Part shown: positions 1 through 52,044 of the stretch, one piece after another
Position numbering within the stretch: the stretch's first letter is position 1
Layout of the letters: every line of letters begins with the position of its first letter
Source: Gammaproteobacteria bacterium
GTDB lineage: Bacteria > Pseudomonadota > Gammaproteobacteria > Pseudomonadales > Azotimanducaceae
DNA length: 52,044 nucleotides
Direction of reading: 5' to 3'
Assembly: GCA_030123805.1 (NCBI GenBank)
Contig: JASJXV010000005.1
Coordinates: forward strand, 1-52,044
Notes under the pieces: generated by a model
Database searches by the model: none
What the model was told of the DNA's origin: nothing
Seen by the model: only the letters and a program-made list of their open reading frames with translations
Program-made: the position numbers and the translations under genes

Positions 1-143
1 TCTTCAGCCTTGGTCAGACGATCTTCCAACGGCTGAATTCTTGTATCATTTTCAGTTCCCAGCCGGTCCAGCAGCCGCCTCAACTCCTCTGTTTCTTCAT
101 TTGCATATGCACAATGGGTGATGCTGCTTAGAATGAGCAGCAT
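1..143 (-). CDS. Secreted protein, 5' part only (cut by window edge)
   Basis: Seen: an open frame on the minus strand running off the window start. It begins MLLILSSITHCAYA, then NEETEELRRLLDRLG and further charged heptad-like sequence. This is a hydrophobic signal peptide with an AYA-N cleavage site followed by a short coiled-coil-like segment. The N-terminus resembles porins and outer-membrane proteins that start with a coiled coil, but too little remains to name a family. The ATG at 143 gives a short signal peptide. Eight further in-frame codons back to 167 would add a charged start (KIIRLAF) but contain only ATT or ATA as possible starts, and a stop lies just before them. A GGAG sequence sits near 168-171. 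The gene is real as a secreted protein; its exact start and function are open. Confidence 0.55.
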   Translation of the reverse strand, partial: MLLILSSITHCAYANEETEELRRLLDRLGTENDTRIQPLEDRLTKAE

Positions 144-162
144 GAACGCTAACCGAATTATT

Positions 163-393
163 TTAATATCTCCGTAACTGAACTAATCCGAGGGTTAAAA
201 TCCCTTGATAGCTATAGGGTAGCTTCGGTTGGCGGAGATCGTGCTCTGCATTGAAATGCTGCCCGGGAGACAGGTCCAGGAATGTCAGAAGATGGTTGTT
301 TAGGTGGAATTGCAAGACCAACAGTGCAGCCAGAGTCAGGCAGATAACTAACCGATTCGATGGTCTCTTCAGGTTGTGTCTATGGCGTACCAT
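163..393 (-). CDS. Possible small membrane or secreted protein
   Basis: Seen: a 76-codon frame with a basic N-terminus (MVRHRHNLKRPSNR) followed by one hydrophobic helix (LVICLTLAALLVLQF) and a polar tail. This is the pattern of a single-pass membrane protein or an uncleaved signal anchor. Its stop lies 19 bases before the start of the secreted protein at the window edge, so the two could be co-transcribed. No clear ribosome-binding site precedes the start, and an alternative ATG lies three codons upstream at 402. I do not recognise a family. It could also be chance coding in the leader region of kbl, which runs the other way; coding status is uncertain. Confidence 0.35.
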   Translation of the reverse strand: MVRHRHNLKRPSNRLVICLTLAALLVLQFHLNNHLLTFLDLSPGQHFNAEHDLRQPKLPYSYQGILTLGLVQLRRY

Positions 394-600
394 AGTACAC
401 AATGCGGTGGCGGAGGATGCCGCAGTCCTGGAGTATGACTCGGATGCCGTTGAGGGAATCGAAGAAATGGATCAAACTTACAAGTTCCGCATTGGTTCCA
501 TCTGGTAAACCACAGGACCAGGCAAGAGTTTGGAAACCGTCTCGAACCTTTGCTGTTCGGGGCATCTTACAGATAGATAGAGATCACGTGGAAGAGTCAT

Positions 601-1788
601 ATGGAGAACACCAAAGAAAGATTGCTGAAAGAGCTTGAGCAAATTGAACAGGATGGTTTGTACAAGCAAGAACGGATTATTACCACACCGCAAAAAATGG
701 CAATACAGGTGCAGGATGGAAGCCACGTACTGAACTTCTGTGCTAATAATTATCTCGGTCTGGCAAGCAGTCCGGAAGTGATAGCGGCTGCCCACAAGGC
801 ATTAGATGACCACGGATTTGGCATGGCATCGGTAAGGTTTATCTGTGGCACCCAGGATTTGCACAAGCAGCTGGAAGCCAGCATATCTGATTTTTTCGGT
901 ACCGACGATGCCATCTTGTATACCTCCTGTTTTGATGCCAATGGTGGTCTATTCGAGACCATCCTGGATGAGGAAGATGCGGTAATAAGTGATTCGCTTA
1001 ATCACGCGTCGATTATAGATGGCATTCGGTTGTGCAAGGCAGAGCGACATCGTTATCCAAATAGTGACATGCAAACGCTCGAGAAGATTCTCGTTGAGAC
1101 ACAGGATTGCCGCACGCGATTGATTGCAACCGATGGTGTTTTTAGCATGGACGGCTATATTGCCAAACTGGATCAGATTACGACCTTGGCTGAAAAATAT
1201 AGTGCTCTGGTAATGGTGGATGACAGTCATGCAACCGGAATTATTGGTGCCACGGGCAGAGGTTCAGCCGAGTACTGCGGGGTGATGGATAAAATTGATA
1301 TTTTTACCTCCACCATGGGTAAAGCGCTGGGTGGCGGATCTGGTGGATTCACAACCGGTGGACAGGAAATTATTGACATGCTCCGTCAGCGATCCAGACC
1401 CTATCTGTTCTCCAATACTCTGCCACCGCCACTGGTGGCTGCTGCGATTAAGGTATTCGAAATGTTGAGTGTTACAACACAATTACGCGATAAGTTGGAA
1501 CAGAACACACGTTACTTTCGTGATGCCATGGTGAATGCGGGCTTTGATATAAAGGAGGGTATGCATCCCATAGTCCCGGTAATGCTCCACGACGCGAAAC
1601 TCGCGCAAAAAATGGCGACTGATCTTTTGCATGAAGGCATCTATGTGGTGGGTTTCTTTTACCCGGTTGTTCCACAAGGTGAAGCCAGAATCAGGGTTCA
1701 GGTGTCTGCTGCCCATGAGAAAGAGCATCTGGATCGGGCGGTTCAAGCGTTTACCCGAGTCGGCGATAAATTGGGTCTGTTCTCCTGA
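601..1788 (+). CDS. kbl: Glycine C-acetyltransferase (2-amino-3-ketobutyrate CoA ligase)
   Basis: A PLP enzyme of the alpha-oxoamine synthase family. It cleaves 2-amino-3-ketobutyrate with CoA to glycine and acetyl-CoA, the second step of threonine breakdown. The 395 residues match the family length (about 398). Seen: the glycine-rich substrate region [10 protein letters not shown] near residue 46, the cofactor Asp in MVDDSHATG near 207 and the Schiff-base lysine in [13 protein letters not shown] at about K241. The start ATG is preceded by a purine-rich GGAAGAG. Threonine dehydrogenase (tdh), the usual partner in a kbl-tdh operon, does not follow; the next gene runs toward it, so kbl is an orphan here. 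The paralogues BioF and HemA share the fold, but the active-site wording fits Kbl best. Confidence 0.93.
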
Positions 1789-1860
1789 GGAAACGCGGCG
1801 ATTCGGATCAATCTCTCTCCGCTATGGACTTAATTGGTAGCCATCCGGAATCAATTTCTC

Positions 1861-1891
1861 GCCCGGATAAAATGTCACAAAAATATCGGGC
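1861..1891. other. Weak inverted repeat between kbl and the Omp85-like gene
   Basis: GCCCGGATA (1861-1869) can pair with TATCGGGC (1884-1891) if one G is bulged. It lies between two convergent genes and may act as a shared 3' hairpin, but no T-tract follows on either strand. Low confidence as a terminator. Confidence 0.3.
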
Positions 1892-1952
1892 TTGCATGAG
1901 TGAATCAAAAGGTCCTGCTTGGACTCTGTAGACGTTGCCGGTTTTAGTGGAA

Positions 1953-3614
1953 CTAGAAAGTATCCTTGATGGTTATGAGAAATTGTACATCATCGACGTC
2001 GTCGTGCTTGTTCAGAGGCATAGCCAGATCCAAATGAATCACCTGGCCAATGTTCGATTTCGTAGGAGCCAGACGAATGCCGAAGCCGATGTTGGCCAGA
2101 CTACCCGAGTTGGGGCCGTTGTCCCGATCGGGAAACCAGGCACGCCCAATATCGAAAAAGATTGCCCAGCCAAAACGAAGCAAATTAAAAAAATGATGAT
2201 CCGAATACATGCGTTCTTCAATGGTGAAGAGATAGCTTCGATCCCCTGCCTGATAACGGTTTGGATAACCGCGCAAACCGTTGTTGCCGCCGATGAGTAC
2301 TTGCTTTTCTGCACTCAGATTTTTGCTGTAGGTAAACTTGAAACTGCTAAAAAACATGCGATGTTTGGTTTGTTCCCGGTAGTAACGTATACCGTATTGA
2401 ATAAGCAGTTCTTCGGCCTCGCTGCGGTCGAAATTCCAGAAACCGTTCCAGTCCACACGGTGTTGCAACAATATCTTTGGACGATACAGAAGCGTGTTGC
2501 GCAATCGACCGGCAAGGATAAGCCGGGATTCATCCGTGGCTGAGTAACCTATACGCGCGACCAGTTTTCGACCCAGGTGCAGATCCTCAGTGCGATGTAT
2601 CTGATCAAGATTCAAACTGGTGATAAAGTTGTCCTCTATGCTCTCATAGTTTAAATAGGGGTACGACAAGCGCCGATCACGCGGGAATTCAGAGGGTGGA
2701 GGCAAATCAGGACCCGGTGAATAGTCATGATCTTCGAATCTGTAGCCTATAATGTAGCGACGTGTAATGCCGTTGATCAATCCACCGGAGATACCGTAAC
2801 GGGCATCCAGCAGACTCGCCTCATGCTGTACCTCACTGATGTCCTCATCTCTGAAGTATTGGGTATCAATCCGGTCAAACTGCTCAGTCTCAAAACTCCA
2901 GCTGCGCCTGGTATTCAGGGCATAGAAAGGCAGGGCGAGACTGACAGCTATTCTTGAACCATCGTCGCTGTCCGTAACATTGCTTCTAAAAACCATTCTG
3001 CTGCCCCGCACATTGGGATCCTTGTACGAGAATACCAGAGAATCACGGTTATCCTGATGCCGGAACGACGTCATCGCTTCGTTCCCGGTTCCGAACAGGT
3101 TGCTCTCTTTGAGGCTCAAGCGGTACTCGTTTTCACCTCCGGAACGGGTGAATGACAGATCAGGCGTAAATGACCACACATCTCTGGTTATTACCTCAAT
3201 GTCGGTTACACCGTTACATGTTCTAACCGGATGGATATCTGTGTCGTAGATGTATTTTCTGGCTCGAAGCAGGCGTTCCGATTCATCAAGAATACGGGGA
3301 TCGAATTCATCGCCGCTACTAAAGAGTATTTCTTGTTTAATCACCTGTTCCCTGGTCAGGGTATGGAATTTGTTAGCCCATCGATAGATTCGATAGTTCT
3401 CTGCAGGATCTGATGCATCGAATATCTGCAGACGGGTAAAGTGTATAGCTCCTATGCTGGACTCTTCCAGTTCAGGAGGTCTGTCCATGGCCTTGGGAGT
3501 CGCGGTAAAATTGTAGCCGTTGGGGACAGGCACAAAATGCAGATCACAGGGATCTGTTGCGGCTACCGGCATGCTGGCACTCAACAACATCGATGCGATG
3601 GCTATCCTTGACAT
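1953..3614 (-). CDS. Omp85/BamA-family outer-membrane barrel protein
   Basis: A 553-residue outer-membrane protein. Seen: signal peptide MSRIAIASMLLSASMPVAA; a POTRA-like segment at about residues 45-120 (LTREQVIKQEILFSSGD, then a two-strand/helix pattern); a long region of alternating beta strands; the Omp85 signature GGNNGLRGYP followed by IEERMYSD; and a C-terminal Phe, as usual for BAM substrates. Shorter than BamA (about 800) and with only one evident POTRA, so a BamA/TamA relative or a surface-antigen family protein, not the essential BamA. I chose the start at 3614 because the frame upstream of it (to 3719) is repeat R1 translated and would hide the signal peptide. Transcribed away from glyS, with R1 in its leader. 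Substrate unknown. Confidence 0.8.
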   Translation of the reverse strand: MSRIAIASMLLSASMPVAATDPCDLHFVPVPNGYNFTATPKAMDRPPELEESSIGAIHFTRLQIFDASDPAENYRIYRWANKFHTLTREQVIKQEILFSSGDEFDPRILDESERLLRARKYIYDTDIHPVRTCNGVTDIEVITRDVWSFTPDLSFTRSGGENEYRLSLKESNLFGTGNEAMTSFRHQDNRDSLVFSYKDPNVRGSRMVFRSNVTDSDDGSRIAVSLALPFYALNTRRSWSFETEQFDRIDTQYFRDEDISEVQHEASLLDARYGISGGLINGITRRYIIGYRFEDHDYSPGPDLPPPSEFPRDRRLSYPYLNYESIEDNFITSLNLDQIHRTEDLHLGRKLVARIGYSATDESRLILAGRLRNTLLYRPKILLQHRVDWNGFWNFDRSEAEELLIQYGIRYYREQTKHRMFFSSFKFTYSKNLSAEKQVLIGGNNGLRGYPNRYQAGDRSYLFTIEERMYSDHHFFNLLRFGWAIFFDIGRAWFPDRDNGPNSGSLANIGFGIRLAPTKSNIGQVIHLDLAMPLNKHDDVDDVQFLITIKDTF

Positions 3615-3688
3615 GATTGATCCTGGTATCGACTGAAATGCGACATGGAACAAACTCCGATCTTTCGGCATTTTTCCGGAAGCGCCAG

Positions 3689-3765
3689 TTTCCGGTGGGC
3701 CGCATCCGGTGGGCCGCATCCGGTGGGCCGCATCCGGTGGGCCGCATCCGGACAGGAACTAGCTA
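3689..3765 (+). repeat. Dispersed repeat R1, copy 1 (four 14-bp units)
   Basis: Four perfect tandem copies of the 14-mer TCCGGTGGGCCGCA fill 3691-3746, followed by a partial unit TCCGG and the flank ACAGGAACTAGCTA (3752-3765). The same unit, the same left edge (TTTCCGG) and the same right flank recur at 50211-50287, and again inverted at 52006-52044. This copy lies between glyS and the Omp85-like gene. Its right flank contains the TAG stop codon of glyS (3759-3761). The unit length is not a multiple of three and there are no spacers, so it is neither a coding repeat nor a CRISPR. Confidence 0.9.
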
Positions 3766-5303
3766 AGCATCTTCTCAGCCAGGAACTCATCTACGCGGTC
3801 AATTGCAATCCTGTGCTGCTCTGCCGTATCACGATCACGTACAGTCACAGAATGATCTTGAGGGGTATCCCCGTCAATGGTAAAGCAATAGGGTGTACCC
3901 GCCTCATCCATTCGTGCGTAGCGTTTGCCTATGGATTGTTTGGCATCGTATTGTAGTGTGTATTTCTGGCGAAGTTTTTGGTAGATTCCGCGTGCAATCT
4001 CAGGTAACCCATCCTTGTTAATCAGCGGAAATATTGCCGCCGTTATGGGCGCCAGATTAGGTTTGAATTTCATGACGACTTTTGATGGTCGTGTCTCATC
4101 CGGGGTGAATGCTTCACAGAGAATCGTCAGCAGAGCCCGGGTTAATCCACCGGCTGGTTCGATTACGTGGGGGATATAGCGTGATTTTCGAGCGATATCC
4201 TCTTTGTCCAGGCCCGCTTCCTTTGCCGCTAGCTGGGCTGCCTGGTCGAAGTATTCCATCTTCGTCCTGGAATGGTTCTGGTGCGCGGTCAGATCGTAAT
4301 TGCCTCTATGGGCAATACCCTCCAACTCACCAAATCCGGGAAATGTGAACGGGTATCGGTATTCGATATCAACACAGGCATTGGAATAGTGAGCCAGCTC
4401 ATCGGCATCGTGATCCCGAAAGATCAGGTTGTTTGCATTTATTCCCAGAGATAACCACCACAGCATGCGTTGCTCTTTCCAGAATTGATACCAGGTCTGG
4501 GCTTCATCAGGCGGGCAGAACCACTCCAGTTCCATCTGCTCGAATTCTCTGGAACGGAAGATGAAGTTTTTCGGTGCTACTTCATTGCGGAAACTCTTGC
4601 CGATTTGTGCTATCCCGAAGGGAATTTTCACGCGCATGGTATCCAGCACATTTTTATAGTTTAGAAAGATCCCCTGAGCTGTTTCCGGTCGCAAATATGC
4701 TTTGTGGTCTTCGTGGCGAATAGCCCCGATATATGTTTCGAACATCAGATTAAAGGCGCGGGGCGGGGTCAGAGTTCCGGCATTTTTTGAATCAGGGGCC
4801 ACTACCCTGTCATAGCTGGAAACTGGTATCTCCGGTAACGTTACTGTCTCAAATAGTGAATGATCTACCCGTGCCTGCTTCAATTTGGCAGCAATCAGGT
4901 CAGGTTGATTTTCGGGGAAGGCGTACATCAAACCTTCTCCGGATTTGGGTACCAGTAATTCGAGGTGATCCTGACGATACCTTTTCTTTGTTTCCGTACA
5001 ATCCACCATGGGATCGCTGAAACCGTCGACATGACCGGAAGCTTTCCAGACTTTTGGATTTTGAATAATGGCGGAATCCAGTCCAACGATAGAAACAGGT
5101 TCTCCATCCGGTCCAATGGGCGGGCATTCCACCGTGTTTCGCCACCAGGAATCACGGATATTGTTTTTTAAAGCAACTCCCAGAGGTCCATAATCCCAGA
5201 AACCATTGATTCCACCATAGATGTCAGACGCCGGAAAGACAAACCCTCGTCGTTTGCAGAGTGACACTAATTCATCCATGGATTTATTCTCGGGACTAGT
5301 CAT
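3759..5303 (-). CDS. glyS: Glycyl-tRNA synthetase, single-chain (alpha2) type
   Basis: Charges tRNA-Gly; a class II synthetase of the single-polypeptide type found in archaea, eukaryotes and some bacteria, not the GlyQ/GlyS alpha2beta2 enzyme of most Gammaproteobacteria. Seen: motif 1 region FPASDIYGGINGFWDYGPLG near residue 25; motif 2 FRNEVAPKNFIFRSREFEQ; the ELEWF glycine-pocket region; motif 3 GLTRALLTILCEAF; and a C-terminal anticodon-binding domain ending in AEKMLS. About 514 residues, somewhat longer than Firmicute homologues (about 460) because of an insertion after motif 1. The start ATG at 5303 is my choice; a TTG at 5339 and an ATG at 5279 (MDELVSL) are alternatives, and none has a strong ribosome-binding site. 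The stop codon lies in the flank of repeat R1. Confidence 0.92.
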   Translation of the reverse strand: MTSPENKSMDELVSLCKRRGFVFPASDIYGGINGFWDYGPLGVALKNNIRDSWWRNTVECPPIGPDGEPVSIVGLDSAIIQNPKVWKASGHVDGFSDPMVDCTETKKRYRQDHLELLVPKSGEGLMYAFPENQPDLIAAKLKQARVDHSLFETVTLPEIPVSSYDRVVAPDSKNAGTLTPPRAFNLMFETYIGAIRHEDHKAYLRPETAQGIFLNYKNVLDTMRVKIPFGIAQIGKSFRNEVAPKNFIFRSREFEQMELEWFCPPDEAQTWYQFWKEQRMLWWLSLGINANNLIFRDHDADELAHYSNACVDIEYRYPFTFPGFGELEGIAHRGNYDLTAHQNHSRTKMEYFDQAAQLAAKEAGLDKEDIARKSRYIPHVIEPAGGLTRALLTILCEAFTPDETRPSKVVMKFKPNLAPITAAIFPLINKDGLPEIARGIYQKLRQKYTLQYDAKQSIGKRYARMDEAGTPYCFTIDGDTPQDHSVTVRDRDTAEQHRIAIDRVDEFLAEKMLS

Positions 5304-5382
5304 TTTCGGTTTTCGAACCTGTCTGTATTTGGAGCGCAAATGCTACGCGAAGTCATGGGGTTGAACAACCCGATTCAGTGGA

Positions 5383-5714
5383 TTACAGCAAAAACATGTA
5401 ACCAATTTTGCAGCTGATATGCAGTGCATGATCCTGGTGAAAGTTGATCCATTTTTCACTCTTCGAATAATCAATAGCCCAGTGCGGGAGTACCTCAATT
5501 AGCCCCAGAATCCAGCTATCGGTTATGCAACTACAATACCTCCATGTATCAGGGTATGGGCTGTCATCCAGTAGTACCAGTTTGGAAAGGAGCTTTTCTT
5601 CTCCAGGCCTTCCGCGGAAGCGTGATGTCTGTTATTAAACAGAGCCATCGTATCCCCTTGCAGGATGAAATCAGCTAATGCATGTCCGCTAAGGAATTTG
5701 CATAACAACTCCAT
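5383..5714 (-). pseudogene. DUF3307 membrane protein, frameshifted
   Basis: Reads as a small DUF3307 family protein interrupted by one frameshift. The first frame runs from ATG 5714 (AGGAGAAA ribosome-binding site just upstream): MELLCKFLSGHALADFILQG ... YWMTAHTLIHGGIVVA, then stops at 5523. The next frame continues without a gap as ITDSWILGLIEVLPHWAIDY ... HQDHALHISCKIGYMFLL and ends at the TAA at 5383-5385. The two halves join into the usual DUF3307 order (LL-GH-LADF, then HxxxH, then SW-LGL-E-HW-IDY, then DQALH-like), so a missing base near 5523-5530 explains the break. It may be a real mutation, a sequencing error or, less likely, a -1 slip. Function of the family is unknown. Confidence 0.75.
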
Positions 5715-5964
5715 GATGTTTCTCCTGTCGACGAGTATAGCCAGTGCCCCCTCCGCCGGTGGGACAGGCCAAAAGTTGTATCGATTGGATTCCGGGTAGC
5801 TGTTCGGAACTCGTCGATTCGTATCCTGTGGGAGTATAGGAGCAATAATATGCTTTTTTTTGATCGAAAAGAATGCTAAAAGATGGAATGAGAACTTATT
5901 CATATCAATAACGGTCTATTGCATAAGGTCCAATTAATCAGAGTTTTCCTATAAGGTAATCCCC

Positions 5965-6627
5965 ATGGCAATCCGAGCGGGACAACGCGGTAACAATGAG
6001 CGAGATGTAAATCTCATTCAAAGGGTTGCGACCAAAGACAAGGTGGCGTTTGAGGAACTTTATCGTCACTATTATTCTCAATTAAGCCGATATCTAAGCC
6101 GATTGTTGCGTCGTCCTGAGATGGTAGAAGAGGTTGTCAATGACACGCTATTCGTGGTTTGGGAGAACGCCTCCCAGTTTCAGGGGCGTTCAAAGGTATC
6201 CACCTGGATTACTGGTATTGCATATCTAAAGGGAATCAAGGCGCTGGATCGAATAAAAAAGATGCCGGAACAGAATGCGGATTCTGTTTTTGCGCTGGAG
6301 CAACTCGAGGAAGAAAACAACTTTATAGTGAAACTTGGCTTACGAGAATGGATTCGGAGTGGACTGGATAAAATATCTCCGGAGCAGAGATCTGTAGTTG
6401 AATTGACGTACTATTTTGGATATTCCTATATAGAGATCAGTGAAATCATGGGCTGCCCTGTGAATACAGTAAAAACACGCATGTTTCACGCCAGAAGAAA
6501 ACTGGGAAACCTTTTATCCCAATTGGAGGAACAAAACTATCAAAGCGTGGATGAAAGTGAAGCGAGGGATCTGAAAGGTGCCCAGTTGGTACGCGGAATT
6601 AAATCCGATGCAACGGAGAAGCCTTGA
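5965..6627 (+). CDS. ECF-type RNA polymerase sigma factor
   Basis: A 220-residue sigma-70 family protein with only regions 2 and 4. Seen: region 2 at about residues 25-90 (FEELYRHYYSQLSRYLSRLL, then EEVVNDTLFVVWENA and STWITGIAYLKGIKALD) and region 4 at about 130-195 (LDKISPEQRSVVELTYYFGY, then the helix-turn-helix YIEISEIMGCPVNTVKTRMFHARRKL, shown here across two helices). A 30-residue acidic tail follows. The next gene overlaps its end region and encodes a zinc-finger anti-sigma factor, the normal arrangement for a membrane-controlled ECF sigma factor. It probably directs RNA polymerase to its own operon and perhaps envelope genes. The target promoter is not evident. Confidence 0.9.
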   Translation: MAIRAGQRGNNERDVNLIQRVATKDKVAFEELYRHYYSQLSRYLSRLLRRPEMVEEVVNDTLFVVWENASQFQGRSKVSTWITGIAYLKGIKALDRIKKMPEQNADSVFALEQLEEENNFIVKLGLREWIRSGLDKISPEQRSVVELTYYFGYSYIEISEIMGCPVNTVKTRMFHARRKLGNLLSQLEEQNYQSVDESEARDLKGAQLVRGIKSDATEKP

Positions 6628-6640
6628 ACGCGAGAGTTCA

Positions 6641-7351
6641 ATGAATAAACAACCTAAAGATATTCATGAGGATATAGCGTCTTTATTACCGTGGCTGGTT
6701 AATGACAGCCTATCCGGCAAAGAACGTGAGAGACTATTGGGGCACCTGATTGTTTGCCAGAAATGCCGGGAAACCAGGGATGAGCTACAGTCACTCATGG
6801 CGTTAATTTCTGAAGACGATGCCGCAAGTGAGAGCTACCAGCCGGCTTTTCGCGCGCTACAGAAGCGTATTGATGCTGCGGAACGGGAAAAGCAGGTGCT
6901 TGCAGATTTTGATTTTCAAGCAGGGAACCGGTTCGCGCAGCTGAACCAGGGCATGTCGTGGTTGTCTGCTCGAATGCACTATGTCGCTGCGACAGTGGTG
7001 TTGATGGTGGGTGTGATCGTTCTGTCGCCAGAGTGGACCGATACAGGCAATCCCGGGGCCCCGGTGGCAGGCAGCCCGGAAGCAGCGAGTACCTACAAGA
7101 CATTGACCTCTGAAATACCGCAGGAAGAGGGGAGTTATCACAGAGCCGTGATTACATTTGCACCGGATGCGGAAAGCGAAGTAATCAGAGAGATTCTGAT
7201 AAAAACAAACGCCAGAATCGTTCGCAATTCGGACACGGAAGATAGTTTTGTGGTTGACCTGGAAATTCCGTCAAGTGTGTCGAAGGTCGATTTTATTGCT
7301 CGGATCAGGAAAATGGATGCGGTAATTTCCGTGGTTTTAGCCACTAATTAG
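6641..7351 (+). CDS. Zinc-finger (zf-HC2) anti-sigma factor with periplasmic propeptide-like domain
   Basis: A 236-residue inner-membrane protein. Seen: the zf-HC2 motif HxxxCxxC (H35, C39, C42) in a helical N-terminal domain that typically holds the ECF sigma factor; a linker; one transmembrane helix at about 112-130 (VAATVVLMVGVIVLS); and a periplasmic C-terminal domain at about 165-236. That last domain has the strand-helix-strand pattern of subtilase propeptide/inhibitor I9 domains (RAVITFAPDAESEV, then ARIVRNSDTEDSFVVDL, then a helix and ISVVLA). I infer this similarity from pattern, not from a search. Start chosen at 6641 for its GAGAG upstream; earlier ATGs (6578, 6608) overlap the sigma gene. 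The neighbouring protease could act on this domain. Confidence 0.82.
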   Translation: MNKQPKDIHEDIASLLPWLVNDSLSGKERERLLGHLIVCQKCRETRDELQSLMALISEDDAASESYQPAFRALQKRIDAAEREKQVLADFDFQAGNRFAQLNQGMSWLSARMHYVAATVVLMVGVIVLSPEWTDTGNPGAPVAGSPEAASTYKTLTSEIPQEEGSYHRAVITFAPDAESEVIREILIKTNARIVRNSDTEDSFVVDLEIPSSVSKVDFIARIRKMDAVISVVLATN

Positions 7352-7369
7352 CATAAAAGGGGAGCAGTG

Positions 7370-8668
7370 ATGCAACAAAGTGCAAAGCTGGTCATCATAG
7401 CGATCATTATGCACACTTTTTCCGGATGTGCCTGGATGCGGCCACATGATCCTGTTGCAGCGAATATTGACAGGCAGATCATGATCACGATTGGTGTTGC
7501 GGATCAGCAACCTGTGCATCTGATGGGATATCGGGGACCGGATAATGCAAGTGCGCAACAGTCTAAGCCGTGGATAAATGTCAAGAAAATAGCCAGATTT
7601 ATAGCAAGAAAGTATGCTTTAAAAGTCATCTCTATTTGGCCGATTGAGGCATTAGGTATCGAATGTGTGGTATTCGAAATAAAGGATGATAGAACCACTG
7701 CGCAAGTGTTGGCTGCCCTGAGTAAGGAAACACAGATCGAATCAATGCAAACCATTAGTAGTTACAGGTTGCTGGCATACAACGACCCCTATTTTCACTT
7801 GCAGAACACCGTAACTATTGACGGATTGGAACAGGTCCATGAGTGGGCTACGGGCAAAGGTGTAGTAGTCGCCATTATTGATACGGGATTGGACACAAGG
7901 CATCCGGAACTGCAAAGCAAGATTGTCTACAAAGGTAACTTTGTAGCGCATGATCAGCAACAGTTTGATGATGACGAGCACGGCACTGCTGTCGCGGGGG
8001 TGATTGCGGCAACAGCGAATAACGATGTGGGAATTGTTGGTATGGCGCCAGATGTAAAGCTAATGGCGTTAAAAGCCTGTTGGCATGAAGACAATGGCAG
8101 CAGCTCAAGATGCGATAGCTTCTCTCTGGTTAAAGCATTGGTAAAGACACTTGAGTTGGATCCGGATATAGTGAACTTGAGCCTGACCGGCCCCCCCGAT
8201 TCGTTAATTGCCCGGCTTATCAAACAAGCCAGCGAACAGGGGATGATTATCGTTAGCGCGGTGGATCAGGCTGTGGGAATCAAGCACAGTTTTCCCGCTA
8301 ATATGCTGGAAGTAATTGCGGTGACTGCGCCCCCCATAGGACACGCGGATGCTTCTTATGGGTTGAGTTTCCTTGCGCCGGGAATGGATATTCTTACCAC
8401 GGCTCCCGGCAGCGGCTATACGTTTGAATCCGGCAGTTCGATGGCTACAGCACATGTGTCCGGTGTTGTCGCACTCATGAAGGAAAAGGATCCAGCACTC
8501 TCTGGGGAAGGCGTCAGAAGGCTGCTTTCTCATACGGCACGAGTCTGGGATACGTTACCAGTGGTAGATGTGTGTGCAGCAATGATGCAACTTAACGAGG
8601 AACTTGTCTGCACCTCCAGCGCTGTAGTCCAGGTCACCCATGTGGGGGGAAACCTTTTTGTCGAATAG
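7370..8668 (+). CDS. S8 (subtilisin-like) serine peptidase, predicted lipoprotein
   Basis: A 432-residue secreted protease. Seen: a lipoprotein signal ending in FSGC (Cys at about 20); a propeptide-like segment at about 65-135; then the peptidase domain with the triad Asp (VVAIIDTGLD, about 171), His (DDEHGTAVAGV, about 204) and Ser (GSSMATAHVSG, about 357). At the oxyanion position the usual Asn appears to be Asp (MIIVSAVDQA, about 299), as in the proprotein convertase PC2. The domain ends soon after the Ser region. A strong GGGGAG lies five bases before the ATG at 7370 (a GTG at 7367 is also in frame). It is third in an operon with the sigma and anti-sigma genes, which suggests it processes or senses envelope proteins for that pathway. 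Confidence 0.9.
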   Translation: MQQSAKLVIIAIIMHTFSGCAWMRPHDPVAANIDRQIMITIGVADQQPVHLMGYRGPDNASAQQSKPWINVKKIARFIARKYALKVISIWPIEALGIECVVFEIKDDRTTAQVLAALSKETQIESMQTISSYRLLAYNDPYFHLQNTVTIDGLEQVHEWATGKGVVVAIIDTGLDTRHPELQSKIVYKGNFVAHDQQQFDDDEHGTAVAGVIAATANNDVGIVGMAPDVKLMALKACWHEDNGSSSRCDSFSLVKALVKTLELDPDIVNLSLTGPPDSLIARLIKQASEQGMIIVSAVDQAVGIKHSFPANMLEVIAVTAPPIGHADASYGLSFLAPGMDILTTAPGSGYTFESGSSMATAHVSGVVALMKEKDPALSGEGVRRLLSHTARVWDTLPVVDVCAAMMQLNEELVCTSSAVVQVTHVGGNLFVE

Positions 8669-8708
8669 CAAGTTCTGGATTCCGGCTGTCTGCGTGAATC
8701 CTTGTCGC

Positions 8709-8984
8709 TCAGCGCCCATATCGATCCGTTAGATTTTTTACTGTTGCAAAAAACTCGCGACTGGTCTCGGAAATAATATCTGCTACAGATTTCACGGCAT
8801 CAATTCGACCACATACTTCTCCGGTCAGTGCGATCGCTGCTTCCATATCACCGCCAAAATAGAGATCCTTTGCCTGCCCGAACTCTGGCATGACATTTTG
8901 AGACCGTGCGATCCAACCCATGGGTGCTTGCACAATAGGGATTTCGACTCCCAGAAGTCGAGTCACACGATTGTCAAATTTCAT
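8709..8984 (-). pseudogene. Nitronate monooxygenase remnant with in-frame internal deletion
   Basis: A 91-codon frame that fuses the two ends of a nitronate monooxygenase (2-nitropropane dioxygenase family, normally about 320 residues). The first 30 residues (FDNRVTRLLGVEIPIVQAPM, then GWIARSQ) are the family N-terminus. The rest (MPEFGQAKDLYFGGDMEAAI, then GEVCGRIDAVKSV, DIISETSREFF) is the family C-terminus. The FMN- and substrate-binding middle, including the catalytic His, is absent. The join is in frame, so a short protein could still be made, but it cannot have the parent activity. Its ATG overlaps the folA stop (ATGA), so it is translationally coupled to folA in the argS-folA operon. 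Confidence 0.75.
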
Positions 8985-9469
8985 ATTCTTGCTTCCAATG
9001 GCTTGCGTAATAAAAACTCATAGGTGTAATTTATATTGGATTCATAGTAGCGGCTGACGACGATGTCAAATTGGCTTGTATCGAATTCCGGAAAGAAGAT
9101 ATCACCCTCTGCAAGGGTGTGAATGGTGGTTAGATGGATGCCATCGGCCAGATCAATTGCTTGTCCGTAGATCTCACCACCTCCGGCAACAAAAACGTCA
9201 CCTCTGAGTTCACTGGCAACATCCAGCGCCTGTTCCAGGCTTGAAGCAATGTAGCAACCAGGAAACGAGAGATCCGACTGCCTGGTTACTATCACCGTGT
9301 CCCTGCCGGGCAGGGCTCTACCTATTGACGCAAATGTTTTCCTACCCATGATCAGGGTGTTATCCAGCGTAATTTCTCTGAACAAGCGTTGTTCGCCCTT
9401 GACTCGCCAGGGTATCTCGAGTCCGGAACCGATCACATTGTTTTCGGATCTTGCCACGATCAGAAACAT
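8981..9469 (-). CDS. folA: Dihydrofolate reductase
   Basis: Reduces dihydrofolate to tetrahydrofolate with NADPH in the cytoplasm. Seen: the N-terminal strand FLIVARSENNVIG, the substrate loop LEIPWRVKGEQRLFREIT, the NADPH motif MGRKTFASIGRALPGRDTVIVTR, the VAGGGEIYGQA glycine motif and a C-terminal strand YTYEFLLRK. At 162 residues it is the chromosomal FolA length. I start at the ATG at 9469, where the family begins, 11 bases after the argS stop; the frame stays open upstream but reads through argS sequence. The active-site acid that is Asp27 in E. coli appears as Glu in GLEIPW, a known natural variation. Confidence 0.92.
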   Translation of the reverse strand: MFLIVARSENNVIGSGLEIPWRVKGEQRLFREITLDNTLIMGRKTFASIGRALPGRDTVIVTRQSDLSFPGCYIASSLEQALDVASELRGDVFVAGGGEIYGQAIDLADGIHLTTIHTLAEGDIFFPEFDTSQFDIVVSRYYESNINYTYEFLLRKPLEARI

Positions 9470-9480
9470 CCCATATGTAC

Positions 9481-11223
9481 CTACATCTGTTCCACTGTCT
9501 CGATACCTAACAGTTCCAATCCTTTGCCTAGAGTATTTGCGGTAACAACACATAAAAGTAATCTACTGGCCCGTGTCTTGTCTTCCGTCTTTAGAACAGG
9601 ACAGGTTTCATAAAATGACATGAACTGACCGGATAGCTCAAAAAGATAGTTGCAGAGCAGATTGGGCAGACAATCTGTAACTACCGAGTTGATCGCTTCC
9701 GGGAACTGCACCAGCTTTATTGCAAGGGACTTTTCTGCCGGCTCGGATAAAACTATCGCGCCGGTCAGTTGAGATGGTTCTACACCGGCGCGCCTGAAAA
9801 TGCTGAAAATACGTGTGACAGCATATAGAAGATAGGGCGCTGTATTGCCTTCAAATGACAGCATCGCATCCCAATTGAAAATGTAATCGCTGGTACGGTT
9901 CTTGGATAGTTCAGCGTATTTCACTGCACCAATACCCACAACATCCGCTATCGATTTTCGCGATTGTTGGTCCAATTCGGCGTTCTTGGTACTCACCAGA
10001 TCAAATGCTCTGGATTTGGCTTCTGTGAGTACATCTGCCAATTTGACGGCACCACCAGTTCTGGTTTTAAAAGGTCTGCCATCTTCACCCATAATGGTTC
10101 CGTTGGGTAGATGTCGAAAGTCCTGAGCAGTCGAAATATAACCTGCTGCTCTGGCAACGGCAAACAGCTGTCTTAGATGAAGACTTTGTCGTGCATCGAC
10201 AAAGTAATAAGCAGAATCAGCCTTCAAGGTTTGACTACGATACTTAACTGCTGCCAGATCGGTTGCCATGTAGGGATAACCGCCATCTGATTTTCGAATA
10301 ATCGCAGGCAGAGGCGCTCCATCCTTACCCTTGAATTCATCCAGGAATACGCACTGGGCTCCATCTGACTCGGTGAGAAGACCTGCGCTGGACAGATCGC
10401 TTATCACCTCACTCAGGAATTCGTTGTAGAAACTTTCGCCATAGATGTCGTCCGGCGTCAACGAAATATTCAAAGCGTCGTAGATACTCTGACAGTGACT
10501 TACTGACTCCTTAATAAATTGATTCCACAGATTGATACATTTTGGGTCACCGCCTTGCAGCTTCACCACAAATTCCCGGGCTCTCTGTGCAAACACCGGA
10601 TCCTCTCTGAACTGCGCTGAAGCTTCCTGATAAAACAGTTCCAGATCGGAAAGTCCCCGGGACAGACCGTCGGCATCATTGGAAAGCTGGTCCATATAGG
10701 CTAACAGGCTTCCGAATTGGGCTCCCCAGTCTCCCATGTGATTGGCTCGAATAACATTGTGACCAAGAAATTCGAGTGTTCTTGCAATCGCATCGCCAAT
10801 AGCAGTACTGCGCAGATGCCCAATATGCATCTCCTTCGCAAGATTGGGGGAGGAGTAATCTATTACTACAGTCTTTGGAATGAGTGGCTCGATACCGAGT
10901 CTCTCGTCATGAAGCATCAGGGTAAGTCGGTCTGCCAGATAGTCGCTTCTCAGATGAATGTTTATAAATCCGGGACCTGCGACCTCGAGATTGTCCACCA
11001 TCTCTTCCAGATTGATAAATCTCAGCACTGTTTCGGCTAGCTCACGGGGATTCGTGCGGTTATGTTTTGCCGCACCCATGATGCCATTAGCCTGATAATC
11101 TCCAAACTCAGGTCGACCAGCCTGTTTGACAATCGCTGAAAATTCTCCTTCGAGATCAAGTTCCTGCAGCGCTTGTGATAGAGCCACAGAGATGTGTTGA
11201 TCCAGTTGTTCTCTTATATTCAT
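9481..11223 (-). CDS. argS: Arginyl-tRNA synthetase
   Basis: A class Ia synthetase that charges tRNA-Arg. Seen: the N-terminal Add1 domain (residues 1 to about 110); the HIGH motif in AKEMHIGHLRSTAIGD near residue 120; the KMSKS-equivalent GRPFKTRTGGAVKLADV, which in ArgRS is degenerate; and a helical anticodon-binding domain to the C-terminus (ETVEQM). The 580 residues fit the bacterial enzyme. The start at 11223 (MNIREQLDQH) follows the family; the open frame extends to 11292 but that part lacks homology. No strong ribosome-binding site is visible. Heads the argS-folA-NMO remnant operon. Confidence 0.95.
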   Translation of the reverse strand: MNIREQLDQHISVALSQALQELDLEGEFSAIVKQAGRPEFGDYQANGIMGAAKHNRTNPRELAETVLRFINLEEMVDNLEVAGPGFINIHLRSDYLADRLTLMLHDERLGIEPLIPKTVVIDYSSPNLAKEMHIGHLRSTAIGDAIARTLEFLGHNVIRANHMGDWGAQFGSLLAYMDQLSNDADGLSRGLSDLELFYQEASAQFREDPVFAQRAREFVVKLQGGDPKCINLWNQFIKESVSHCQSIYDALNISLTPDDIYGESFYNEFLSEVISDLSSAGLLTESDGAQCVFLDEFKGKDGAPLPAIIRKSDGGYPYMATDLAAVKYRSQTLKADSAYYFVDARQSLHLRQLFAVARAAGYISTAQDFRHLPNGTIMGEDGRPFKTRTGGAVKLADVLTEAKSRAFDLVSTKNAELDQQSRKSIADVVGIGAVKYAELSKNRTSDYIFNWDAMLSFEGNTAPYLLYAVTRIFSIFRRAGVEPSQLTGAIVLSEPAEKSLAIKLVQFPEAINSVVTDCLPNLLCNYLFELSGQFMSFYETCPVLKTEDKTRASRLLLCVVTANTLGKGLELLGIETVEQM

Positions 11224-11868
11224 ATCAATATGGATAAGTTTGCCAAAAACCGAATTGTGAAGTGACCCGGCGCTTCGCGAGTGCGGGGTCAACTCCGGGA
11301 TAAAGGGTGATGGCTCGCCGAATATCCGGTGCCGCTACGGCCACCGGATTTGCAAAATGTTCTTTCAGTGCAAAGGGGCAGTACCTTAGCCAAATTGTAT
11401 CATGGGTCTAACCTTGTGAAGGCATTAATTTGGAGAAGTGCCGATGAGCCAGATTTTTCGAAAGGTCAAGTGGTCGAGATCCTCCATGAGAACCTGGAAA
11501 CACAGTAAAGGTGTTGGAAGCAAAAAGCCTTTAATTTCACCTGGAACGGCATGCGTGGATGACTCCTGCGTTACGCCGTAATAGCCATGTTAGGGTGAGA
11601 GATTTGTCCTACAAGATAGGGATATATCGCACATTCGAGGTTCACCTTGTGAGACATTTCCTACAGCAGATTTATACTATTTCAACGATTTCCTGCTGCA
11701 ACCTTTGTGCCTGGTAACAATCGCCTGAATATCCTCGGAGAAGGCGTATGCCTCTCTAATTCCCGATGCTAACGAGATGAATGAGTGGGGTCAGAGATAG
11801 GTATTATGACACCAGTCGGGTCGTTTCCTTCGAGAATTAAAGCCTTTATCGGTGCATGGGTTTACGTT

Positions 11869-11877
11869 TTATACACA
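11869..11877 (+). promoter_or_regulatory. DnaA-box match
   Basis: TTATACACA matches the DnaA consensus TTATNCACA exactly. One of two perfect boxes, 186 bases apart, in a region with no genes. A nine-base match alone can arise by chance. Confidence 0.4.
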
Positions 11878-12054
11878 ATGACTGCCTGCCGAGTGACCTG
11901 TTGCTCATCTTATAGCCGATGTCGAGGCCAATACTGAAATCACTCATAAGACTTTGAAAAATAAAGCTTATTTCATCTGGTGATGAGATTTAATGGAAGC
12001 ATGGTGGGGCAAAATCAGGAAAATACTTTGTTGCGTTAAAAGTTATCACCAAAG

Positions 12055-12063
12055 TTATCCACA
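12055..12063 (+). promoter_or_regulatory. DnaA-box match
   Basis: TTATCCACA is the strongest DnaA-box form. A partial match, TTATCACCA, lies 12 bases upstream (12043-12051) in the same orientation, and an AT-rich stretch follows. Confidence 0.45.
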
Positions 12064-12170
12064 GCTTGCGAGTTTACGCGTATTGAACACAATAATTAAG
12101 TTAGCGCTTACTTACATTACATTGCACTAATCTTAACAAACGCAAGTAAGAATCCACTGCAGTTGGACTG

Positions 12171-14429
12171 CTAGTCCAGCAAATTTCTAATCTGGTCCAA
12201 CAATTGAGCGGGGCTATAGGGCTTTTGTATCAGGTTATAGTTCTTTTCAAGGATGAAACTGGTATGTACACCCATGGGGGAATAGCCACTGGCGAACAGA
12301 ATACACGGATTTGGATTAATATCCTTCATTGCCATCATGACTTCTTCACCATTCATCTTTGGCATAACCACATCCAGAAGCACCAATGATATGCCATCAG
12401 CCGCTTGCTCATAGATAACCAATGCTTCTGGACCATCGGCGGCTTCGAGTACCCTGTAGCCGTGGTCAGAAAGTATCCGGTTGGCTAGTTTTCGGACATG
12501 TTCATTGTCTTCAACCAACAGGATAGTTTCTGATCCCCGTTGACTTTTAGCGCTCACTGAGGGGGAATTTTGACTCGGTGTTTCCTCCACAGTGGGCAGA
12601 TAGATGTTGAAATGGGATCCCATGCCCGATTCGCTGTAGACATTAATGAAACCGCGGTGTTGTTGGACTATGCCAAACACCACGGCCAGTCCCAGCCCGG
12701 TCCCCTCTCCCTCGGGTTTAGTCGTATAGAATGGTTCAAATATATGCTCGAGGGCAGCGGCGCTGATTCCCGTACCGTTATCTGACACAGACAGGTGCAT
12801 AAATGTGCCTTGTGTCGACCATGAGTGTTGCGAAACAAAATCTTCATCGATTGTCACCGCCGCGGTTTCTATTCGCAGTTTACCCCCTGAAGGCATTGCG
12901 TCACGGGCATTAAGACATAGATTGATCAGGATCTGTTCAATTTGCCCCGGATCAGCCATTATCGTCCCGATATCGCTTGCGAGTCTAAAATCCAGCTCAA
13001 TATTTTCGGGCATTAAACGCAAAATCATCTTTTGAAGTTCTGAAATCAGATCGTTCACATTAATTGGCATGGGTTCGATAAATTGACGTTTGCTGAATGT
13101 GAGCAATTTCTGTGTTAATGCGGCAGCGCGTTCACCAGCTGCCTTGATTTCGCCAACGAACTCCCTCGCTTCTGGTGATAATCCCTGTTGATTCAACGCT
13201 AGATCTGAATAGCCCAGAATAGCGACCAGTAGATTGTTGAAGTCATGGGCGATCCCACCTGCGAATTGTCCAATAGAATCCATTCTCTGGGAAACCTGCA
13301 GTTGGCTCTCAAGTTTTTTTCTGTCCTTTTCGGCTTGATGGCGCTGGGAGATATCTCTGGCAACGCCTACCACGCCATAAGCTTTGCCGTTTTCGTCCCG
13401 CATGAACGAGGCTTTGATTTCAATTTGAATCCTGCTTCCATCTTTCTTTGTGACCTCCAGTTCCAGTACTGTATTTGCATCAGGATTGGGTTCATAAGCG
13501 TATGATGACAACTGTGTTTCCAGATGCTCCATAAGATAGATTTTTGTTTCTTCTTGTATCAGGGCATTGAAAGGTGTACCCAATCCTTCTTCTGGTGTAT
13601 ACCCCAGGACTCCCTCTACCGACGGACTCAGGTAAGTAAAGTTCAGGTCGAGATCCGTCGTCCAAATGATGTCCTGGACGTTATCAGCGAGAAGCTGATA
13701 CATGGCCTGGGTTGCACGGTTGACCCTCTCGACTTCCCTGGTCTTTTTTATTTCCTGTTCGAGTTCTCTATTCTGGGAAATTAACTCCCTGTGTGTTTGT
13801 TCCAATTCGCGGCCTATAGACCTGGCAGTGGCTAGCCAGTTCCAGGCTGTGTTGATTCTTGACCACAGATTACGCCTTCCGGAGTAGGTAACATCGTAAA
13901 TCGCACCTCTGGTAGTGCGCGTCATCTTGACCTTTGCCAGGGGATACCCGTGTAACCGCGGCAGTCCCATCAACTGCCCCAAAATCGCCACGTGCAGTAC
14001 TTTTGATGGCGATAGATCATCTCTCATTTCGTAATTGAAAATGAGATGATTCGAATCTACCTCTTCGACCGTTACATTCAATGGATAAAGTTGAGTGACA
14101 AGGCCGTTTTCTCCGAAGGCATAGCAGAACAGTTCTTTCAGATCGTAAACCAGGTGTCCCATTAACCGTAACATGCGAAAAGGACTGGTAGACGATTGAT
14201 ACCGATCGAGTAGTACCTTTTCATCTATGAGTTCATTGACGTTATTACACAGAGTCGTGAATTCTTGCCAGCTGATGTATCTGTTAGTGTCAAGCATAAG
14301 GTCCCTGGTCAGACTAGTACCTTCGGTCAACTTTTCCAGGGGGATATTTTGCTGTTCAGAGAGCGATACGATTTCATTCAGGTTTCTGGACGAAACCTGG
14401 TGGGAGCTATCTTTAATAGTCTGGTTCAT
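12171..14429 (-). CDS. Hybrid histidine kinase (sensor domain, PAS, HisKA, HATPase, receiver)
   Basis: A 752-residue soluble signalling protein. Order seen: an N-terminal sensory domain at about 15-190, similar in pattern to the ligand-binding N-terminus of some AraC-type regulators (uncertain); a coiled coil at about 205-245; a PAS domain at about 245-365 (ADNVQDIIWTTDLDLNFTYL, GVVGVARDIS); HisKA with the phosphorylated H395 in GGIAHDFNNLL; HATPase with the N-box (LINLCLNARDAM, about 503-507) and GTGLGLAVV; and a C-terminal receiver at 643-752 with acidic pair E640/D641 and phospho-acceptor D686 (LVLLDVVMP). No transmembrane helix, so it senses a cytoplasmic signal. No output regulator gene is adjacent; the receiver may relay to a distant phosphotransfer protein or tune the kinase itself. 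Confidence 0.88.
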   Translation of the reverse strand: MNQTIKDSSHQVSSRNLNEIVSLSEQQNIPLEKLTEGTSLTRDLMLDTNRYISWQEFTTLCNNVNELIDEKVLLDRYQSSTSPFRMLRLMGHLVYDLKELFCYAFGENGLVTQLYPLNVTVEEVDSNHLIFNYEMRDDLSPSKVLHVAILGQLMGLPRLHGYPLAKVKMTRTTRGAIYDVTYSGRRNLWSRINTAWNWLATARSIGRELEQTHRELISQNRELEQEIKKTREVERVNRATQAMYQLLADNVQDIIWTTDLDLNFTYLSPSVEGVLGYTPEEGLGTPFNALIQEETKIYLMEHLETQLSSYAYEPNPDANTVLELEVTKKDGSRIQIEIKASFMRDENGKAYGVVGVARDISQRHQAEKDRKKLESQLQVSQRMDSIGQFAGGIAHDFNNLLVAILGYSDLALNQQGLSPEAREFVGEIKAAGERAAALTQKLLTFSKRQFIEPMPINVNDLISELQKMILRLMPENIELDFRLASDIGTIMADPGQIEQILINLCLNARDAMPSGGKLRIETAAVTIDEDFVSQHSWSTQGTFMHLSVSDNGTGISAAALEHIFEPFYTTKPEGEGTGLGLAVVFGIVQQHRGFINVYSESGMGSHFNIYLPTVEETPSQNSPSVSAKSQRGSETILLVEDNEHVRKLANRILSDHGYRVLEAADGPEALVIYEQAADGISLVLLDVVMPKMNGEEVMMAMKDINPNPCILFASGYSPMGVHTSFILEKNYNLIQKPYSPAQLLDQIRNLLD

Positions 14430-14520
14430 GTAGCTGCAAATGATTACAAAAACAATTTATATTAGAGCGCAGGGCATATGCTGTTAACTGCTCACTATAT
14501 TGCCGATGACCTGGTTGCAC

Positions 14521-15321
14521 TTACTTTGCAGCAGCCTCCTCACAGATAGCAGGATCGCCGGTTTGCTGGCATTGCTCCGCTTCTGTCAGTTCTCGGAGCT
14601 GCAGTTTAGCGTTTTTTACGATATCGGGAAACTCATCCAGATCTTTGATTCCACGGCTACTGATTTCGTAGACGCCGTGTGATACGCGACGAAACCAGTG
14701 ATAGTGATTCTTGTAAAGAATGTCCCCGGCATCGTTTCCTGCGCCCAGATCACGTAATTTACCAGGGCTCAGAGGGCCTAACGTCTTCAGACAACAAGCG
14801 ATGAAAATAGCTCTTTCTCGATATGCTGTGACCAGTCTGGTGCGTATACTGCCGCCGACATTGTAATCACCGGAGCGGCCAGCCAGTTCAGTCAGAAGTG
14901 CCAGCCGGTGCTTTCCCAACTGCTTCGATTTTGGAACTGTATCTTGAGTTGGCGGATCGAAAACAACATTGACACGAGGTCCCAGGTTGCCAAAACGGAC
15001 AGTAATCAGGCCCAGATGCAATTTTTTCAGTAACCGCATGACCCCCAGATAGTGTTTCGATTTTTTACCCGGCTCCGCAATCGCAACATAGACTGATTTT
15101 GAGTACTTCTGGCGGTCAGTTGCCTGGATGAGTAATTTGATGTTAGGAGTACGCTTGAGCTCAATGATGACAAGCTCAGCTTCTTTCGTCGCAGTAATGT
15201 CGCAACTCATCACCTCTGATCTGACGCTATAACCGTATTCAACCAGAAAGTCTCGAATCGGTCCGAATAGGTCTGTTTCCCTGATTTGCAATGCAGTTTT
15301 CCTGGATGATCGTAGGGTCAA
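14521..15321 (-). CDS. DUF2161 protein, predicted PD-(D/E)XK nuclease fold
   Basis: A 266-residue protein matching the DUF2161 pattern. Seen: ETDLFGPIRDFLVEYGYSVR near residue 15, then SCDITATKEAELVIIELKR, which carries a PD-(D/E)XK-like acid, acid and lysine set (D41, E54, K56), and LLIQATDRQKYSKSVYVAIA. The C-terminal half has a winged-helix-like stretch (KTLGPLSPGKLRDLGAGNDA, LYKNHYHWFRRVSHGVYEIS), which could bind DNA. The family is annotated as a putative phosphodiesterase or nuclease of unknown role. Alone between a kinase gene and an inverted repeat, with no obvious partner and no toxin-like context. The assignment rests on motif order and not on a database search. Confidence 0.7.
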   Translation of the reverse strand: MTLRSSRKTALQIRETDLFGPIRDFLVEYGYSVRSEVMSCDITATKEAELVIIELKRTPNIKLLIQATDRQKYSKSVYVAIAEPGKKSKHYLGVMRLLKKLHLGLITVRFGNLGPRVNVVFDPPTQDTVPKSKQLGKHRLALLTELAGRSGDYNVGGSIRTRLVTAYRERAIFIACCLKTLGPLSPGKLRDLGAGNDAGDILYKNHYHWFRRVSHGVYEISSRGIKDLDEFPDIVKNAKLQLRELTEAEQCQQTGDPAICEEAAAK

Positions 15322-15352
15322 TATCCTGGCCTGCTACAGTTTCTGGTAGAAC

Positions 15353-15440
15353 CCAGGAGGCTGTCCGAGAACAGCCCAATCAGACTTGCCCTCGCTACAG
15401 TTGCTATTCTCGTGGTCCGACATCTTGGACAGTCTCCTGG
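15353..15440. repeat. Imperfect inverted repeat, possible small non-autonomous element
   Basis: CCAGGAGGCTGTCC (15353-15366) is the reverse complement of GGACAGTCTCCTGG (15427-15440) except for one base. The arms enclose 60 bases with a further hairpin, GGCTGT-CCGAGA-ACAGCC (15359-15376). There is no T-tract, so it is not an ordinary terminator. The size and terminal arms suit a miniature element, but no target duplication was identified. Confidence 0.5.
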
Positions 15441-15535
15441 TGAACGAGATCATAGGCTCTACTCCGGATCCAGTGTTTAGATATTCCAATCCCAAGATTA
15501 TCTGATAATTTGAAACATGTCGAAGTTTCCCTGGA

Positions 15536-16150
15536 TTATTGACCCCAGGGCTGAAGCAGATCCTGAGGAATTTGCAGTTGATTTAGTATTCGAGCTACGA
15601 CGAAATCGATCAGATCATCCAGGCTTTCAGGTCGGTGATAGAAGCCGGGATTCGCCGGGGCGATAGTGACCCCTATTCTGGCAAGAGCAAGCATGTGCTC
15701 GAGATGTATGGCCGACAGCGGCATTTCCCGGGGCACCAGAATCAACTGGTGGTTTTCTTTGATTGCGACATCAGCCGCTCGATGGATAAGATTCCTCCCG
15801 GCACCAGTTGCCACAGCAGACAAGGTCCCACTGCTGCATGGGCAAATAACCATCGCGTGGGGTGCACCCGAGCCGGATGCAACAGCTGAACTCCAATCGT
15901 TTAAATCGTTGACCATTAATTGATTTTCTGCTGCCTGAAAATGATTACATAGCCATTTCGTTAGTTCCTCTGAGCTTCTTGGGAGTGACAAATCAGTTTC
16001 AACTACCGCAACTTCAAAAGCAGCATCGGAAATCAGCAAAAATACCCGCTTCCCGGAAGATAGGAGTGCTTGCAACAGTCGCCAACCATACTGGAAGCCC
16101 GAGGCACCCGTGATCGCCAGCGTGATTGAATTGGCAGGGCTGTGATTCAT
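15536..16150 (-). CDS. ubiX: Flavin prenyltransferase UbiX
   Basis: Makes the prenylated FMN cofactor used by UbiD decarboxylase in ubiquinone synthesis. Seen: the flavoprotein N-terminus ITLAITGASGFQYGWRLLQAL, the mid motif PHAMVICPCSSGTLSAVATG, the NLIHRAADVAIKE segment, LVPREMPLSAIHLEHMLALA and PANPGFYHRPESLDDLIDFV. At 204 residues it has the usual length. The start at 16150 follows the mpl stop (16152) directly, so the two are coupled; longer frames to 16204 lie inside mpl. Ubiquinone supports the respiratory genes nearby, though UbiD is not in this window. Confidence 0.93.
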   Translation of the reverse strand: MNHSPANSITLAITGASGFQYGWRLLQALLSSGKRVFLLISDAAFEVAVVETDLSLPRSSEELTKWLCNHFQAAENQLMVNDLNDWSSAVASGSGAPHAMVICPCSSGTLSAVATGAGRNLIHRAADVAIKENHQLILVPREMPLSAIHLEHMLALARIGVTIAPANPGFYHRPESLDDLIDFVVARILNQLQIPQDLLQPWGQ

Positions 16151-16151
16151 T

Positions 16152-17525
16152 TCAAAGGTTGAACCGAGTACGCAGTTTGTCATAAATCCCGTCAAAACTG
16201 CCATTGCTCATTATTAAAATATGTTGTGCTCTGGATGGATCATGGATAACAGTCGCTAACATATTCACTATCTCATCGGTGGAGGTATGCATTGAAAAAC
16301 GATCAGCATCGGATTGCACCAGGTCCTCAAGACGCCACGCCAGAGAGTCGGGCTTGAACCACATTACCTTGTTGGCTGGATGGCACGCAGCGGCCAGACT
16401 GTCCCGATGCACTCCCTTTTTCATAGTATGGGATGCGAATTCAATAACTGCAATGATTTCAGCATCACCCACTGAAGCTCGTAAGCCTTTCAGTGTGGTT
16501 TCTATAGCCGTCGGATGATGTGCAAAATCTTCGTAGATGCGGGTTAACCCGGTTTCAAATAGTAACTCCATACGACGCTTAACGCCTTTAAAACTGCACA
16601 TGGCGTCAATTGCCGTCTCGGGTTCGATCCCCGCATGCCGAGCAGCCGCAAGTGCAGCCTGGGCGTTATGCATGTTGTGCTGTCCTAGCAGGTCCCACTT
16701 GACCCTACCCATCCGTGTGCCATCGATAAGAATGTCAAATTCACGGCAGTCGTCCGTCACGGGTACAGCAGACCAACCTTGATCTGCGTGGTGGCAGGAG
16801 ATGTATTCCACCTGTGTCCAACAGCCTTTTTCCAGTACAGAATCGAGGGCGGCATCTTGTTCCGGTCGAATTATTCTTCCCTTCCCTGGAATACTGCGAA
16901 CCAACAGGTGGAACTGTTCCTGGATCGCGCCAAGGTCAGGAAAGATATCGGCATGATCGTACTCAAGGTTATTCAAAATTGCGGTGCGTGGTCTGTAATG
17001 CAGAAACTTGGATCTGCGATCGAAGTAGGATGTATCGTACTCATCCGCTTCAATGACAAAGAAAGGTTTGTTACCCAGTCTGGCGGATTCCTGAAAGTTG
17101 CTCGGTATGCCGCCGATCAGAAATCCCGGCTCAAGTCCCGCAGATTCAAGTATCCATGCCACCATGCTTGCCGTTGTCGTTTTGCCATGGGTTCCCGCCA
17201 CGGCAATAACCCAGCGATCTTTCAGAATATACCTTGCCAGCCATTCAGCACCAGAGACGTAATCCAGTCCGCGATCAAGGACATACTCCACCGCCGGATT
17301 GCCTCTCGGTAGGTTGGCGTTGCCTATAATGACCAGATCCGGATCCGGTTTAAGATGACTGGCATGGTAACCACGCATCAGTGTTATACCCGCCTCTGAC
17401 AACTGTGTACTCATGGGTGGATATACATTCTGATCGGAGCCGCTAACTTGATGACCTGATTGTTTCGCCAATAAGGCCAGGCTTCCCATGAGCATTCCAC
17501 AGATACCCAGGATATGCAGGTTCAT
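16152..17525 (-). CDS. mpl: UDP-N-acetylmuramate:L-Ala-gamma-D-Glu-meso-DAP ligase
   Basis: Attaches recycled tripeptide to UDP-MurNAc, a murein-recycling step in the cytoplasm. Seen: N-terminal Rossmann motif LHILGICGMLMGSLALLAK, the Mur ligase ATP loop VIAVAGTHGKTTTASMV near residue 110, FFVIEADEYDTSYFDRRSKF (the carbamate/Mg region), YEDFAHHPTAIETTLKGL and a C-terminal domain. The 457 residues fit Mpl. MurC is related, but the DRRSKF segment and the short N-terminus fit Mpl. The start overlaps the stop of the upstream membrane protein gene (ATGA), and ubiX follows at once, so the three form an operon. Confidence 0.93.
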   Translation of the reverse strand: MNLHILGICGMLMGSLALLAKQSGHQVSGSDQNVYPPMSTQLSEAGITLMRGYHASHLKPDPDLVIIGNANLPRGNPAVEYVLDRGLDYVSGAEWLARYILKDRWVIAVAGTHGKTTTASMVAWILESAGLEPGFLIGGIPSNFQESARLGNKPFFVIEADEYDTSYFDRRSKFLHYRPRTAILNNLEYDHADIFPDLGAIQEQFHLLVRSIPGKGRIIRPEQDAALDSVLEKGCWTQVEYISCHHADQGWSAVPVTDDCREFDILIDGTRMGRVKWDLLGQHNMHNAQAALAAARHAGIEPETAIDAMCSFKGVKRRMELLFETGLTRIYEDFAHHPTAIETTLKGLRASVGDAEIIAVIEFASHTMKKGVHRDSLAAACHPANKVMWFKPDSLAWRLEDLVQSDADRFSMHTSTDEIVNMLATVIHDPSRAQHILIMSNGSFDGIYDKLRTRFNL

Positions 17526-18061
17526 GATTGGCTGACCGCCTGCACTGAAGAGGGGAGAAACGTGCTGGTCGTGATCAGAGAAAGCAGTTCAATGGTGAAT
17601 GCCAGGGTAATTCCCAGCATCAGACTGACGTTGATTGACTTGTGCAGAATGAATCCTGCCACAGCAATCCACCAGAAGAAGAACATCCAATAAAGCACCT
17701 CGATGAACAGAATCATGGTTTGATTCTCGTTGACTATTAGAAACAGGTTGAGCGGTATCATGAATATTACCAGCAGTGTATTGGTCCCTAGAAAAGCCAC
17801 CAGGGTTGCGCGGAAACGGTAACTTACACGTTTGAAAACAAGGAGTAACCAGACGCAGGTCAGTTGTATAACAATACCCAGAATGACCAGCTTAATTGCG
17901 TCCGTGATTTGGTTCCTGGCGCTGGAAATTGTCAGGAGAGCGGTGGAACTTGTTACATACACGGCAAAGATAAATCCGATAAAACCCATCGATACAGGTG
18001 CACGTTCGGGACTGGTTCTAAGCAGGCACATTTGCCAGAAAAAAAATATAAATTGCAACAT
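17522..18061 (-). CDS. Polytopic membrane protein of unknown function
   Basis: A 179-residue protein with about five predicted transmembrane helices (for example GFIGFIFAVYVTSSTALLTI near 26, AIKLVILGIVIQLTCVWLLL, then FLGTNTLLVIFMIPLNLFLI, a Trp/Phe-rich helix, and a final helix near 145-168). I do not recognise the family. Its stop codon overlaps the mpl start, so it is translationally coupled to mpl and probably works in, or is at least regulated with, envelope metabolism. The start is uncertain: ATGs at 18061 (residue 1), at residue 11 and at residue 25 are possible, and none has a clear ribosome-binding site. The residue-25 start would still include the first helix. Confidence 0.7.
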   Translation of the reverse strand: MLQFIFFFWQMCLLRTSPERAPVSMGFIGFIFAVYVTSSTALLTISSARNQITDAIKLVILGIVIQLTCVWLLLVFKRVSYRFRATLVAFLGTNTLLVIFMIPLNLFLIVNENQTMILFIEVLYWMFFFWWIAVAGFILHKSINVSLMLGITLAFTIELLSLITTSTFLPSSVQAVSQS

Positions 18062-18391
18062 AAAAAATCCCGAATCTAACTTTAGTCCATAAACGATACC
18101 CTGATCGTGCTAATGATAATGGGTTCGGGATCAGAATTCAGATCCAATGTAAATGCACAGGCGATACGGCAGATTCCAGGTCACAGTGTGCAGAATTACC
18201 AGATCCGGATTCATAACGAGTTGGTGACAGAAGTGTCATGTATACAGGCGTAATTGTAAACGAAATCGATGACACTTGAGTGCCCAACTGGTACCATTCG
18301 CAGCTCTATTTTAAGCAGTTCCTGTCATTCGATGGCGCAGCAAAACTTCTCGTTAACGAACACAGAATTTGGATCAATGGAATAACAACCG
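18062..18391. other. Intergenic region carrying the ccoN promoter
   Basis: A 330-base gap between divergent transcripts. No FNR box meeting a 9-of-10 standard is seen before ccoN. The main structured element is the palindrome TGACA-GAAG-TGTCA at 18225-18238, about 155 bases before the ccoN start, which could bind a dimeric regulator. Nothing else was recognised. Confidence 0.4.
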
Positions 18392-19813
18392 ATGACTTCT
18401 GCTTACAATCATCCTGAATACAACTACAAGGTTGTGCGGCAGTTTGCTGTCATGACGGTCGTGTGGGGCGTTATTGGTATGCTGGTCGGGGTGATAATCG
18501 CCGGTCAACTGGCATGGCCTGCCCTGAATTTTGATACCCCGTGGTTTAGCTTTGGTCGGCTTCGCCCTCTGCATACCAATGCTGTTATCTTTGCATTCGG
18601 CGGCTCTGCTTTGTTTGCGTCCTCGCTTTTCATAGTACAGAGAACCTGCCAGACACGGCTTTTCTCCGACTCTCTGGCTGCTGTGGTTTTCTGGGGTTGG
18701 CAGGCGGTTATTGTATGCGCGGTGGTGACGCTACCGCTGGGTATTACCAGCAGCAAAGAATATGCTGAGCTGGAGTGGCCCATCGATATTCTTCTTACAG
18801 TTGTCTGGGTTCTCTACGGCATACTCTTTTTCGGTACCCTGGCGCGGCGGAAAACTAAACATATCTATGTGGCCAACTGGTTCTTCTCTGCATACATCAT
18901 AGCTGTCGGCATTCTGCACATAATCAATAGCCTGGCGATACCCGTATCACTTACCAAATCCTATTCAATATACGCGGGAACCGTGGATGCCATGGTGCAG
19001 TGGTGGTACGGGCATAATGCGGTTGGATTCTTTCTCACCGCCGGATTTCTCGGCATGATGTATTATTTTGTCCCCAAGCAGGCGGAACGTCCGGTGTATT
19101 CATACCGGTTATCGGTAGTACATTTCTGGTCACTGATCGCCATATATGTATGGGCCGGTCCACACCACCTGCACTATACGTCGTTGCCGGATTGGGTTCA
19201 GAGCCTGGGAATGGTGATGTCGCTGATGCTATTGGCACCATCGTGGGGAGGTATGATAAATGGAATCATGACCCTGTCCGGAGCCTGGGACAAACTACGT
19301 ACTGATCCCATTCTAAAATTTCTGGTCGTCTCTCTCTCGTTCTACGGTATGTCTACATTCGAGGGTCCAATGATGGCGATCAAGTCGGTTAATGCGATGT
19401 CGCATTACACAGACTGGACCATTGGGCATGTGCACTCCGGCGCTCTGGGCTGGGTGGCGATGGTGTCGATCGGTACCATGTATCATCTGGTGCCCATCGT
19501 GTTTGGTCGAAAGCAAGGCAAGATGTACAGTTTAAAGCTGATCGACATACACTTTTGGATGGCGACTATCGGTACCGTAATGTACATTGTCTCCATGTGG
19601 GTTAATGGACTGATGCAGGGATTGATGTGGCGGGCAGTGAACGATGACGGTACATTGACTTACAGTTTTGTCGAATCGGTTGAGGCAAGTTTTCCCGGGT
19701 ATGTGGTCAGGTTCCTGGGCGGTGCGATCTTCATGATTGGCATGTTGGTGATGGCTTACAATGTGTGGAAAACAGCAACCACGGACCCTGAATCATCGGA
19801 GGGTGCGGCATGA
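18392..19813 (+). CDS. ccoN: cbb3-type cytochrome c oxidase subunit I
   Basis: Catalytic subunit of the high-affinity cbb3 oxidase: reduces oxygen to water and pumps protons in the inner membrane. At 473 residues with about 12 transmembrane helices it has the usual length. Seen: [15 protein letters not shown] with a CuB-ligand His; [11 protein letters not shown] with the Tyr that forms the His-Tyr link in this family; [14 protein letters not shown] with the paired CuB His; and [14 protein letters not shown]-type sequence ([14 protein letters not shown]) with the haem ligands. Start is supported by a GGAA eight bases upstream. It heads ccoNOQP; the stop overlaps the ccoO start. Confidence 0.97.
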
Positions 19814-20418
19814 ATCACCAATTCATAGAAAAGAACCTGGGAGTGATGATCATTCTGATCGTCATCGCTGTGAGTTTTGGCGGTGCGATAGAAATTATTC
19901 CCCTGATGTTCCAAAAAGTCATTTCGGAACCCATTAAGGGTTTAAAGCCATTGACAGCGTTACAACTGGAAGGCAGAGACATATACATTCGTGAAGGCTG
20001 CAACGTTTGCCATTCTCAGATGATCAGACCACTGCGGGCTGAAGTCGAACGCTACGGGCATTACTCTGTGGCGGGCGAGCTTGTATATAACCACCCATTC
20101 CTCTGGGGGTCCAAGCGTACCGGACCTGATCTTGCACGGGTGGGCGGCTTGTATAGCGATGATTGGCACCGTGCCCACCTGTATAATCCAAGGGCAGTCG
20201 TACCGGAATCCAATATGCCGGCATACCCCTGGTTGTTTGAAGACATCCTGGATGGTGAAATTACGGCCGACAAACTAGCCGCGTTGCGCGTGGTCGGAGT
20301 TCCCTATACAGATGAGGATATTGCCGGTGCGAAAGCAATGGTAGCAGGCAGAACGGAAGCGGAAGCGCTGATTGATTATTTGCAGCAATTGGGTCTGTTG
20401 ATCAAGGCAAGACGATAG
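19810..20418 (+). CDS. ccoO: cbb3 oxidase monohaem cytochrome c subunit II
   Basis: A membrane-anchored monohaem cytochrome c that feeds electrons from CcoP to CcoN. Seen: one N-terminal transmembrane anchor ([20 protein letters not shown]); a single haem site CNVCH near residue 66, followed by SQMIRPL and the conserved [20 protein letters not shown]; the haem-ligand Met region [11 protein letters not shown]; and a C-terminal helix [12 protein letters not shown]. At 202 residues it is typical. The ATG overlaps the ccoN stop (ATGA). Confidence 0.97.
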
Positions 20419-20428
20419 GAGACCGGCA

Positions 20429-20599
20429 GTGGATATGAACGATTTAAGAGGCATTGCAACGGTGCTCTGTATGGTGGCGTTCCTGTCCGTGGTTTTCTGG
20501 GCATACAGTTCAAAGCGTAAAAAGGACTTCGAGGAAGCGTCCATGTTGCCCTTTTCCGAAAAGCCTGAAACACCTTCAGAATTGGAGGATACAGAATGA
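20429..20599 (+). CDS. ccoQ: cbb3 oxidase small subunit CcoQ/FixQ
   Basis: A 56-residue single-helix protein between ccoO and ccoP, where CcoQ is always found. Seen: MDMNDLRGIATVLCMVAFLS, then VVFWAYSSKRKKDFEEAS and an acidic tail. The helix followed by the SSKRKKDFEEA basic/acidic motif is the CcoQ signature. It stabilises the oxidase complex. A GTG at 20429 is favoured because AGGAGA lies six bases upstream; the ATG at 20435 is an alternative. The stop overlaps the ccoP start. Confidence 0.92.
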   Translation: MDMNDLRGIATVLCMVAFLSVVFWAYSSKRKKDFEEASMLPFSEKPETPSELEDTE

Positions 20600-21471
20600 G
20601 TACGGCATGGAGTTGGGTGGTAATTATCGGCAGCCTGGGTTCGATATTATTCTTCTATGTGGTGTTGCAGCTGAACCGTCAAACGGGCAAAGAATCTGGG
20701 GAAACGACCGGCCATATCCATGACGGTATTGAAGAATATGATAATCCATTACCTGCCTGGTGGTATTGGCTGTTTGTACTCACGATGATATACGGTGTTG
20801 GCTACCTGATCTGGTATCCTGGTCTGGGTAATTTTCCCGGCATTGCAGATTGGACTTCAGTTGGTGAATTAGAGACTGACCAGGAAGCCAGTCGCGCCAG
20901 GTACGAACCCCTATTCGCAAAATACCGGCAGCTGCCGGTGGCAGAGATTTACAAAGTTCCGGCAGCAGTAAAAATGGGTCAGCGGCTGTTCGCCAATAAC
21001 TGCTCGGTGTGTCATGGATCAACGGCTGCTGGCGGATTTGGTTTTCCGGATCTGATCGATGATGTGTGGACCTGGGGTGCTGAAGCTTCCACTATTAAAC
21101 AAACGATTCTGCATGGACGGAAAGCCGCCATGCCGGCGTGGGGAACCGTTATCGGCGACCAGGGAATTAGAGACGTAACCGCCTATATCCTGAGCCTGAA
21201 CAACAGAGAAGCAGACCCGGACGCCGTGGCACAGGGTGAAACTTTATTCGGGAATTTTTGTATTGCTTGCCACGGTCCTGAAGGAAAAGGGTTGCCTGCA
21301 CTGGGTGCCCCGGATTTGACTAATGGCATCTGGTTGTATGGCAATTCACGATCGCGCATAGAGTTTTCCATCAGAAATGGCAGAAACGGAGAAATGCCCG
21401 GTTTCAAGCACAAACTGGGTGAAAACAAGGCACATATTCTGGCGGGCTATGTATATGGACTATCTCGCTGA
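20596..21471 (+). CDS. ccoP: cbb3 oxidase dihaem cytochrome c subunit III
   Basis: A dihaem, membrane-anchored cytochrome c that accepts electrons for the oxidase. Seen: two transmembrane helices at the N-terminus (WVVIIGSLGSILFFYVVL and WWYWLFVLTMIYGVGYLIWY), with the conserved HIHDGIEEYDNPLPAWW between them; two haem sites, CSVCH near residue 137 and CIACH near 219; and Met ligand segments AAMPAWG and GEMPGFK. At 291 residues it has the usual length. It starts inside the ccoQ stop. ccoG follows after 38 bases. Confidence 0.97.
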   Translation: MSTAWSWVVIIGSLGSILFFYVVLQLNRQTGKESGETTGHIHDGIEEYDNPLPAWWYWLFVLTMIYGVGYLIWYPGLGNFPGIADWTSVGELETDQEASRARYEPLFAKYRQLPVAEIYKVPAAVKMGQRLFANNCSVCHGSTAAGGFGFPDLIDDVWTWGAEASTIKQTILHGRKAAMPAWGTVIGDQGIRDVTAYILSLNNREADPDAVAQGETLFGNFCIACHGPEGKGLPALGAPDLTNGIWLYGNSRSRIEFSIRNGRNGEMPGFKHKLGENKAHILAGYVYGLSR

Positions 21472-21509
21472 GAACCCCTGAACTGAGTGGCCAGGATTTA
21501 CCTGGAAGA

Positions 21510-23054
21510 ATGCCTGAAAGGCCTGACACTCCGGAAACCGCACCCAATATGTCAAATCCTACCGAATCACGTCAGCGTGACAGTATTCTGGAGTCACCGA
21601 AGTCTGAACTATTGGATCATCGCAACCATGGCAATAGTGTGCCAGAGAATACACCGGCTGAACTTATCACCTCTGATGTCAGCTCGACGGTTTTTAATCT
21701 CTATGAGAAAAGGGAAAAAATCTATACACGTCGTATAGAAGGTTTTTACCAAAGAATAAGACTTTACACAGGGTGGCCTTTATTGTTGGGTTATTTCCTG
21801 ATGCCCTGGGTGAATCTGGAGGGTAGGCAGGCGATTCTGTTCGACCTACCCGAACGTAAATTCCATATTCTCTGGCTAACCTTCTGGCCCCAGGATTTGG
21901 TGTTTCTGGCCTGGGGATTGATGATCTCTGCATTTCTATTATTTTTCATAACAACCTGGTTGGGTAGAGTCTGGTGTGGTTATACCTGCCCGCAGACAGT
22001 TTGGACCGCTATCTACATGTGGGCTGAACAATTAGTCGAAGGTGATAGAAATCAACGTATGCGATTGGATCGCGAGCGCTGGTCGGTGCAGAAACTGTGT
22101 AAGAAGGTGGTGAAACATGGTATGTGGTTGGGATTCGCATTTCTGACGGGGTTGACATTTATCGGTTACTTCTATGGGGTCCGTGAACTGGTTGCCGATA
22201 TCATATTTATGGAAGTTGCCCCGGAAGCCGCTTTTTGGGTGCTGTTTTTTACCGCGACAACGTATGTAAATGCGGGCTGGATGCGAGAGCAAGTCTGTCT
22301 CTATATGTGTCCTTATGCGCGTTTTCAGGCAGCAATGTTTGACGAAGATACGTTGATAGTTTCCTACGATGCCAGACGCGGTGAAACCAGAGGCGCGAGA
22401 CAAAGGGGACCCAATCCTGCAGATCTGGGTCTGGGTGACTGCATCGATTGTTTTATGTGTGTGCAAGTCTGTCCAACTGGAATCGATATACGTAAAGGTC
22501 TCCAGTATGAATGCATTAACTGCGCTCTGTGCATTGATGCGTGTGATGAAATTATGCAGAAAATGGCGTATAAAAAGGGGTTGATAGCCTATACCACCGA
22601 GAACAGGCTGGCAGGGCATAAACAAAAAGTCCTGCGGCCCAGGCTAATTGGATATGGGTCCGTATTGCTGGTCATGTTCATTCTGTTTACAACTGTTCTG
22701 GCAACGCGCACTCCTCTGGAGTTGGATGTGATCAGAGACAGGGTACGACTGTATCAACAGACCGCAGACGGGCAGGTATTGAACGTCTATACGCTGAAGA
22801 TATTGAATATGTCCCAGTCACCCCATGACTACAGAATTTCTATTCAGGGCATTGAAGGTGCAAAATTTGTTACACGGACTTCTGTTCACCTTGAGGCGGG
22901 TGAGGTGCTAAATGTGCCAACCGGCATCAAGGTTAATCCGGACAAATTGACGAAGACCAACTACAAAATTCAATTTCGTGTTCATGCAGTCGACGATGCT
23001 CTTTTGAGTGCTGTAAGTGAAAGCAGCTTTATAGGTCCTCAGCCGCTTTTTTAA
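21510..23054 (+). CDS. ccoG: Membrane-bound iron-sulfur protein CcoG/RdxA
   Basis: Cupric reductase and assembly factor for cbb3 oxidase; in known cases it reduces Cu(II) to Cu(I) for CcoI. Seen: several transmembrane helices from about residue 90; the CGYTCPQTVW and LYMCPYARFQ motifs; two 4Fe-4S clusters, CIDCFMCVQVCPTGIDI and CINCALCIDACDEIM; and a C-terminal periplasmic immunoglobulin-like domain (FixG C-terminal). The 514 residues include a polar N-terminal extension of about 45. A second ATG at 21549 is possible; I keep 21510 because GGAAG precedes it. Follows ccoNOQP and precedes ccoH. Confidence 0.95.
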   Translation: MPERPDTPETAPNMSNPTESRQRDSILESPKSELLDHRNHGNSVPENTPAELITSDVSSTVFNLYEKREKIYTRRIEGFYQRIRLYTGWPLLLGYFLMPWVNLEGRQAILFDLPERKFHILWLTFWPQDLVFLAWGLMISAFLLFFITTWLGRVWCGYTCPQTVWTAIYMWAEQLVEGDRNQRMRLDRERWSVQKLCKKVVKHGMWLGFAFLTGLTFIGYFYGVRELVADIIFMEVAPEAAFWVLFFTATTYVNAGWMREQVCLYMCPYARFQAAMFDEDTLIVSYDARRGETRGARQRGPNPADLGLGDCIDCFMCVQVCPTGIDIRKGLQYECINCALCIDACDEIMQKMAYKKGLIAYTTENRLAGHKQKVLRPRLIGYGSVLLVMFILFTTVLATRTPLELDVIRDRVRLYQQTADGQVLNVYTLKILNMSQSPHDYRISIQGIEGAKFVTRTSVHLEAGEVLNVPTGIKVNPDKLTKTNYKIQFRVHAVDDALLSAVSESSFIGPQPLF

Positions 23055-23095
23055 TTTGCTTCTGATTCTGCAACACCGCACAGGACATGTGACTT

Positions 23096-23602
23096 ATGTT
23101 AGAGCCTGAAAATCAAAAACCCTGGTATCGTCAGCTCTGGCCCTGGATACTAATTGCCATTCCTGGCAGTTCTGTTATCGGAGGTGTGGTGATGATCTAT
23201 TTGGCAATAACCGGCTCCGATCACCTGGTGAAAGACAGTTATTATAAAGATGGTATGGCCATTAACAGGCAGTTGGATCGGGATATACTGGCGACAAAAC
23301 TGGGAGTCGAGGCCAGTATCGAATTTGATGTGATGGAAGGCGTCATATTCGTGATTCTGCGGGGTGTCGACGAATACGGATTGGTAGCTGAATTATTTCA
23401 TCCCACTGATAGTGCAAGGGACTTGAAATCGACTCTGTTCAGGGAAAATGGTGAAAAAGGGATGTTTCAGGGCAGTTTTGGTGCACCTTTAGATGGCCGT
23501 TGGTATCTTGAGCTAAGAGATCTGGACAATGAGTGGAGATTGCGCGGTCGGGTGATACTTCCAGCGACCGGGGCAGTAGTCATAAAGCCAACGGCTGTAT
23601 AA
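23096..23602 (+). CDS. ccoH: cbb3 oxidase assembly protein CcoH/FixH
   Basis: Single-pass membrane protein needed for stable cbb3 assembly. Seen: N-terminal helix WPWILIAIPGSSVIGGVVMI near residue 15, the conserved DHLVKDSYYKDGMAINRQLDRD just after it, and a periplasmic beta-rich domain with LVAELFHPTDSARD and DGRWYLELRDLDNEWRLRG. At 168 residues it is of family length. It lies in the usual place between ccoG and ccoI, with 12 bases to ccoI. Confidence 0.93.
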   Translation: MLEPENQKPWYRQLWPWILIAIPGSSVIGGVVMIYLAITGSDHLVKDSYYKDGMAINRQLDRDILATKLGVEASIEFDVMEGVIFVILRGVDEYGLVAELFHPTDSARDLKSTLFRENGEKGMFQGSFGAPLDGRWYLELRDLDNEWRLRGRVILPATGAVVIKPTAV

Positions 23603-23614
23603 GGTAATGCTGCA

Positions 23615-26092
23615 GTGGATGAACTAAACTGCGATAAGCTCTTACAAGGGATTCCTGAAGTTGGAAAAGATCTCTGTTATCACTGCGGGTTGGATGTACC
23701 GGGTGGCAGTCGGTGGAGCGTTAAAGTTGATGGCACAGAAAGGATTATGTGTTGTGCTGGTTGCTTCGCTGCCAGTTCCATGATTCTGGATGCGGGCCTG
23801 GGGAAATACTACCGGTTTCGGGAAACGGCTGAGGATTCTGCATTGTTCAATCCGGGGCTGTTGAACAAAACTGCTGGCGAATTGGATTACAGTCATCTGG
23901 ATCACGCAAAAATCCTGAAGTTTTTTGTGACTAAAAAGAATGACGATATAAGCGAAGCAAGCCTGATAATCAGTGGCATCCGCTGTGCGGCATGTGTTTG
24001 GCTACTGGAAAACTACCTTGGTAGACAGGCTGGTATTGAGGATGCACATGTAAATCTTGCCAACCAACGCGCTTTCATTCAGTTTGCTCCTGCAAAGATT
24101 CCCGTAAGTCAGATATTTTGCCTCATACGTCAGTTGGGGTATGAGGCTACCCCCTACAAACCCAGTGCTGTTCGGGTTGTATACCAGGAGGATAAAAAGC
24201 GGCATCTGAAGGGGTTGGGATTGGCGGGAATAGTTATGATGCAAGTCATGATGTTTTCGTTCGCCATGTACGCTGGCGCTTTTGCTGGCATGGAACAGAC
24301 CTATGAGATCCTGTTCCGCTATGCAAGTATGGCATTCGTAACACCGGTTTTTTTTTATAGCGCCCGGCCTTTTTTTGTGGGGGCCTTCAGAGACTTGAAA
24401 GCCGGTATACCGGGAATGGATCTACCCGTGTCATTGGCAATAGCAAGCGCATATGCCTTCAGTGTCTGGAATACTCTAACGAGTATGGGGGAGGTCTATT
24501 TTGATTCGGTTTCCATGTTTGTGTTCTTTTTACTGTTGGGAAGGTATCTGGAGTTTCAGGCCCGTTACCACAGTCTTCGAACGTCAAATGACTTACTCTC
24601 CGCATTTCCTTCCCATGCTGCATTGATAGAACCTGGCGCTTTGGATAATAATTTAGCCCATGACAAGATGGTATTGGTGGAAGAATTGGAGCCAGGTGAT
24701 CAAATCCGAATTCGTACTGGAGCAATAATTCCGGCTGACGGAGTGTTGTTGGACAGGGAAGCGGTAGTCGATCAGTCAGCCCTTTCCGGTGAGTCAACCC
24801 CAATCTCACTACAGGAGAACGAGTCCGTATTTGCCGGGTCTATTAACCTGGAGAGTCCAATCCGCATCACGGTGACAGCAATCGCCGGGGACGCCATAGT
24901 GTCAAAAATAGTGCGGTTATCAGAACGGGCAACGAAAGAAAAGCCGCGTATTGCGACGCTTGCGGATGCAGTGGCTCGCAAGTTTGTTGTATTCGTTATT
25001 TCAGTGGCCTCCCTAACTGCTTTATGGTGGGGCGTGAATGATCCAGGCAACAGTTTTTCGGTTGTCCTTTCCGTTCTGGTAATTAGTTGTCCATGCGCAC
25101 TTTCCCTGGCCACACCCGCAGCGTTAACAGTAGCTACGAGTGCTTTAGGCAGGATCGGTTTTCTGGTGTCCAAAGCACATGTACTTGAGCGTCTGGCTTC
25201 AGTGAAGGATGTTGTATTTGACAAGACAGGAACCTTGACACAGGGAAGATTGACGGTAGAGGAAGTGATGGCGCTTACCGATCTTTCCGATTCCGAATGT
25301 CTAAATATTGCTGCTGCCCTGGAAAATGGCATTGAACATCCCGTTGCTTATGCATTTGATGCAGAAACTCTGCTGGCAGTTGAAGATCGTGAGCAGGTCA
25401 TTGGTCAGGGCATATCGGGTCTCGTAAATGGACGCTGTTTTCGAATTGGAAAACCCGCTTTTGCCTGTCCTGAAAAGGAAGTACCGTTTCCAGACAAGAC
25501 TGGAATTTGGATCCTTATGGCAGAGCAATCCGAACCAGTCGCCTGGTTTCGAGTTGCGGATCAGATCCGACCCGATAGTATTGCTGGTATCAAGCACCTT
25601 AATAAACTTGGTATCAAGGCGCACCTGGTTACAGGGGATTCTGTGCAGACGGCCGAGGCAGTTGGCAGAATGCTGTCCATAGAGTCGATACTCAGTGCCA
25701 TTTCGCCAGAGCAAAAAATGAATTTCATCAAGTCGCTGCAAAGTCGTCAACCCGAAGTCGTTATGGTGGGAGACGGAATCAACGATATCGCAGCTCTGGG
25801 TCTTGCCACAACTTCCATTGCGATGGCAGACGCAAGCGATTTTGTGCAGGCAAAGACGGACGCTGTGCTGTTGTCAAATCGCGTTGACGACATTGGTCGC
25901 GCAGTCGAGTTTGCACGTAAAACCAGAAGAATCATTCGTCAAAATCTGGTTTGGGCTTTGTCTTATAATGTAATCGCATTGCCGTTGGCCGTGAGCGGAT
26001 TTATCGTCCCGTGGCTCGCTGCACTGGGAATGTCCTGTAGTTCACTTATTGTAGTGGGTAATGCTTGGCGATTGAGCCGCGTAAAGGTTTAA
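23615..26092 (+). CDS. ccoI: Copper-exporting P1B-type ATPase CcoI/FixI
   Basis: Moves Cu(I) across the inner membrane to supply the CuB site of cbb3 oxidase. The 825 residues show: N-terminal Cys pairs CYHCG and CCAGC; a heavy-metal-associated domain with GIRCAACVW near 130; eight membrane helices; the actuator loop SALSGESTPISL; the metal-binding CPC in ISCPCALSLATP; the phosphorylation site DKTGTLTQG; the P1B HP motif in IEHPVAYAF; and the hinge VGDGINDIAALG. A GTG at 23615 fits the family N-terminus; AAGG lies 11 bases upstream. The ccoG-ccoH-ccoI-ccoS order is canonical. Confidence 0.95.
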   Translation: MDELNCDKLLQGIPEVGKDLCYHCGLDVPGGSRWSVKVDGTERIMCCAGCFAASSMILDAGLGKYYRFRETAEDSALFNPGLLNKTAGELDYSHLDHAKILKFFVTKKNDDISEASLIISGIRCAACVWLLENYLGRQAGIEDAHVNLANQRAFIQFAPAKIPVSQIFCLIRQLGYEATPYKPSAVRVVYQEDKKRHLKGLGLAGIVMMQVMMFSFAMYAGAFAGMEQTYEILFRYASMAFVTPVFFYSARPFFVGAFRDLKAGIPGMDLPVSLAIASAYAFSVWNTLTSMGEVYFDSVSMFVFFLLLGRYLEFQARYHSLRTSNDLLSAFPSHAALIEPGALDNNLAHDKMVLVEELEPGDQIRIRTGAIIPADGVLLDREAVVDQSALSGESTPISLQENESVFAGSINLESPIRITVTAIAGDAIVSKIVRLSERATKEKPRIATLADAVARKFVVFVISVASLTALWWGVNDPGNSFSVVLSVLVISCPCALSLATPAALTVATSALGRIGFLVSKAHVLERLASVKDVVFDKTGTLTQGRLTVEEVMALTDLSDSECLNIAAALENGIEHPVAYAFDAETLLAVEDREQVIGQGISGLVNGRCFRIGKPAFACPEKEVPFPDKTGIWILMAEQSEPVAWFRVADQIRPDSIAGIKHLNKLGIKAHLVTGDSVQTAEAVGRMLSIESILSAISPEQKMNFIKSLQSRQPEVVMVGDGINDIAALGLATTSIAMADASDFVQAKTDAVLLSNRVDDIGRAVEFARKTRRIIRQNLVWALSYNVIALPLAVSGFIVPWLAALGMSCSSLIVVGNAWRLSRVKV

Positions 26093-26132
26093 GCTAGACA
26101 ATTCGGCAGAATTCCCACGGCTTGGATGGGCA

Positions 26133-26300
26133 ATGGAAATTATTTTTGTACTAATACCGGTAAGCCTATTGTTGATTAGCATCGCCATCGGCGTATTCAT
26201 CTGGGCGGTTAACAACGATCAATTTGAAGATCTGGACCGCCAGGGCTATGAGATACTATTCGACGAGGACGACACGCAAGAAGAAGGAGATGAAGATTGA
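26133..26300 (+). CDS. ccoS: cbb3 oxidase maturation protein CcoS
   Basis: A 55-residue single-helix protein. Seen: MEIIFVLIPVSLLLISIAIG followed by VFIWAVNNDQFEDLDRQGY, the CcoS signature, with an acidic tail rich in Asp and Glu. CcoS is required to insert cofactors into cbb3 oxidase. It lies 40 bases after ccoI and its TGA overlaps the next start. Confidence 0.95.
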   Translation: MEIIFVLIPVSLLLISIAIGVFIWAVNNDQFEDLDRQGYEILFDEDDTQEEGDED

Positions 26301-27025
26301 CGTCTGAAGACATAACTTTCCTGGCGGCATTCCTCATGGGCGTGGTGAGCGCACCACACTGCGCAGGGATGTGTGGTGGTATTGTGGGGGCCCTTGCAAT
26401 GAGAACTACCCGGTCCGGCAGTGGTCTGGGTTCCATGTTGGTGAGCACCTTAAATTACAATCTCGGCCGCATTACTACCTATGCAGTACTTGGATTGGTA
26501 TTTGGCGCGATTGGCATGTCATTACATCATCTGATTCCAATTGCGGGCGAGTTGCTACGTATAGTAGCGGCGCTGCTGATGATTTGTATGGGGTTGTATA
26601 TTGGCGGCTGGTGGATGGGGCTAAGACATTTGGAGAACCTCGGTTTTCGGCTGTGGAAACCGGTCCGGAAATTCGGTGTAATGAACGGCACTATACCGGC
26701 TTCGTTGGAAGGATATGTGGCCGGTATATTTTGGGGGTGTTTGCCGTGTGGACTGGTTTATACCCTGCTTACCTTTGCCATGACCACTGGAGATATGCTC
26801 AAAGGTGGATTGATTATGATAAGCTTTGGGTTGGGCACTTTCCCAACCCTTTTTCTCGCAGGCGCATTTGCCAACAGGCTGTTGTCTTTAATAAGGAGGA
26901 AGACGATAAGATCAGCTATGGCGTCAATTGTGATATTGTTTGGCGTCTGGACATTGACTGGTGTTATTGGGGCTAACTTCTATGTTCACGAAGGTGATCA
27001 GATGCACCAGAATGAACTAAAATGA
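26297..27025 (+). CDS. TauE/SafE-like (SafE/CcoA-neighbour type) membrane protein
   Basis: A 242-residue polytopic protein, about six helices, of the DsbD/SafE-like transmembrane family that often follows ccoS. Seen: N-terminal HCAGMCGGIVGALAM near residue 25 with a paired Cys motif in the membrane; a repeat-like NYNLGRITTYAVLGLVFGAI; and a later WGCLPCGLVYTLLTFA with a second CxxC. These paired motifs suggest copper or thiol handling in cbb3 maturation; this is inference from context. Begins with TTG at 26297, which overlaps the ccoS stop; GGAG lies nine bases upstream. Confidence 0.85.
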   Translation: MTSEDITFLAAFLMGVVSAPHCAGMCGGIVGALAMRTTRSGSGLGSMLVSTLNYNLGRITTYAVLGLVFGAIGMSLHHLIPIAGELLRIVAALLMICMGLYIGGWWMGLRHLENLGFRLWKPVRKFGVMNGTIPASLEGYVAGIFWGCLPCGLVYTLLTFAMTTGDMLKGGLIMISFGLGTFPTLFLAGAFANRLLSLIRRKTIRSAMASIVILFGVWTLTGVIGANFYVHEGDQMHQNELK

Positions 27026-27064
27026 ATATAATGGAAATAAAAATAGTATCCTGGAGGAAAGTCG

Positions 27065-27661
27065 ATGCACCATATACTCGGCTTATTTTTAAACCCTGCA
27101 AATGAGTGGCAGAAAATCCGCAAAGAGAGTGGTGGAATCGCAAGCCACTACCTAAAATTCATTTTGATTATTGCCCTATTACCGGCGTGCGCCTGGTATT
27201 TCGGCGCAACTCGTGTTGGCTGGACAATAGGGGCAGATCGTGTCGTCAAGTTAACAACGGCAAGTGCCCTGGAAATCAGTCTGCTGTTCTATCTTGCCAT
27301 GTTAACGGGTATCGGGATTTTAGGCTATATGATCCACTGGATGGCGCATACCTATGAAGCGGAGTCATCCGTTGCAAGGGGTGTGCAGATTGCTGCCTAT
27401 ACCTGTGTACCACTGTTTATTTGTGGCGGCATAGGATTCTACCCGATTCTCTGGCTGGATATTTTGCTGGGCATAGGGGCCGGCTTTTATACCGTGTATT
27501 TACTTTATATCGGGGTGCCCATAGTTATGCAGATCCCGAAGGAAAGGGGTTTTCTTTTTGCCAGCGCCATGGTGGCAGTGGGTCTGGTGATGGTGGCTGG
27601 GATGTTAGGCGCCACGGTAATACTCTGGGAAATGGGCGCCATGCCGGTATTTACAGATTAG
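27065..27661 (+). CDS. Yip1-domain membrane protein
   Basis: A 198-residue protein with five or so helices and the Yip1 pattern: N-terminal LGLFLNPANEWQKIRKESGG, then HYLKFILIIALLPACAWYFG, and the mid motif AYTCVPLFICGGIGFYP. Bacterial Yip1 proteins have no firm function. A strong GGAGG precedes the ATG. It may be in the cco transcript as its last gene, 39 bases after the SafE-like gene. It faces the receiver-like gene tail to tail with a 67-base gap. Confidence 0.8.
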   Translation: MHHILGLFLNPANEWQKIRKESGGIASHYLKFILIIALLPACAWYFGATRVGWTIGADRVVKLTTASALEISLLFYLAMLTGIGILGYMIHWMAHTYEAESSVARGVQIAAYTCVPLFICGGIGFYPILWLDILLGIGAGFYTVYLLYIGVPIVMQIPKERGFLFASAMVAVGLVMVAGMLGATVILWEMGAMPVFTD

Positions 27662-27728
27662 GCAGCGGCAAACATCCTTCCTGGTTCCCAAGTGTATCAA
27701 TCAGGGCTTATGGCAATGCCGATCGACT

Positions 27729-28079
27729 TCAGTGACCGATCACTCGGTCAAGGATTTCCGTGCTCAACGGCAGGTCGATAGTCTCTAAACCTAGAATATT
27801 GAAGCGTTCCGGATCCAATAGATCCTGGTGGGAATCGATTAGAATTATTTTTGTTGTCAGTGACGTCCGGGCCAGTAGCTCATTCACATCATGACGAAGC
27901 TTATGGGCGATGCGCGTGTCTACGAAGATCGCATCGATATCCAATTGCTCAATATGGACCAATGCGTCTTTAATGTTATCGGTGTGCACGAGAAGACAAT
28001 CAGGCCTGAATTCACCCAATTTGCTTGCCAGCTCTTTCTGGATTTCGGGGTCACTGCTGATATCGAGTAGTGTCGACAT
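27729..28079 (-). CDS. Degenerate receiver-like protein
   Basis: A 116-residue protein with the alternating strand-helix pattern of a response-regulator receiver. Seen: an acceptor-like Asp in AIFVDTRIAHKL near 51, and the late strand IILIDSHQDLLDPERFNILG. At the place of the conserved Lys-Pro, the chain reads IDLPLSTEIL, so the Lys is replaced; the early acidic pair is not obvious either. It is therefore probably a stand-alone protein-binding or pseudo-receiver domain. Start at 28079 (MSTLLD) is chosen because family-like sequence begins there. An FNR-type box lies upstream (28137-28150), with GACAAT at the expected -10 place, so low oxygen probably induces it. Confidence 0.6.
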   Translation of the reverse strand: MSTLLDISSDPEIQKELASKLGEFRPDCLLVHTDNIKDALVHIEQLDIDAIFVDTRIAHKLRHDVNELLARTSLTTKIILIDSHQDLLDPERFNILGLETIDLPLSTEILDRVIGH

Positions 28080-28136
28080 AAAGGATCTTTTAATGAATGT
28101 GTAAATCGATTGTCCATCAAAGAGATGAAGCAATCA

Positions 28137-28150
28137 CTGATCTGGATCAA
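28137..28150 (-). promoter_or_regulatory. Predicted FNR/ANR box before the receiver-like gene
   Basis: CTGAT-CTGG-ATCAA matches the FNR consensus TTGAT-N4-ATCAA at nine of ten positions. Its centre is 64 bases before the receiver-like start. If the start of transcription is 41.5 bases downstream of the centre (class II), the -10 place holds GACAAT (28114-28109), four of six consensus. Confidence 0.6.
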
Positions 28151-28547
28151 GTTATACCGGATTTGGATTCGCCCAAATTTACTTGCCTGGAGGTGTTATT
28201 GGCACATCAGTTACGATCAGACGTGCTTTTCCACCAGCGGTGTGAGAACGGGTAATTCAACAACTAAAGTGTTTGACCGATAGTGTTTGACCGATGGCGC
28301 TCACAAGAGTGGCTGTGCATACAGTGGAGGCGCATGGTGCGTGGGTGTATCGTAAGGCATGACGGTGGCAGACAAGTCCTGGGATCCTGCACACTTTACC
28401 TGGCAGAAGGATCCGCAGCTGTGTGTTGAATTGGCCGACATGTGTTGATCGCAGGCCATATTGCGGGTTGTTACCATCTCAAACAGTGATATGTCACAGG
28501 TCGACCGATTCCGGGAAGTGGGAAAGGTCCCATCAGGTGACGATAAC
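28151..28547. other. Gene-free stretch with a 14-bp tandem duplication
   Basis: About 400 bases with no supported gene. The only clear structure is AGTGTTTGACCGAT, present twice in perfect tandem (28268-28281 and 28282-28295). A 29-codon frame at 28359-28448 has no clear ribosome-binding site and is not called. Confidence 0.4.
28268..28295 (+). repeat. Perfect tandem duplication of 14 bp
   Basis: AGTGTTTGACCGAT occurs twice without a gap. Each unit contains TTGAC, an FNR half-site. It may be a duplicated regulator site or a replication slip. Confidence 0.7.
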
Positions 28548-28561
28548 TTGACTCAGATCAA
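28548..28561 (+). promoter_or_regulatory. Predicted FNR/ANR box before the candidate sRNA
   Basis: TTGAC-TCAG-ATCAA matches the FNR consensus at nine of ten positions. No protein gene follows on either strand at a regulatory distance; a structured stretch ending in a terminator follows on the plus strand. A -10 candidate is TATGAG (28579-28584) or, at the class II spacing, GAAATT (28584-28589); both are weak, as in many activated promoters. Confidence 0.6.
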
Positions 28562-28590
28562 TTCTATTCAGCGAAAATTATGAGAAATTG

Positions 28591-28721
28591 ACTACCAATT
28601 CCTGTTGTGAGGTTCGGTCTCTCACTTGAGACCAGAATCAGGGGGGCAAGAGTTATGTTGAAGACTCCAATTGAGTAATTCAGGGTGCGCTCATTGGATC
28701 TATAGCTCTAGCCCCTTTTTT
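28591..28721 (+). ncRNA. Candidate FNR-controlled small RNA (about 125-130 nt)
   Basis: A standalone transcription unit is implied by three ordered signals: an FNR box (28548-28561), structured sequence, and a terminator with six T. Two hairpins are seen. Hairpin 1 is GGTCTC-TCACTT-GAGACC (28616-28633), extended outward by TTC/GAA with one bulge. Hairpin 2 pairs GGGGC and AGAG (28643-28652) with CTCT and GCCCC (28706-28715), closed inside by TCCAAT/ATTGGA (about 28665-28670 and 28693-28698) and GAG/CTC, then TTTTTT. It contains no credible reading frame except seven codons (MLKTPIE), and the next plus-strand gene begins over 4 kb away. The start is approximate. It resembles FNR-dependent sRNAs such as FnrS or PhrS in logic, not in sequence. 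Confidence 0.55.
28643..28721 (+). terminator. Rho-independent terminator of the candidate sRNA
   Basis: Long stem GGGGC(A)AGAG with CTCT(A)GCCCC, one A-A mismatch, an internal stem, and a tract of six T at 28716-28721. The T-tract fixes the plus-strand orientation. Confidence 0.65.
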
Positions 28722-28832
28722 ATTGCCTGCGATTTGATACTCGCTACCTTTATTTTTTGTTATTGATAGCACATCAACAGATCAGGATCGGTATTCCTCT
28801 ACAAGCAATACGAGGTGATGCTATGTCGATGT

Positions 28833-29567
28833 TTACCCTGGATTTGCTGTGTCAGCATGGGCGATGCGGCAGAGTTCTGTAGTATTGATGATGCTCACTT
28901 CTTTACCATCTACCTGCAGCACATTATTTTTCTGCAACCGAGTAAATACACGACTCACGGTTTCAACTGCCAGTCCCAGGTAATTGCCGATATCGGTTCG
29001 TGCCATGGGTAGCCGAAAGGAATTGGGTGATAGCTTCCTTTGTTGGTATCTGCCAGACAGATTGAGTAAAAAAGTGCCAATTTTTTCTTCTGCGGTTTTC
29101 TTGCTCAGGAGTAGTTGTAATTGTTGATCGGAGTGAATCTCCTTGCTCAGCATCCTGTAAATGTAATTTTGCAGATTGGGGATCTTTATAGACAATTCTT
29201 CAACCTTCTGAAACGGAATTTCACATATGGCAGAAGTCTCCAGGGCTTTAGCTGAGCTTTCATGAATCTGGTCATGTATAGCGTCCAGGCCGAAGATTTC
29301 ACCCGCCATATAGAATCCGATGACTTGCTCGTCGCCGGCTGCATCAATGTTAAAGACTTTGATCGCACCGGAGCGTACGGCGTAGATTGAGTCGAATTTG
29401 TCACCCGTCTCATAGATGCGCTGATTTCGTTGCAGTGGGCGTCCTCGACCGACGATATCGTCCAGCTGGCCAATATCTTCATCACATAATGACACAGGCA
29501 AACAGAGTGCGTTCAATGCACACTCGTGGCACGTGGTCGTATATGTAGGGATGACACCTGAAGGCAT
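28833..29567 (-). CDS. fnr: FNR/ANR-family oxygen-sensing transcription regulator
   Basis: A 244-residue Crp/FNR regulator that senses oxygen with a 4Fe-4S cluster. Seen: N-terminal cluster Cys in CHECALNALC (C13, C16, C22) and the fourth Cys C115 in TSAICEIPF, exactly the E. coli FNR spacing shifted by seven; a cyclic-nucleotide-type beta roll (about 35-120); the dimer helix; and a helix-turn-helix with the DNA-reading residues E202, S205 and R206 (LAVETVSRVFTRLQ), which correspond to FNR E209, S212 and R213. It should therefore bind TTGAT-N4-ATCAA. Four such sites lie within 4.2 kb. It follows the usp and CBS genes on the same strand. Start has a weak ribosome-binding site. Confidence 0.95.
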   Translation of the reverse strand: MPSGVIPTYTTTCHECALNALCLPVSLCDEDIGQLDDIVGRGRPLQRNQRIYETGDKFDSIYAVRSGAIKVFNIDAAGDEQVIGFYMAGEIFGLDAIHDQIHESSAKALETSAICEIPFQKVEELSIKIPNLQNYIYRMLSKEIHSDQQLQLLLSKKTAEEKIGTFLLNLSGRYQQRKLSPNSFRLPMARTDIGNYLGLAVETVSRVFTRLQKNNVLQVDGKEVSIINTTELCRIAHADTANPG

Positions 29568-29700
29568 AGCTAACCGTGACGGACAAAGTCGCTAGTCTAG
29601 CACAGCATTATTCGCCTTGAATACAATGAAAACAGCTTCCGGAAGTGAAGTGCATCGATATCGTCCGCTGTCGGTGCAATTGATGCAATAAAACAATGAG

Positions 29701-30633
29701 TTATGGGTTTTCCTGGATAGGTGAGGTAAAGTCTGCCTGTTTTAAAACCAGGACGTCAGTGGCACTTTCCTCCAATACTCTTTCAGCAGTATTGCCGACA
29801 AACAAACCGGCCAACCCGGATCGTGCGACACTGCCAAGAATCACAATACCTGCATTTGACTGTTCTGCCATCTTGTTTAGTACCGTTTCAGTTCGCCCTT
29901 CTGTAACTGTGACGCAGTCTTCAGGCACATCAAATCCTTTAGCCAATTCAATTGCCTGGGCTTTGTGATCCTGCTCTAATCTCTTGCCAAGTGGGTGGCC
30001 ACCGGGTTTGGTTGCCGAATATCCCATGGAAATTGAAGGCAGCGGTATAGTGTTGAGCACTTGAATTCTGGATTGGAATAGTCTGGCTATCACAACTGCT
30101 TGAGACATGATTATGCGATTCAGGTCTTTGTGATCTGTATCCTGATCACCGAATTTCACAGCAGCGATGATGTCTCTACCCTTCAGGGGTGCGGCATCGT
30201 TTACCAGCAACAACGGAAATGGGCAGGTGCGAATCAGATTCCAATCAGTCGAGGTATAAAGTGTCCTTTTCAACAGAGTGTGATGTCGCATTGGCTTGAA
30301 GATGAAGAGAACGTCCTGGTGAAATGCAATTTGTATTACAGCTTCATGCAGCCGATCAAAAGCTTTTACTTCAGATGCGATATCCAGACCATTTTCAATA
30401 TGGGGTTGTACCAGTTCTTCAAGCCAAACCTGACATTGCCGAACATAATTGTATTCATGTGCCTGAGGTTTGCCTGAATCACCAGTGAATGCCGGGAACT
30501 CTTTGCTGTTTCCATCTGTAAAAAGCACCACATGTAGAGAGATATCAATCAGATGTGCCAGCTCGACTGCTCTGCTAAATGCGGGCTGACTCTCCTGCTG
30601 AGGGTCGATGATTACGAGTATTTTCCGGGCCAT
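29701..30633 (-). CDS. Tandem universal stress protein (UspE-like)
   Basis: A 310-residue cytoplasmic protein with two Usp domains (about 1-150 and 155-303). Seen: MARKILVIIDPQQESQPAFS at the N-terminus and, in the second domain, the ATP-binding Gly motif GSVARSGLAGLFVGNTAERV; the first domain lacks that full motif. UspE-type proteins are often under FNR control. It lies between the CBS gene (61 bases upstream) and fnr (133 bases downstream), all on the minus strand. The AAGGAAAA before the ATG supports the start. Confidence 0.9.
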   Translation of the reverse strand: MARKILVIIDPQQESQPAFSRAVELAHLIDISLHVVLFTDGNSKEFPAFTGDSGKPQAHEYNYVRQCQVWLEELVQPHIENGLDIASEVKAFDRLHEAVIQIAFHQDVLFIFKPMRHHTLLKRTLYTSTDWNLIRTCPFPLLLVNDAAPLKGRDIIAAVKFGDQDTDHKDLNRIIMSQAVVIARLFQSRIQVLNTIPLPSISMGYSATKPGGHPLGKRLEQDHKAQAIELAKGFDVPEDCVTVTEGRTETVLNKMAEQSNAGIVILGSVARSGLAGLFVGNTAERVLEESATDVLVLKQADFTSPIQENP

Positions 30634-30694
30634 TACCGTTTTCCTTTTTTAGATCCGTATTGAAAGATATGTCACGGCATCCCATGCAATCTGT

Positions 30695-31141
30695 TTAAAA
30701 GCTATCCAATTCAGGGGGCTCGATTTCTTCTATCTGTTCGAGTAGATTTATCGCCAGACCGACGTAATCCGAATCAGTTATGATGCCGACTAACCGTTCA
30801 TCGTTTACAATCAGCAAGGATCCTATTTTATGACGCTGCATTGTCATTGCTGCTAATCTCAGATCTGTTTCTGCTTCTATCTTGAATATTTTCGTGCGCA
30901 TAATGTCAGACGTTTTTAAAAGTGATGTGGATACATCCTCAGTCTCACTCTTGCCTGGAATCGAGAGCGTGGCGGCAAGAATATCGCGTTGGGTAACTAA
31001 CCCGAGCAAACGATTCTCAGCATCGACGATGGGAATATGACGAATACTTTTCTCGGCCATCAAGGCTCGCGCTTGTTCAAGCGATGCATCCGGCGGAAGC
31101 CGGTTTACATCTGTAATCATGATTTCGCTTACAGTCATCAT
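30695..31141 (-). CDS. Two-CBS-domain protein
   Basis: A 148-residue protein of two CBS motifs (about 8-60 and 75-130): VSEIMITDVNRLPPDASLEQ, KSIRHIPIVDAENRLLGLVT, then IMRTKIFKIEAETDLRLAAM and IGSLLIVNDERLVGIITDSD. Such pairs bind adenosine nucleotides and act as energy sensors; the ligand here is unknown. First gene of a probable CBS-usp(-fnr) operon, with an FNR-type box 60 bases before its start. AGAGGAG lies about 12 bases before the first of two ATGs. Confidence 0.88.
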   Translation of the reverse strand: MMTVSEIMITDVNRLPPDASLEQARALMAEKSIRHIPIVDAENRLLGLVTQRDILAATLSIPGKSETEDVSTSLLKTSDIMRTKIFKIEAETDLRLAAMTMQRHKIGSLLIVNDERLVGIITDSDYVGLAINLLEQIEEIEPPELDSF

Positions 31142-31194
31142 TTGGTTTTTCTACTCCTCTTTGTAGAGATTAACAATTTGGTGGTAGTCCAGAA

Positions 31195-31208
31195 TTGACA
31201 CTGATCAA
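31195..31208 (-). promoter_or_regulatory. Predicted FNR/ANR box before the CBS-usp operon
   Basis: TTGAC-ACTG-ATCAA matches nine of ten consensus positions. Its centre is 60 bases before the CBS start, nearly the same as for the receiver-like gene. The class II -10 place (31172-31167, minus strand) holds TAATCT, which is weak. Confidence 0.65.
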
Positions 31209-31422
31209 GGAAGCTCTTCTTAATTCGATGCGGGTTTTAAAAGCCTGTTCAAACCCGCCATAAATCGCGTTTTCCGCGACTGAAGCGATGGCATATTTTC
31301 GTATTGCTGGCATGTTGGTTGTGTCTGGGCGATCATCCACTGGCCTCAATTTTGTAGAATTAAGTGAGCAGGACAGCCGGCCCTGCGTAATTTGAGTGTG
31401 GATTTGTGTCCTTGATGTCTGT

Positions 31423-32802
31423 CTATATGACCTTGGAGAATTTGGTCTCCAGGTGAGGCGACTTCATATGGCCATCGAACAACATACAAATATTACGAAT
31501 CAGCAGTCTGCCTTCACTTGTAACATTTATCATGTGGCCTTCCTGTACAACCAGGCCATCCTCAATCATAGGTTTCAGAGCAGCCAATTCGGATGCAAAA
31601 TAGTCTTCAAAGACAAGGTTAAATTCGTTACTCACTGCCTGCAAGTCGAGTTTGAATTGACAGATCAAGGACATGATCACCCGTTTACGAATCAGATCGT
31701 CATGGTTGATATGCAGTCCCTGAAAGACTGGAATGCGTTCCGCATCAAGACGCTGATAGTATGCTTCGAGTGTTCTGAAATTCTGACTGTAACTGGTACC
31801 GATCTGGCTGATTGCGGTAATTCCCATCGCGACCATGTCGCAATCTGCATGAGTCGAATAACCCTGGAAATTTCGATGTAGTGAACCATTCTCCAGGGCA
31901 CGGGCCAGTTCATCCTCCGGCTTGGCGAAGTGGTCCATGCCAATGTAGACAAAACCGGCGGAACCAAGTTTTTCAATACAAAGTTCAAGGATACTCAGTT
32001 TTTCTTCCGGACTGGGGAGATCCTCCGCGTGGATCTGTTTCTGGGTCTTGAATCGCTGGGGTAGGTGGGCGTAATTGTAGATACAGATCCGGTCAGGATC
32101 CATACGCACAATCTTGTCCAGTGTCTGCGTAAAAGTTTCAACACTTTGATGCGGTAGACCGTAGATCAGATCGACACTGATGGAGTGAAATCCTTCATCG
32201 CGTGCTTTCTCGATGGTCTGGAATGTCTGCTCTTCACTTTGCAGTCTGTTCACAGCTAACTGAACTTTCGGATCAAAGTCCTGAATACCCATGCTGAGGC
32301 GATTGAAACCCAGAGACCTGAGCAGGCTGATGCGTTCCAGTGAAACCGTTCTGGGATCTATTTCAAGTGAGAATTCCCCTTCCGCATCATTTCGGAGTTG
32401 AAAGCTCCGGGAAATATGCTGATACAGGTCAGTCATCTGTGCATCACTGAGATAGGTAGGTGTGCCACCGCCCCAGTGCAACTGCGACACATAACGACCC
32501 GACTCAAACAATGTTGCTTGCAGATCAATTTCATGATGCAGATGTTCAAGATAGGGAATTGCCTGGCGTTTATCCTTGGTCACTATTTTGTTGCACGCGC
32601 AGTAGTAACAAATAGTGTCACAGAAAGGTAGATGGAAGTAGAGAGAAAGATCTCTATCCTTCCGATCCGAAGCGTTTATTGCTTCCCGGTAATCTGTATC
32701 GTCGAAATCCGAGAATTCCAGAGCCGTGGGATAGGACGTGTATCTTGGACCCGTAATATTGTATTTCTGGATAAGATTGAGGTTGAAGACTGGTTTTTCC
32801 AT
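31423..32802 (-). CDS. hemN: Oxygen-independent coproporphyrinogen III dehydrogenase
   Basis: A radical SAM enzyme for haem synthesis without oxygen. Seen: N-terminal YNITGPRYTSYPTALEF, the radical SAM motif in CDTICYYCACNKIV (Cys spacing x3, x2, with the extra Cys typical of HemN) near residue 60, the HWGGGTPTYL SAM loop, YGLPHQSVETFTQT and the HemN C-terminal domain. The 459-residue length fits HemN rather than the shorter HemW. The start at 32802 (MEKPVFNL) follows the family; sequence upstream to 32904 is open but non-homologous. An FNR-type box lies 183 bases upstream with TATCTT at the expected -10 place toward hemN. Confidence 0.94.
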   Translation of the reverse strand: MEKPVFNLNLIQKYNITGPRYTSYPTALEFSDFDDTDYREAINASDRKDRDLSLYFHLPFCDTICYYCACNKIVTKDKRQAIPYLEHLHHEIDLQATLFESGRYVSQLHWGGGTPTYLSDAQMTDLYQHISRSFQLRNDAEGEFSLEIDPRTVSLERISLLRSLGFNRLSMGIQDFDPKVQLAVNRLQSEEQTFQTIEKARDEGFHSISVDLIYGLPHQSVETFTQTLDKIVRMDPDRICIYNYAHLPQRFKTQKQIHAEDLPSPEEKLSILELCIEKLGSAGFVYIGMDHFAKPEDELARALENGSLHRNFQGYSTHADCDMVAMGITAISQIGTSYSQNFRTLEAYYQRLDAERIPVFQGLHINHDDLIRKRVIMSLICQFKLDLQAVSNEFNLVFEDYFASELAALKPMIEDGLVVQEGHMINVTSEGRLLIRNICMLFDGHMKSPHLETKFSKVI

Positions 32803-32978
32803 GGATGTAATTGCTTTGCTAAACTGTAGTGACTTCAATAGATGACCGTGAATTTTACTAGGGGAGGTATAGTGCCGTCCATGGAATGAATCAAATTGTT
32901 TCAATTGCAGGGATTCCCTATGCTTTTATCGGCCTCTTCCGCATATTGAAAGATACCAGTTACAACAGCTATCGCGAA

Positions 32979-32992
32979 TTGATTTTGGTCAA
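32979..32992. promoter_or_regulatory. Predicted FNR/ANR box between hemN and the globin gene
   Basis: TTGAT-TTTG-GTCAA matches nine of ten consensus positions. The centre is 92 bases before the globin start and 183 before hemN. At class II spacing, TATCTT (32955-32950, four of six) lies in the -10 place toward hemN; nothing comparable is seen toward the globin. Confidence 0.6.
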
Positions 32993-33077
32993 CGGATGCG
33001 CAAATGACACCGCAATGCCTCAATATTAGTCGATTTACCAAGAATAGAATGCACATATCCTGATCCCGGGCTGATAA

Positions 33078-33506
33078 ATGAACAATCTGGAAGAAGTGTT
33101 TGAAAACAGTTACAGAAGGGTTGTTGGTGGCAGCGTCGGCATAGATGAAAAAGGGGCAGTCTTCTTTAAGAAATTTTACAAGAATTTTCTGTCCCGTTCT
33201 GACCAGGTAGCAGAAATGTTTGCAGACACTGATATGGATCAACAGGTAAAAATGTTACAGCGCTCCATGTTCCACATGATTTCCTTCTATGTGTCGAAAC
33301 AGGAAGATAATTATTTGGCAGGCGTCGCAGAATCACATAGCGCCAGACATCACAACATATCACCAGGACTATATGATCTGTGGCTGGAATCACTCGTTCA
33401 GACTGTTACTGAGGTTGACTCAGAATATGATGATTCTGTGGGGTTGGCATGGCGGTTAGCCATGGCGCCGGGGATTGTCTATATGAAGTTCCACTATGAC
33501 AAGTAA
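33078..33506 (+). CDS. Haemoglobin-like (globin family) protein
   Basis: A 142-residue protein with the globin helix pattern. Seen: FFKKFYKNFLSRSDQVAEMF in the B-C region and HSARHHNISPGLYDLWLESL, where H91 sits at the proximal (F8) position as in single-domain bacterial globins. The distal pocket region has MLQRSMFHMISFY with a Gln near the E7 place. There is no FAD/NAD reductase domain, so it is not a flavohaemoglobin. Divergent from hemN and close to an FNR-type box, so it may bind oxygen or NO at low oxygen. Identity rests on motif pattern; function is inferred. Confidence 0.7.
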   Translation: MNNLEEVFENSYRRVVGGSVGIDEKGAVFFKKFYKNFLSRSDQVAEMFADTDMDQQVKMLQRSMFHMISFYVSKQEDNYLAGVAESHSARHHNISPGLYDLWLESLVQTVTEVDSEYDDSVGLAWRLAMAPGIVYMKFHYDK

Positions 33507-33628
33507 TTGTTGCAATGCCTGGCGAATGTCTGCTTAATGCCGGCCAGCCGGTGAATCAGAGCTTTTCTGGTCACGACCAACGCATTAAATTTCCGCAAAT
33601 CAAGCAGCTACCAATTTAAATACCCATG

Positions 33629-33668
33629 GTATCAGTGTCCGTTTAGCGAACTTGACGGACACTGATAC
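33629..33668. terminator. Perfect 14-bp inverted repeat between convergent genes
   Basis: GTATCAGTGTCCGT (33629-33642) pairs perfectly with ACGGACACTGATAC (33655-33668) around a 12-base loop. It lies between the 3' ends of the globin and cytochrome c genes. There is no T-tract, so it may terminate both transcripts poorly, protect their 3' ends, or bind a dimeric protein. Confidence 0.5.
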
Positions 33669-33679
33669 GGCTATGTCGA

Positions 33680-33988
33680 CTAATTAGACTGGCTGCTGTA
33701 AAAAGCAGCAAGATTCTCGATATCTGCGTCTGTGAGCGCCGCTGACATGGCTGACATCAGGGGATCGCTTCTGTCACCGTCTCTGAAAGCTTTCATTTGC
33801 TTGATCAGATAACCCTCTTTCTGTCCTGCCAGATTTGGCCAGAGTTCGTTGGGACTGGTGCCGGTCGCACCATGACATGCTGCACAGAGGGCGGATCTCG
33901 ACTGTCCAGCTGCCGCGTCGCCTGCCAGGGTGAATTGTGAATAGCCAAGGGCCACAAGTACAACTAGCCAGCCAAATTTCATAGGCAT
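33680..33988 (-). CDS. Small secreted cytochrome c (c553/c4-like half)
   Basis: A 102-residue periplasmic monohaem cytochrome. Seen: signal peptide MPMKFGWLVVLVALGYSQFT ending LAGDAAAG; the haem site CAACH near residue 36; PNLAGQKEGYLIKQMKAFRD; and the Met-ligand region DPLMSAMSAALTDADIENLA. It looks like one half of cytochrome c4, a usual donor for cbb3 oxidases, so it may carry electrons to CcoP; that link is inference. AAGGAG lies six bases before the ATG. Confidence 0.9.
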   Translation of the reverse strand: MPMKFGWLVVLVALGYSQFTLAGDAAAGQSRSALCAACHGATGTSPNELWPNLAGQKEGYLIKQMKAFRDGDRSDPLMSAMSAALTDADIENLAAFYSSQSN

Positions 33989-34216
33989 CGTTTGCTCCTT
34001 AAGTGATTGAGTTACGGGAGTGAATTATCTTCCCGACGATAATTTGGTATCCATAATAGTATCGTGATCTATGTGCCGGGAACTTACTACAAATCAATGC
34101 GATTCCAAATTAATCCAGAAAACTCAACCGACAAGTAGTACTCTGGGTTGCTGAATTCCCCGTCAACAGCCAGACAATTGGTCCGGTTTCAGCCGCTCGG
34201 GAACGACTGAGCGGCG

Positions 34217-34222
34217 TATTAT
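34217..34222 (-). promoter_or_regulatory. Possible -10 element facing the cytochrome c gene
   Basis: TATAAT on the minus strand, just upstream of the hairpin GCCGCTC/GAGCGGC (34192-34215) that would lie in the leader. The -35 region is poor. The start codon is about 230 bases away. Confidence 0.35.
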
Positions 34223-34335
34223 AATTCACTTGACAAAGAATACAACAAATTAGCACCGGGGAACCTTTGACAAGGATCGATTCGCGGTTAGGCAGCGGCT
34301 TCCTGAATAATCGACACGAAAAAGGCGCGGATTGA

Positions 34336-34364
34336 GGCGGAAAAGACGCACAGCGCAAATGCCT
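34336..34364 (+). repeat. Dispersed repeat R2, copy 1
   Basis: A 29-base sequence beginning GGCGGAAAAGACGCACA and ending CAAATGCCT. The second copy, at 39448-39476, differs at two positions. Here GAGGC and GCCTC at the ends can pair. Intergenic, upstream of ctaA. Confidence 0.7.
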
Positions 34365-34705
34365 CGGATAAGAGTATCATTGACAGGTCCGGAAATGGTC
34401 TAACCCGCATAGTTCATGAAGGGACTGGAATTTCTGGAAATTATGGCGATTGTACAAACATTGTGAATGGCCTATGCGTCGCTATGGCTTGGACAATTTT
34501 GTTCCAGCTTCGCAGCCATAATTCCGGGACGCCGGACCGTCAGAAAACCATTCAGGTACAAAATGCAGGTGTCAAAACAGCATGAATGATGGACTAACCT
34601 GTTCAAATAGCCAAGATTTGCAACCATTTTGGACCGCCTTCGTGAAATATGCGGGCCAAGTAACCGGTTGAGCGCCTGGGGAAGTATTTCAATCCAGAAG
34701 GGAAA

Positions 34706-35791
34706 ATGATGGAAAGTAAACTGGGCAGAGAACGAGCAGTAGTGATCTGGTTACTTGCGGTATGTTTGACGATATTTGCCATGATTGTCGTTGGCGGGGT
34801 AACAAGGCTGACACACTCGGGATTATCCATGGTGGAATGGCAGCCTATCCTCGGTATCATCCCGCCTCTTAGCGAGGTGGAATGGCAGGTAACATTTGAT
34901 GTTTATAAACAATATCCTGAGTATCAAACAGTCAATCGAGGTATGACCTTAGCCGCGTTCAAATCGATATTTTATTGGGAATATGGCCACCGGGTTCTGG
35001 GCCGTTTAATCGGCCTGATCTTTTTTCTACCTTTTGTGATCTTTTTTATGCAGCAGAGATTTGACGCTGGAATGAAGATAAAGATGACTGTTGCCTTTGT
35101 GTTGGGAGGATTACAGGGGTTATTGGGTTGGTACATGGTGAAAAGTGGTCTGGTGGATGAACCTCGAGTTAGTCATTACCGGTTGGCTGCTCATCTGGGC
35201 TTTGCGCTGTTCCTGTTGGCTTATTTGTTCTGGATAGTACTGGGAATTATATCCAGGTATTTGCCGCCGATGCAGAGGCTTGTCAAATCAGTTGCCTTGA
35301 CAAGATTAGTATGGTTATTAATGATCGTGCTGATTGTGCAGATCGTATATGGTGCTTTTACCGCCGGCCTGAAGGCCGGTTTTGGATATAATACTTTCCC
35401 GCTGATGAATGATCAGTGGATCGCCGATGCTGTGGGTATGATGACACCCTTGTGGCTAAACTTATTCGAGAGTAATGCGACAGTCCAGTTTATACACAGA
35501 TGGCTGGGAATTGGCGTGACACTTCTGGCTATAGGTGTCTGGACATATGGCATAAACAAACAACTGCTAACGCGTCAACGATGGGGGCTGCATGTGCTGT
35601 TGGGTGTCGTATTGATCCAGTTTGGCTTGGGTGTCGGCACATTGATATATACGGTGCCGATCAGTCTTGCCAGCTTGCATCAGGCGGGAGCCTGCCTGTT
35701 ATTGCTCGCTACTGTCTATGTCATCTTTTCTCTGGAAACAACAGACAATTTGCAGGCAAGCAATCCGGGGAATCAACCAATCGATCGGTAG
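34706..35791 (+). CDS. ctaA: Haem A synthase (CtaA/Cox15)
   Basis: Oxidises haem O to haem A in the inner membrane. The 361 residues carry about eight helices and the four haem-ligand His: YGHRVLGRLIG near 93, AAHLGFALFLL, FIHRWLGIGVT and SLHQAGACLLL. The internal symmetry and the absence of the paired Cys loop match the Cox15-like class of proteobacteria. cbb3 oxidase does not use haem A, so its presence implies an aa3-type oxidase elsewhere in the genome. It stands alone here rather than in a cox operon, and nadE follows after 20 bases. AGAAGGGAAAA precedes the double ATG. Confidence 0.94.
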   Translation: MMESKLGRERAVVIWLLAVCLTIFAMIVVGGVTRLTHSGLSMVEWQPILGIIPPLSEVEWQVTFDVYKQYPEYQTVNRGMTLAAFKSIFYWEYGHRVLGRLIGLIFFLPFVIFFMQQRFDAGMKIKMTVAFVLGGLQGLLGWYMVKSGLVDEPRVSHYRLAAHLGFALFLLAYLFWIVLGIISRYLPPMQRLVKSVALTRLVWLLMIVLIVQIVYGAFTAGLKAGFGYNTFPLMNDQWIADAVGMMTPLWLNLFESNATVQFIHRWLGIGVTLLAIGVWTYGINKQLLTRQRWGLHVLLGVVLIQFGLGVGTLIYTVPISLASLHQAGACLLLLATVYVIFSLETTDNLQASNPGNQPIDR

Positions 35792-35811
35792 TTTAAAGGA
35801 AAGAGGCGGCT

Positions 35812-37575
35812 GTGAAGATTTGTATTGGGCAGATCAATACCACACCTGGCGATTTTGCAGGTAACTTTATCAAGATTCGGGCGGGTATTGATGCTGCTGC
35901 AGCAGATGGTGCCGATATGGTTATTTTTCCTGAGCTCTGCCTGTGTGGATATCTCAGCCAGGATTTGATTTATCACCCGGCGTATATTGATCAAAATCTA
36001 AGATACCTGAGTGTTGTGAAGGAGCATGCCTATGCAGCAGATCCCCAACTCGCCGTTGTCGTGGGTTTTATAGACAGGTCTGCGAAAGAATCGGGCAAGC
36101 CGTTTGCAAATATGGCTGCCATGATTCGGGGAGGCAAGGTCGAGATTACGTATCAGAAACGATTGCTGCCATTTTATGATGTATTCGACGAGTTAAGATA
36201 TTTCGAACCTGGACATGATCTGTCTGTGTTCGAAATAGAGGGTGAAAAAATAGGCATCACAATCTGTGAAGACCTTTGGAATGACAAAGGGTCCGATGAT
36301 TACAGCTATGCTGATAATCCTTTGCAAAAATACCGGGATGCCGGGATCAATACCATCGTTTCTCTGAATAGTTCACCCTTTATTCAGGGTAAACTTTGGG
36401 ATCGAATACAAATGATAAGCGCCAGCTCCGAAGATGGACTGACGATTATTTATGTTAATCAGATCGGCGGGCAGGACGAATTGGTTTTCGATGGTCAGAG
36501 TTTCGTCGTTAGAAATGGAGACCTGCTTTATCTGAATGGCGAGCGACTACAAGATTCATACGAGACCATAGATCTGGAACACAGGTCCCCGATCATTCAA
36601 CAGGTAAAAAAGCCGGAGAACAGGCAATCAATTATTGATATGAGCTGCTCCCTGCAGGATATGCTGGTGTTGTGCCTGCGTGACTACGCTGTGAAATCCG
36701 GATTTGATGAGCTGATTATTGCCTCCAGTGGCGGTGTGGATAGTGCAGTGGTTTGCCTGCTTGCAGTGGAAGCCCTGGGTGCAAAGAATGTGCATGCTAT
36801 TCGCATGCCATCCAGGTACAGTAGCCAACACTCCAGAGATGATGCTCTTAGCCTGCATCGACAGTTAGGCTGTTGGGATTATATCGTCCCCGTGGAACAT
36901 AGTGATGTGGTAGACATGCTTAATAACCGCTATTCACAACACCGGGATAACGACGAAAATCTGGTTACAAGAAAGATGACCGGCGGTCAGTACAACAGTG
37001 TTGCCGATGAAAACATGCAGGCCCGCATGAGAGATCTGTATGTTATGCATTTTAGTAATGCCTTTGGTGCAATGCCCCTGTCTACCGGAAACAAAACGGA
37101 ATCTGCCTGTGGCTATTACACCCATTTCGATATGAACTTCAGTTTTGCACCGATCAAGGACCTGTATAAATTTGAAGTCGTCAAATTAGCCCGACAGGAT
37201 AAACGAATTCCATCCAGTATTTGGCAGAAACCGCCCAGTGCCGAGTTGGCTGATGGACAGATTGATGAAGACAGTTTGCTACCCTATGCAATTTTGGATC
37301 CGATCGTAAGGGCCTACATTGAAGATTATGTGAGTACCTATCGTGGATTTGAAGACTGGGTGGCACAGCAGCCAGAGTGGATGGAGATTTCATCGGATCC
37401 TGACTTTTTACAAAAATGGCTATTGACTGCCGTGGCGAGTCAGGATTATCAGAAGATCACCAAACTGATTGGCGTAATGGAATACAAACGCAGGCAGACC
37501 TGTCCGGGTACCAAAGTTTCCCGGGTGGCATTCGGAATTGGGCGCAGAATCCCCATTGTAGAAAAGTGGAGTTGA
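35812..37575 (+). CDS. nadE: Glutamine-dependent NAD+ synthetase
   Basis: Converts nicotinic acid adenine dinucleotide to NAD+ using glutamine nitrogen. The 587 residues show an N-terminal glutaminase of the nitrilase fold with the Glu-Lys-Cys triad (FPELCLCGYL near 41, YQKRLLPFYD, GITICEDLW near 155), joined to the synthetase domain with the ATP loop SSGGVDSAVVCLL near 305 and the GNKTESACGYYTHF motif. The fused form matches glutaminase-NadE of many bacteria, at the shorter end. GTG start at 35812 with AAAGGAAAGAGG upstream. Close to ctaA, and possibly co-transcribed. Confidence 0.95.
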   Translation: MKICIGQINTTPGDFAGNFIKIRAGIDAAAADGADMVIFPELCLCGYLSQDLIYHPAYIDQNLRYLSVVKEHAYAADPQLAVVVGFIDRSAKESGKPFANMAAMIRGGKVEITYQKRLLPFYDVFDELRYFEPGHDLSVFEIEGEKIGITICEDLWNDKGSDDYSYADNPLQKYRDAGINTIVSLNSSPFIQGKLWDRIQMISASSEDGLTIIYVNQIGGQDELVFDGQSFVVRNGDLLYLNGERLQDSYETIDLEHRSPIIQQVKKPENRQSIIDMSCSLQDMLVLCLRDYAVKSGFDELIIASSGGVDSAVVCLLAVEALGAKNVHAIRMPSRYSSQHSRDDALSLHRQLGCWDYIVPVEHSDVVDMLNNRYSQHRDNDENLVTRKMTGGQYNSVADENMQARMRDLYVMHFSNAFGAMPLSTGNKTESACGYYTHFDMNFSFAPIKDLYKFEVVKLARQDKRIPSSIWQKPPSAELADGQIDEDSLLPYAILDPIVRAYIEDYVSTYRGFEDWVAQQPEWMEISSDPDFLQKWLLTAVASQDYQKITKLIGVMEYKRRQTCPGTKVSRVAFGIGRRIPIVEKWS

Positions 37576-37628
37576 GGCAGCCTGGCAAGCCACGAGGACA
37601 GATCCTGGTGGCTTAGAACGCAAACGCC

Positions 37629-38030
37629 TCACGACACTATAAACACTGTCACGGCCGCGGGGTCGTGGGATAGAGCGACCATTACGATATAGATGAACAT
37701 ACCGATTGAGGCGGTGAAAGCGGCTATTCTGATGGCTTTGGTACGACCTCTCTTGAGTGCAATAGTACCGAGAATGATATACACAACCAGAGCAAGGAAT
37801 TTGGCCGTCAGCCAGCCGTTAATGAATGGGTATTGTTCCAGAATCAGTGTTAAAAACACTGCGCTAATTAACAGAATTGTGTCGACGAAATGTGGCGCGA
37901 TACGGACCAAAGGGCGTTGTAGCATGGAGCTGTCTGAAATCATCCATGAGCCTCTCACAATGAAAAATAACAGTGACGCGATTGCACATGTGACATGGGT
38001 GACGAGAATCGGAAAATAAAATTCAACCAT
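37629..38030 (-). CDS. SirB2-family membrane protein
   Basis: A 133-residue protein of four helices. Seen: LVTHVTCAIASLLFFIVRGS near residue 8, PLVRIAPHFVDTILLISAVF near 40, TAKFLALVVYIILGTIALKR, and a final helix before HDPAA. This order matches the SirB2 family (invasion regulator SirB-like), whose exact role is not known. The start at 38030 is preceded by AAGGAAAAAA. It converges with nadE and is divergent from pfp. Confidence 0.85.
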   Translation of the reverse strand: MVEFYFPILVTHVTCAIASLLFFIVRGSWMISDSSMLQRPLVRIAPHFVDTILLISAVFLTLILEQYPFINGWLTAKFLALVVYIILGTIALKRGRTKAIRIAAFTASIGMFIYIVMVALSHDPAAVTVFIVS

Positions 38031-38152
38031 CTGATTTTTTCCTTCTGGAAGTTGGGTGTTACTAGTACGCCATCAATTCAAGGTAGATGGAGTACTATTT
38101 GACCAGGTGAGATAATGATAACGGTTTTCTTTATCAGATTCTGGAGTTGTAA

Positions 38153-39412
38153 ATGGCACCAAAAAACGTATTTTATGCTCAATCAGGCGGTGTGACCGCA
38201 GTCATCAACACCACCGCATGTGGTGTCATTGAGACAGCAAGAAAACATAGAGACAGGATCGGTAAAGTTTATGCCGGGAAAAACGGCATTTTGGGCGCTT
38301 TGACCGAAGAGTTGATTGATACCAGCAGGGAAACAGCCAGTACAATCTCCGCTCTTCGCCATACGCCCGGTGGCGCATTTGGTTCCTGTCGATACAAATT
38401 GAAATCATTTGCAGAGAATAGGGCTGAATATATTCGACTAATCGATGTATTTAGAGCCCACAATATAGGCTATTTCTTCTATAACGGCGGCGGTGACTCT
38501 CAGGATACGGCGAACAAGGTAGCGCAATTAAGTGATGCCATGGGTTATCCGATCACTTCTATTGGTATTCCGAAAACAGTGGACAATGATCTGCCATGTA
38601 CCGATAACAGTCCCGGATTTGGTTCGGTTGCAAAGTACGTCGCTGTTTCCATCAAAGAGGCGGGTCTCGATGTGGCGTCCATGAGCGAATCATCCACCAA
38701 GATATTTGTTCTGGAGGTGATGGGACGACATGCGGGCTGGATTGCTGCAGCAGCGGGTTTGGCTAAGGAAGAAGATGGTGATCCACCACATATTATCCTG
38801 TTCCCCGAAATCGATTTTGACACAACCAGATTTCTCAACAAGGTGAAGCAAACGGTACGGAGGATTGGATATTGTGTCATCGTCAGCTCCGAAGGTGCGC
38901 ACTATAAGGATGCTACCTTCATCGCTGATGCCGGTCTGAAAGACGCCTTTGGCCACCCTCAGTTGGGTGGTGTTGCGCCGGTACTGGCTGATATGATCAA
39001 GACGGCTCACGGTTATAAATGCCACTGGTCGGTAGCTGACTATTTACAACGGTCTGCACGACATATCGCATCTGCTACCGATGTCGCTCAGGCTTATGCG
39101 GTGGGTGAGGCGGCTGTTGAATTCGCGCTGGATGGCAAAAATGCAGTGATGCCTATCATTGTTCGTTTGCCGGGGAAGAAATACCGTTGGCGTATTGGTG
39201 AAGCGCCACTGGAGAAGGTGGCGAATGTAGAGCGAATGATGCCGCGCAGTTATATCAGTCGAGATGGATTTGGGATTACCGGCAAATGCCGCGAGTATTT
39301 GTTTCCACTCATAGCCGGGGAAGATTACCCTCCCTATAGGAATGGATTACCACGGTATGCGCGACTGAAGAAGATCATGGTTGAGAAAAAACTAAAAAAG
39401 TTTTCCGTGTAA
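38153..39412 (+). CDS. pfp: Pyrophosphate-dependent 6-phosphofructokinase
   Basis: Phosphorylates fructose 6-phosphate with PPi, reversibly. The 419 residues carry [18 protein letters not shown] near 105 and [20 protein letters not shown] near 138. Both determinants of PPi use are present: Asp in place of the Gly that follows GGD in the ATP enzymes, and Lys in PKTVDND, which is Gly (PGTIDND) in the ATP enzymes. [15 protein letters not shown] binds the sugar phosphate. GGAG lies six bases before the ATG. It is convergent with hppA, the membrane pyrophosphatase; both use PPi. Confidence 0.93.
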
Positions 39413-39447
39413 AAAACGGCCAGTATATAAACAGGGCGTTTGCTCTT

Positions 39448-39476
39448 GGCGGAAAAGACGCACAACACAAATGCCT
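39448..39476 (+). repeat. Dispersed repeat R2, copy 2
   Basis: Same 29-base sequence as 34336-34364 with two changes near its middle (ACAC for GCGC-like positions), in the same orientation, 36 bases after the pfp stop. The match does not extend clearly beyond these limits. Confidence 0.7.
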
Positions 39477-39493
39477 TTAAACAAGCTCCAATT

Positions 39494-39503
39494 GGGGGGG
39501 GGG
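39494..39503 (+). other. Homopolymer of ten G
   Basis: Ten consecutive G between repeat R2 and the pfp/hppA terminator. Such tracts slip during replication and sequencing, so the exact count is uncertain. Confidence 0.6.
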
Positions 39504-39532
39504 AAAGGGGCAGATGTAGCTGCCCCTTGTTT
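39504..39532 (+). terminator. Rho-independent terminator of pfp, shared with hppA
   Basis: GGGGCAG (39507-39513) pairs with CTGCCCC (39520-39526) around a six-base loop. It is followed by TTGTTT on the plus strand and preceded by AAA, giving a weaker minus-strand T-run. It lies between the convergent ends of pfp and hppA. Confidence 0.75.
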
Positions 39533-39544
39533 AGCTGTTTTGAA

Positions 39545-41569
39545 TTACAACAAAGGTGCAATCACCAGGCTTACTATCGCCATCACATTGATAAGAATAT
39601 TCATGGATGGACCTGCCGTGTCCTTGAAAGGATCGCCTACAGTATCGCCAACAACCGTTGCAGCATGAGTTTCTGATCCCTTGCCGCCCAGGTTACCCCT
39701 CTCGACATATTTCTTGGCGTTGTCCCAGGCGCCTCCTGCATTAGCCATCATCAGCGCTAACAAGACACAGCCAAGGAGAGCGCCAGCCAGCATGCCACCC
39801 AGAGTCTCGGCACCGATGCCAAATCCGATGACAGGTGGCGCTGCCACTGCTATAACTCCGGGAAGAATCATCTTCTTCAAAGCTGCAGTTGTGGCTATAT
39901 CGATGCAGGTGGCATAATCCGGATCTGCCTTGCCTTCCATAAGGCCCGGGATTTCGCGAAATTGCCGTCTGATCTCTTCAATCATATCCATGGCAGCATC
40001 ACCCACCGCATTCATGGTGATGGATGCGATAAGAAATGGCAGTACACCACCGATGAACAAACCCACCAGAACCATGGGACTAGATAATTCAAGCGAAAAA
40101 TCCGGTCTCTGATTGGCCATTGTTTCTACATATGCCGCAATAATCGCCAGTGCTGCAAGTGCGGCAGCACCAATTGCAAAGCCCTTGCCTATGGCCGCCG
40201 TGGTATTGCCCACCTCGTCCAGACCATCGGTGATGGCTCTGACATCTTCACCCAAACCGCTCATTTCGGCGATACCACCGGCGTTGTCTGCCACAGGACC
40301 GTAAGCATCCAGAGCCATGGTCATGCCAACTGTTGAAAGCATACCAACCGCCGCAATACCAACACCATACAGACCAGCCATCTGAGTTGATATGAAGATG
40401 ATCGCACTGATCGTGAGGACAGGTATCACCACCGACTCCATGCCCACGGCAAGTCCGGCGATCAGGACAGTTGCACTGCCTGTTTTGCCAGCTTCTGCAA
40501 TCTTAATTACCGGCGCCTTGGCAGTATAGTATTCCGTGACCAGGCCTATAATTACACCACCGACAGTACCTGCAACCACCGCCCAAAATATACCAGATGC
40601 AATTCCAAGCGACTGCACAACAAACCAGGCGATGATAATCAGGGCGATTGCGGATGCCTGATGGCCGAGTCTAAGAGCTGTTTCGGGCGATTTGCTCGAC
40701 AGACTGCGTACCAGCAAGATGCCGATGACGGAGCATATCAATCCGGCTGATGACAGCGCTAATGGCAGAAACATCAAAGCCTGTTGTTTGCCACCGGCCG
40801 CCAGAATATTTATGCCAAATTCTCCATCCAGGGTTAGAGTTGATGCGATAGCAATAGTGGCAATCATTGCACCGCAATAAGATTCAAATATATCAGACCC
40901 CATACCGGCGATATCGCCCACATTGTCACCGACGTTATCTGCGATCACGCCGGGATTTCTCGGGTCGTCTTCCGGAATACCTGCTTCAATTTTACCGACC
41001 AGATCAGCGCCAACGTCAGCACTTTTCGTGAATATGCCACCACCGACACGCGAGAATAGAGCAACGGTGGATGCCCCCATGCCAAATCCGTGAATGGCGT
41101 TTACTGTTGCCGGGTCACCGCCGAAGTACCAGTACAGAGAGCCCAATCCCAACAATCCCAGAGAAGCCACACAGAGCCCCATAACTGAGCCTCCGTAGAA
41201 GGCCACGGTCAGTGCAGTGGCGGTTCCCTCGTCTCTTGCCGCTATGGTAGTACGTACATTTGCCTTGGTAGCGGAAAACATCCCCAGGTACCCTGCAGTC
41301 GCTGAAGACACGGCGCCTACTGCAAATGCGATAGCGGTGTTCAAACCCAGCGGTGAAAGCAAAATGATCACGCACAAGGTGCCGGCAAACATGCCGAGCA
41401 TCAGGTACTCCCGATGCATGAACACCATCGCTCCTTCATGAATGGCGGCCGCTATTTTTTCAATCTTGTCTTCTCCGGTTGGATATCGGGTCATCAATAC
41501 ATAGATAACAAAGGCGCAGACAAGGCCGAGTACGCCCATTATTGGTGGTATGTTTACTAAACTACTCAT
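39545..41569 (-). CDS. hppA: Membrane-bound pyrophosphatase (H+ or Na+ translocating)
   Basis: Couples hydrolysis of PPi to ion pumping across the inner membrane. The 674 residues have about 16 helices and the family motifs: [20 protein letters not shown], then [20 protein letters not shown] (PPi/Mg binding). The segment [18 protein letters not shown] has Ala and Gly at the two positions that are Lys and Thr in K+-independent pumps, so it should be the K+-dependent type. Whether H+ or Na+ is pumped cannot be told from these residues alone. Start at 41569 (MSSLVNIP) with AGGAAA upstream; the open frame to 41710 is not conserved. Faces pfp. Confidence 0.95.
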
Positions 41570-41852
41570 AATATTTCCTGGAAGCAGATTTGTTTTTTGG
41601 CAAACACCGTTGGTGAACATGACCGCGACGGTGTTGGTTGTCGTAACTAATTCTAGTTTCTGGTAACAATGAATGCCCTCTCTTAATTCCAATAGTCTCC
41701 ATAGCTGCACGAGTTACATGCAGAGAAATCCTGGTATCAACAGGTGATTAACAAGGGCTATTGTCCGGTATAACCGGGTGCCCTACATAGGGCAAGCGCG
41801 TTATTGTACAAAAGTGCGCGGGATTATAAAACAGTCATTGGATAGCTTCGGA

Positions 41853-42893
41853 CTAACCCTGTTCCAGAAGATTCCTGAGGTCGATAATTGCCGCGTTGGC
41901 ACGTGAGATGTGCGATGCCATGACCAGGGAGTGATTGGCCAGCAATCCCAGACCGTCACCATTGAGGATTACAGGGCTCCATACTGTGTTTTGCGTTGGT
42001 TCAAGTTCTCTTATGATCTGCCGGAGGCTAACCAGAGCATTCTTCTTGCGTAGCACATCTTCAAAATCCACCTCAATCGCTCTTAACAGATGAATTAATG
42101 CCCATGTCGTTCCTCTGGCTTCGTAAAAGACATCGTCCAGCTGTGCCCAGGGGGTTTTTATCAGCTGATCTGCATTTACTTTAGTAGATTGTCTGGCAGC
42201 AGAATCACCAGCCAGAGATAGATCCAGTTGACGTTTGCCTACACTAGCACTCAATCGTTGCGAGAGGCTGCCAAGACGAGTTTCAACTTCGGCAAGCCAG
42301 CTGCGTAAATTGTCAGCCCTGGCATAGAACTGGGCATCCTGCTGATTGGAATCGCCTAATCGATCCAGGTATTTACGAAGATCTTTGATGGCTGCCCGGT
42401 ACTTACCTTCTGTGTCCGGCCAGAACCAACGGTCACGATCAAAGAAAAAATTCTGCTCAGCGCTCACCAGATCCTTATCTTCCACGGACTGAGATTGCGA
42501 TCTACTGAGACTATTACGCAGAGTCCGGGTCATGTCCCTGAGTTGTACCACGACACCCAATTCCCAATTGGGAATGTTGTCCATGATTGATCCAGGAGGC
42601 ATCAGATCGTTGGTCAGGTAACCACCTGGTTTGTTCAATAAAACTTCGGCGATAGTAATCAGCGTGGCAACAGTAGTGCTACCGGTCACGCGCGTTTTAG
42701 CCAGCTCTCTTGTTGCTTCGTTAATGTCCAGCAAAGCGGGTTCTGAATCCCAGAAGAATCCGGTAACGGTAATAATTATCAGCAACCCGCCGAAAAATGC
42801 AGATATAATGCCACCTGCCTTGCCAAAAGAGAGCTTCGCTTGGGTGTCTTGCCAGTGTTCGTTCAAACTGGATCTGATGTTTTCGAATGCCAT
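41853..42893 (-). CDS. DUF2333 family protein
   Basis: A 346-residue protein with one N-terminal membrane helix (AGGIISAFFGGLLIIITVTG near 27) and a long helical periplasmic part with the DUF2333 wording (LNKPGGYLTNDLMPPGSIMD, NWELGVVVQLRDMTRTLRNS, FFDRDRWFWPDTEGKYR, TTWALIHLLRAIEVDF). Function unknown. I start at ATG 42893, nine bases after GAGGAA; a GTG at 42902 would overlap that site. The next gene upstream, a lipoprotein, is on the same strand 228 bases away. Confidence 0.88.
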   Translation of the reverse strand: MAFENIRSSLNEHWQDTQAKLSFGKAGGIISAFFGGLLIIITVTGFFWDSEPALLDINEATRELAKTRVTGSTTVATLITIAEVLLNKPGGYLTNDLMPPGSIMDNIPNWELGVVVQLRDMTRTLRNSLSRSQSQSVEDKDLVSAEQNFFFDRDRWFWPDTEGKYRAAIKDLRKYLDRLGDSNQQDAQFYARADNLRSWLAEVETRLGSLSQRLSASVGKRQLDLSLAGDSAARQSTKVNADQLIKTPWAQLDDVFYEARGTTWALIHLLRAIEVDFEDVLRKKNALVSLRQIIRELEPTQNTVWSPVILNGDGLGLLANHSLVMASHISRANAAIIDLRNLLEQG

Positions 42894-43120
42894 GCCGGTC
42901 ACTTCCTCAGCCTCTACCGGCGTTATGCGAACTTACCCTGCCAGTTGCGGTTTTGGCTCATGAATTGTCCCTGATTGGAATGCTGCGGGAACAGGATCGC
43001 ATTATATCGGGTAATGGGAAACAGATCTCTCTTCAAATTGAAAAGAAACACCTTTATTAGCAATAGGTTGGATAATAGCCTGATTCCACCCTGTCGGACG
43101 GCATGGCAACAAAGTGGGTG

Positions 43121-43858
43121 TCACTGGATAGAGAATATTTTTACCGATGGTGTCGTGTCCAATTGAATCTGGGCACGTATCCGGGGTCCGCTGTCTGCTT
43201 TATTTAATTGTTGGTAGATCCAGCGGCCTTCCGCATCGTTCCGGGCCACGATTATTATCCGCGCATTCTGCTTCTGAATTTGAGTGCCCAGCAGAAATAG
43301 CTCATTGGCAAGAGAGATTGTATGGTTATCCAAATCGAACCTGGACAGCTTAACGATCTGCTGACTGGAAGCTTTTCTCTGAGACAGACGTTTTTCGACT
43401 GCCGGGAGATTAGGGTGAGTAGCGTCGATGGCACGGACTTTACTCAGATAATTGCGGGCTTTGCGCAAATATCCGGCTTCAATATCCTGAATCGCCCATG
43501 CCAGATATTTTTCGACGATATCACTGATTCCCTCTTGAGCAGATTGATTGCCCGGCTCGAGAACCAGAACTCGCAGGTAGCGGTACCAGGCGTTGTCCTC
43601 AACAGGTGTTGTCAGCCGATCATCGAAAAGTGCCTCCTCCGCTTCTCTCAGTAATCGCTGGATCTCAATCAAGGCAGGTTCCGGTACTGGGTTCTGTGGC
43701 GCTGTGGGTCGTTGATTCGGTGTTATTGATATGGCGGGAGCAATTATGGGGGGAGCAATAGTGCAGGACGTCACCACCAGAAGCCAGATGCCAAGCAGAA
43801 GAACGACAGCATAATTGTAATCGGGAGATGCGACTCTCCGGACTGAAAATATTCTCAA
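43121..43858 (-). CDS. Predicted lipoprotein with helical repeats
   Basis: A 245-residue protein with a late signal peptide (LLLGIWLLVVTSC, Cys at about 32), a Pro-rich linker (PPIIAPAISITPNQRPTAPQ), then helical TPR-like repeats (DNAWYRYLRVLVLEPGNQSA, YLAWAIQDIEAGYLRKARNY) and a C-terminal strand-rich part with ARIIIVARNDAEGRW that resembles an OmpA-like loop but lacks the rest of that domain. Family not recognised. It may sit in the envelope with the DUF2333 protein encoded just downstream; this is only from neighbourhood. The long N-terminal region before the hydrophobic stretch is unusual. Confidence 0.7.
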   Translation of the reverse strand: MRIFSVRRVASPDYNYAVVLLLGIWLLVVTSCTIAPPIIAPAISITPNQRPTAPQNPVPEPALIEIQRLLREAEEALFDDRLTTPVEDNAWYRYLRVLVLEPGNQSAQEGISDIVEKYLAWAIQDIEAGYLRKARNYLSKVRAIDATHPNLPAVEKRLSQRKASSQQIVKLSRFDLDNHTISLANELFLLGTQIQKQNARIIIVARNDAEGRWIYQQLNKADSGPRIRAQIQLDTTPSVKIFSIQ

Positions 43859-44005
43859 GTGAAACCTCGGACCAGTGATATTTATTCTTGATTCAGTTTC
43901 TAATTTCTATCGGGAAGCTTTCAGTATAAAATGATTTTTCCCAAAATAGTTAACTTTTACATCCGGGGGCGGTCTTAACGTTATCACCTGCCCTAATGGA
44001 AGATT

Positions 44006-45910
44006 ATGAGACAAATGAAACTACTCCCCTTGTTAGTCGGGGTATTGTTAGTGTTCGCCCAGTTTGTATTGGCGGCGAGCAAGGATCCATTCAAACCGAA
44101 ACCCTTTCCGATTTCTGGAACTGCCGGAGCAGTTGAATTTCTTCACGTTGATGAAGCCTTCAGACCCAACGTAATACTATTGCCCGAGAACCGGCTTCAG
44201 GTCGAATGGGTTATTGCGGATGGATACTATCTTTACAAGCACAGGTTCAGATTTGAAGCGACAGAAGGCGTTAAATTGGGGTCCGCAGAGATTCCGGCTG
44301 GCCTTAAAAAAGAGGATGAATTTTTTGGTGATGTAGAGGTTTATTACAAGCTGCTATCCATAATGGTTCCGTTTCAAGGAGGGCAGAGAGAGTTCGAGCT
44401 AACAGTCGGGTATCAGGGATGTGCGGATGCGGGTCTGTGTTATCCTCCCGAAAGCAAATCTTATCGCGTTGATAGTGTTTCTCTGGACGTGGAACAACTC
44501 CTCAAATCAAAGGCGGGCAAGCAAAAAATAACGTCTGCAGGAAATCCTCCGGGCCGCAGAATGCTGGAGATAGCCAGGAACGCGACGACTAAAGAGGGAT
44601 CTCTTGCTGCCGCCGTAGCGGATGAAACCCTGTGGATGATGATGTTGCTGTTTTTTATGGCGGGTATTGGTCTGGCGTTTACACCCTGTGTGCTGCCCAT
44701 GGTTCCCATATTGTCCAGTATCATCGTGGGTCGAAAACAGATACCCACGCGCATCAAAGCGTTTAGCCTATCCATGACTTACGTTTTGGGTATGGCAATT
44801 ACCTATGCCGTACTCGGTACTCTGGTGGGTTACTTCGGGGCTGAACTCAACATCCAGGCGAAATTGCAATCTCCATGGATTCTGAGCACCTTTGCATTGT
44901 TGTTTGTCATATTATCTCTTGCCATGTTTGGATTCTATGAATTGCAGTTGCCTGAGAGACTAAGAGACAAATTAGCTGGAATGAGTCAAGCACAACAAGG
45001 AGGAGAATATCTGGGTGTGGCAATTATGGGGGTTCTATCCAGCCTGGTGGTGTCGCCATGCATTTCGGCGCCTCTGGCGGGTGCATTGATATACATTTCC
45101 GCCACAGGGGATGCGGTAATCGGCGGGCTGGCATTGTTGGCATTAGGCCTGGGGATGGGCGCCCCGTTGGTGGTTATTGGCAGTTCGGGAGGCGATCTGT
45201 TGCCCAGAGCCGGGGCATGGATGAATTCAGTTAAGGCTGTGTTTGGTGTCATGCTGCTTGCCGTGGCTATCTGGATGGTCGAAAGAATAGTACCTGCCAG
45301 TGTGACGCTGGCTCTTTGGGCTGTTCTGGCTATCGTTTGTGGCGTCTACCTCGGTGCGCTGGATTCAGTCTCAAAAAGCGGTTGGCCGCAATTATGGAAG
45401 GGAGTGGGTGTGCTATCCACTGTCTACGGTATTATCTTGTTAATAGGTGCAGCCAGTGGCGCCAGTGATCCTCTCAATCCGCTGCAAAATGTCATGGGTG
45501 GAGCTGAAGCACGGCAGGAAACTCGAATCAGTTTCCGTCCCGTTCAGGATTTGAAGTCTCTGCAACAGATTCTTGAAACAGAGGCTTTTGATGCAGTGAA
45601 GCGGCCTACCATGTTAGATTTTTATGCCGACTGGTGTGTGTCTTGCAAAATTATGGAACGGGACCTGTTCAATGATCCGGAAATAGGGACTTTACTGGGT
45701 AATTTTCAGTTATTACAGATTGATGTAACTGCTAACAATGAAGATCACCAACTGGTGCTAAATCACTTTAACCTGTTCGGACCGCCCGCTATTTTGTTCT
45801 TCGACAAAAATGGTAAAGAATTGCAGCGATATCGAATCCAGGGTGAATTATCCCGGGATGAATTTGATATGCATATCTCGGAACTAATCAAAGCGCTTGA
45901 AAGTGGTTAA
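44006..45910 (+). CDS. dsbD: Thiol:disulfide interchange protein DsbD
   Basis: Brings reducing power from cytoplasmic thioredoxin to the periplasm, for DsbC and cytochrome c assembly. The 634 residues show: signal peptide (LLPLLVGVLLVFAQFVLA); the N-terminal alpha domain with YQGCADAGLCYPPE; eight membrane helices carrying AFTPCVLPMVPILSSIIVG and VVSPCISAPLAGALIYI, the two active membrane Cys; and a C-terminal thioredoxin domain with YADWCVSCKIME. All three Cys pairs are present. It supports the many c-type cytochromes in this window. aroQ follows after 58 bases. Confidence 0.96.
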   Translation: MRQMKLLPLLVGVLLVFAQFVLAASKDPFKPKPFPISGTAGAVEFLHVDEAFRPNVILLPENRLQVEWVIADGYYLYKHRFRFEATEGVKLGSAEIPAGLKKEDEFFGDVEVYYKLLSIMVPFQGGQREFELTVGYQGCADAGLCYPPESKSYRVDSVSLDVEQLLKSKAGKQKITSAGNPPGRRMLEIARNATTKEGSLAAAVADETLWMMMLLFFMAGIGLAFTPCVLPMVPILSSIIVGRKQIPTRIKAFSLSMTYVLGMAITYAVLGTLVGYFGAELNIQAKLQSPWILSTFALLFVILSLAMFGFYELQLPERLRDKLAGMSQAQQGGEYLGVAIMGVLSSLVVSPCISAPLAGALIYISATGDAVIGGLALLALGLGMGAPLVVIGSSGGDLLPRAGAWMNSVKAVFGVMLLAVAIWMVERIVPASVTLALWAVLAIVCGVYLGALDSVSKSGWPQLWKGVGVLSTVYGIILLIGAASGASDPLNPLQNVMGGAEARQETRISFRPVQDLKSLQQILETEAFDAVKRPTMLDFYADWCVSCKIMERDLFNDPEIGTLLGNFQLLQIDVTANNEDHQLVLNHFNLFGPPAILFFDKNGKELQRYRIQGELSRDEFDMHISELIKALESG

Positions 45911-45968
45911 ATTGGCACATCAGTAAAACAGGCGCTTAGATGCATGCAAAGTAGGAGTAAATTGAGCA

Positions 45969-46403
45969 ATGGCTATCATTCTCGTGCTACATGGACCCAA
46001 TCTGAATCTGTTGGGTAGCAGAGAACCTGAGGTATACGGAACCGTAACTCTGCAGGACATAAACAATGCACTGTCGGAAATGGCTCAGGCAGCGGGACAT
46101 CAGCTGATGCATCTGCAAAGCAACGCAGAACATGAGCTGATTGATCGAATTCATCGCGCCGGTCCGGAGGGTGTGAAATTCATCATCTTCAATCCTGGTG
46201 CTTTTACGCACACCAGCATAGCGTTAAGAGACGCGCTTCTTGGAGTAGATATCCCCTTTATTGAGGTGCATCTATCCAACGTATACAGCCGTGAGGAATT
46301 CAGACAACACTCATGGTTTTCCGATGTTGCCGTGGGTACGATCACCGGCCTTGGGGAAGAGGGGTACAGGCTGGCGTTACAAGCAGCCTTGAGCCGATTG
46401 TAA
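45969..46403 (+). CDS. aroQ: Type II 3-dehydroquinate dehydratase
   Basis: Third step of the shikimate pathway. The 144 residues show [20 protein letters not shown] near 5, the [14 protein letters not shown] segment, [17 protein letters not shown] with the substrate-binding residues, and [20 protein letters not shown] with the catalytic His. AGGAGT lies 11 bases before the ATG. In many Gammaproteobacteria aroQ is followed by accB and accC and then prmA; here prmA follows alone after about 190 bases, so accBC must be elsewhere. Confidence 0.95.
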
Positions 46404-46593
46404 GTCCGCAAGACAGAAAACCACTGTCATGTATTGCAGCGAGTCTGTAATCAAGCCTCAGGCCATGCTATGCGCAATTGTCCGGCTATCCGATGAGAAA
46501 TACCCTACTGGTTGTGCGGTACTGCACTACAATGATTCTCTACGGCATGCTTGAATCACACCATAGCAAATGGGAAGGATATTTAGGCTGACA

Positions 46594-47472
46594 ATGGCTT
46601 GGCAACAATTAGTACTTGTAACTGACACGCAACATGCAGAAATGGTGGAATCTGCCTTGACCAGTATGGGGTCCTTAGCCATTACAATCGAGGATGCTGG
46701 CGATCAACCCCTTTTTGAACCCGGACCCGGTGAGACACCCGTCTGGGCCGAGTTGAGGATGACCGGGTTATTCAGTGAAGGGACTGATATGGATTTAGTG
46801 GTTGCCCGGATGGAAGGATCCGTGAAATTCTTCTCGGTGGATCGCATACAGCAACTGAGCGACCGTGCCTGGGAACGAGAATGGATGACTCACTTTAAGC
46901 CCATGAAGTTTGGCGAAAGTCTATGGATATGCCCAACCTGGTGTGAAGTGCCAGATCCTGATGGCATTATCATCATGCTTGATCCCGGTCTCGCCTTTGG
47001 TACCGGAACCCATGAAACAACGGCGCTTTGTCTGGAATGGTTAGATGGACAGGATTTGAGTGGCATGACCGTGATAGATTTTGGTTGCGGATCCGGCGTA
47101 CTCGCTATTGCAGCATTGTTACTTGGAAGTGAGAAAGTAGTCGCTGTGGATAATGATCCTCAAGCATTGGTGGCGACCAGAAATAATGGGAATTCAAATC
47201 AGATTGCGACACACAGGTTAGAAATTAGCACGCCAGAGTCGTGTGATGAAACTCAAGTTGATGTTTTATTGGCTAATATTCTTGCGGGACCTTTGATTGA
47301 ATTAACTTCCAGATTTGTGTCGTTGTTGAAGCCGGGTGGGAAGATTGTACTGTCCGGTATTTTGGAAGAACAGTGCGTGGATGTTGAAATGGCCTATAGT
47401 CCGTTTTTTAATCTTGATAAGCCGATTTCACGCGGAGACTGGATTTGTCTGTGCGGTACCAGGAAACAGTAA
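46594..47472 (+). CDS. prmA: Ribosomal protein L11 methyltransferase
   Basis: Methylates ribosomal protein L11. The 292 residues show an N-terminal substrate domain with DRAWEREWMTHFKPMKFGES, the linker GLAFGTGTHETTALCLEWL, and a class I methyltransferase core with the SAM loop VIDFGCGSGVLAIAALLLGS, the acid of VAVDNDPQA and the NILAGPLIEL motif. Start at 46594 (MAWQQLVLV) matches the family; an ATG at 46570 is upstream. The DUF3426 gene starts two bases after the stop. Confidence 0.95.
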   Translation: MAWQQLVLVTDTQHAEMVESALTSMGSLAITIEDAGDQPLFEPGPGETPVWAELRMTGLFSEGTDMDLVVARMEGSVKFFSVDRIQQLSDRAWEREWMTHFKPMKFGESLWICPTWCEVPDPDGIIIMLDPGLAFGTGTHETTALCLEWLDGQDLSGMTVIDFGCGSGVLAIAALLLGSEKVVAVDNDPQALVATRNNGNSNQIATHRLEISTPESCDETQVDVLLANILAGPLIELTSRFVSLLKPGGKIVLSGILEEQCVDVEMAYSPFFNLDKPISRGDWICLCGTRKQ

Positions 47473-47473
47473 C

Positions 47474-48502
47474 ATGATGGACTCGCTCATCACCCAATGT
47501 CCGGCTTGTGGCACAAGTTTCAAATTGACCAGTATCCAAATGGAGGCAGCGGCTGGCGCGGTAAGATGTGGCGCCTGCCTTGAAGTGTTTTCGGCCAGTG
47601 AATACATACTCAACCCATCCCCGGATGACATGGAACCGGGATATGAAGCATCCGCAGAAGCCGATGTCAGTGAACAATTCGTAACCAGGGAAACTGAGTC
47701 CAGTGCATTCGAGAGCAGTGATATAGCGGATAGTGAAAGTGTAAGCGACCATACGGAAGGTGATGAATTTCTCGAGGACGATGCGAATCTTCAGATTGGC
47801 GCGAATATCATTTATCACCTGGCTGAACCTACAGAGTTGAACGCGTCGTTGGCTGGTTCATCACCCCAGGCGTTATCGGATAACTATGCAATTGAAGCTG
47901 ACATCGAACCGTTGGATAAGGCCGCCAGGAACTCACTGAATGAGTCTATTGGCACTGATTTAAATGAGATTGTTGAGACTGCTTCGACCGGGAAAAATAT
48001 TCTAAAGCGGATCTCACTTGCATTCGTAAACCTGATATTGATTGGTGTTTTGGTGGGGCAATTTCTTTGGTTCAATCGGGATCGTCTGTCTCTCCGAGAG
48101 GACATGAGGGCATACTACCTTGACGTGTGTGCCTATGTGGAAAAGACAGTGGACTGCAACTTACCCGACTATGTTAGTTTGAAACAGATCAGTACTCGTA
48201 GACTGATCGTGCGCAGTCACCCGAGGATAAGCAATGCCCTGGTAATAGACGCGATTATTCTGAATTCGGGAATCTTCGCCCAACCATTCCCCGGGTTGGA
48301 ACTGAAGTTCACTGATATTGAGTCTAACATCGTCGCCAGTCGTCGATTTGATGCAAGCGAGTATTTGGGTGGCGAGCTGACGGGGCTGGAATATATGCCT
48401 GGTGGTACTGAGGTGAGATTAGCCCTGGAAATAGTTGATCCGGGTGAAGCAGCAATCAGTTACGAGTTGTATGCAGTGCGTGCACCGACGCCTGATCAGT
48501 GA
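47474..48502 (+). CDS. Zinc-ribbon membrane protein, MJ0042/DUF3426
   Basis: A 342-residue protein. Seen: an N-terminal MJ0042-type zinc ribbon (CPACGTSFKLTSIQMEAAAG, then VRCGACLEVFSASEY), an acidic low-complexity linker (about 50-165), one membrane helix (LAFVNLILIGVLVGQFLWF near 190) and a C-terminal DUF3426 beta domain (LIVRSHPRISNALVIDAIIL, FDASEYLGGELTGLEYMPGG). Function unknown. It starts two bases after prmA, at the first of two ATGs. This prmA-DUF3426-dusB-fis order is common in Gammaproteobacteria. Confidence 0.9.
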   Translation: MMDSLITQCPACGTSFKLTSIQMEAAAGAVRCGACLEVFSASEYILNPSPDDMEPGYEASAEADVSEQFVTRETESSAFESSDIADSESVSDHTEGDEFLEDDANLQIGANIIYHLAEPTELNASLAGSSPQALSDNYAIEADIEPLDKAARNSLNESIGTDLNEIVETASTGKNILKRISLAFVNLILIGVLVGQFLWFNRDRLSLREDMRAYYLDVCAYVEKTVDCNLPDYVSLKQISTRRLIVRSHPRISNALVIDAIILNSGIFAQPFPGLELKFTDIESNIVASRRFDASEYLGGELTGLEYMPGGTEVRLALEIVDPGEAAISYELYAVRAPTPDQ

Positions 48503-48575
48503 GCAGCACCGGATGCAATAGAAAAATTTCGTGAATTGATACTGAGGCGAATATACTGAGTCGTTTTTAGTCTGT

Positions 48576-49628
48576 ATGGCGAAATCGGACTATACCAGAG
48601 GCTCTTGGGGAAGTGACAGATTGCTACAAATTGGCGCTTGTAAGAATGAAAATTGTGTCGTTCTTGCACCGATGGCCGGTGTGACCGATAAGCCGTTTCG
48701 TGATCTTTGCAAGAAACTCGGCGCCGGGTTCATGATTACAGAAATGATATCCAGTGAGAGTAGCTTGTGGTCGACCAGAAAATCCAGACAGCGTCTGGAT
48801 TTTGGTAACACGGATCTTCCGAGCTGGATACAGATAGCAGGAAGTGACCCCATGATGCTGGGTCAGGCTGCTCGGGCTATCGAATCGCTTGGTGGTCAGA
48901 TGGTGGACATCAATATGGGATGTCCCGCAAAAAAGGTCTGTCGCAAAGCCGCAGGTTCGGCATTACTCAAACATGAACCTCTGGTAGAAGAGATCCTTCG
49001 AACGGTCGTCAACGCAGTCAAAATACCGGTTACCCTGAAGATGAGAACCGGTTGGTCACGGACAGCAAGGAATGGTTTGTCAGTTGCTCGAATCGCCGAA
49101 GATTGCGGAGTCGCTGCGATTACCGTGCATGGCAGAACCAAAGAGTGTGGATTTTCAGGTGAAGCTGAATACGAAACTATTGCAGCTATCAAGGCGTCTG
49201 TTAGCCTACCAGTCATCGCAAATGGGGATATTGACTCTCCGGAGAAGGCTCGATGGGTGATGGAATATACAGGGGCAGATGGTGTTATGATCGGTCGGGC
49301 CGCACAGGGGAAACCCTGGTTGATTGGTGATGTTGACCATTATCTGAGAACAGGCAGGAAAAGAGAGGAACCTTCCTTTGAGGAGATTGGAAAGCACCTG
49401 CTTGCTCATTTGAGTGCACTTCATCGGTTTTATGGTGAAATATCGGGTGTGCGCATTGCGCGCAAGCACGTGGGGTGGTATTTAATTAATATCCTGGGTA
49501 GTGACGATTTTCGACAGCAATTCAATAAAATTGATTTGGCAACCGAACAGATCGAAATCGCTGGAAGGTATTTTGACACCAAAGCAAATAAGCGGAATAC
49601 TTTTGTGGAAAAGGATATCGCAGCATGA
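48576..49628 (+). CDS. dusB: tRNA-dihydrouridine synthase B
   Basis: FMN enzyme that reduces uridine to dihydrouridine in tRNA. The 350 residues show [20 protein letters not shown] near 30, [40 protein letters not shown] with the catalytic Cys, [18 protein letters not shown] and [17 protein letters not shown] longer than usual N-terminus (about 20 residues) has no clear ribosome-binding site, so the start could be later. The stop overlaps the fis start (ATGA), the conserved dusB-fis operon. Confidence 0.94.
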
Positions 49629-49948
49629 ATAAAGGCAGCCCGCCATTGAGGGATCAAGCGCAGACTGAATTGATTGATGATTTTCGCTTGCCAGCGTCGA
49701 ATGAGAACAACGATGCATCGCCGCAAACACTGCGCAGCAGCGTGGAAAAGGCCCTGGAGAATTATTTTGCTCAGCTGGATGGCCAGATGGTGACTGATCT
49801 ATATGCACTCTTTCTATCTGAAGTTGAAGCGCCTTTGCTGGAATGTGTGCTTAAATATGCCGGGAATAATCAATCGAAGACAGCTGAGCTGTTAGGGCTT
49901 AACCGTGGGACACTGAGGAAGAAACTCAAAAAGTACGGTTATTTGTAA
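49625..49948 (+). CDS. fis: Fis nucleoid-associated DNA-binding protein
   Basis: Bends DNA at rRNA, recombination and origin sites. The 107 residues carry the Fis core: [40 protein letters not shown] and the C-terminal helix-turn-helix [20 protein letters not shown] followed by KKLKKYGYL. Slightly longer at the N-terminus than E. coli Fis (98). Translationally coupled to dusB. Confidence 0.96.
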
Positions 49949-50024
49949 AATGCTGACGCTCGCAATGGCCTGCGCAAAGTGTTTTGTATTAGTTTTTCGC
50001 AAGCTGTGAAAAAATAAAATTCCG

Positions 50025-50038
50025 GGACAAATTTGTCC
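50025..50038. repeat. Perfect 14-bp palindrome after fis
   Basis: GGACAAATTTGTCC is its own reverse complement. The neighbouring ATTCC and GGGAAT extend it with one mismatch. It could bind a dimeric regulator or fold at the fis 3' end; no T-tract follows. Confidence 0.5.
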
Positions 50039-50210
50039 TGGGAATGTAAAATTCTACCTGGTTCTTTTCCGGGTTTGATTCCCGAGGTGGCTACCTCCTT
50101 GCCCATTCTTGTCGGTATTTGAAAATTGCAGGGGCTATTTCCTTCGTAAGTGGTTGTTTTATACGCATGACGATTTTTATGTATTGTCACTTCGAACCAG
50201 TTTTTTTTAA

Positions 50211-50287
50211 TTTCCGGTGGGCCGCATCCGGTGGGCCGCATCCGGTGGACCGCACCCGGTGGACCGCACCCGGGCAGGAATTAGCTA
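50211..50287 (+). repeat. Dispersed repeat R1, copy 2 (four 14-bp units)
   Basis: Units: TCCGGTGGGCCGCA twice (50213-50240), TCCGGTGGACCGCA (50241-50254) and CCCGGTGGACCGCA (50255-50268), then CCCGG and the flank GCAGGAATTAGCTA (50274-50287). The left edge TTTCCGG is shared with copy 1. The last two units differ from the first by one and two bases, so this copy is older or more diverged than copy 1. Confidence 0.9.
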
Positions 50288-50294
50288 GCTTAAG

Positions 50295-50322
50295 AAAAAG
50301 GACGGCATTCCCGTCCTTTTTT
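50295..50322 (+). terminator. Rho-independent terminator before purH
   Basis: GGACGG (50300-50305) pairs with CCGTCC (50311-50316) around CATTC, extended by A5/T5 pairs, followed by TTTTTT on the plus strand. It ends the dusB-fis transcript, directly after repeat R1. The A-run makes it potentially bidirectional. Confidence 0.85.
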
Positions 50323-50369
50323 CGTTGTTAAACCCTATTCAGTCTTCAGGTCGGGGGTCGTAAAAGCAA

Positions 50370-51959
50370 ATGGAAAATATCAAGGTACATCGTGCGCTGG
50401 TGAGTGTTTCGGATAAATCCGGGATTGTCGATTTATGTCAATCCTTGCAGAAGGCAGGCGTACAAATACTTTCTACGGGAGGAACATTCAGGTTGCTGCG
50501 GGAAAACGATGTCGCGGCTATTGAAGTGTCGGACTATACCGGCTTTCCTGAGATAATGGATGGTCGTGTAAAAACGTTGCATCCTAAAATTCATGGCGGT
50601 CTGTTGGGACGTCGTAATGCGGATGGATCCGGTATGGATGCAGAAGTAATGAAAGCACACGATATTGAAACGATTGATCTGTTGATCGTGAATCTTTATC
50701 CCTTTGAGGCAGTGATCGCCAAACCTGATTGCGATTTGCAAACCGCGATTGAGAACATAGATATAGGTGGTCCGGCCATGGTGAGATCTGCGGCAAAAAA
50801 CTATCCGTGCGTAGCGACTGTTACAGATGTGTCAGATTATGCCGGTATCGTGCAGGAGCTGAATGAAAATGGCAATTGTCTAACCGGACAGACGCGATTC
50901 AAATTGGCTGTCAAGGCATTTGAAAGAATTGCAGCTTACGATGCAGCGATTGCGAATTACATGAGTGCGATAGACGAACAAGGAAATAATACGGGCCGGT
51001 TTCCCGGTACTCTGACGGGTCAATTCGTGAAGGCGCAGGAAATGCGATATGGTGAAAATCCGCATCAGAAAGCTGCTTTCTATATACAGTCGGAACTGAA
51101 CGAGGCAAGTGTATCCACTGCAAGACAGATCCAGGGAAAGGAACTGTCATTTAACAATATAGCAGACACGGATGCAGCTCTGGAGTGCGTAAAATCATTT
51201 CCAGAACCGGCATGTGTCATCGTGAAACATGCCAATCCCTGCGGTGTGGCAATTGCTGAAGACATTAGTATCGCCTACCAGAAGGCATTTGCAACGGATC
51301 CAACATCGTCATTTGGAGGCATTATTGCGTTTAATCGAGAATTGGATGCAGTAACCGCGAGTGCCATTATAGAGAAACAGTTTGTGGAGGTCATCATTGC
51401 ACCTCAGATATCCAAACAAGCATGTGACCTGCTCTCTGCGAGAAAAAATGTGCGTGTACTGGAATCTGGTGCCTGGTCAGATGTTCGCGAATGCGCCCTG
51501 GATTATAAACGCGTCACTGGTGGTTTACTGGTGCAGGAACGTGATCTGGCGACGATTGGACGTGCGGATCTCAAGCAAGTGACGGATAGGGCACCCACCG
51601 AGGCAGAGTTGGATGACCTGCTTTTTGCGTGGCGAGTCGCCAGATACGTAAAATCCAATGCCATTGTATATGCAAAGGATCAATGCACCATAGGTATTGG
51701 CGCAGGGCAGATGAGTCGCGTTTACAGTGCAAAGATTGCAGGTATGAAAGCTGCGGAGGAAAATTTGGAGGTCAAAGGTTCAGTCATGGCATCTGATGCA
51801 TTCTTTGCTTTCCGGGATGGCATTGATGCTGCGGCGGAATCCGGAATTACGGCTGTTATCCAACCGGGTGGCTCAATTCGTGATGGCGAAGCAATCGAAG
51901 CAGCTAATGAAGCGGGCATCGCCATGGTATTCACGGGCATACGACATTTCAGACATTGA
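50370..51959 (+). CDS. purH: Bifunctional AICAR transformylase/IMP cyclohydrolase
   Basis: Last two steps of IMP synthesis. The 529 residues show the N-terminal cyclohydrolase (residues 1 to about 200: [54 protein letters not shown]) and the C-terminal transformylase with the catalytic KHANPCG motif near residue 285, [13 protein letters not shown] and the C-terminal [12 protein letters not shown] segment. It is flanked by repeat R1 in opposite orientations. The usual partner purD is not in this window. GGGGG lies about 13 bases before the ATG. Confidence 0.97.
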
Positions 51960-52005
51960 TTATTGCGTAATATCAAGTTACAAAACGCGGGCAAGAGATA
52001 ACGGA

Positions 52006-52044
52006 TTCTTGTCCGGATGCGGCCCACCGGATGCGGCCCACCGG
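52006..52044 (-). repeat. Dispersed repeat R1, copy 3 (inverted, cut by window edge)
   Basis: On the minus strand this reads CCGGTGGGCCGCA-type units ending in TCCGGACAAGAA, close to the ACAGGAA flank of copies 1 and 2. At least two units are visible before the window ends; the total number is unknown. It lies 47 bases after the purH stop. Confidence 0.85.

Follow-up and report, generated by a model that had tools for sequence, protein, structure and literature searches.

The window, by which we mean the whole stretch of 52,044 nucleotides that was analysed, carries a candidate small RNA gene on its plus strand, and the convergent neighbour of this element is fnr (28833–29567, minus strand; NCBIfam NF008365, 296.8 bits against a cut-off of 228). 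To the left of the element lie ccoN (COX1 domain), a DsbD-type gene, a Yip1-domain gene and a minus-strand gene of 134 amino acids (27729–28133) that is divergent from the small RNA, together with ccoO, ccoP, ccoG, ccoH and ccoI, which were named by reading of the sequence without a family library. Weak relatives of the 134-amino acid gene (29–48% identity) are found near the element in three of the 12 other genomes that carry it. The next plus-strand gene encodes a globin and begins at 33078, 4.36 kb away, which agrees with the 4.3 kb given in the first-pass annotation. FNR-like boxes with one mismatch are present at 31195 and 32979, upstream of a CBS-domain gene and of hemN, respectively.

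The element opens with an FNR box, TTGACTCAGATCAA (28548–28561, plus strand), that has 9 of the 10 consensus bases, followed by the −10-like hexamer GAAATT (28584–28589, plus strand). The 22 nt that separate them are the distance typical of class II FNR promoters and would place the box at about −41.5 of the predicted promoter. A small RNA is predicted from 28596, on the basis of the −10 position, to 28721 (plus strand), the last base of a run of six T read from the sequence (28716–28721). Folding of the stretch of about 127 nt predicts two main hairpins on the plus strand, one at 28611–28639 and a longer one at 28640–28718, which by folding, conservation and covariation appears to be an intrinsic terminator; its apical loop, TTCAGGGT (28679–28686, plus strand), is the proposed seed. 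Both the nine-of-ten box and the two hairpins with six T over about 125–130 bases had been described in the first-pass annotation and were recovered here. The 127-nt stretch 28596–28722 has a folding energy of −48.7 kcal/mol as compared with a mean of −33.5 for shuffled sequences (z −4.27), and none of 200 shuffles was as good. Open reading frames of at least 15 amino acids that overlap the predicted RNA in the window are 15–31 amino acids long. Taken with the fold, the T run and the covariation described below, they support the earlier proposal of a short, structured, probably non-coding and stand-alone transcript of about 127 nt with an intrinsic terminator. Between 27000 and 30500, a generic sigma-70 scan gave no promoter-like site, and a simple terminator scanner missed the window terminator, which has an interrupted stem and a loop bigger than the scanner's rules allow.

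The promoter signals recur in the 13 genomes that carry the element (carriers, window included) and suggest control of the FNR type, as had been proposed. In the stretch 40–330 nt upstream of the loop, nine of the 13 have a box with no more than one mismatch, as compared with a mean of 0.34 and a maximum of 3 when dinucleotides were shuffled in 1000 rounds, and 12 have one with no more than two (shuffled mean 3.07, maximum 8). In G167 a two-mismatch box is found 375 nt before the loop, so that all 13 have a box with at most two mismatches upstream of the hairpin. A hexamer of the form nAnAnT is positioned exactly 22 nt past the box in 12 carriers, and G108 has CAAACT at 23 nt. Nine of the 13 carriers also have a hexamer nAnnAT on the other side of this box, again at 22 nt and facing the divergent gene; it is absent in the window, where the divergent gene has an FNR-like box of its own at 28137, and in G002. 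For the window, the earlier statement that the box serves no protein gene is borne out, but nine carriers have this second hexamer and four have a small membrane-like open reading frame between the box and the hairpin.

Distribution and structure of the terminal hairpin

A plain DNA search of 58 relatives gave four matches, namely the genome of the window itself and three terminator-like scraps of 20–34 bases, and was uninformative; the search had to proceed by synteny with fnr and, after that, by a covariance model. Regions downstream of fnr orthologues contained a hairpin with the identical loop TTCAGGGT. Ten sequences, aligned with MAFFT without the use of structure, gave 20 consensus pairs and from these the covariance model R1. 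In 206 genomes of the family, R1 produced 15 matches. Two of them are repeat hairpins that lack the loop and were discarded, and 13 are real, spread over 7 of 37 genera; many of the carriers are draft or metagenome assemblies. Among 390 genomes sampled from the order (model R1) and 369 sampled from the class (model R2), the genome of the window being included in each, matches were obtained in three and five other genomes, respectively, none with the loop inside the match. Some elements may have been missed in the model scans, because just 11–21 candidates were scored per genome, and 11–12 in the order and class samples. Within the family, order and class samples scanned, the element thus appears to occur in part of one family only. 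The loci L044–L049 and L114–L119 are repeat or palindromic hairpins in which the loop is not inside the match, and they were excluded from the counts. Their repeats, which resemble GGGGTCAG.../...CTGACCCC and are mostly of the GGGGTC/GACCCC or GGGGAC types, mimic the stem in model searches; the letters TTCAGGGT are present elsewhere in the 3-kb loci L045, L048 and L114.

In the alignment of the 13 sequences, which was fitted to the covariance model and so leans towards the structure of that model, 90.5% of 253 cells are standard pairs as compared with 74.4% in shuffled alignments and 28.6–49.0% when the partners were slid. The covariation measures were reached by none of 500 shuffles, and 16 of the 20 pairs have changes on both sides (54 such cells). 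The slide control agrees, and so does the ten-sequence alignment made without structure, in which 16 of 20 pairs likewise have changed on both sides. The eight bases of the loop, UUCAGGGU, are identical in every column in all 13 carriers; outside the loop the mean pairwise identity is 48% (range 32.5–79%). The stem evolves freely and the loop is frozen, which singles out the nucleotides that are likely to be functional and makes them open to direct testing. Cells with G-U number 39 versus six with A-C (29 versus six without the top pair), suggesting that the plus strand is the RNA. At least five T in eight bases are found near the 3′ end in 12 carriers, G168 being poor with three T in eight, and none of the 13 has an A run longer than three at the 5′ side of the hairpin; the T run at one end and the lack of a long A run at the other indicate that the terminator is one-directional.

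The first-pass annotation had proposed a covariance search of relatives for both stems. The second is conserved and covaries in 13 genomes, but the first was not recovered in the relatives that were folded. The predicted start in G078 is 8 nt ahead of the first paired base, so that the hairpin would be nearly the whole RNA in that genome. In the eight folded carriers that lack the open reading frame described below, the leader, taken up to 38 nt before the loop, is between 3 nt (G078) and 105 nt (G108) long, and no common structure was seen in it.

Gene neighbourhood and a small open reading frame

The closeness to fnr that had been remarked on in the window is widespread: 10 of the 13 carriers have fnr as the convergent gene, with the loop 40–154 nt from its stop codon. 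The element is near a contig end in G108 and G167, and in G078 it lies beside ctaA, on a contig where fnr was not found. Among the 27 genomes of the family with an fnr match (E values up to 1e-75), the element is present in 10 and not in 16, two of which (G034 and G120) have just 373 and 411 nt available downstream of fnr; in the remaining genome, G166, the region is cut off. Model R2, run without filters on the fnr loci of the 16 and of G166, gave a best score of 13.6 bits (E 0.4).

An open reading frame of 36–39 amino acids, membrane-like as judged by reading, stands between the box and the hairpin in four of the 13 carriers (G073, G008, G061 and G081; a GTG start is assumed in G061), and in G008 (locus L060) it starts 177 nt before the loop. 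The other nine carriers, including the window, have no such frame there. When 19 genomes were searched, 10 proved to have it: the four just named; G066 and G033, where it is on a different contig from the RNA or fnr; and G181, G182, G183 and G185 (genus g25), where it adjoins fnr but the hairpin is missing. Three of these last four have an FNR box with at most two mismatches. It was not found in the other genomes of that search (G000, G002, G078, G106, G108, G167, G168, G169 and G058). The protein therefore recurs, often near fnr and behind an FNR box; four copies that were scanned had no Pfam or NCBIfam match above the cut-off. Because the frame is missing in many carriers, it is the hairpin rather than the open reading frame that is common to all 13.

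Candidate targets

The suggestion that the RNA might tune the cbb3 genes was not supported by comparison with the relatives. The best local site in the window is at the start of ccoO (ACCCUGAAU, −15.2 kcal/mol). A ccoO match is found in eight carriers and in none of the other five, whose genomes are rated 91–98% complete, and of the eight ccoO genes just that of the window has a loop-complementary site; cbb3 was therefore rejected as a general target.

The start region of fnr is a weak lead as a target in several relatives, not in the window. A pairing score of at least 7 between this region and the loop was obtained in six of the 10 carriers (G168, G169, G061, G106, G066 and G008) and in three (G058, G182 and G034) of the 16 fnr genes that lack the element, a comparison that was framed post hoc, after the sites had been seen, and that leaves out G166 (score 8.0), the element status of which is hidden by the contig end. 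In the six carriers, 8–9 bases can pair with the loop if G-U is allowed. The highest score overall, 9.5, is that of the element-less G182. The fnr start of the window scores 5.0, which is no site, and ranks 13 of 17 local genes. In four of the 10 carriers fnr is ranked top among the local genes scored; as about 1.8 would be expected from a rough sum of 1/n chances, this count alone is not significant.

A target like the ubiUVT of SicX was rejected as general. An adjacent pair of ubiUV-like U32 genes is present in two of the 13 carriers (G000 and G106), and no site scoring at least 7 was found near their predicted starts, that of G106 being uncertain. Single U32 genes are present in G002 and G108, and two weak sites, with a score of 7, lie far upstream of the other, single U32 genes of G002 and G106. 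The pattern of a loop complement before ATG was dropped, since it gave 41–220 matches per genome, apparently mostly coding among the matches listed. Among the genes examined, no target common to all carriers was found. Hfq was found in 11 of the 13 carriers and not in two.

Interpretation and relation to known small RNAs

The element probably encodes, with a likelihood that we put at about 0.7, a small RNA that is activated by FNR and has a conserved seed in its terminator loop. At low oxygen, FNR would bind the box and activate a class II promoter with its −10 hexamer 22 nt downstream, as the conserved sequence suggests, and RNA polymerase would make about 127 nt and stop at the long hairpin. 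The working part of the RNA would be this terminal hairpin, in which a fast-changing, pair-preserving stem presents the invariant loop. The loop would most likely pair with messengers whose start regions contain sequences resembling ACCCUGAA, and Hfq may assist in this. The fnr messenger is a plausible target in several relatives, not in the genome of the window, and such pairing may provide negative feedback, which is a weak lead.

The small open reading frame allows a different account, in which the hairpin would be the 3′ UTR and terminator of an FNR-driven messenger for the small protein and, in the window, a remnant left after loss of that protein. The four carriers with the frame between box and hairpin fit this account, as do the four genomes in which it is next to fnr although the hairpin is missing, an FNR box being present in three of these. 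However, the loop is unchanged in 13 of 13 although nine have no such frame there, and G066 has kept the RNA with the frame on another contig. If the hairpin were no more than a remnant, its loop should have been lost, so that the invariance of the loop in carriers without the frame counts against this account, which we consider very unlikely. The full invariance of the loop would also be expected if it were bound by a protein, or served as a protein sponge, instead of being a base-pairing seed, and so would the lack of a shared messenger target among the genes examined. Against this, no binding motif was recognised; sites for CsrA have a GGA core, which the loop does not contain; and the fnr starts of six carriers pair with it over 8–9 bases when G-U is allowed. 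A protein-binding loop is a tentative alternative, and on balance a rather unlikely one.

The arrangement of the genes is itself open to another reading. Convergence with fnr in 10 of 13 carriers, at 40–154 nt from its stop codon to the loop, is what might be seen if the hairpin were merely a terminator that insulates fnr from FNR-driven transcription, or if it acted in cis through overlap with the 3′ end of fnr. Insulation does not need an invariant loop, however, and G078 keeps the RNA although no fnr was found on its contig. With a 5′ A run that never exceeds three in any of the 13, the hairpin is also no terminator in the direction of fnr, and we regard this reading as highly improbable.

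FnrS of Escherichia coli and its relatives is a stand-alone small RNA that is activated by FNR and ends in an intrinsic terminator, and PhrS of Pseudomonas aeruginosa is a small RNA of low-oxygen or anaerobic growth. Rfam 15, which presumably includes families for both, gave no matches at the gathering score with the window or with the carrier loci scanned (12 of the 13, G073 excluded), in line with the earlier view that the element is unrelated in sequence to FnrS and PhrS. In lax scans of three elements, the only families returned were of microRNA, snoRNA, lncRNA and viral types, all scoring well short of their cut-offs (best mir-1890, 21.5 versus 76 bits). As judged by its sequence, the element would resemble FnrS in being FNR-activated, stand-alone and ended by an intrinsic terminator; it differs in reaching no Rfam family at threshold and in that its conserved part is the terminator loop. 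PaiI of P. aeruginosa is a small RNA of low-oxygen or anaerobic growth that, according to its abstract, depends on NarXL. The element would be akin to PhrS and PaiI as a small RNA of low-oxygen or anaerobic conditions but reaches no Rfam threshold, and NarXL dependence is a feature of PaiI.

The nearest functional parallel, compared by description and not by sequence, appears to be SicX (PA1414) of P. aeruginosa, which would share low-oxygen control, a consensus box and an intrinsic terminator with the element. According to the published account (PMC10247376), Anr induces SicX at low oxygen by way of a consensus box, and the RNA, which ends in an intrinsic terminator, has a post-transcriptional action, has ubiUVT as its target and does not need Hfq; no homologues of PA1414 are reported there in other Pseudomonas species or organisms. 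Its ubiUVT target is not general among the carriers of the element. A literature search, with subscription papers mostly outside its scope, gave nothing relevant among the matches listed on the element or an RNA downstream of fnr and no report combining fnr mRNA, negative feedback and a small RNA; the matches listed for the loop letters were all unrelated. Most likely, the element represents a new, uncatalogued family of a kind that is already known, the small RNAs controlled by FNR. The oxygen-controlled small RNAs would thereby gain a comparatively well-supported family, from bacteria known here mainly through metagenome assemblies.

A more specific form of the small RNA reading, which we regard as unlikely, is that of an fnr-adjacent, FNR-activated RNA whose sole fully constrained part is the terminator loop, with negative feedback on fnr in several genera and retargeting in the lineage of the window, for example to ccoO. 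If feedback on fnr in some genera were true, an oxygen regulator would limit its own output through RNA. As separate observations, the fnr leader of G169 contains, immediately ahead of the gene, three copies of GCACCCTG, which are complementary to the loop (L056, about 10607–10648, minus strand). In G106, the start of a universal stress protein gene is located within the loop-complementary ACCCTGAA, and an inverted repeat, CTGAATAAGTGC/GCACTTATTCAG, lies ahead of this gene (L055, 7433, minus strand).
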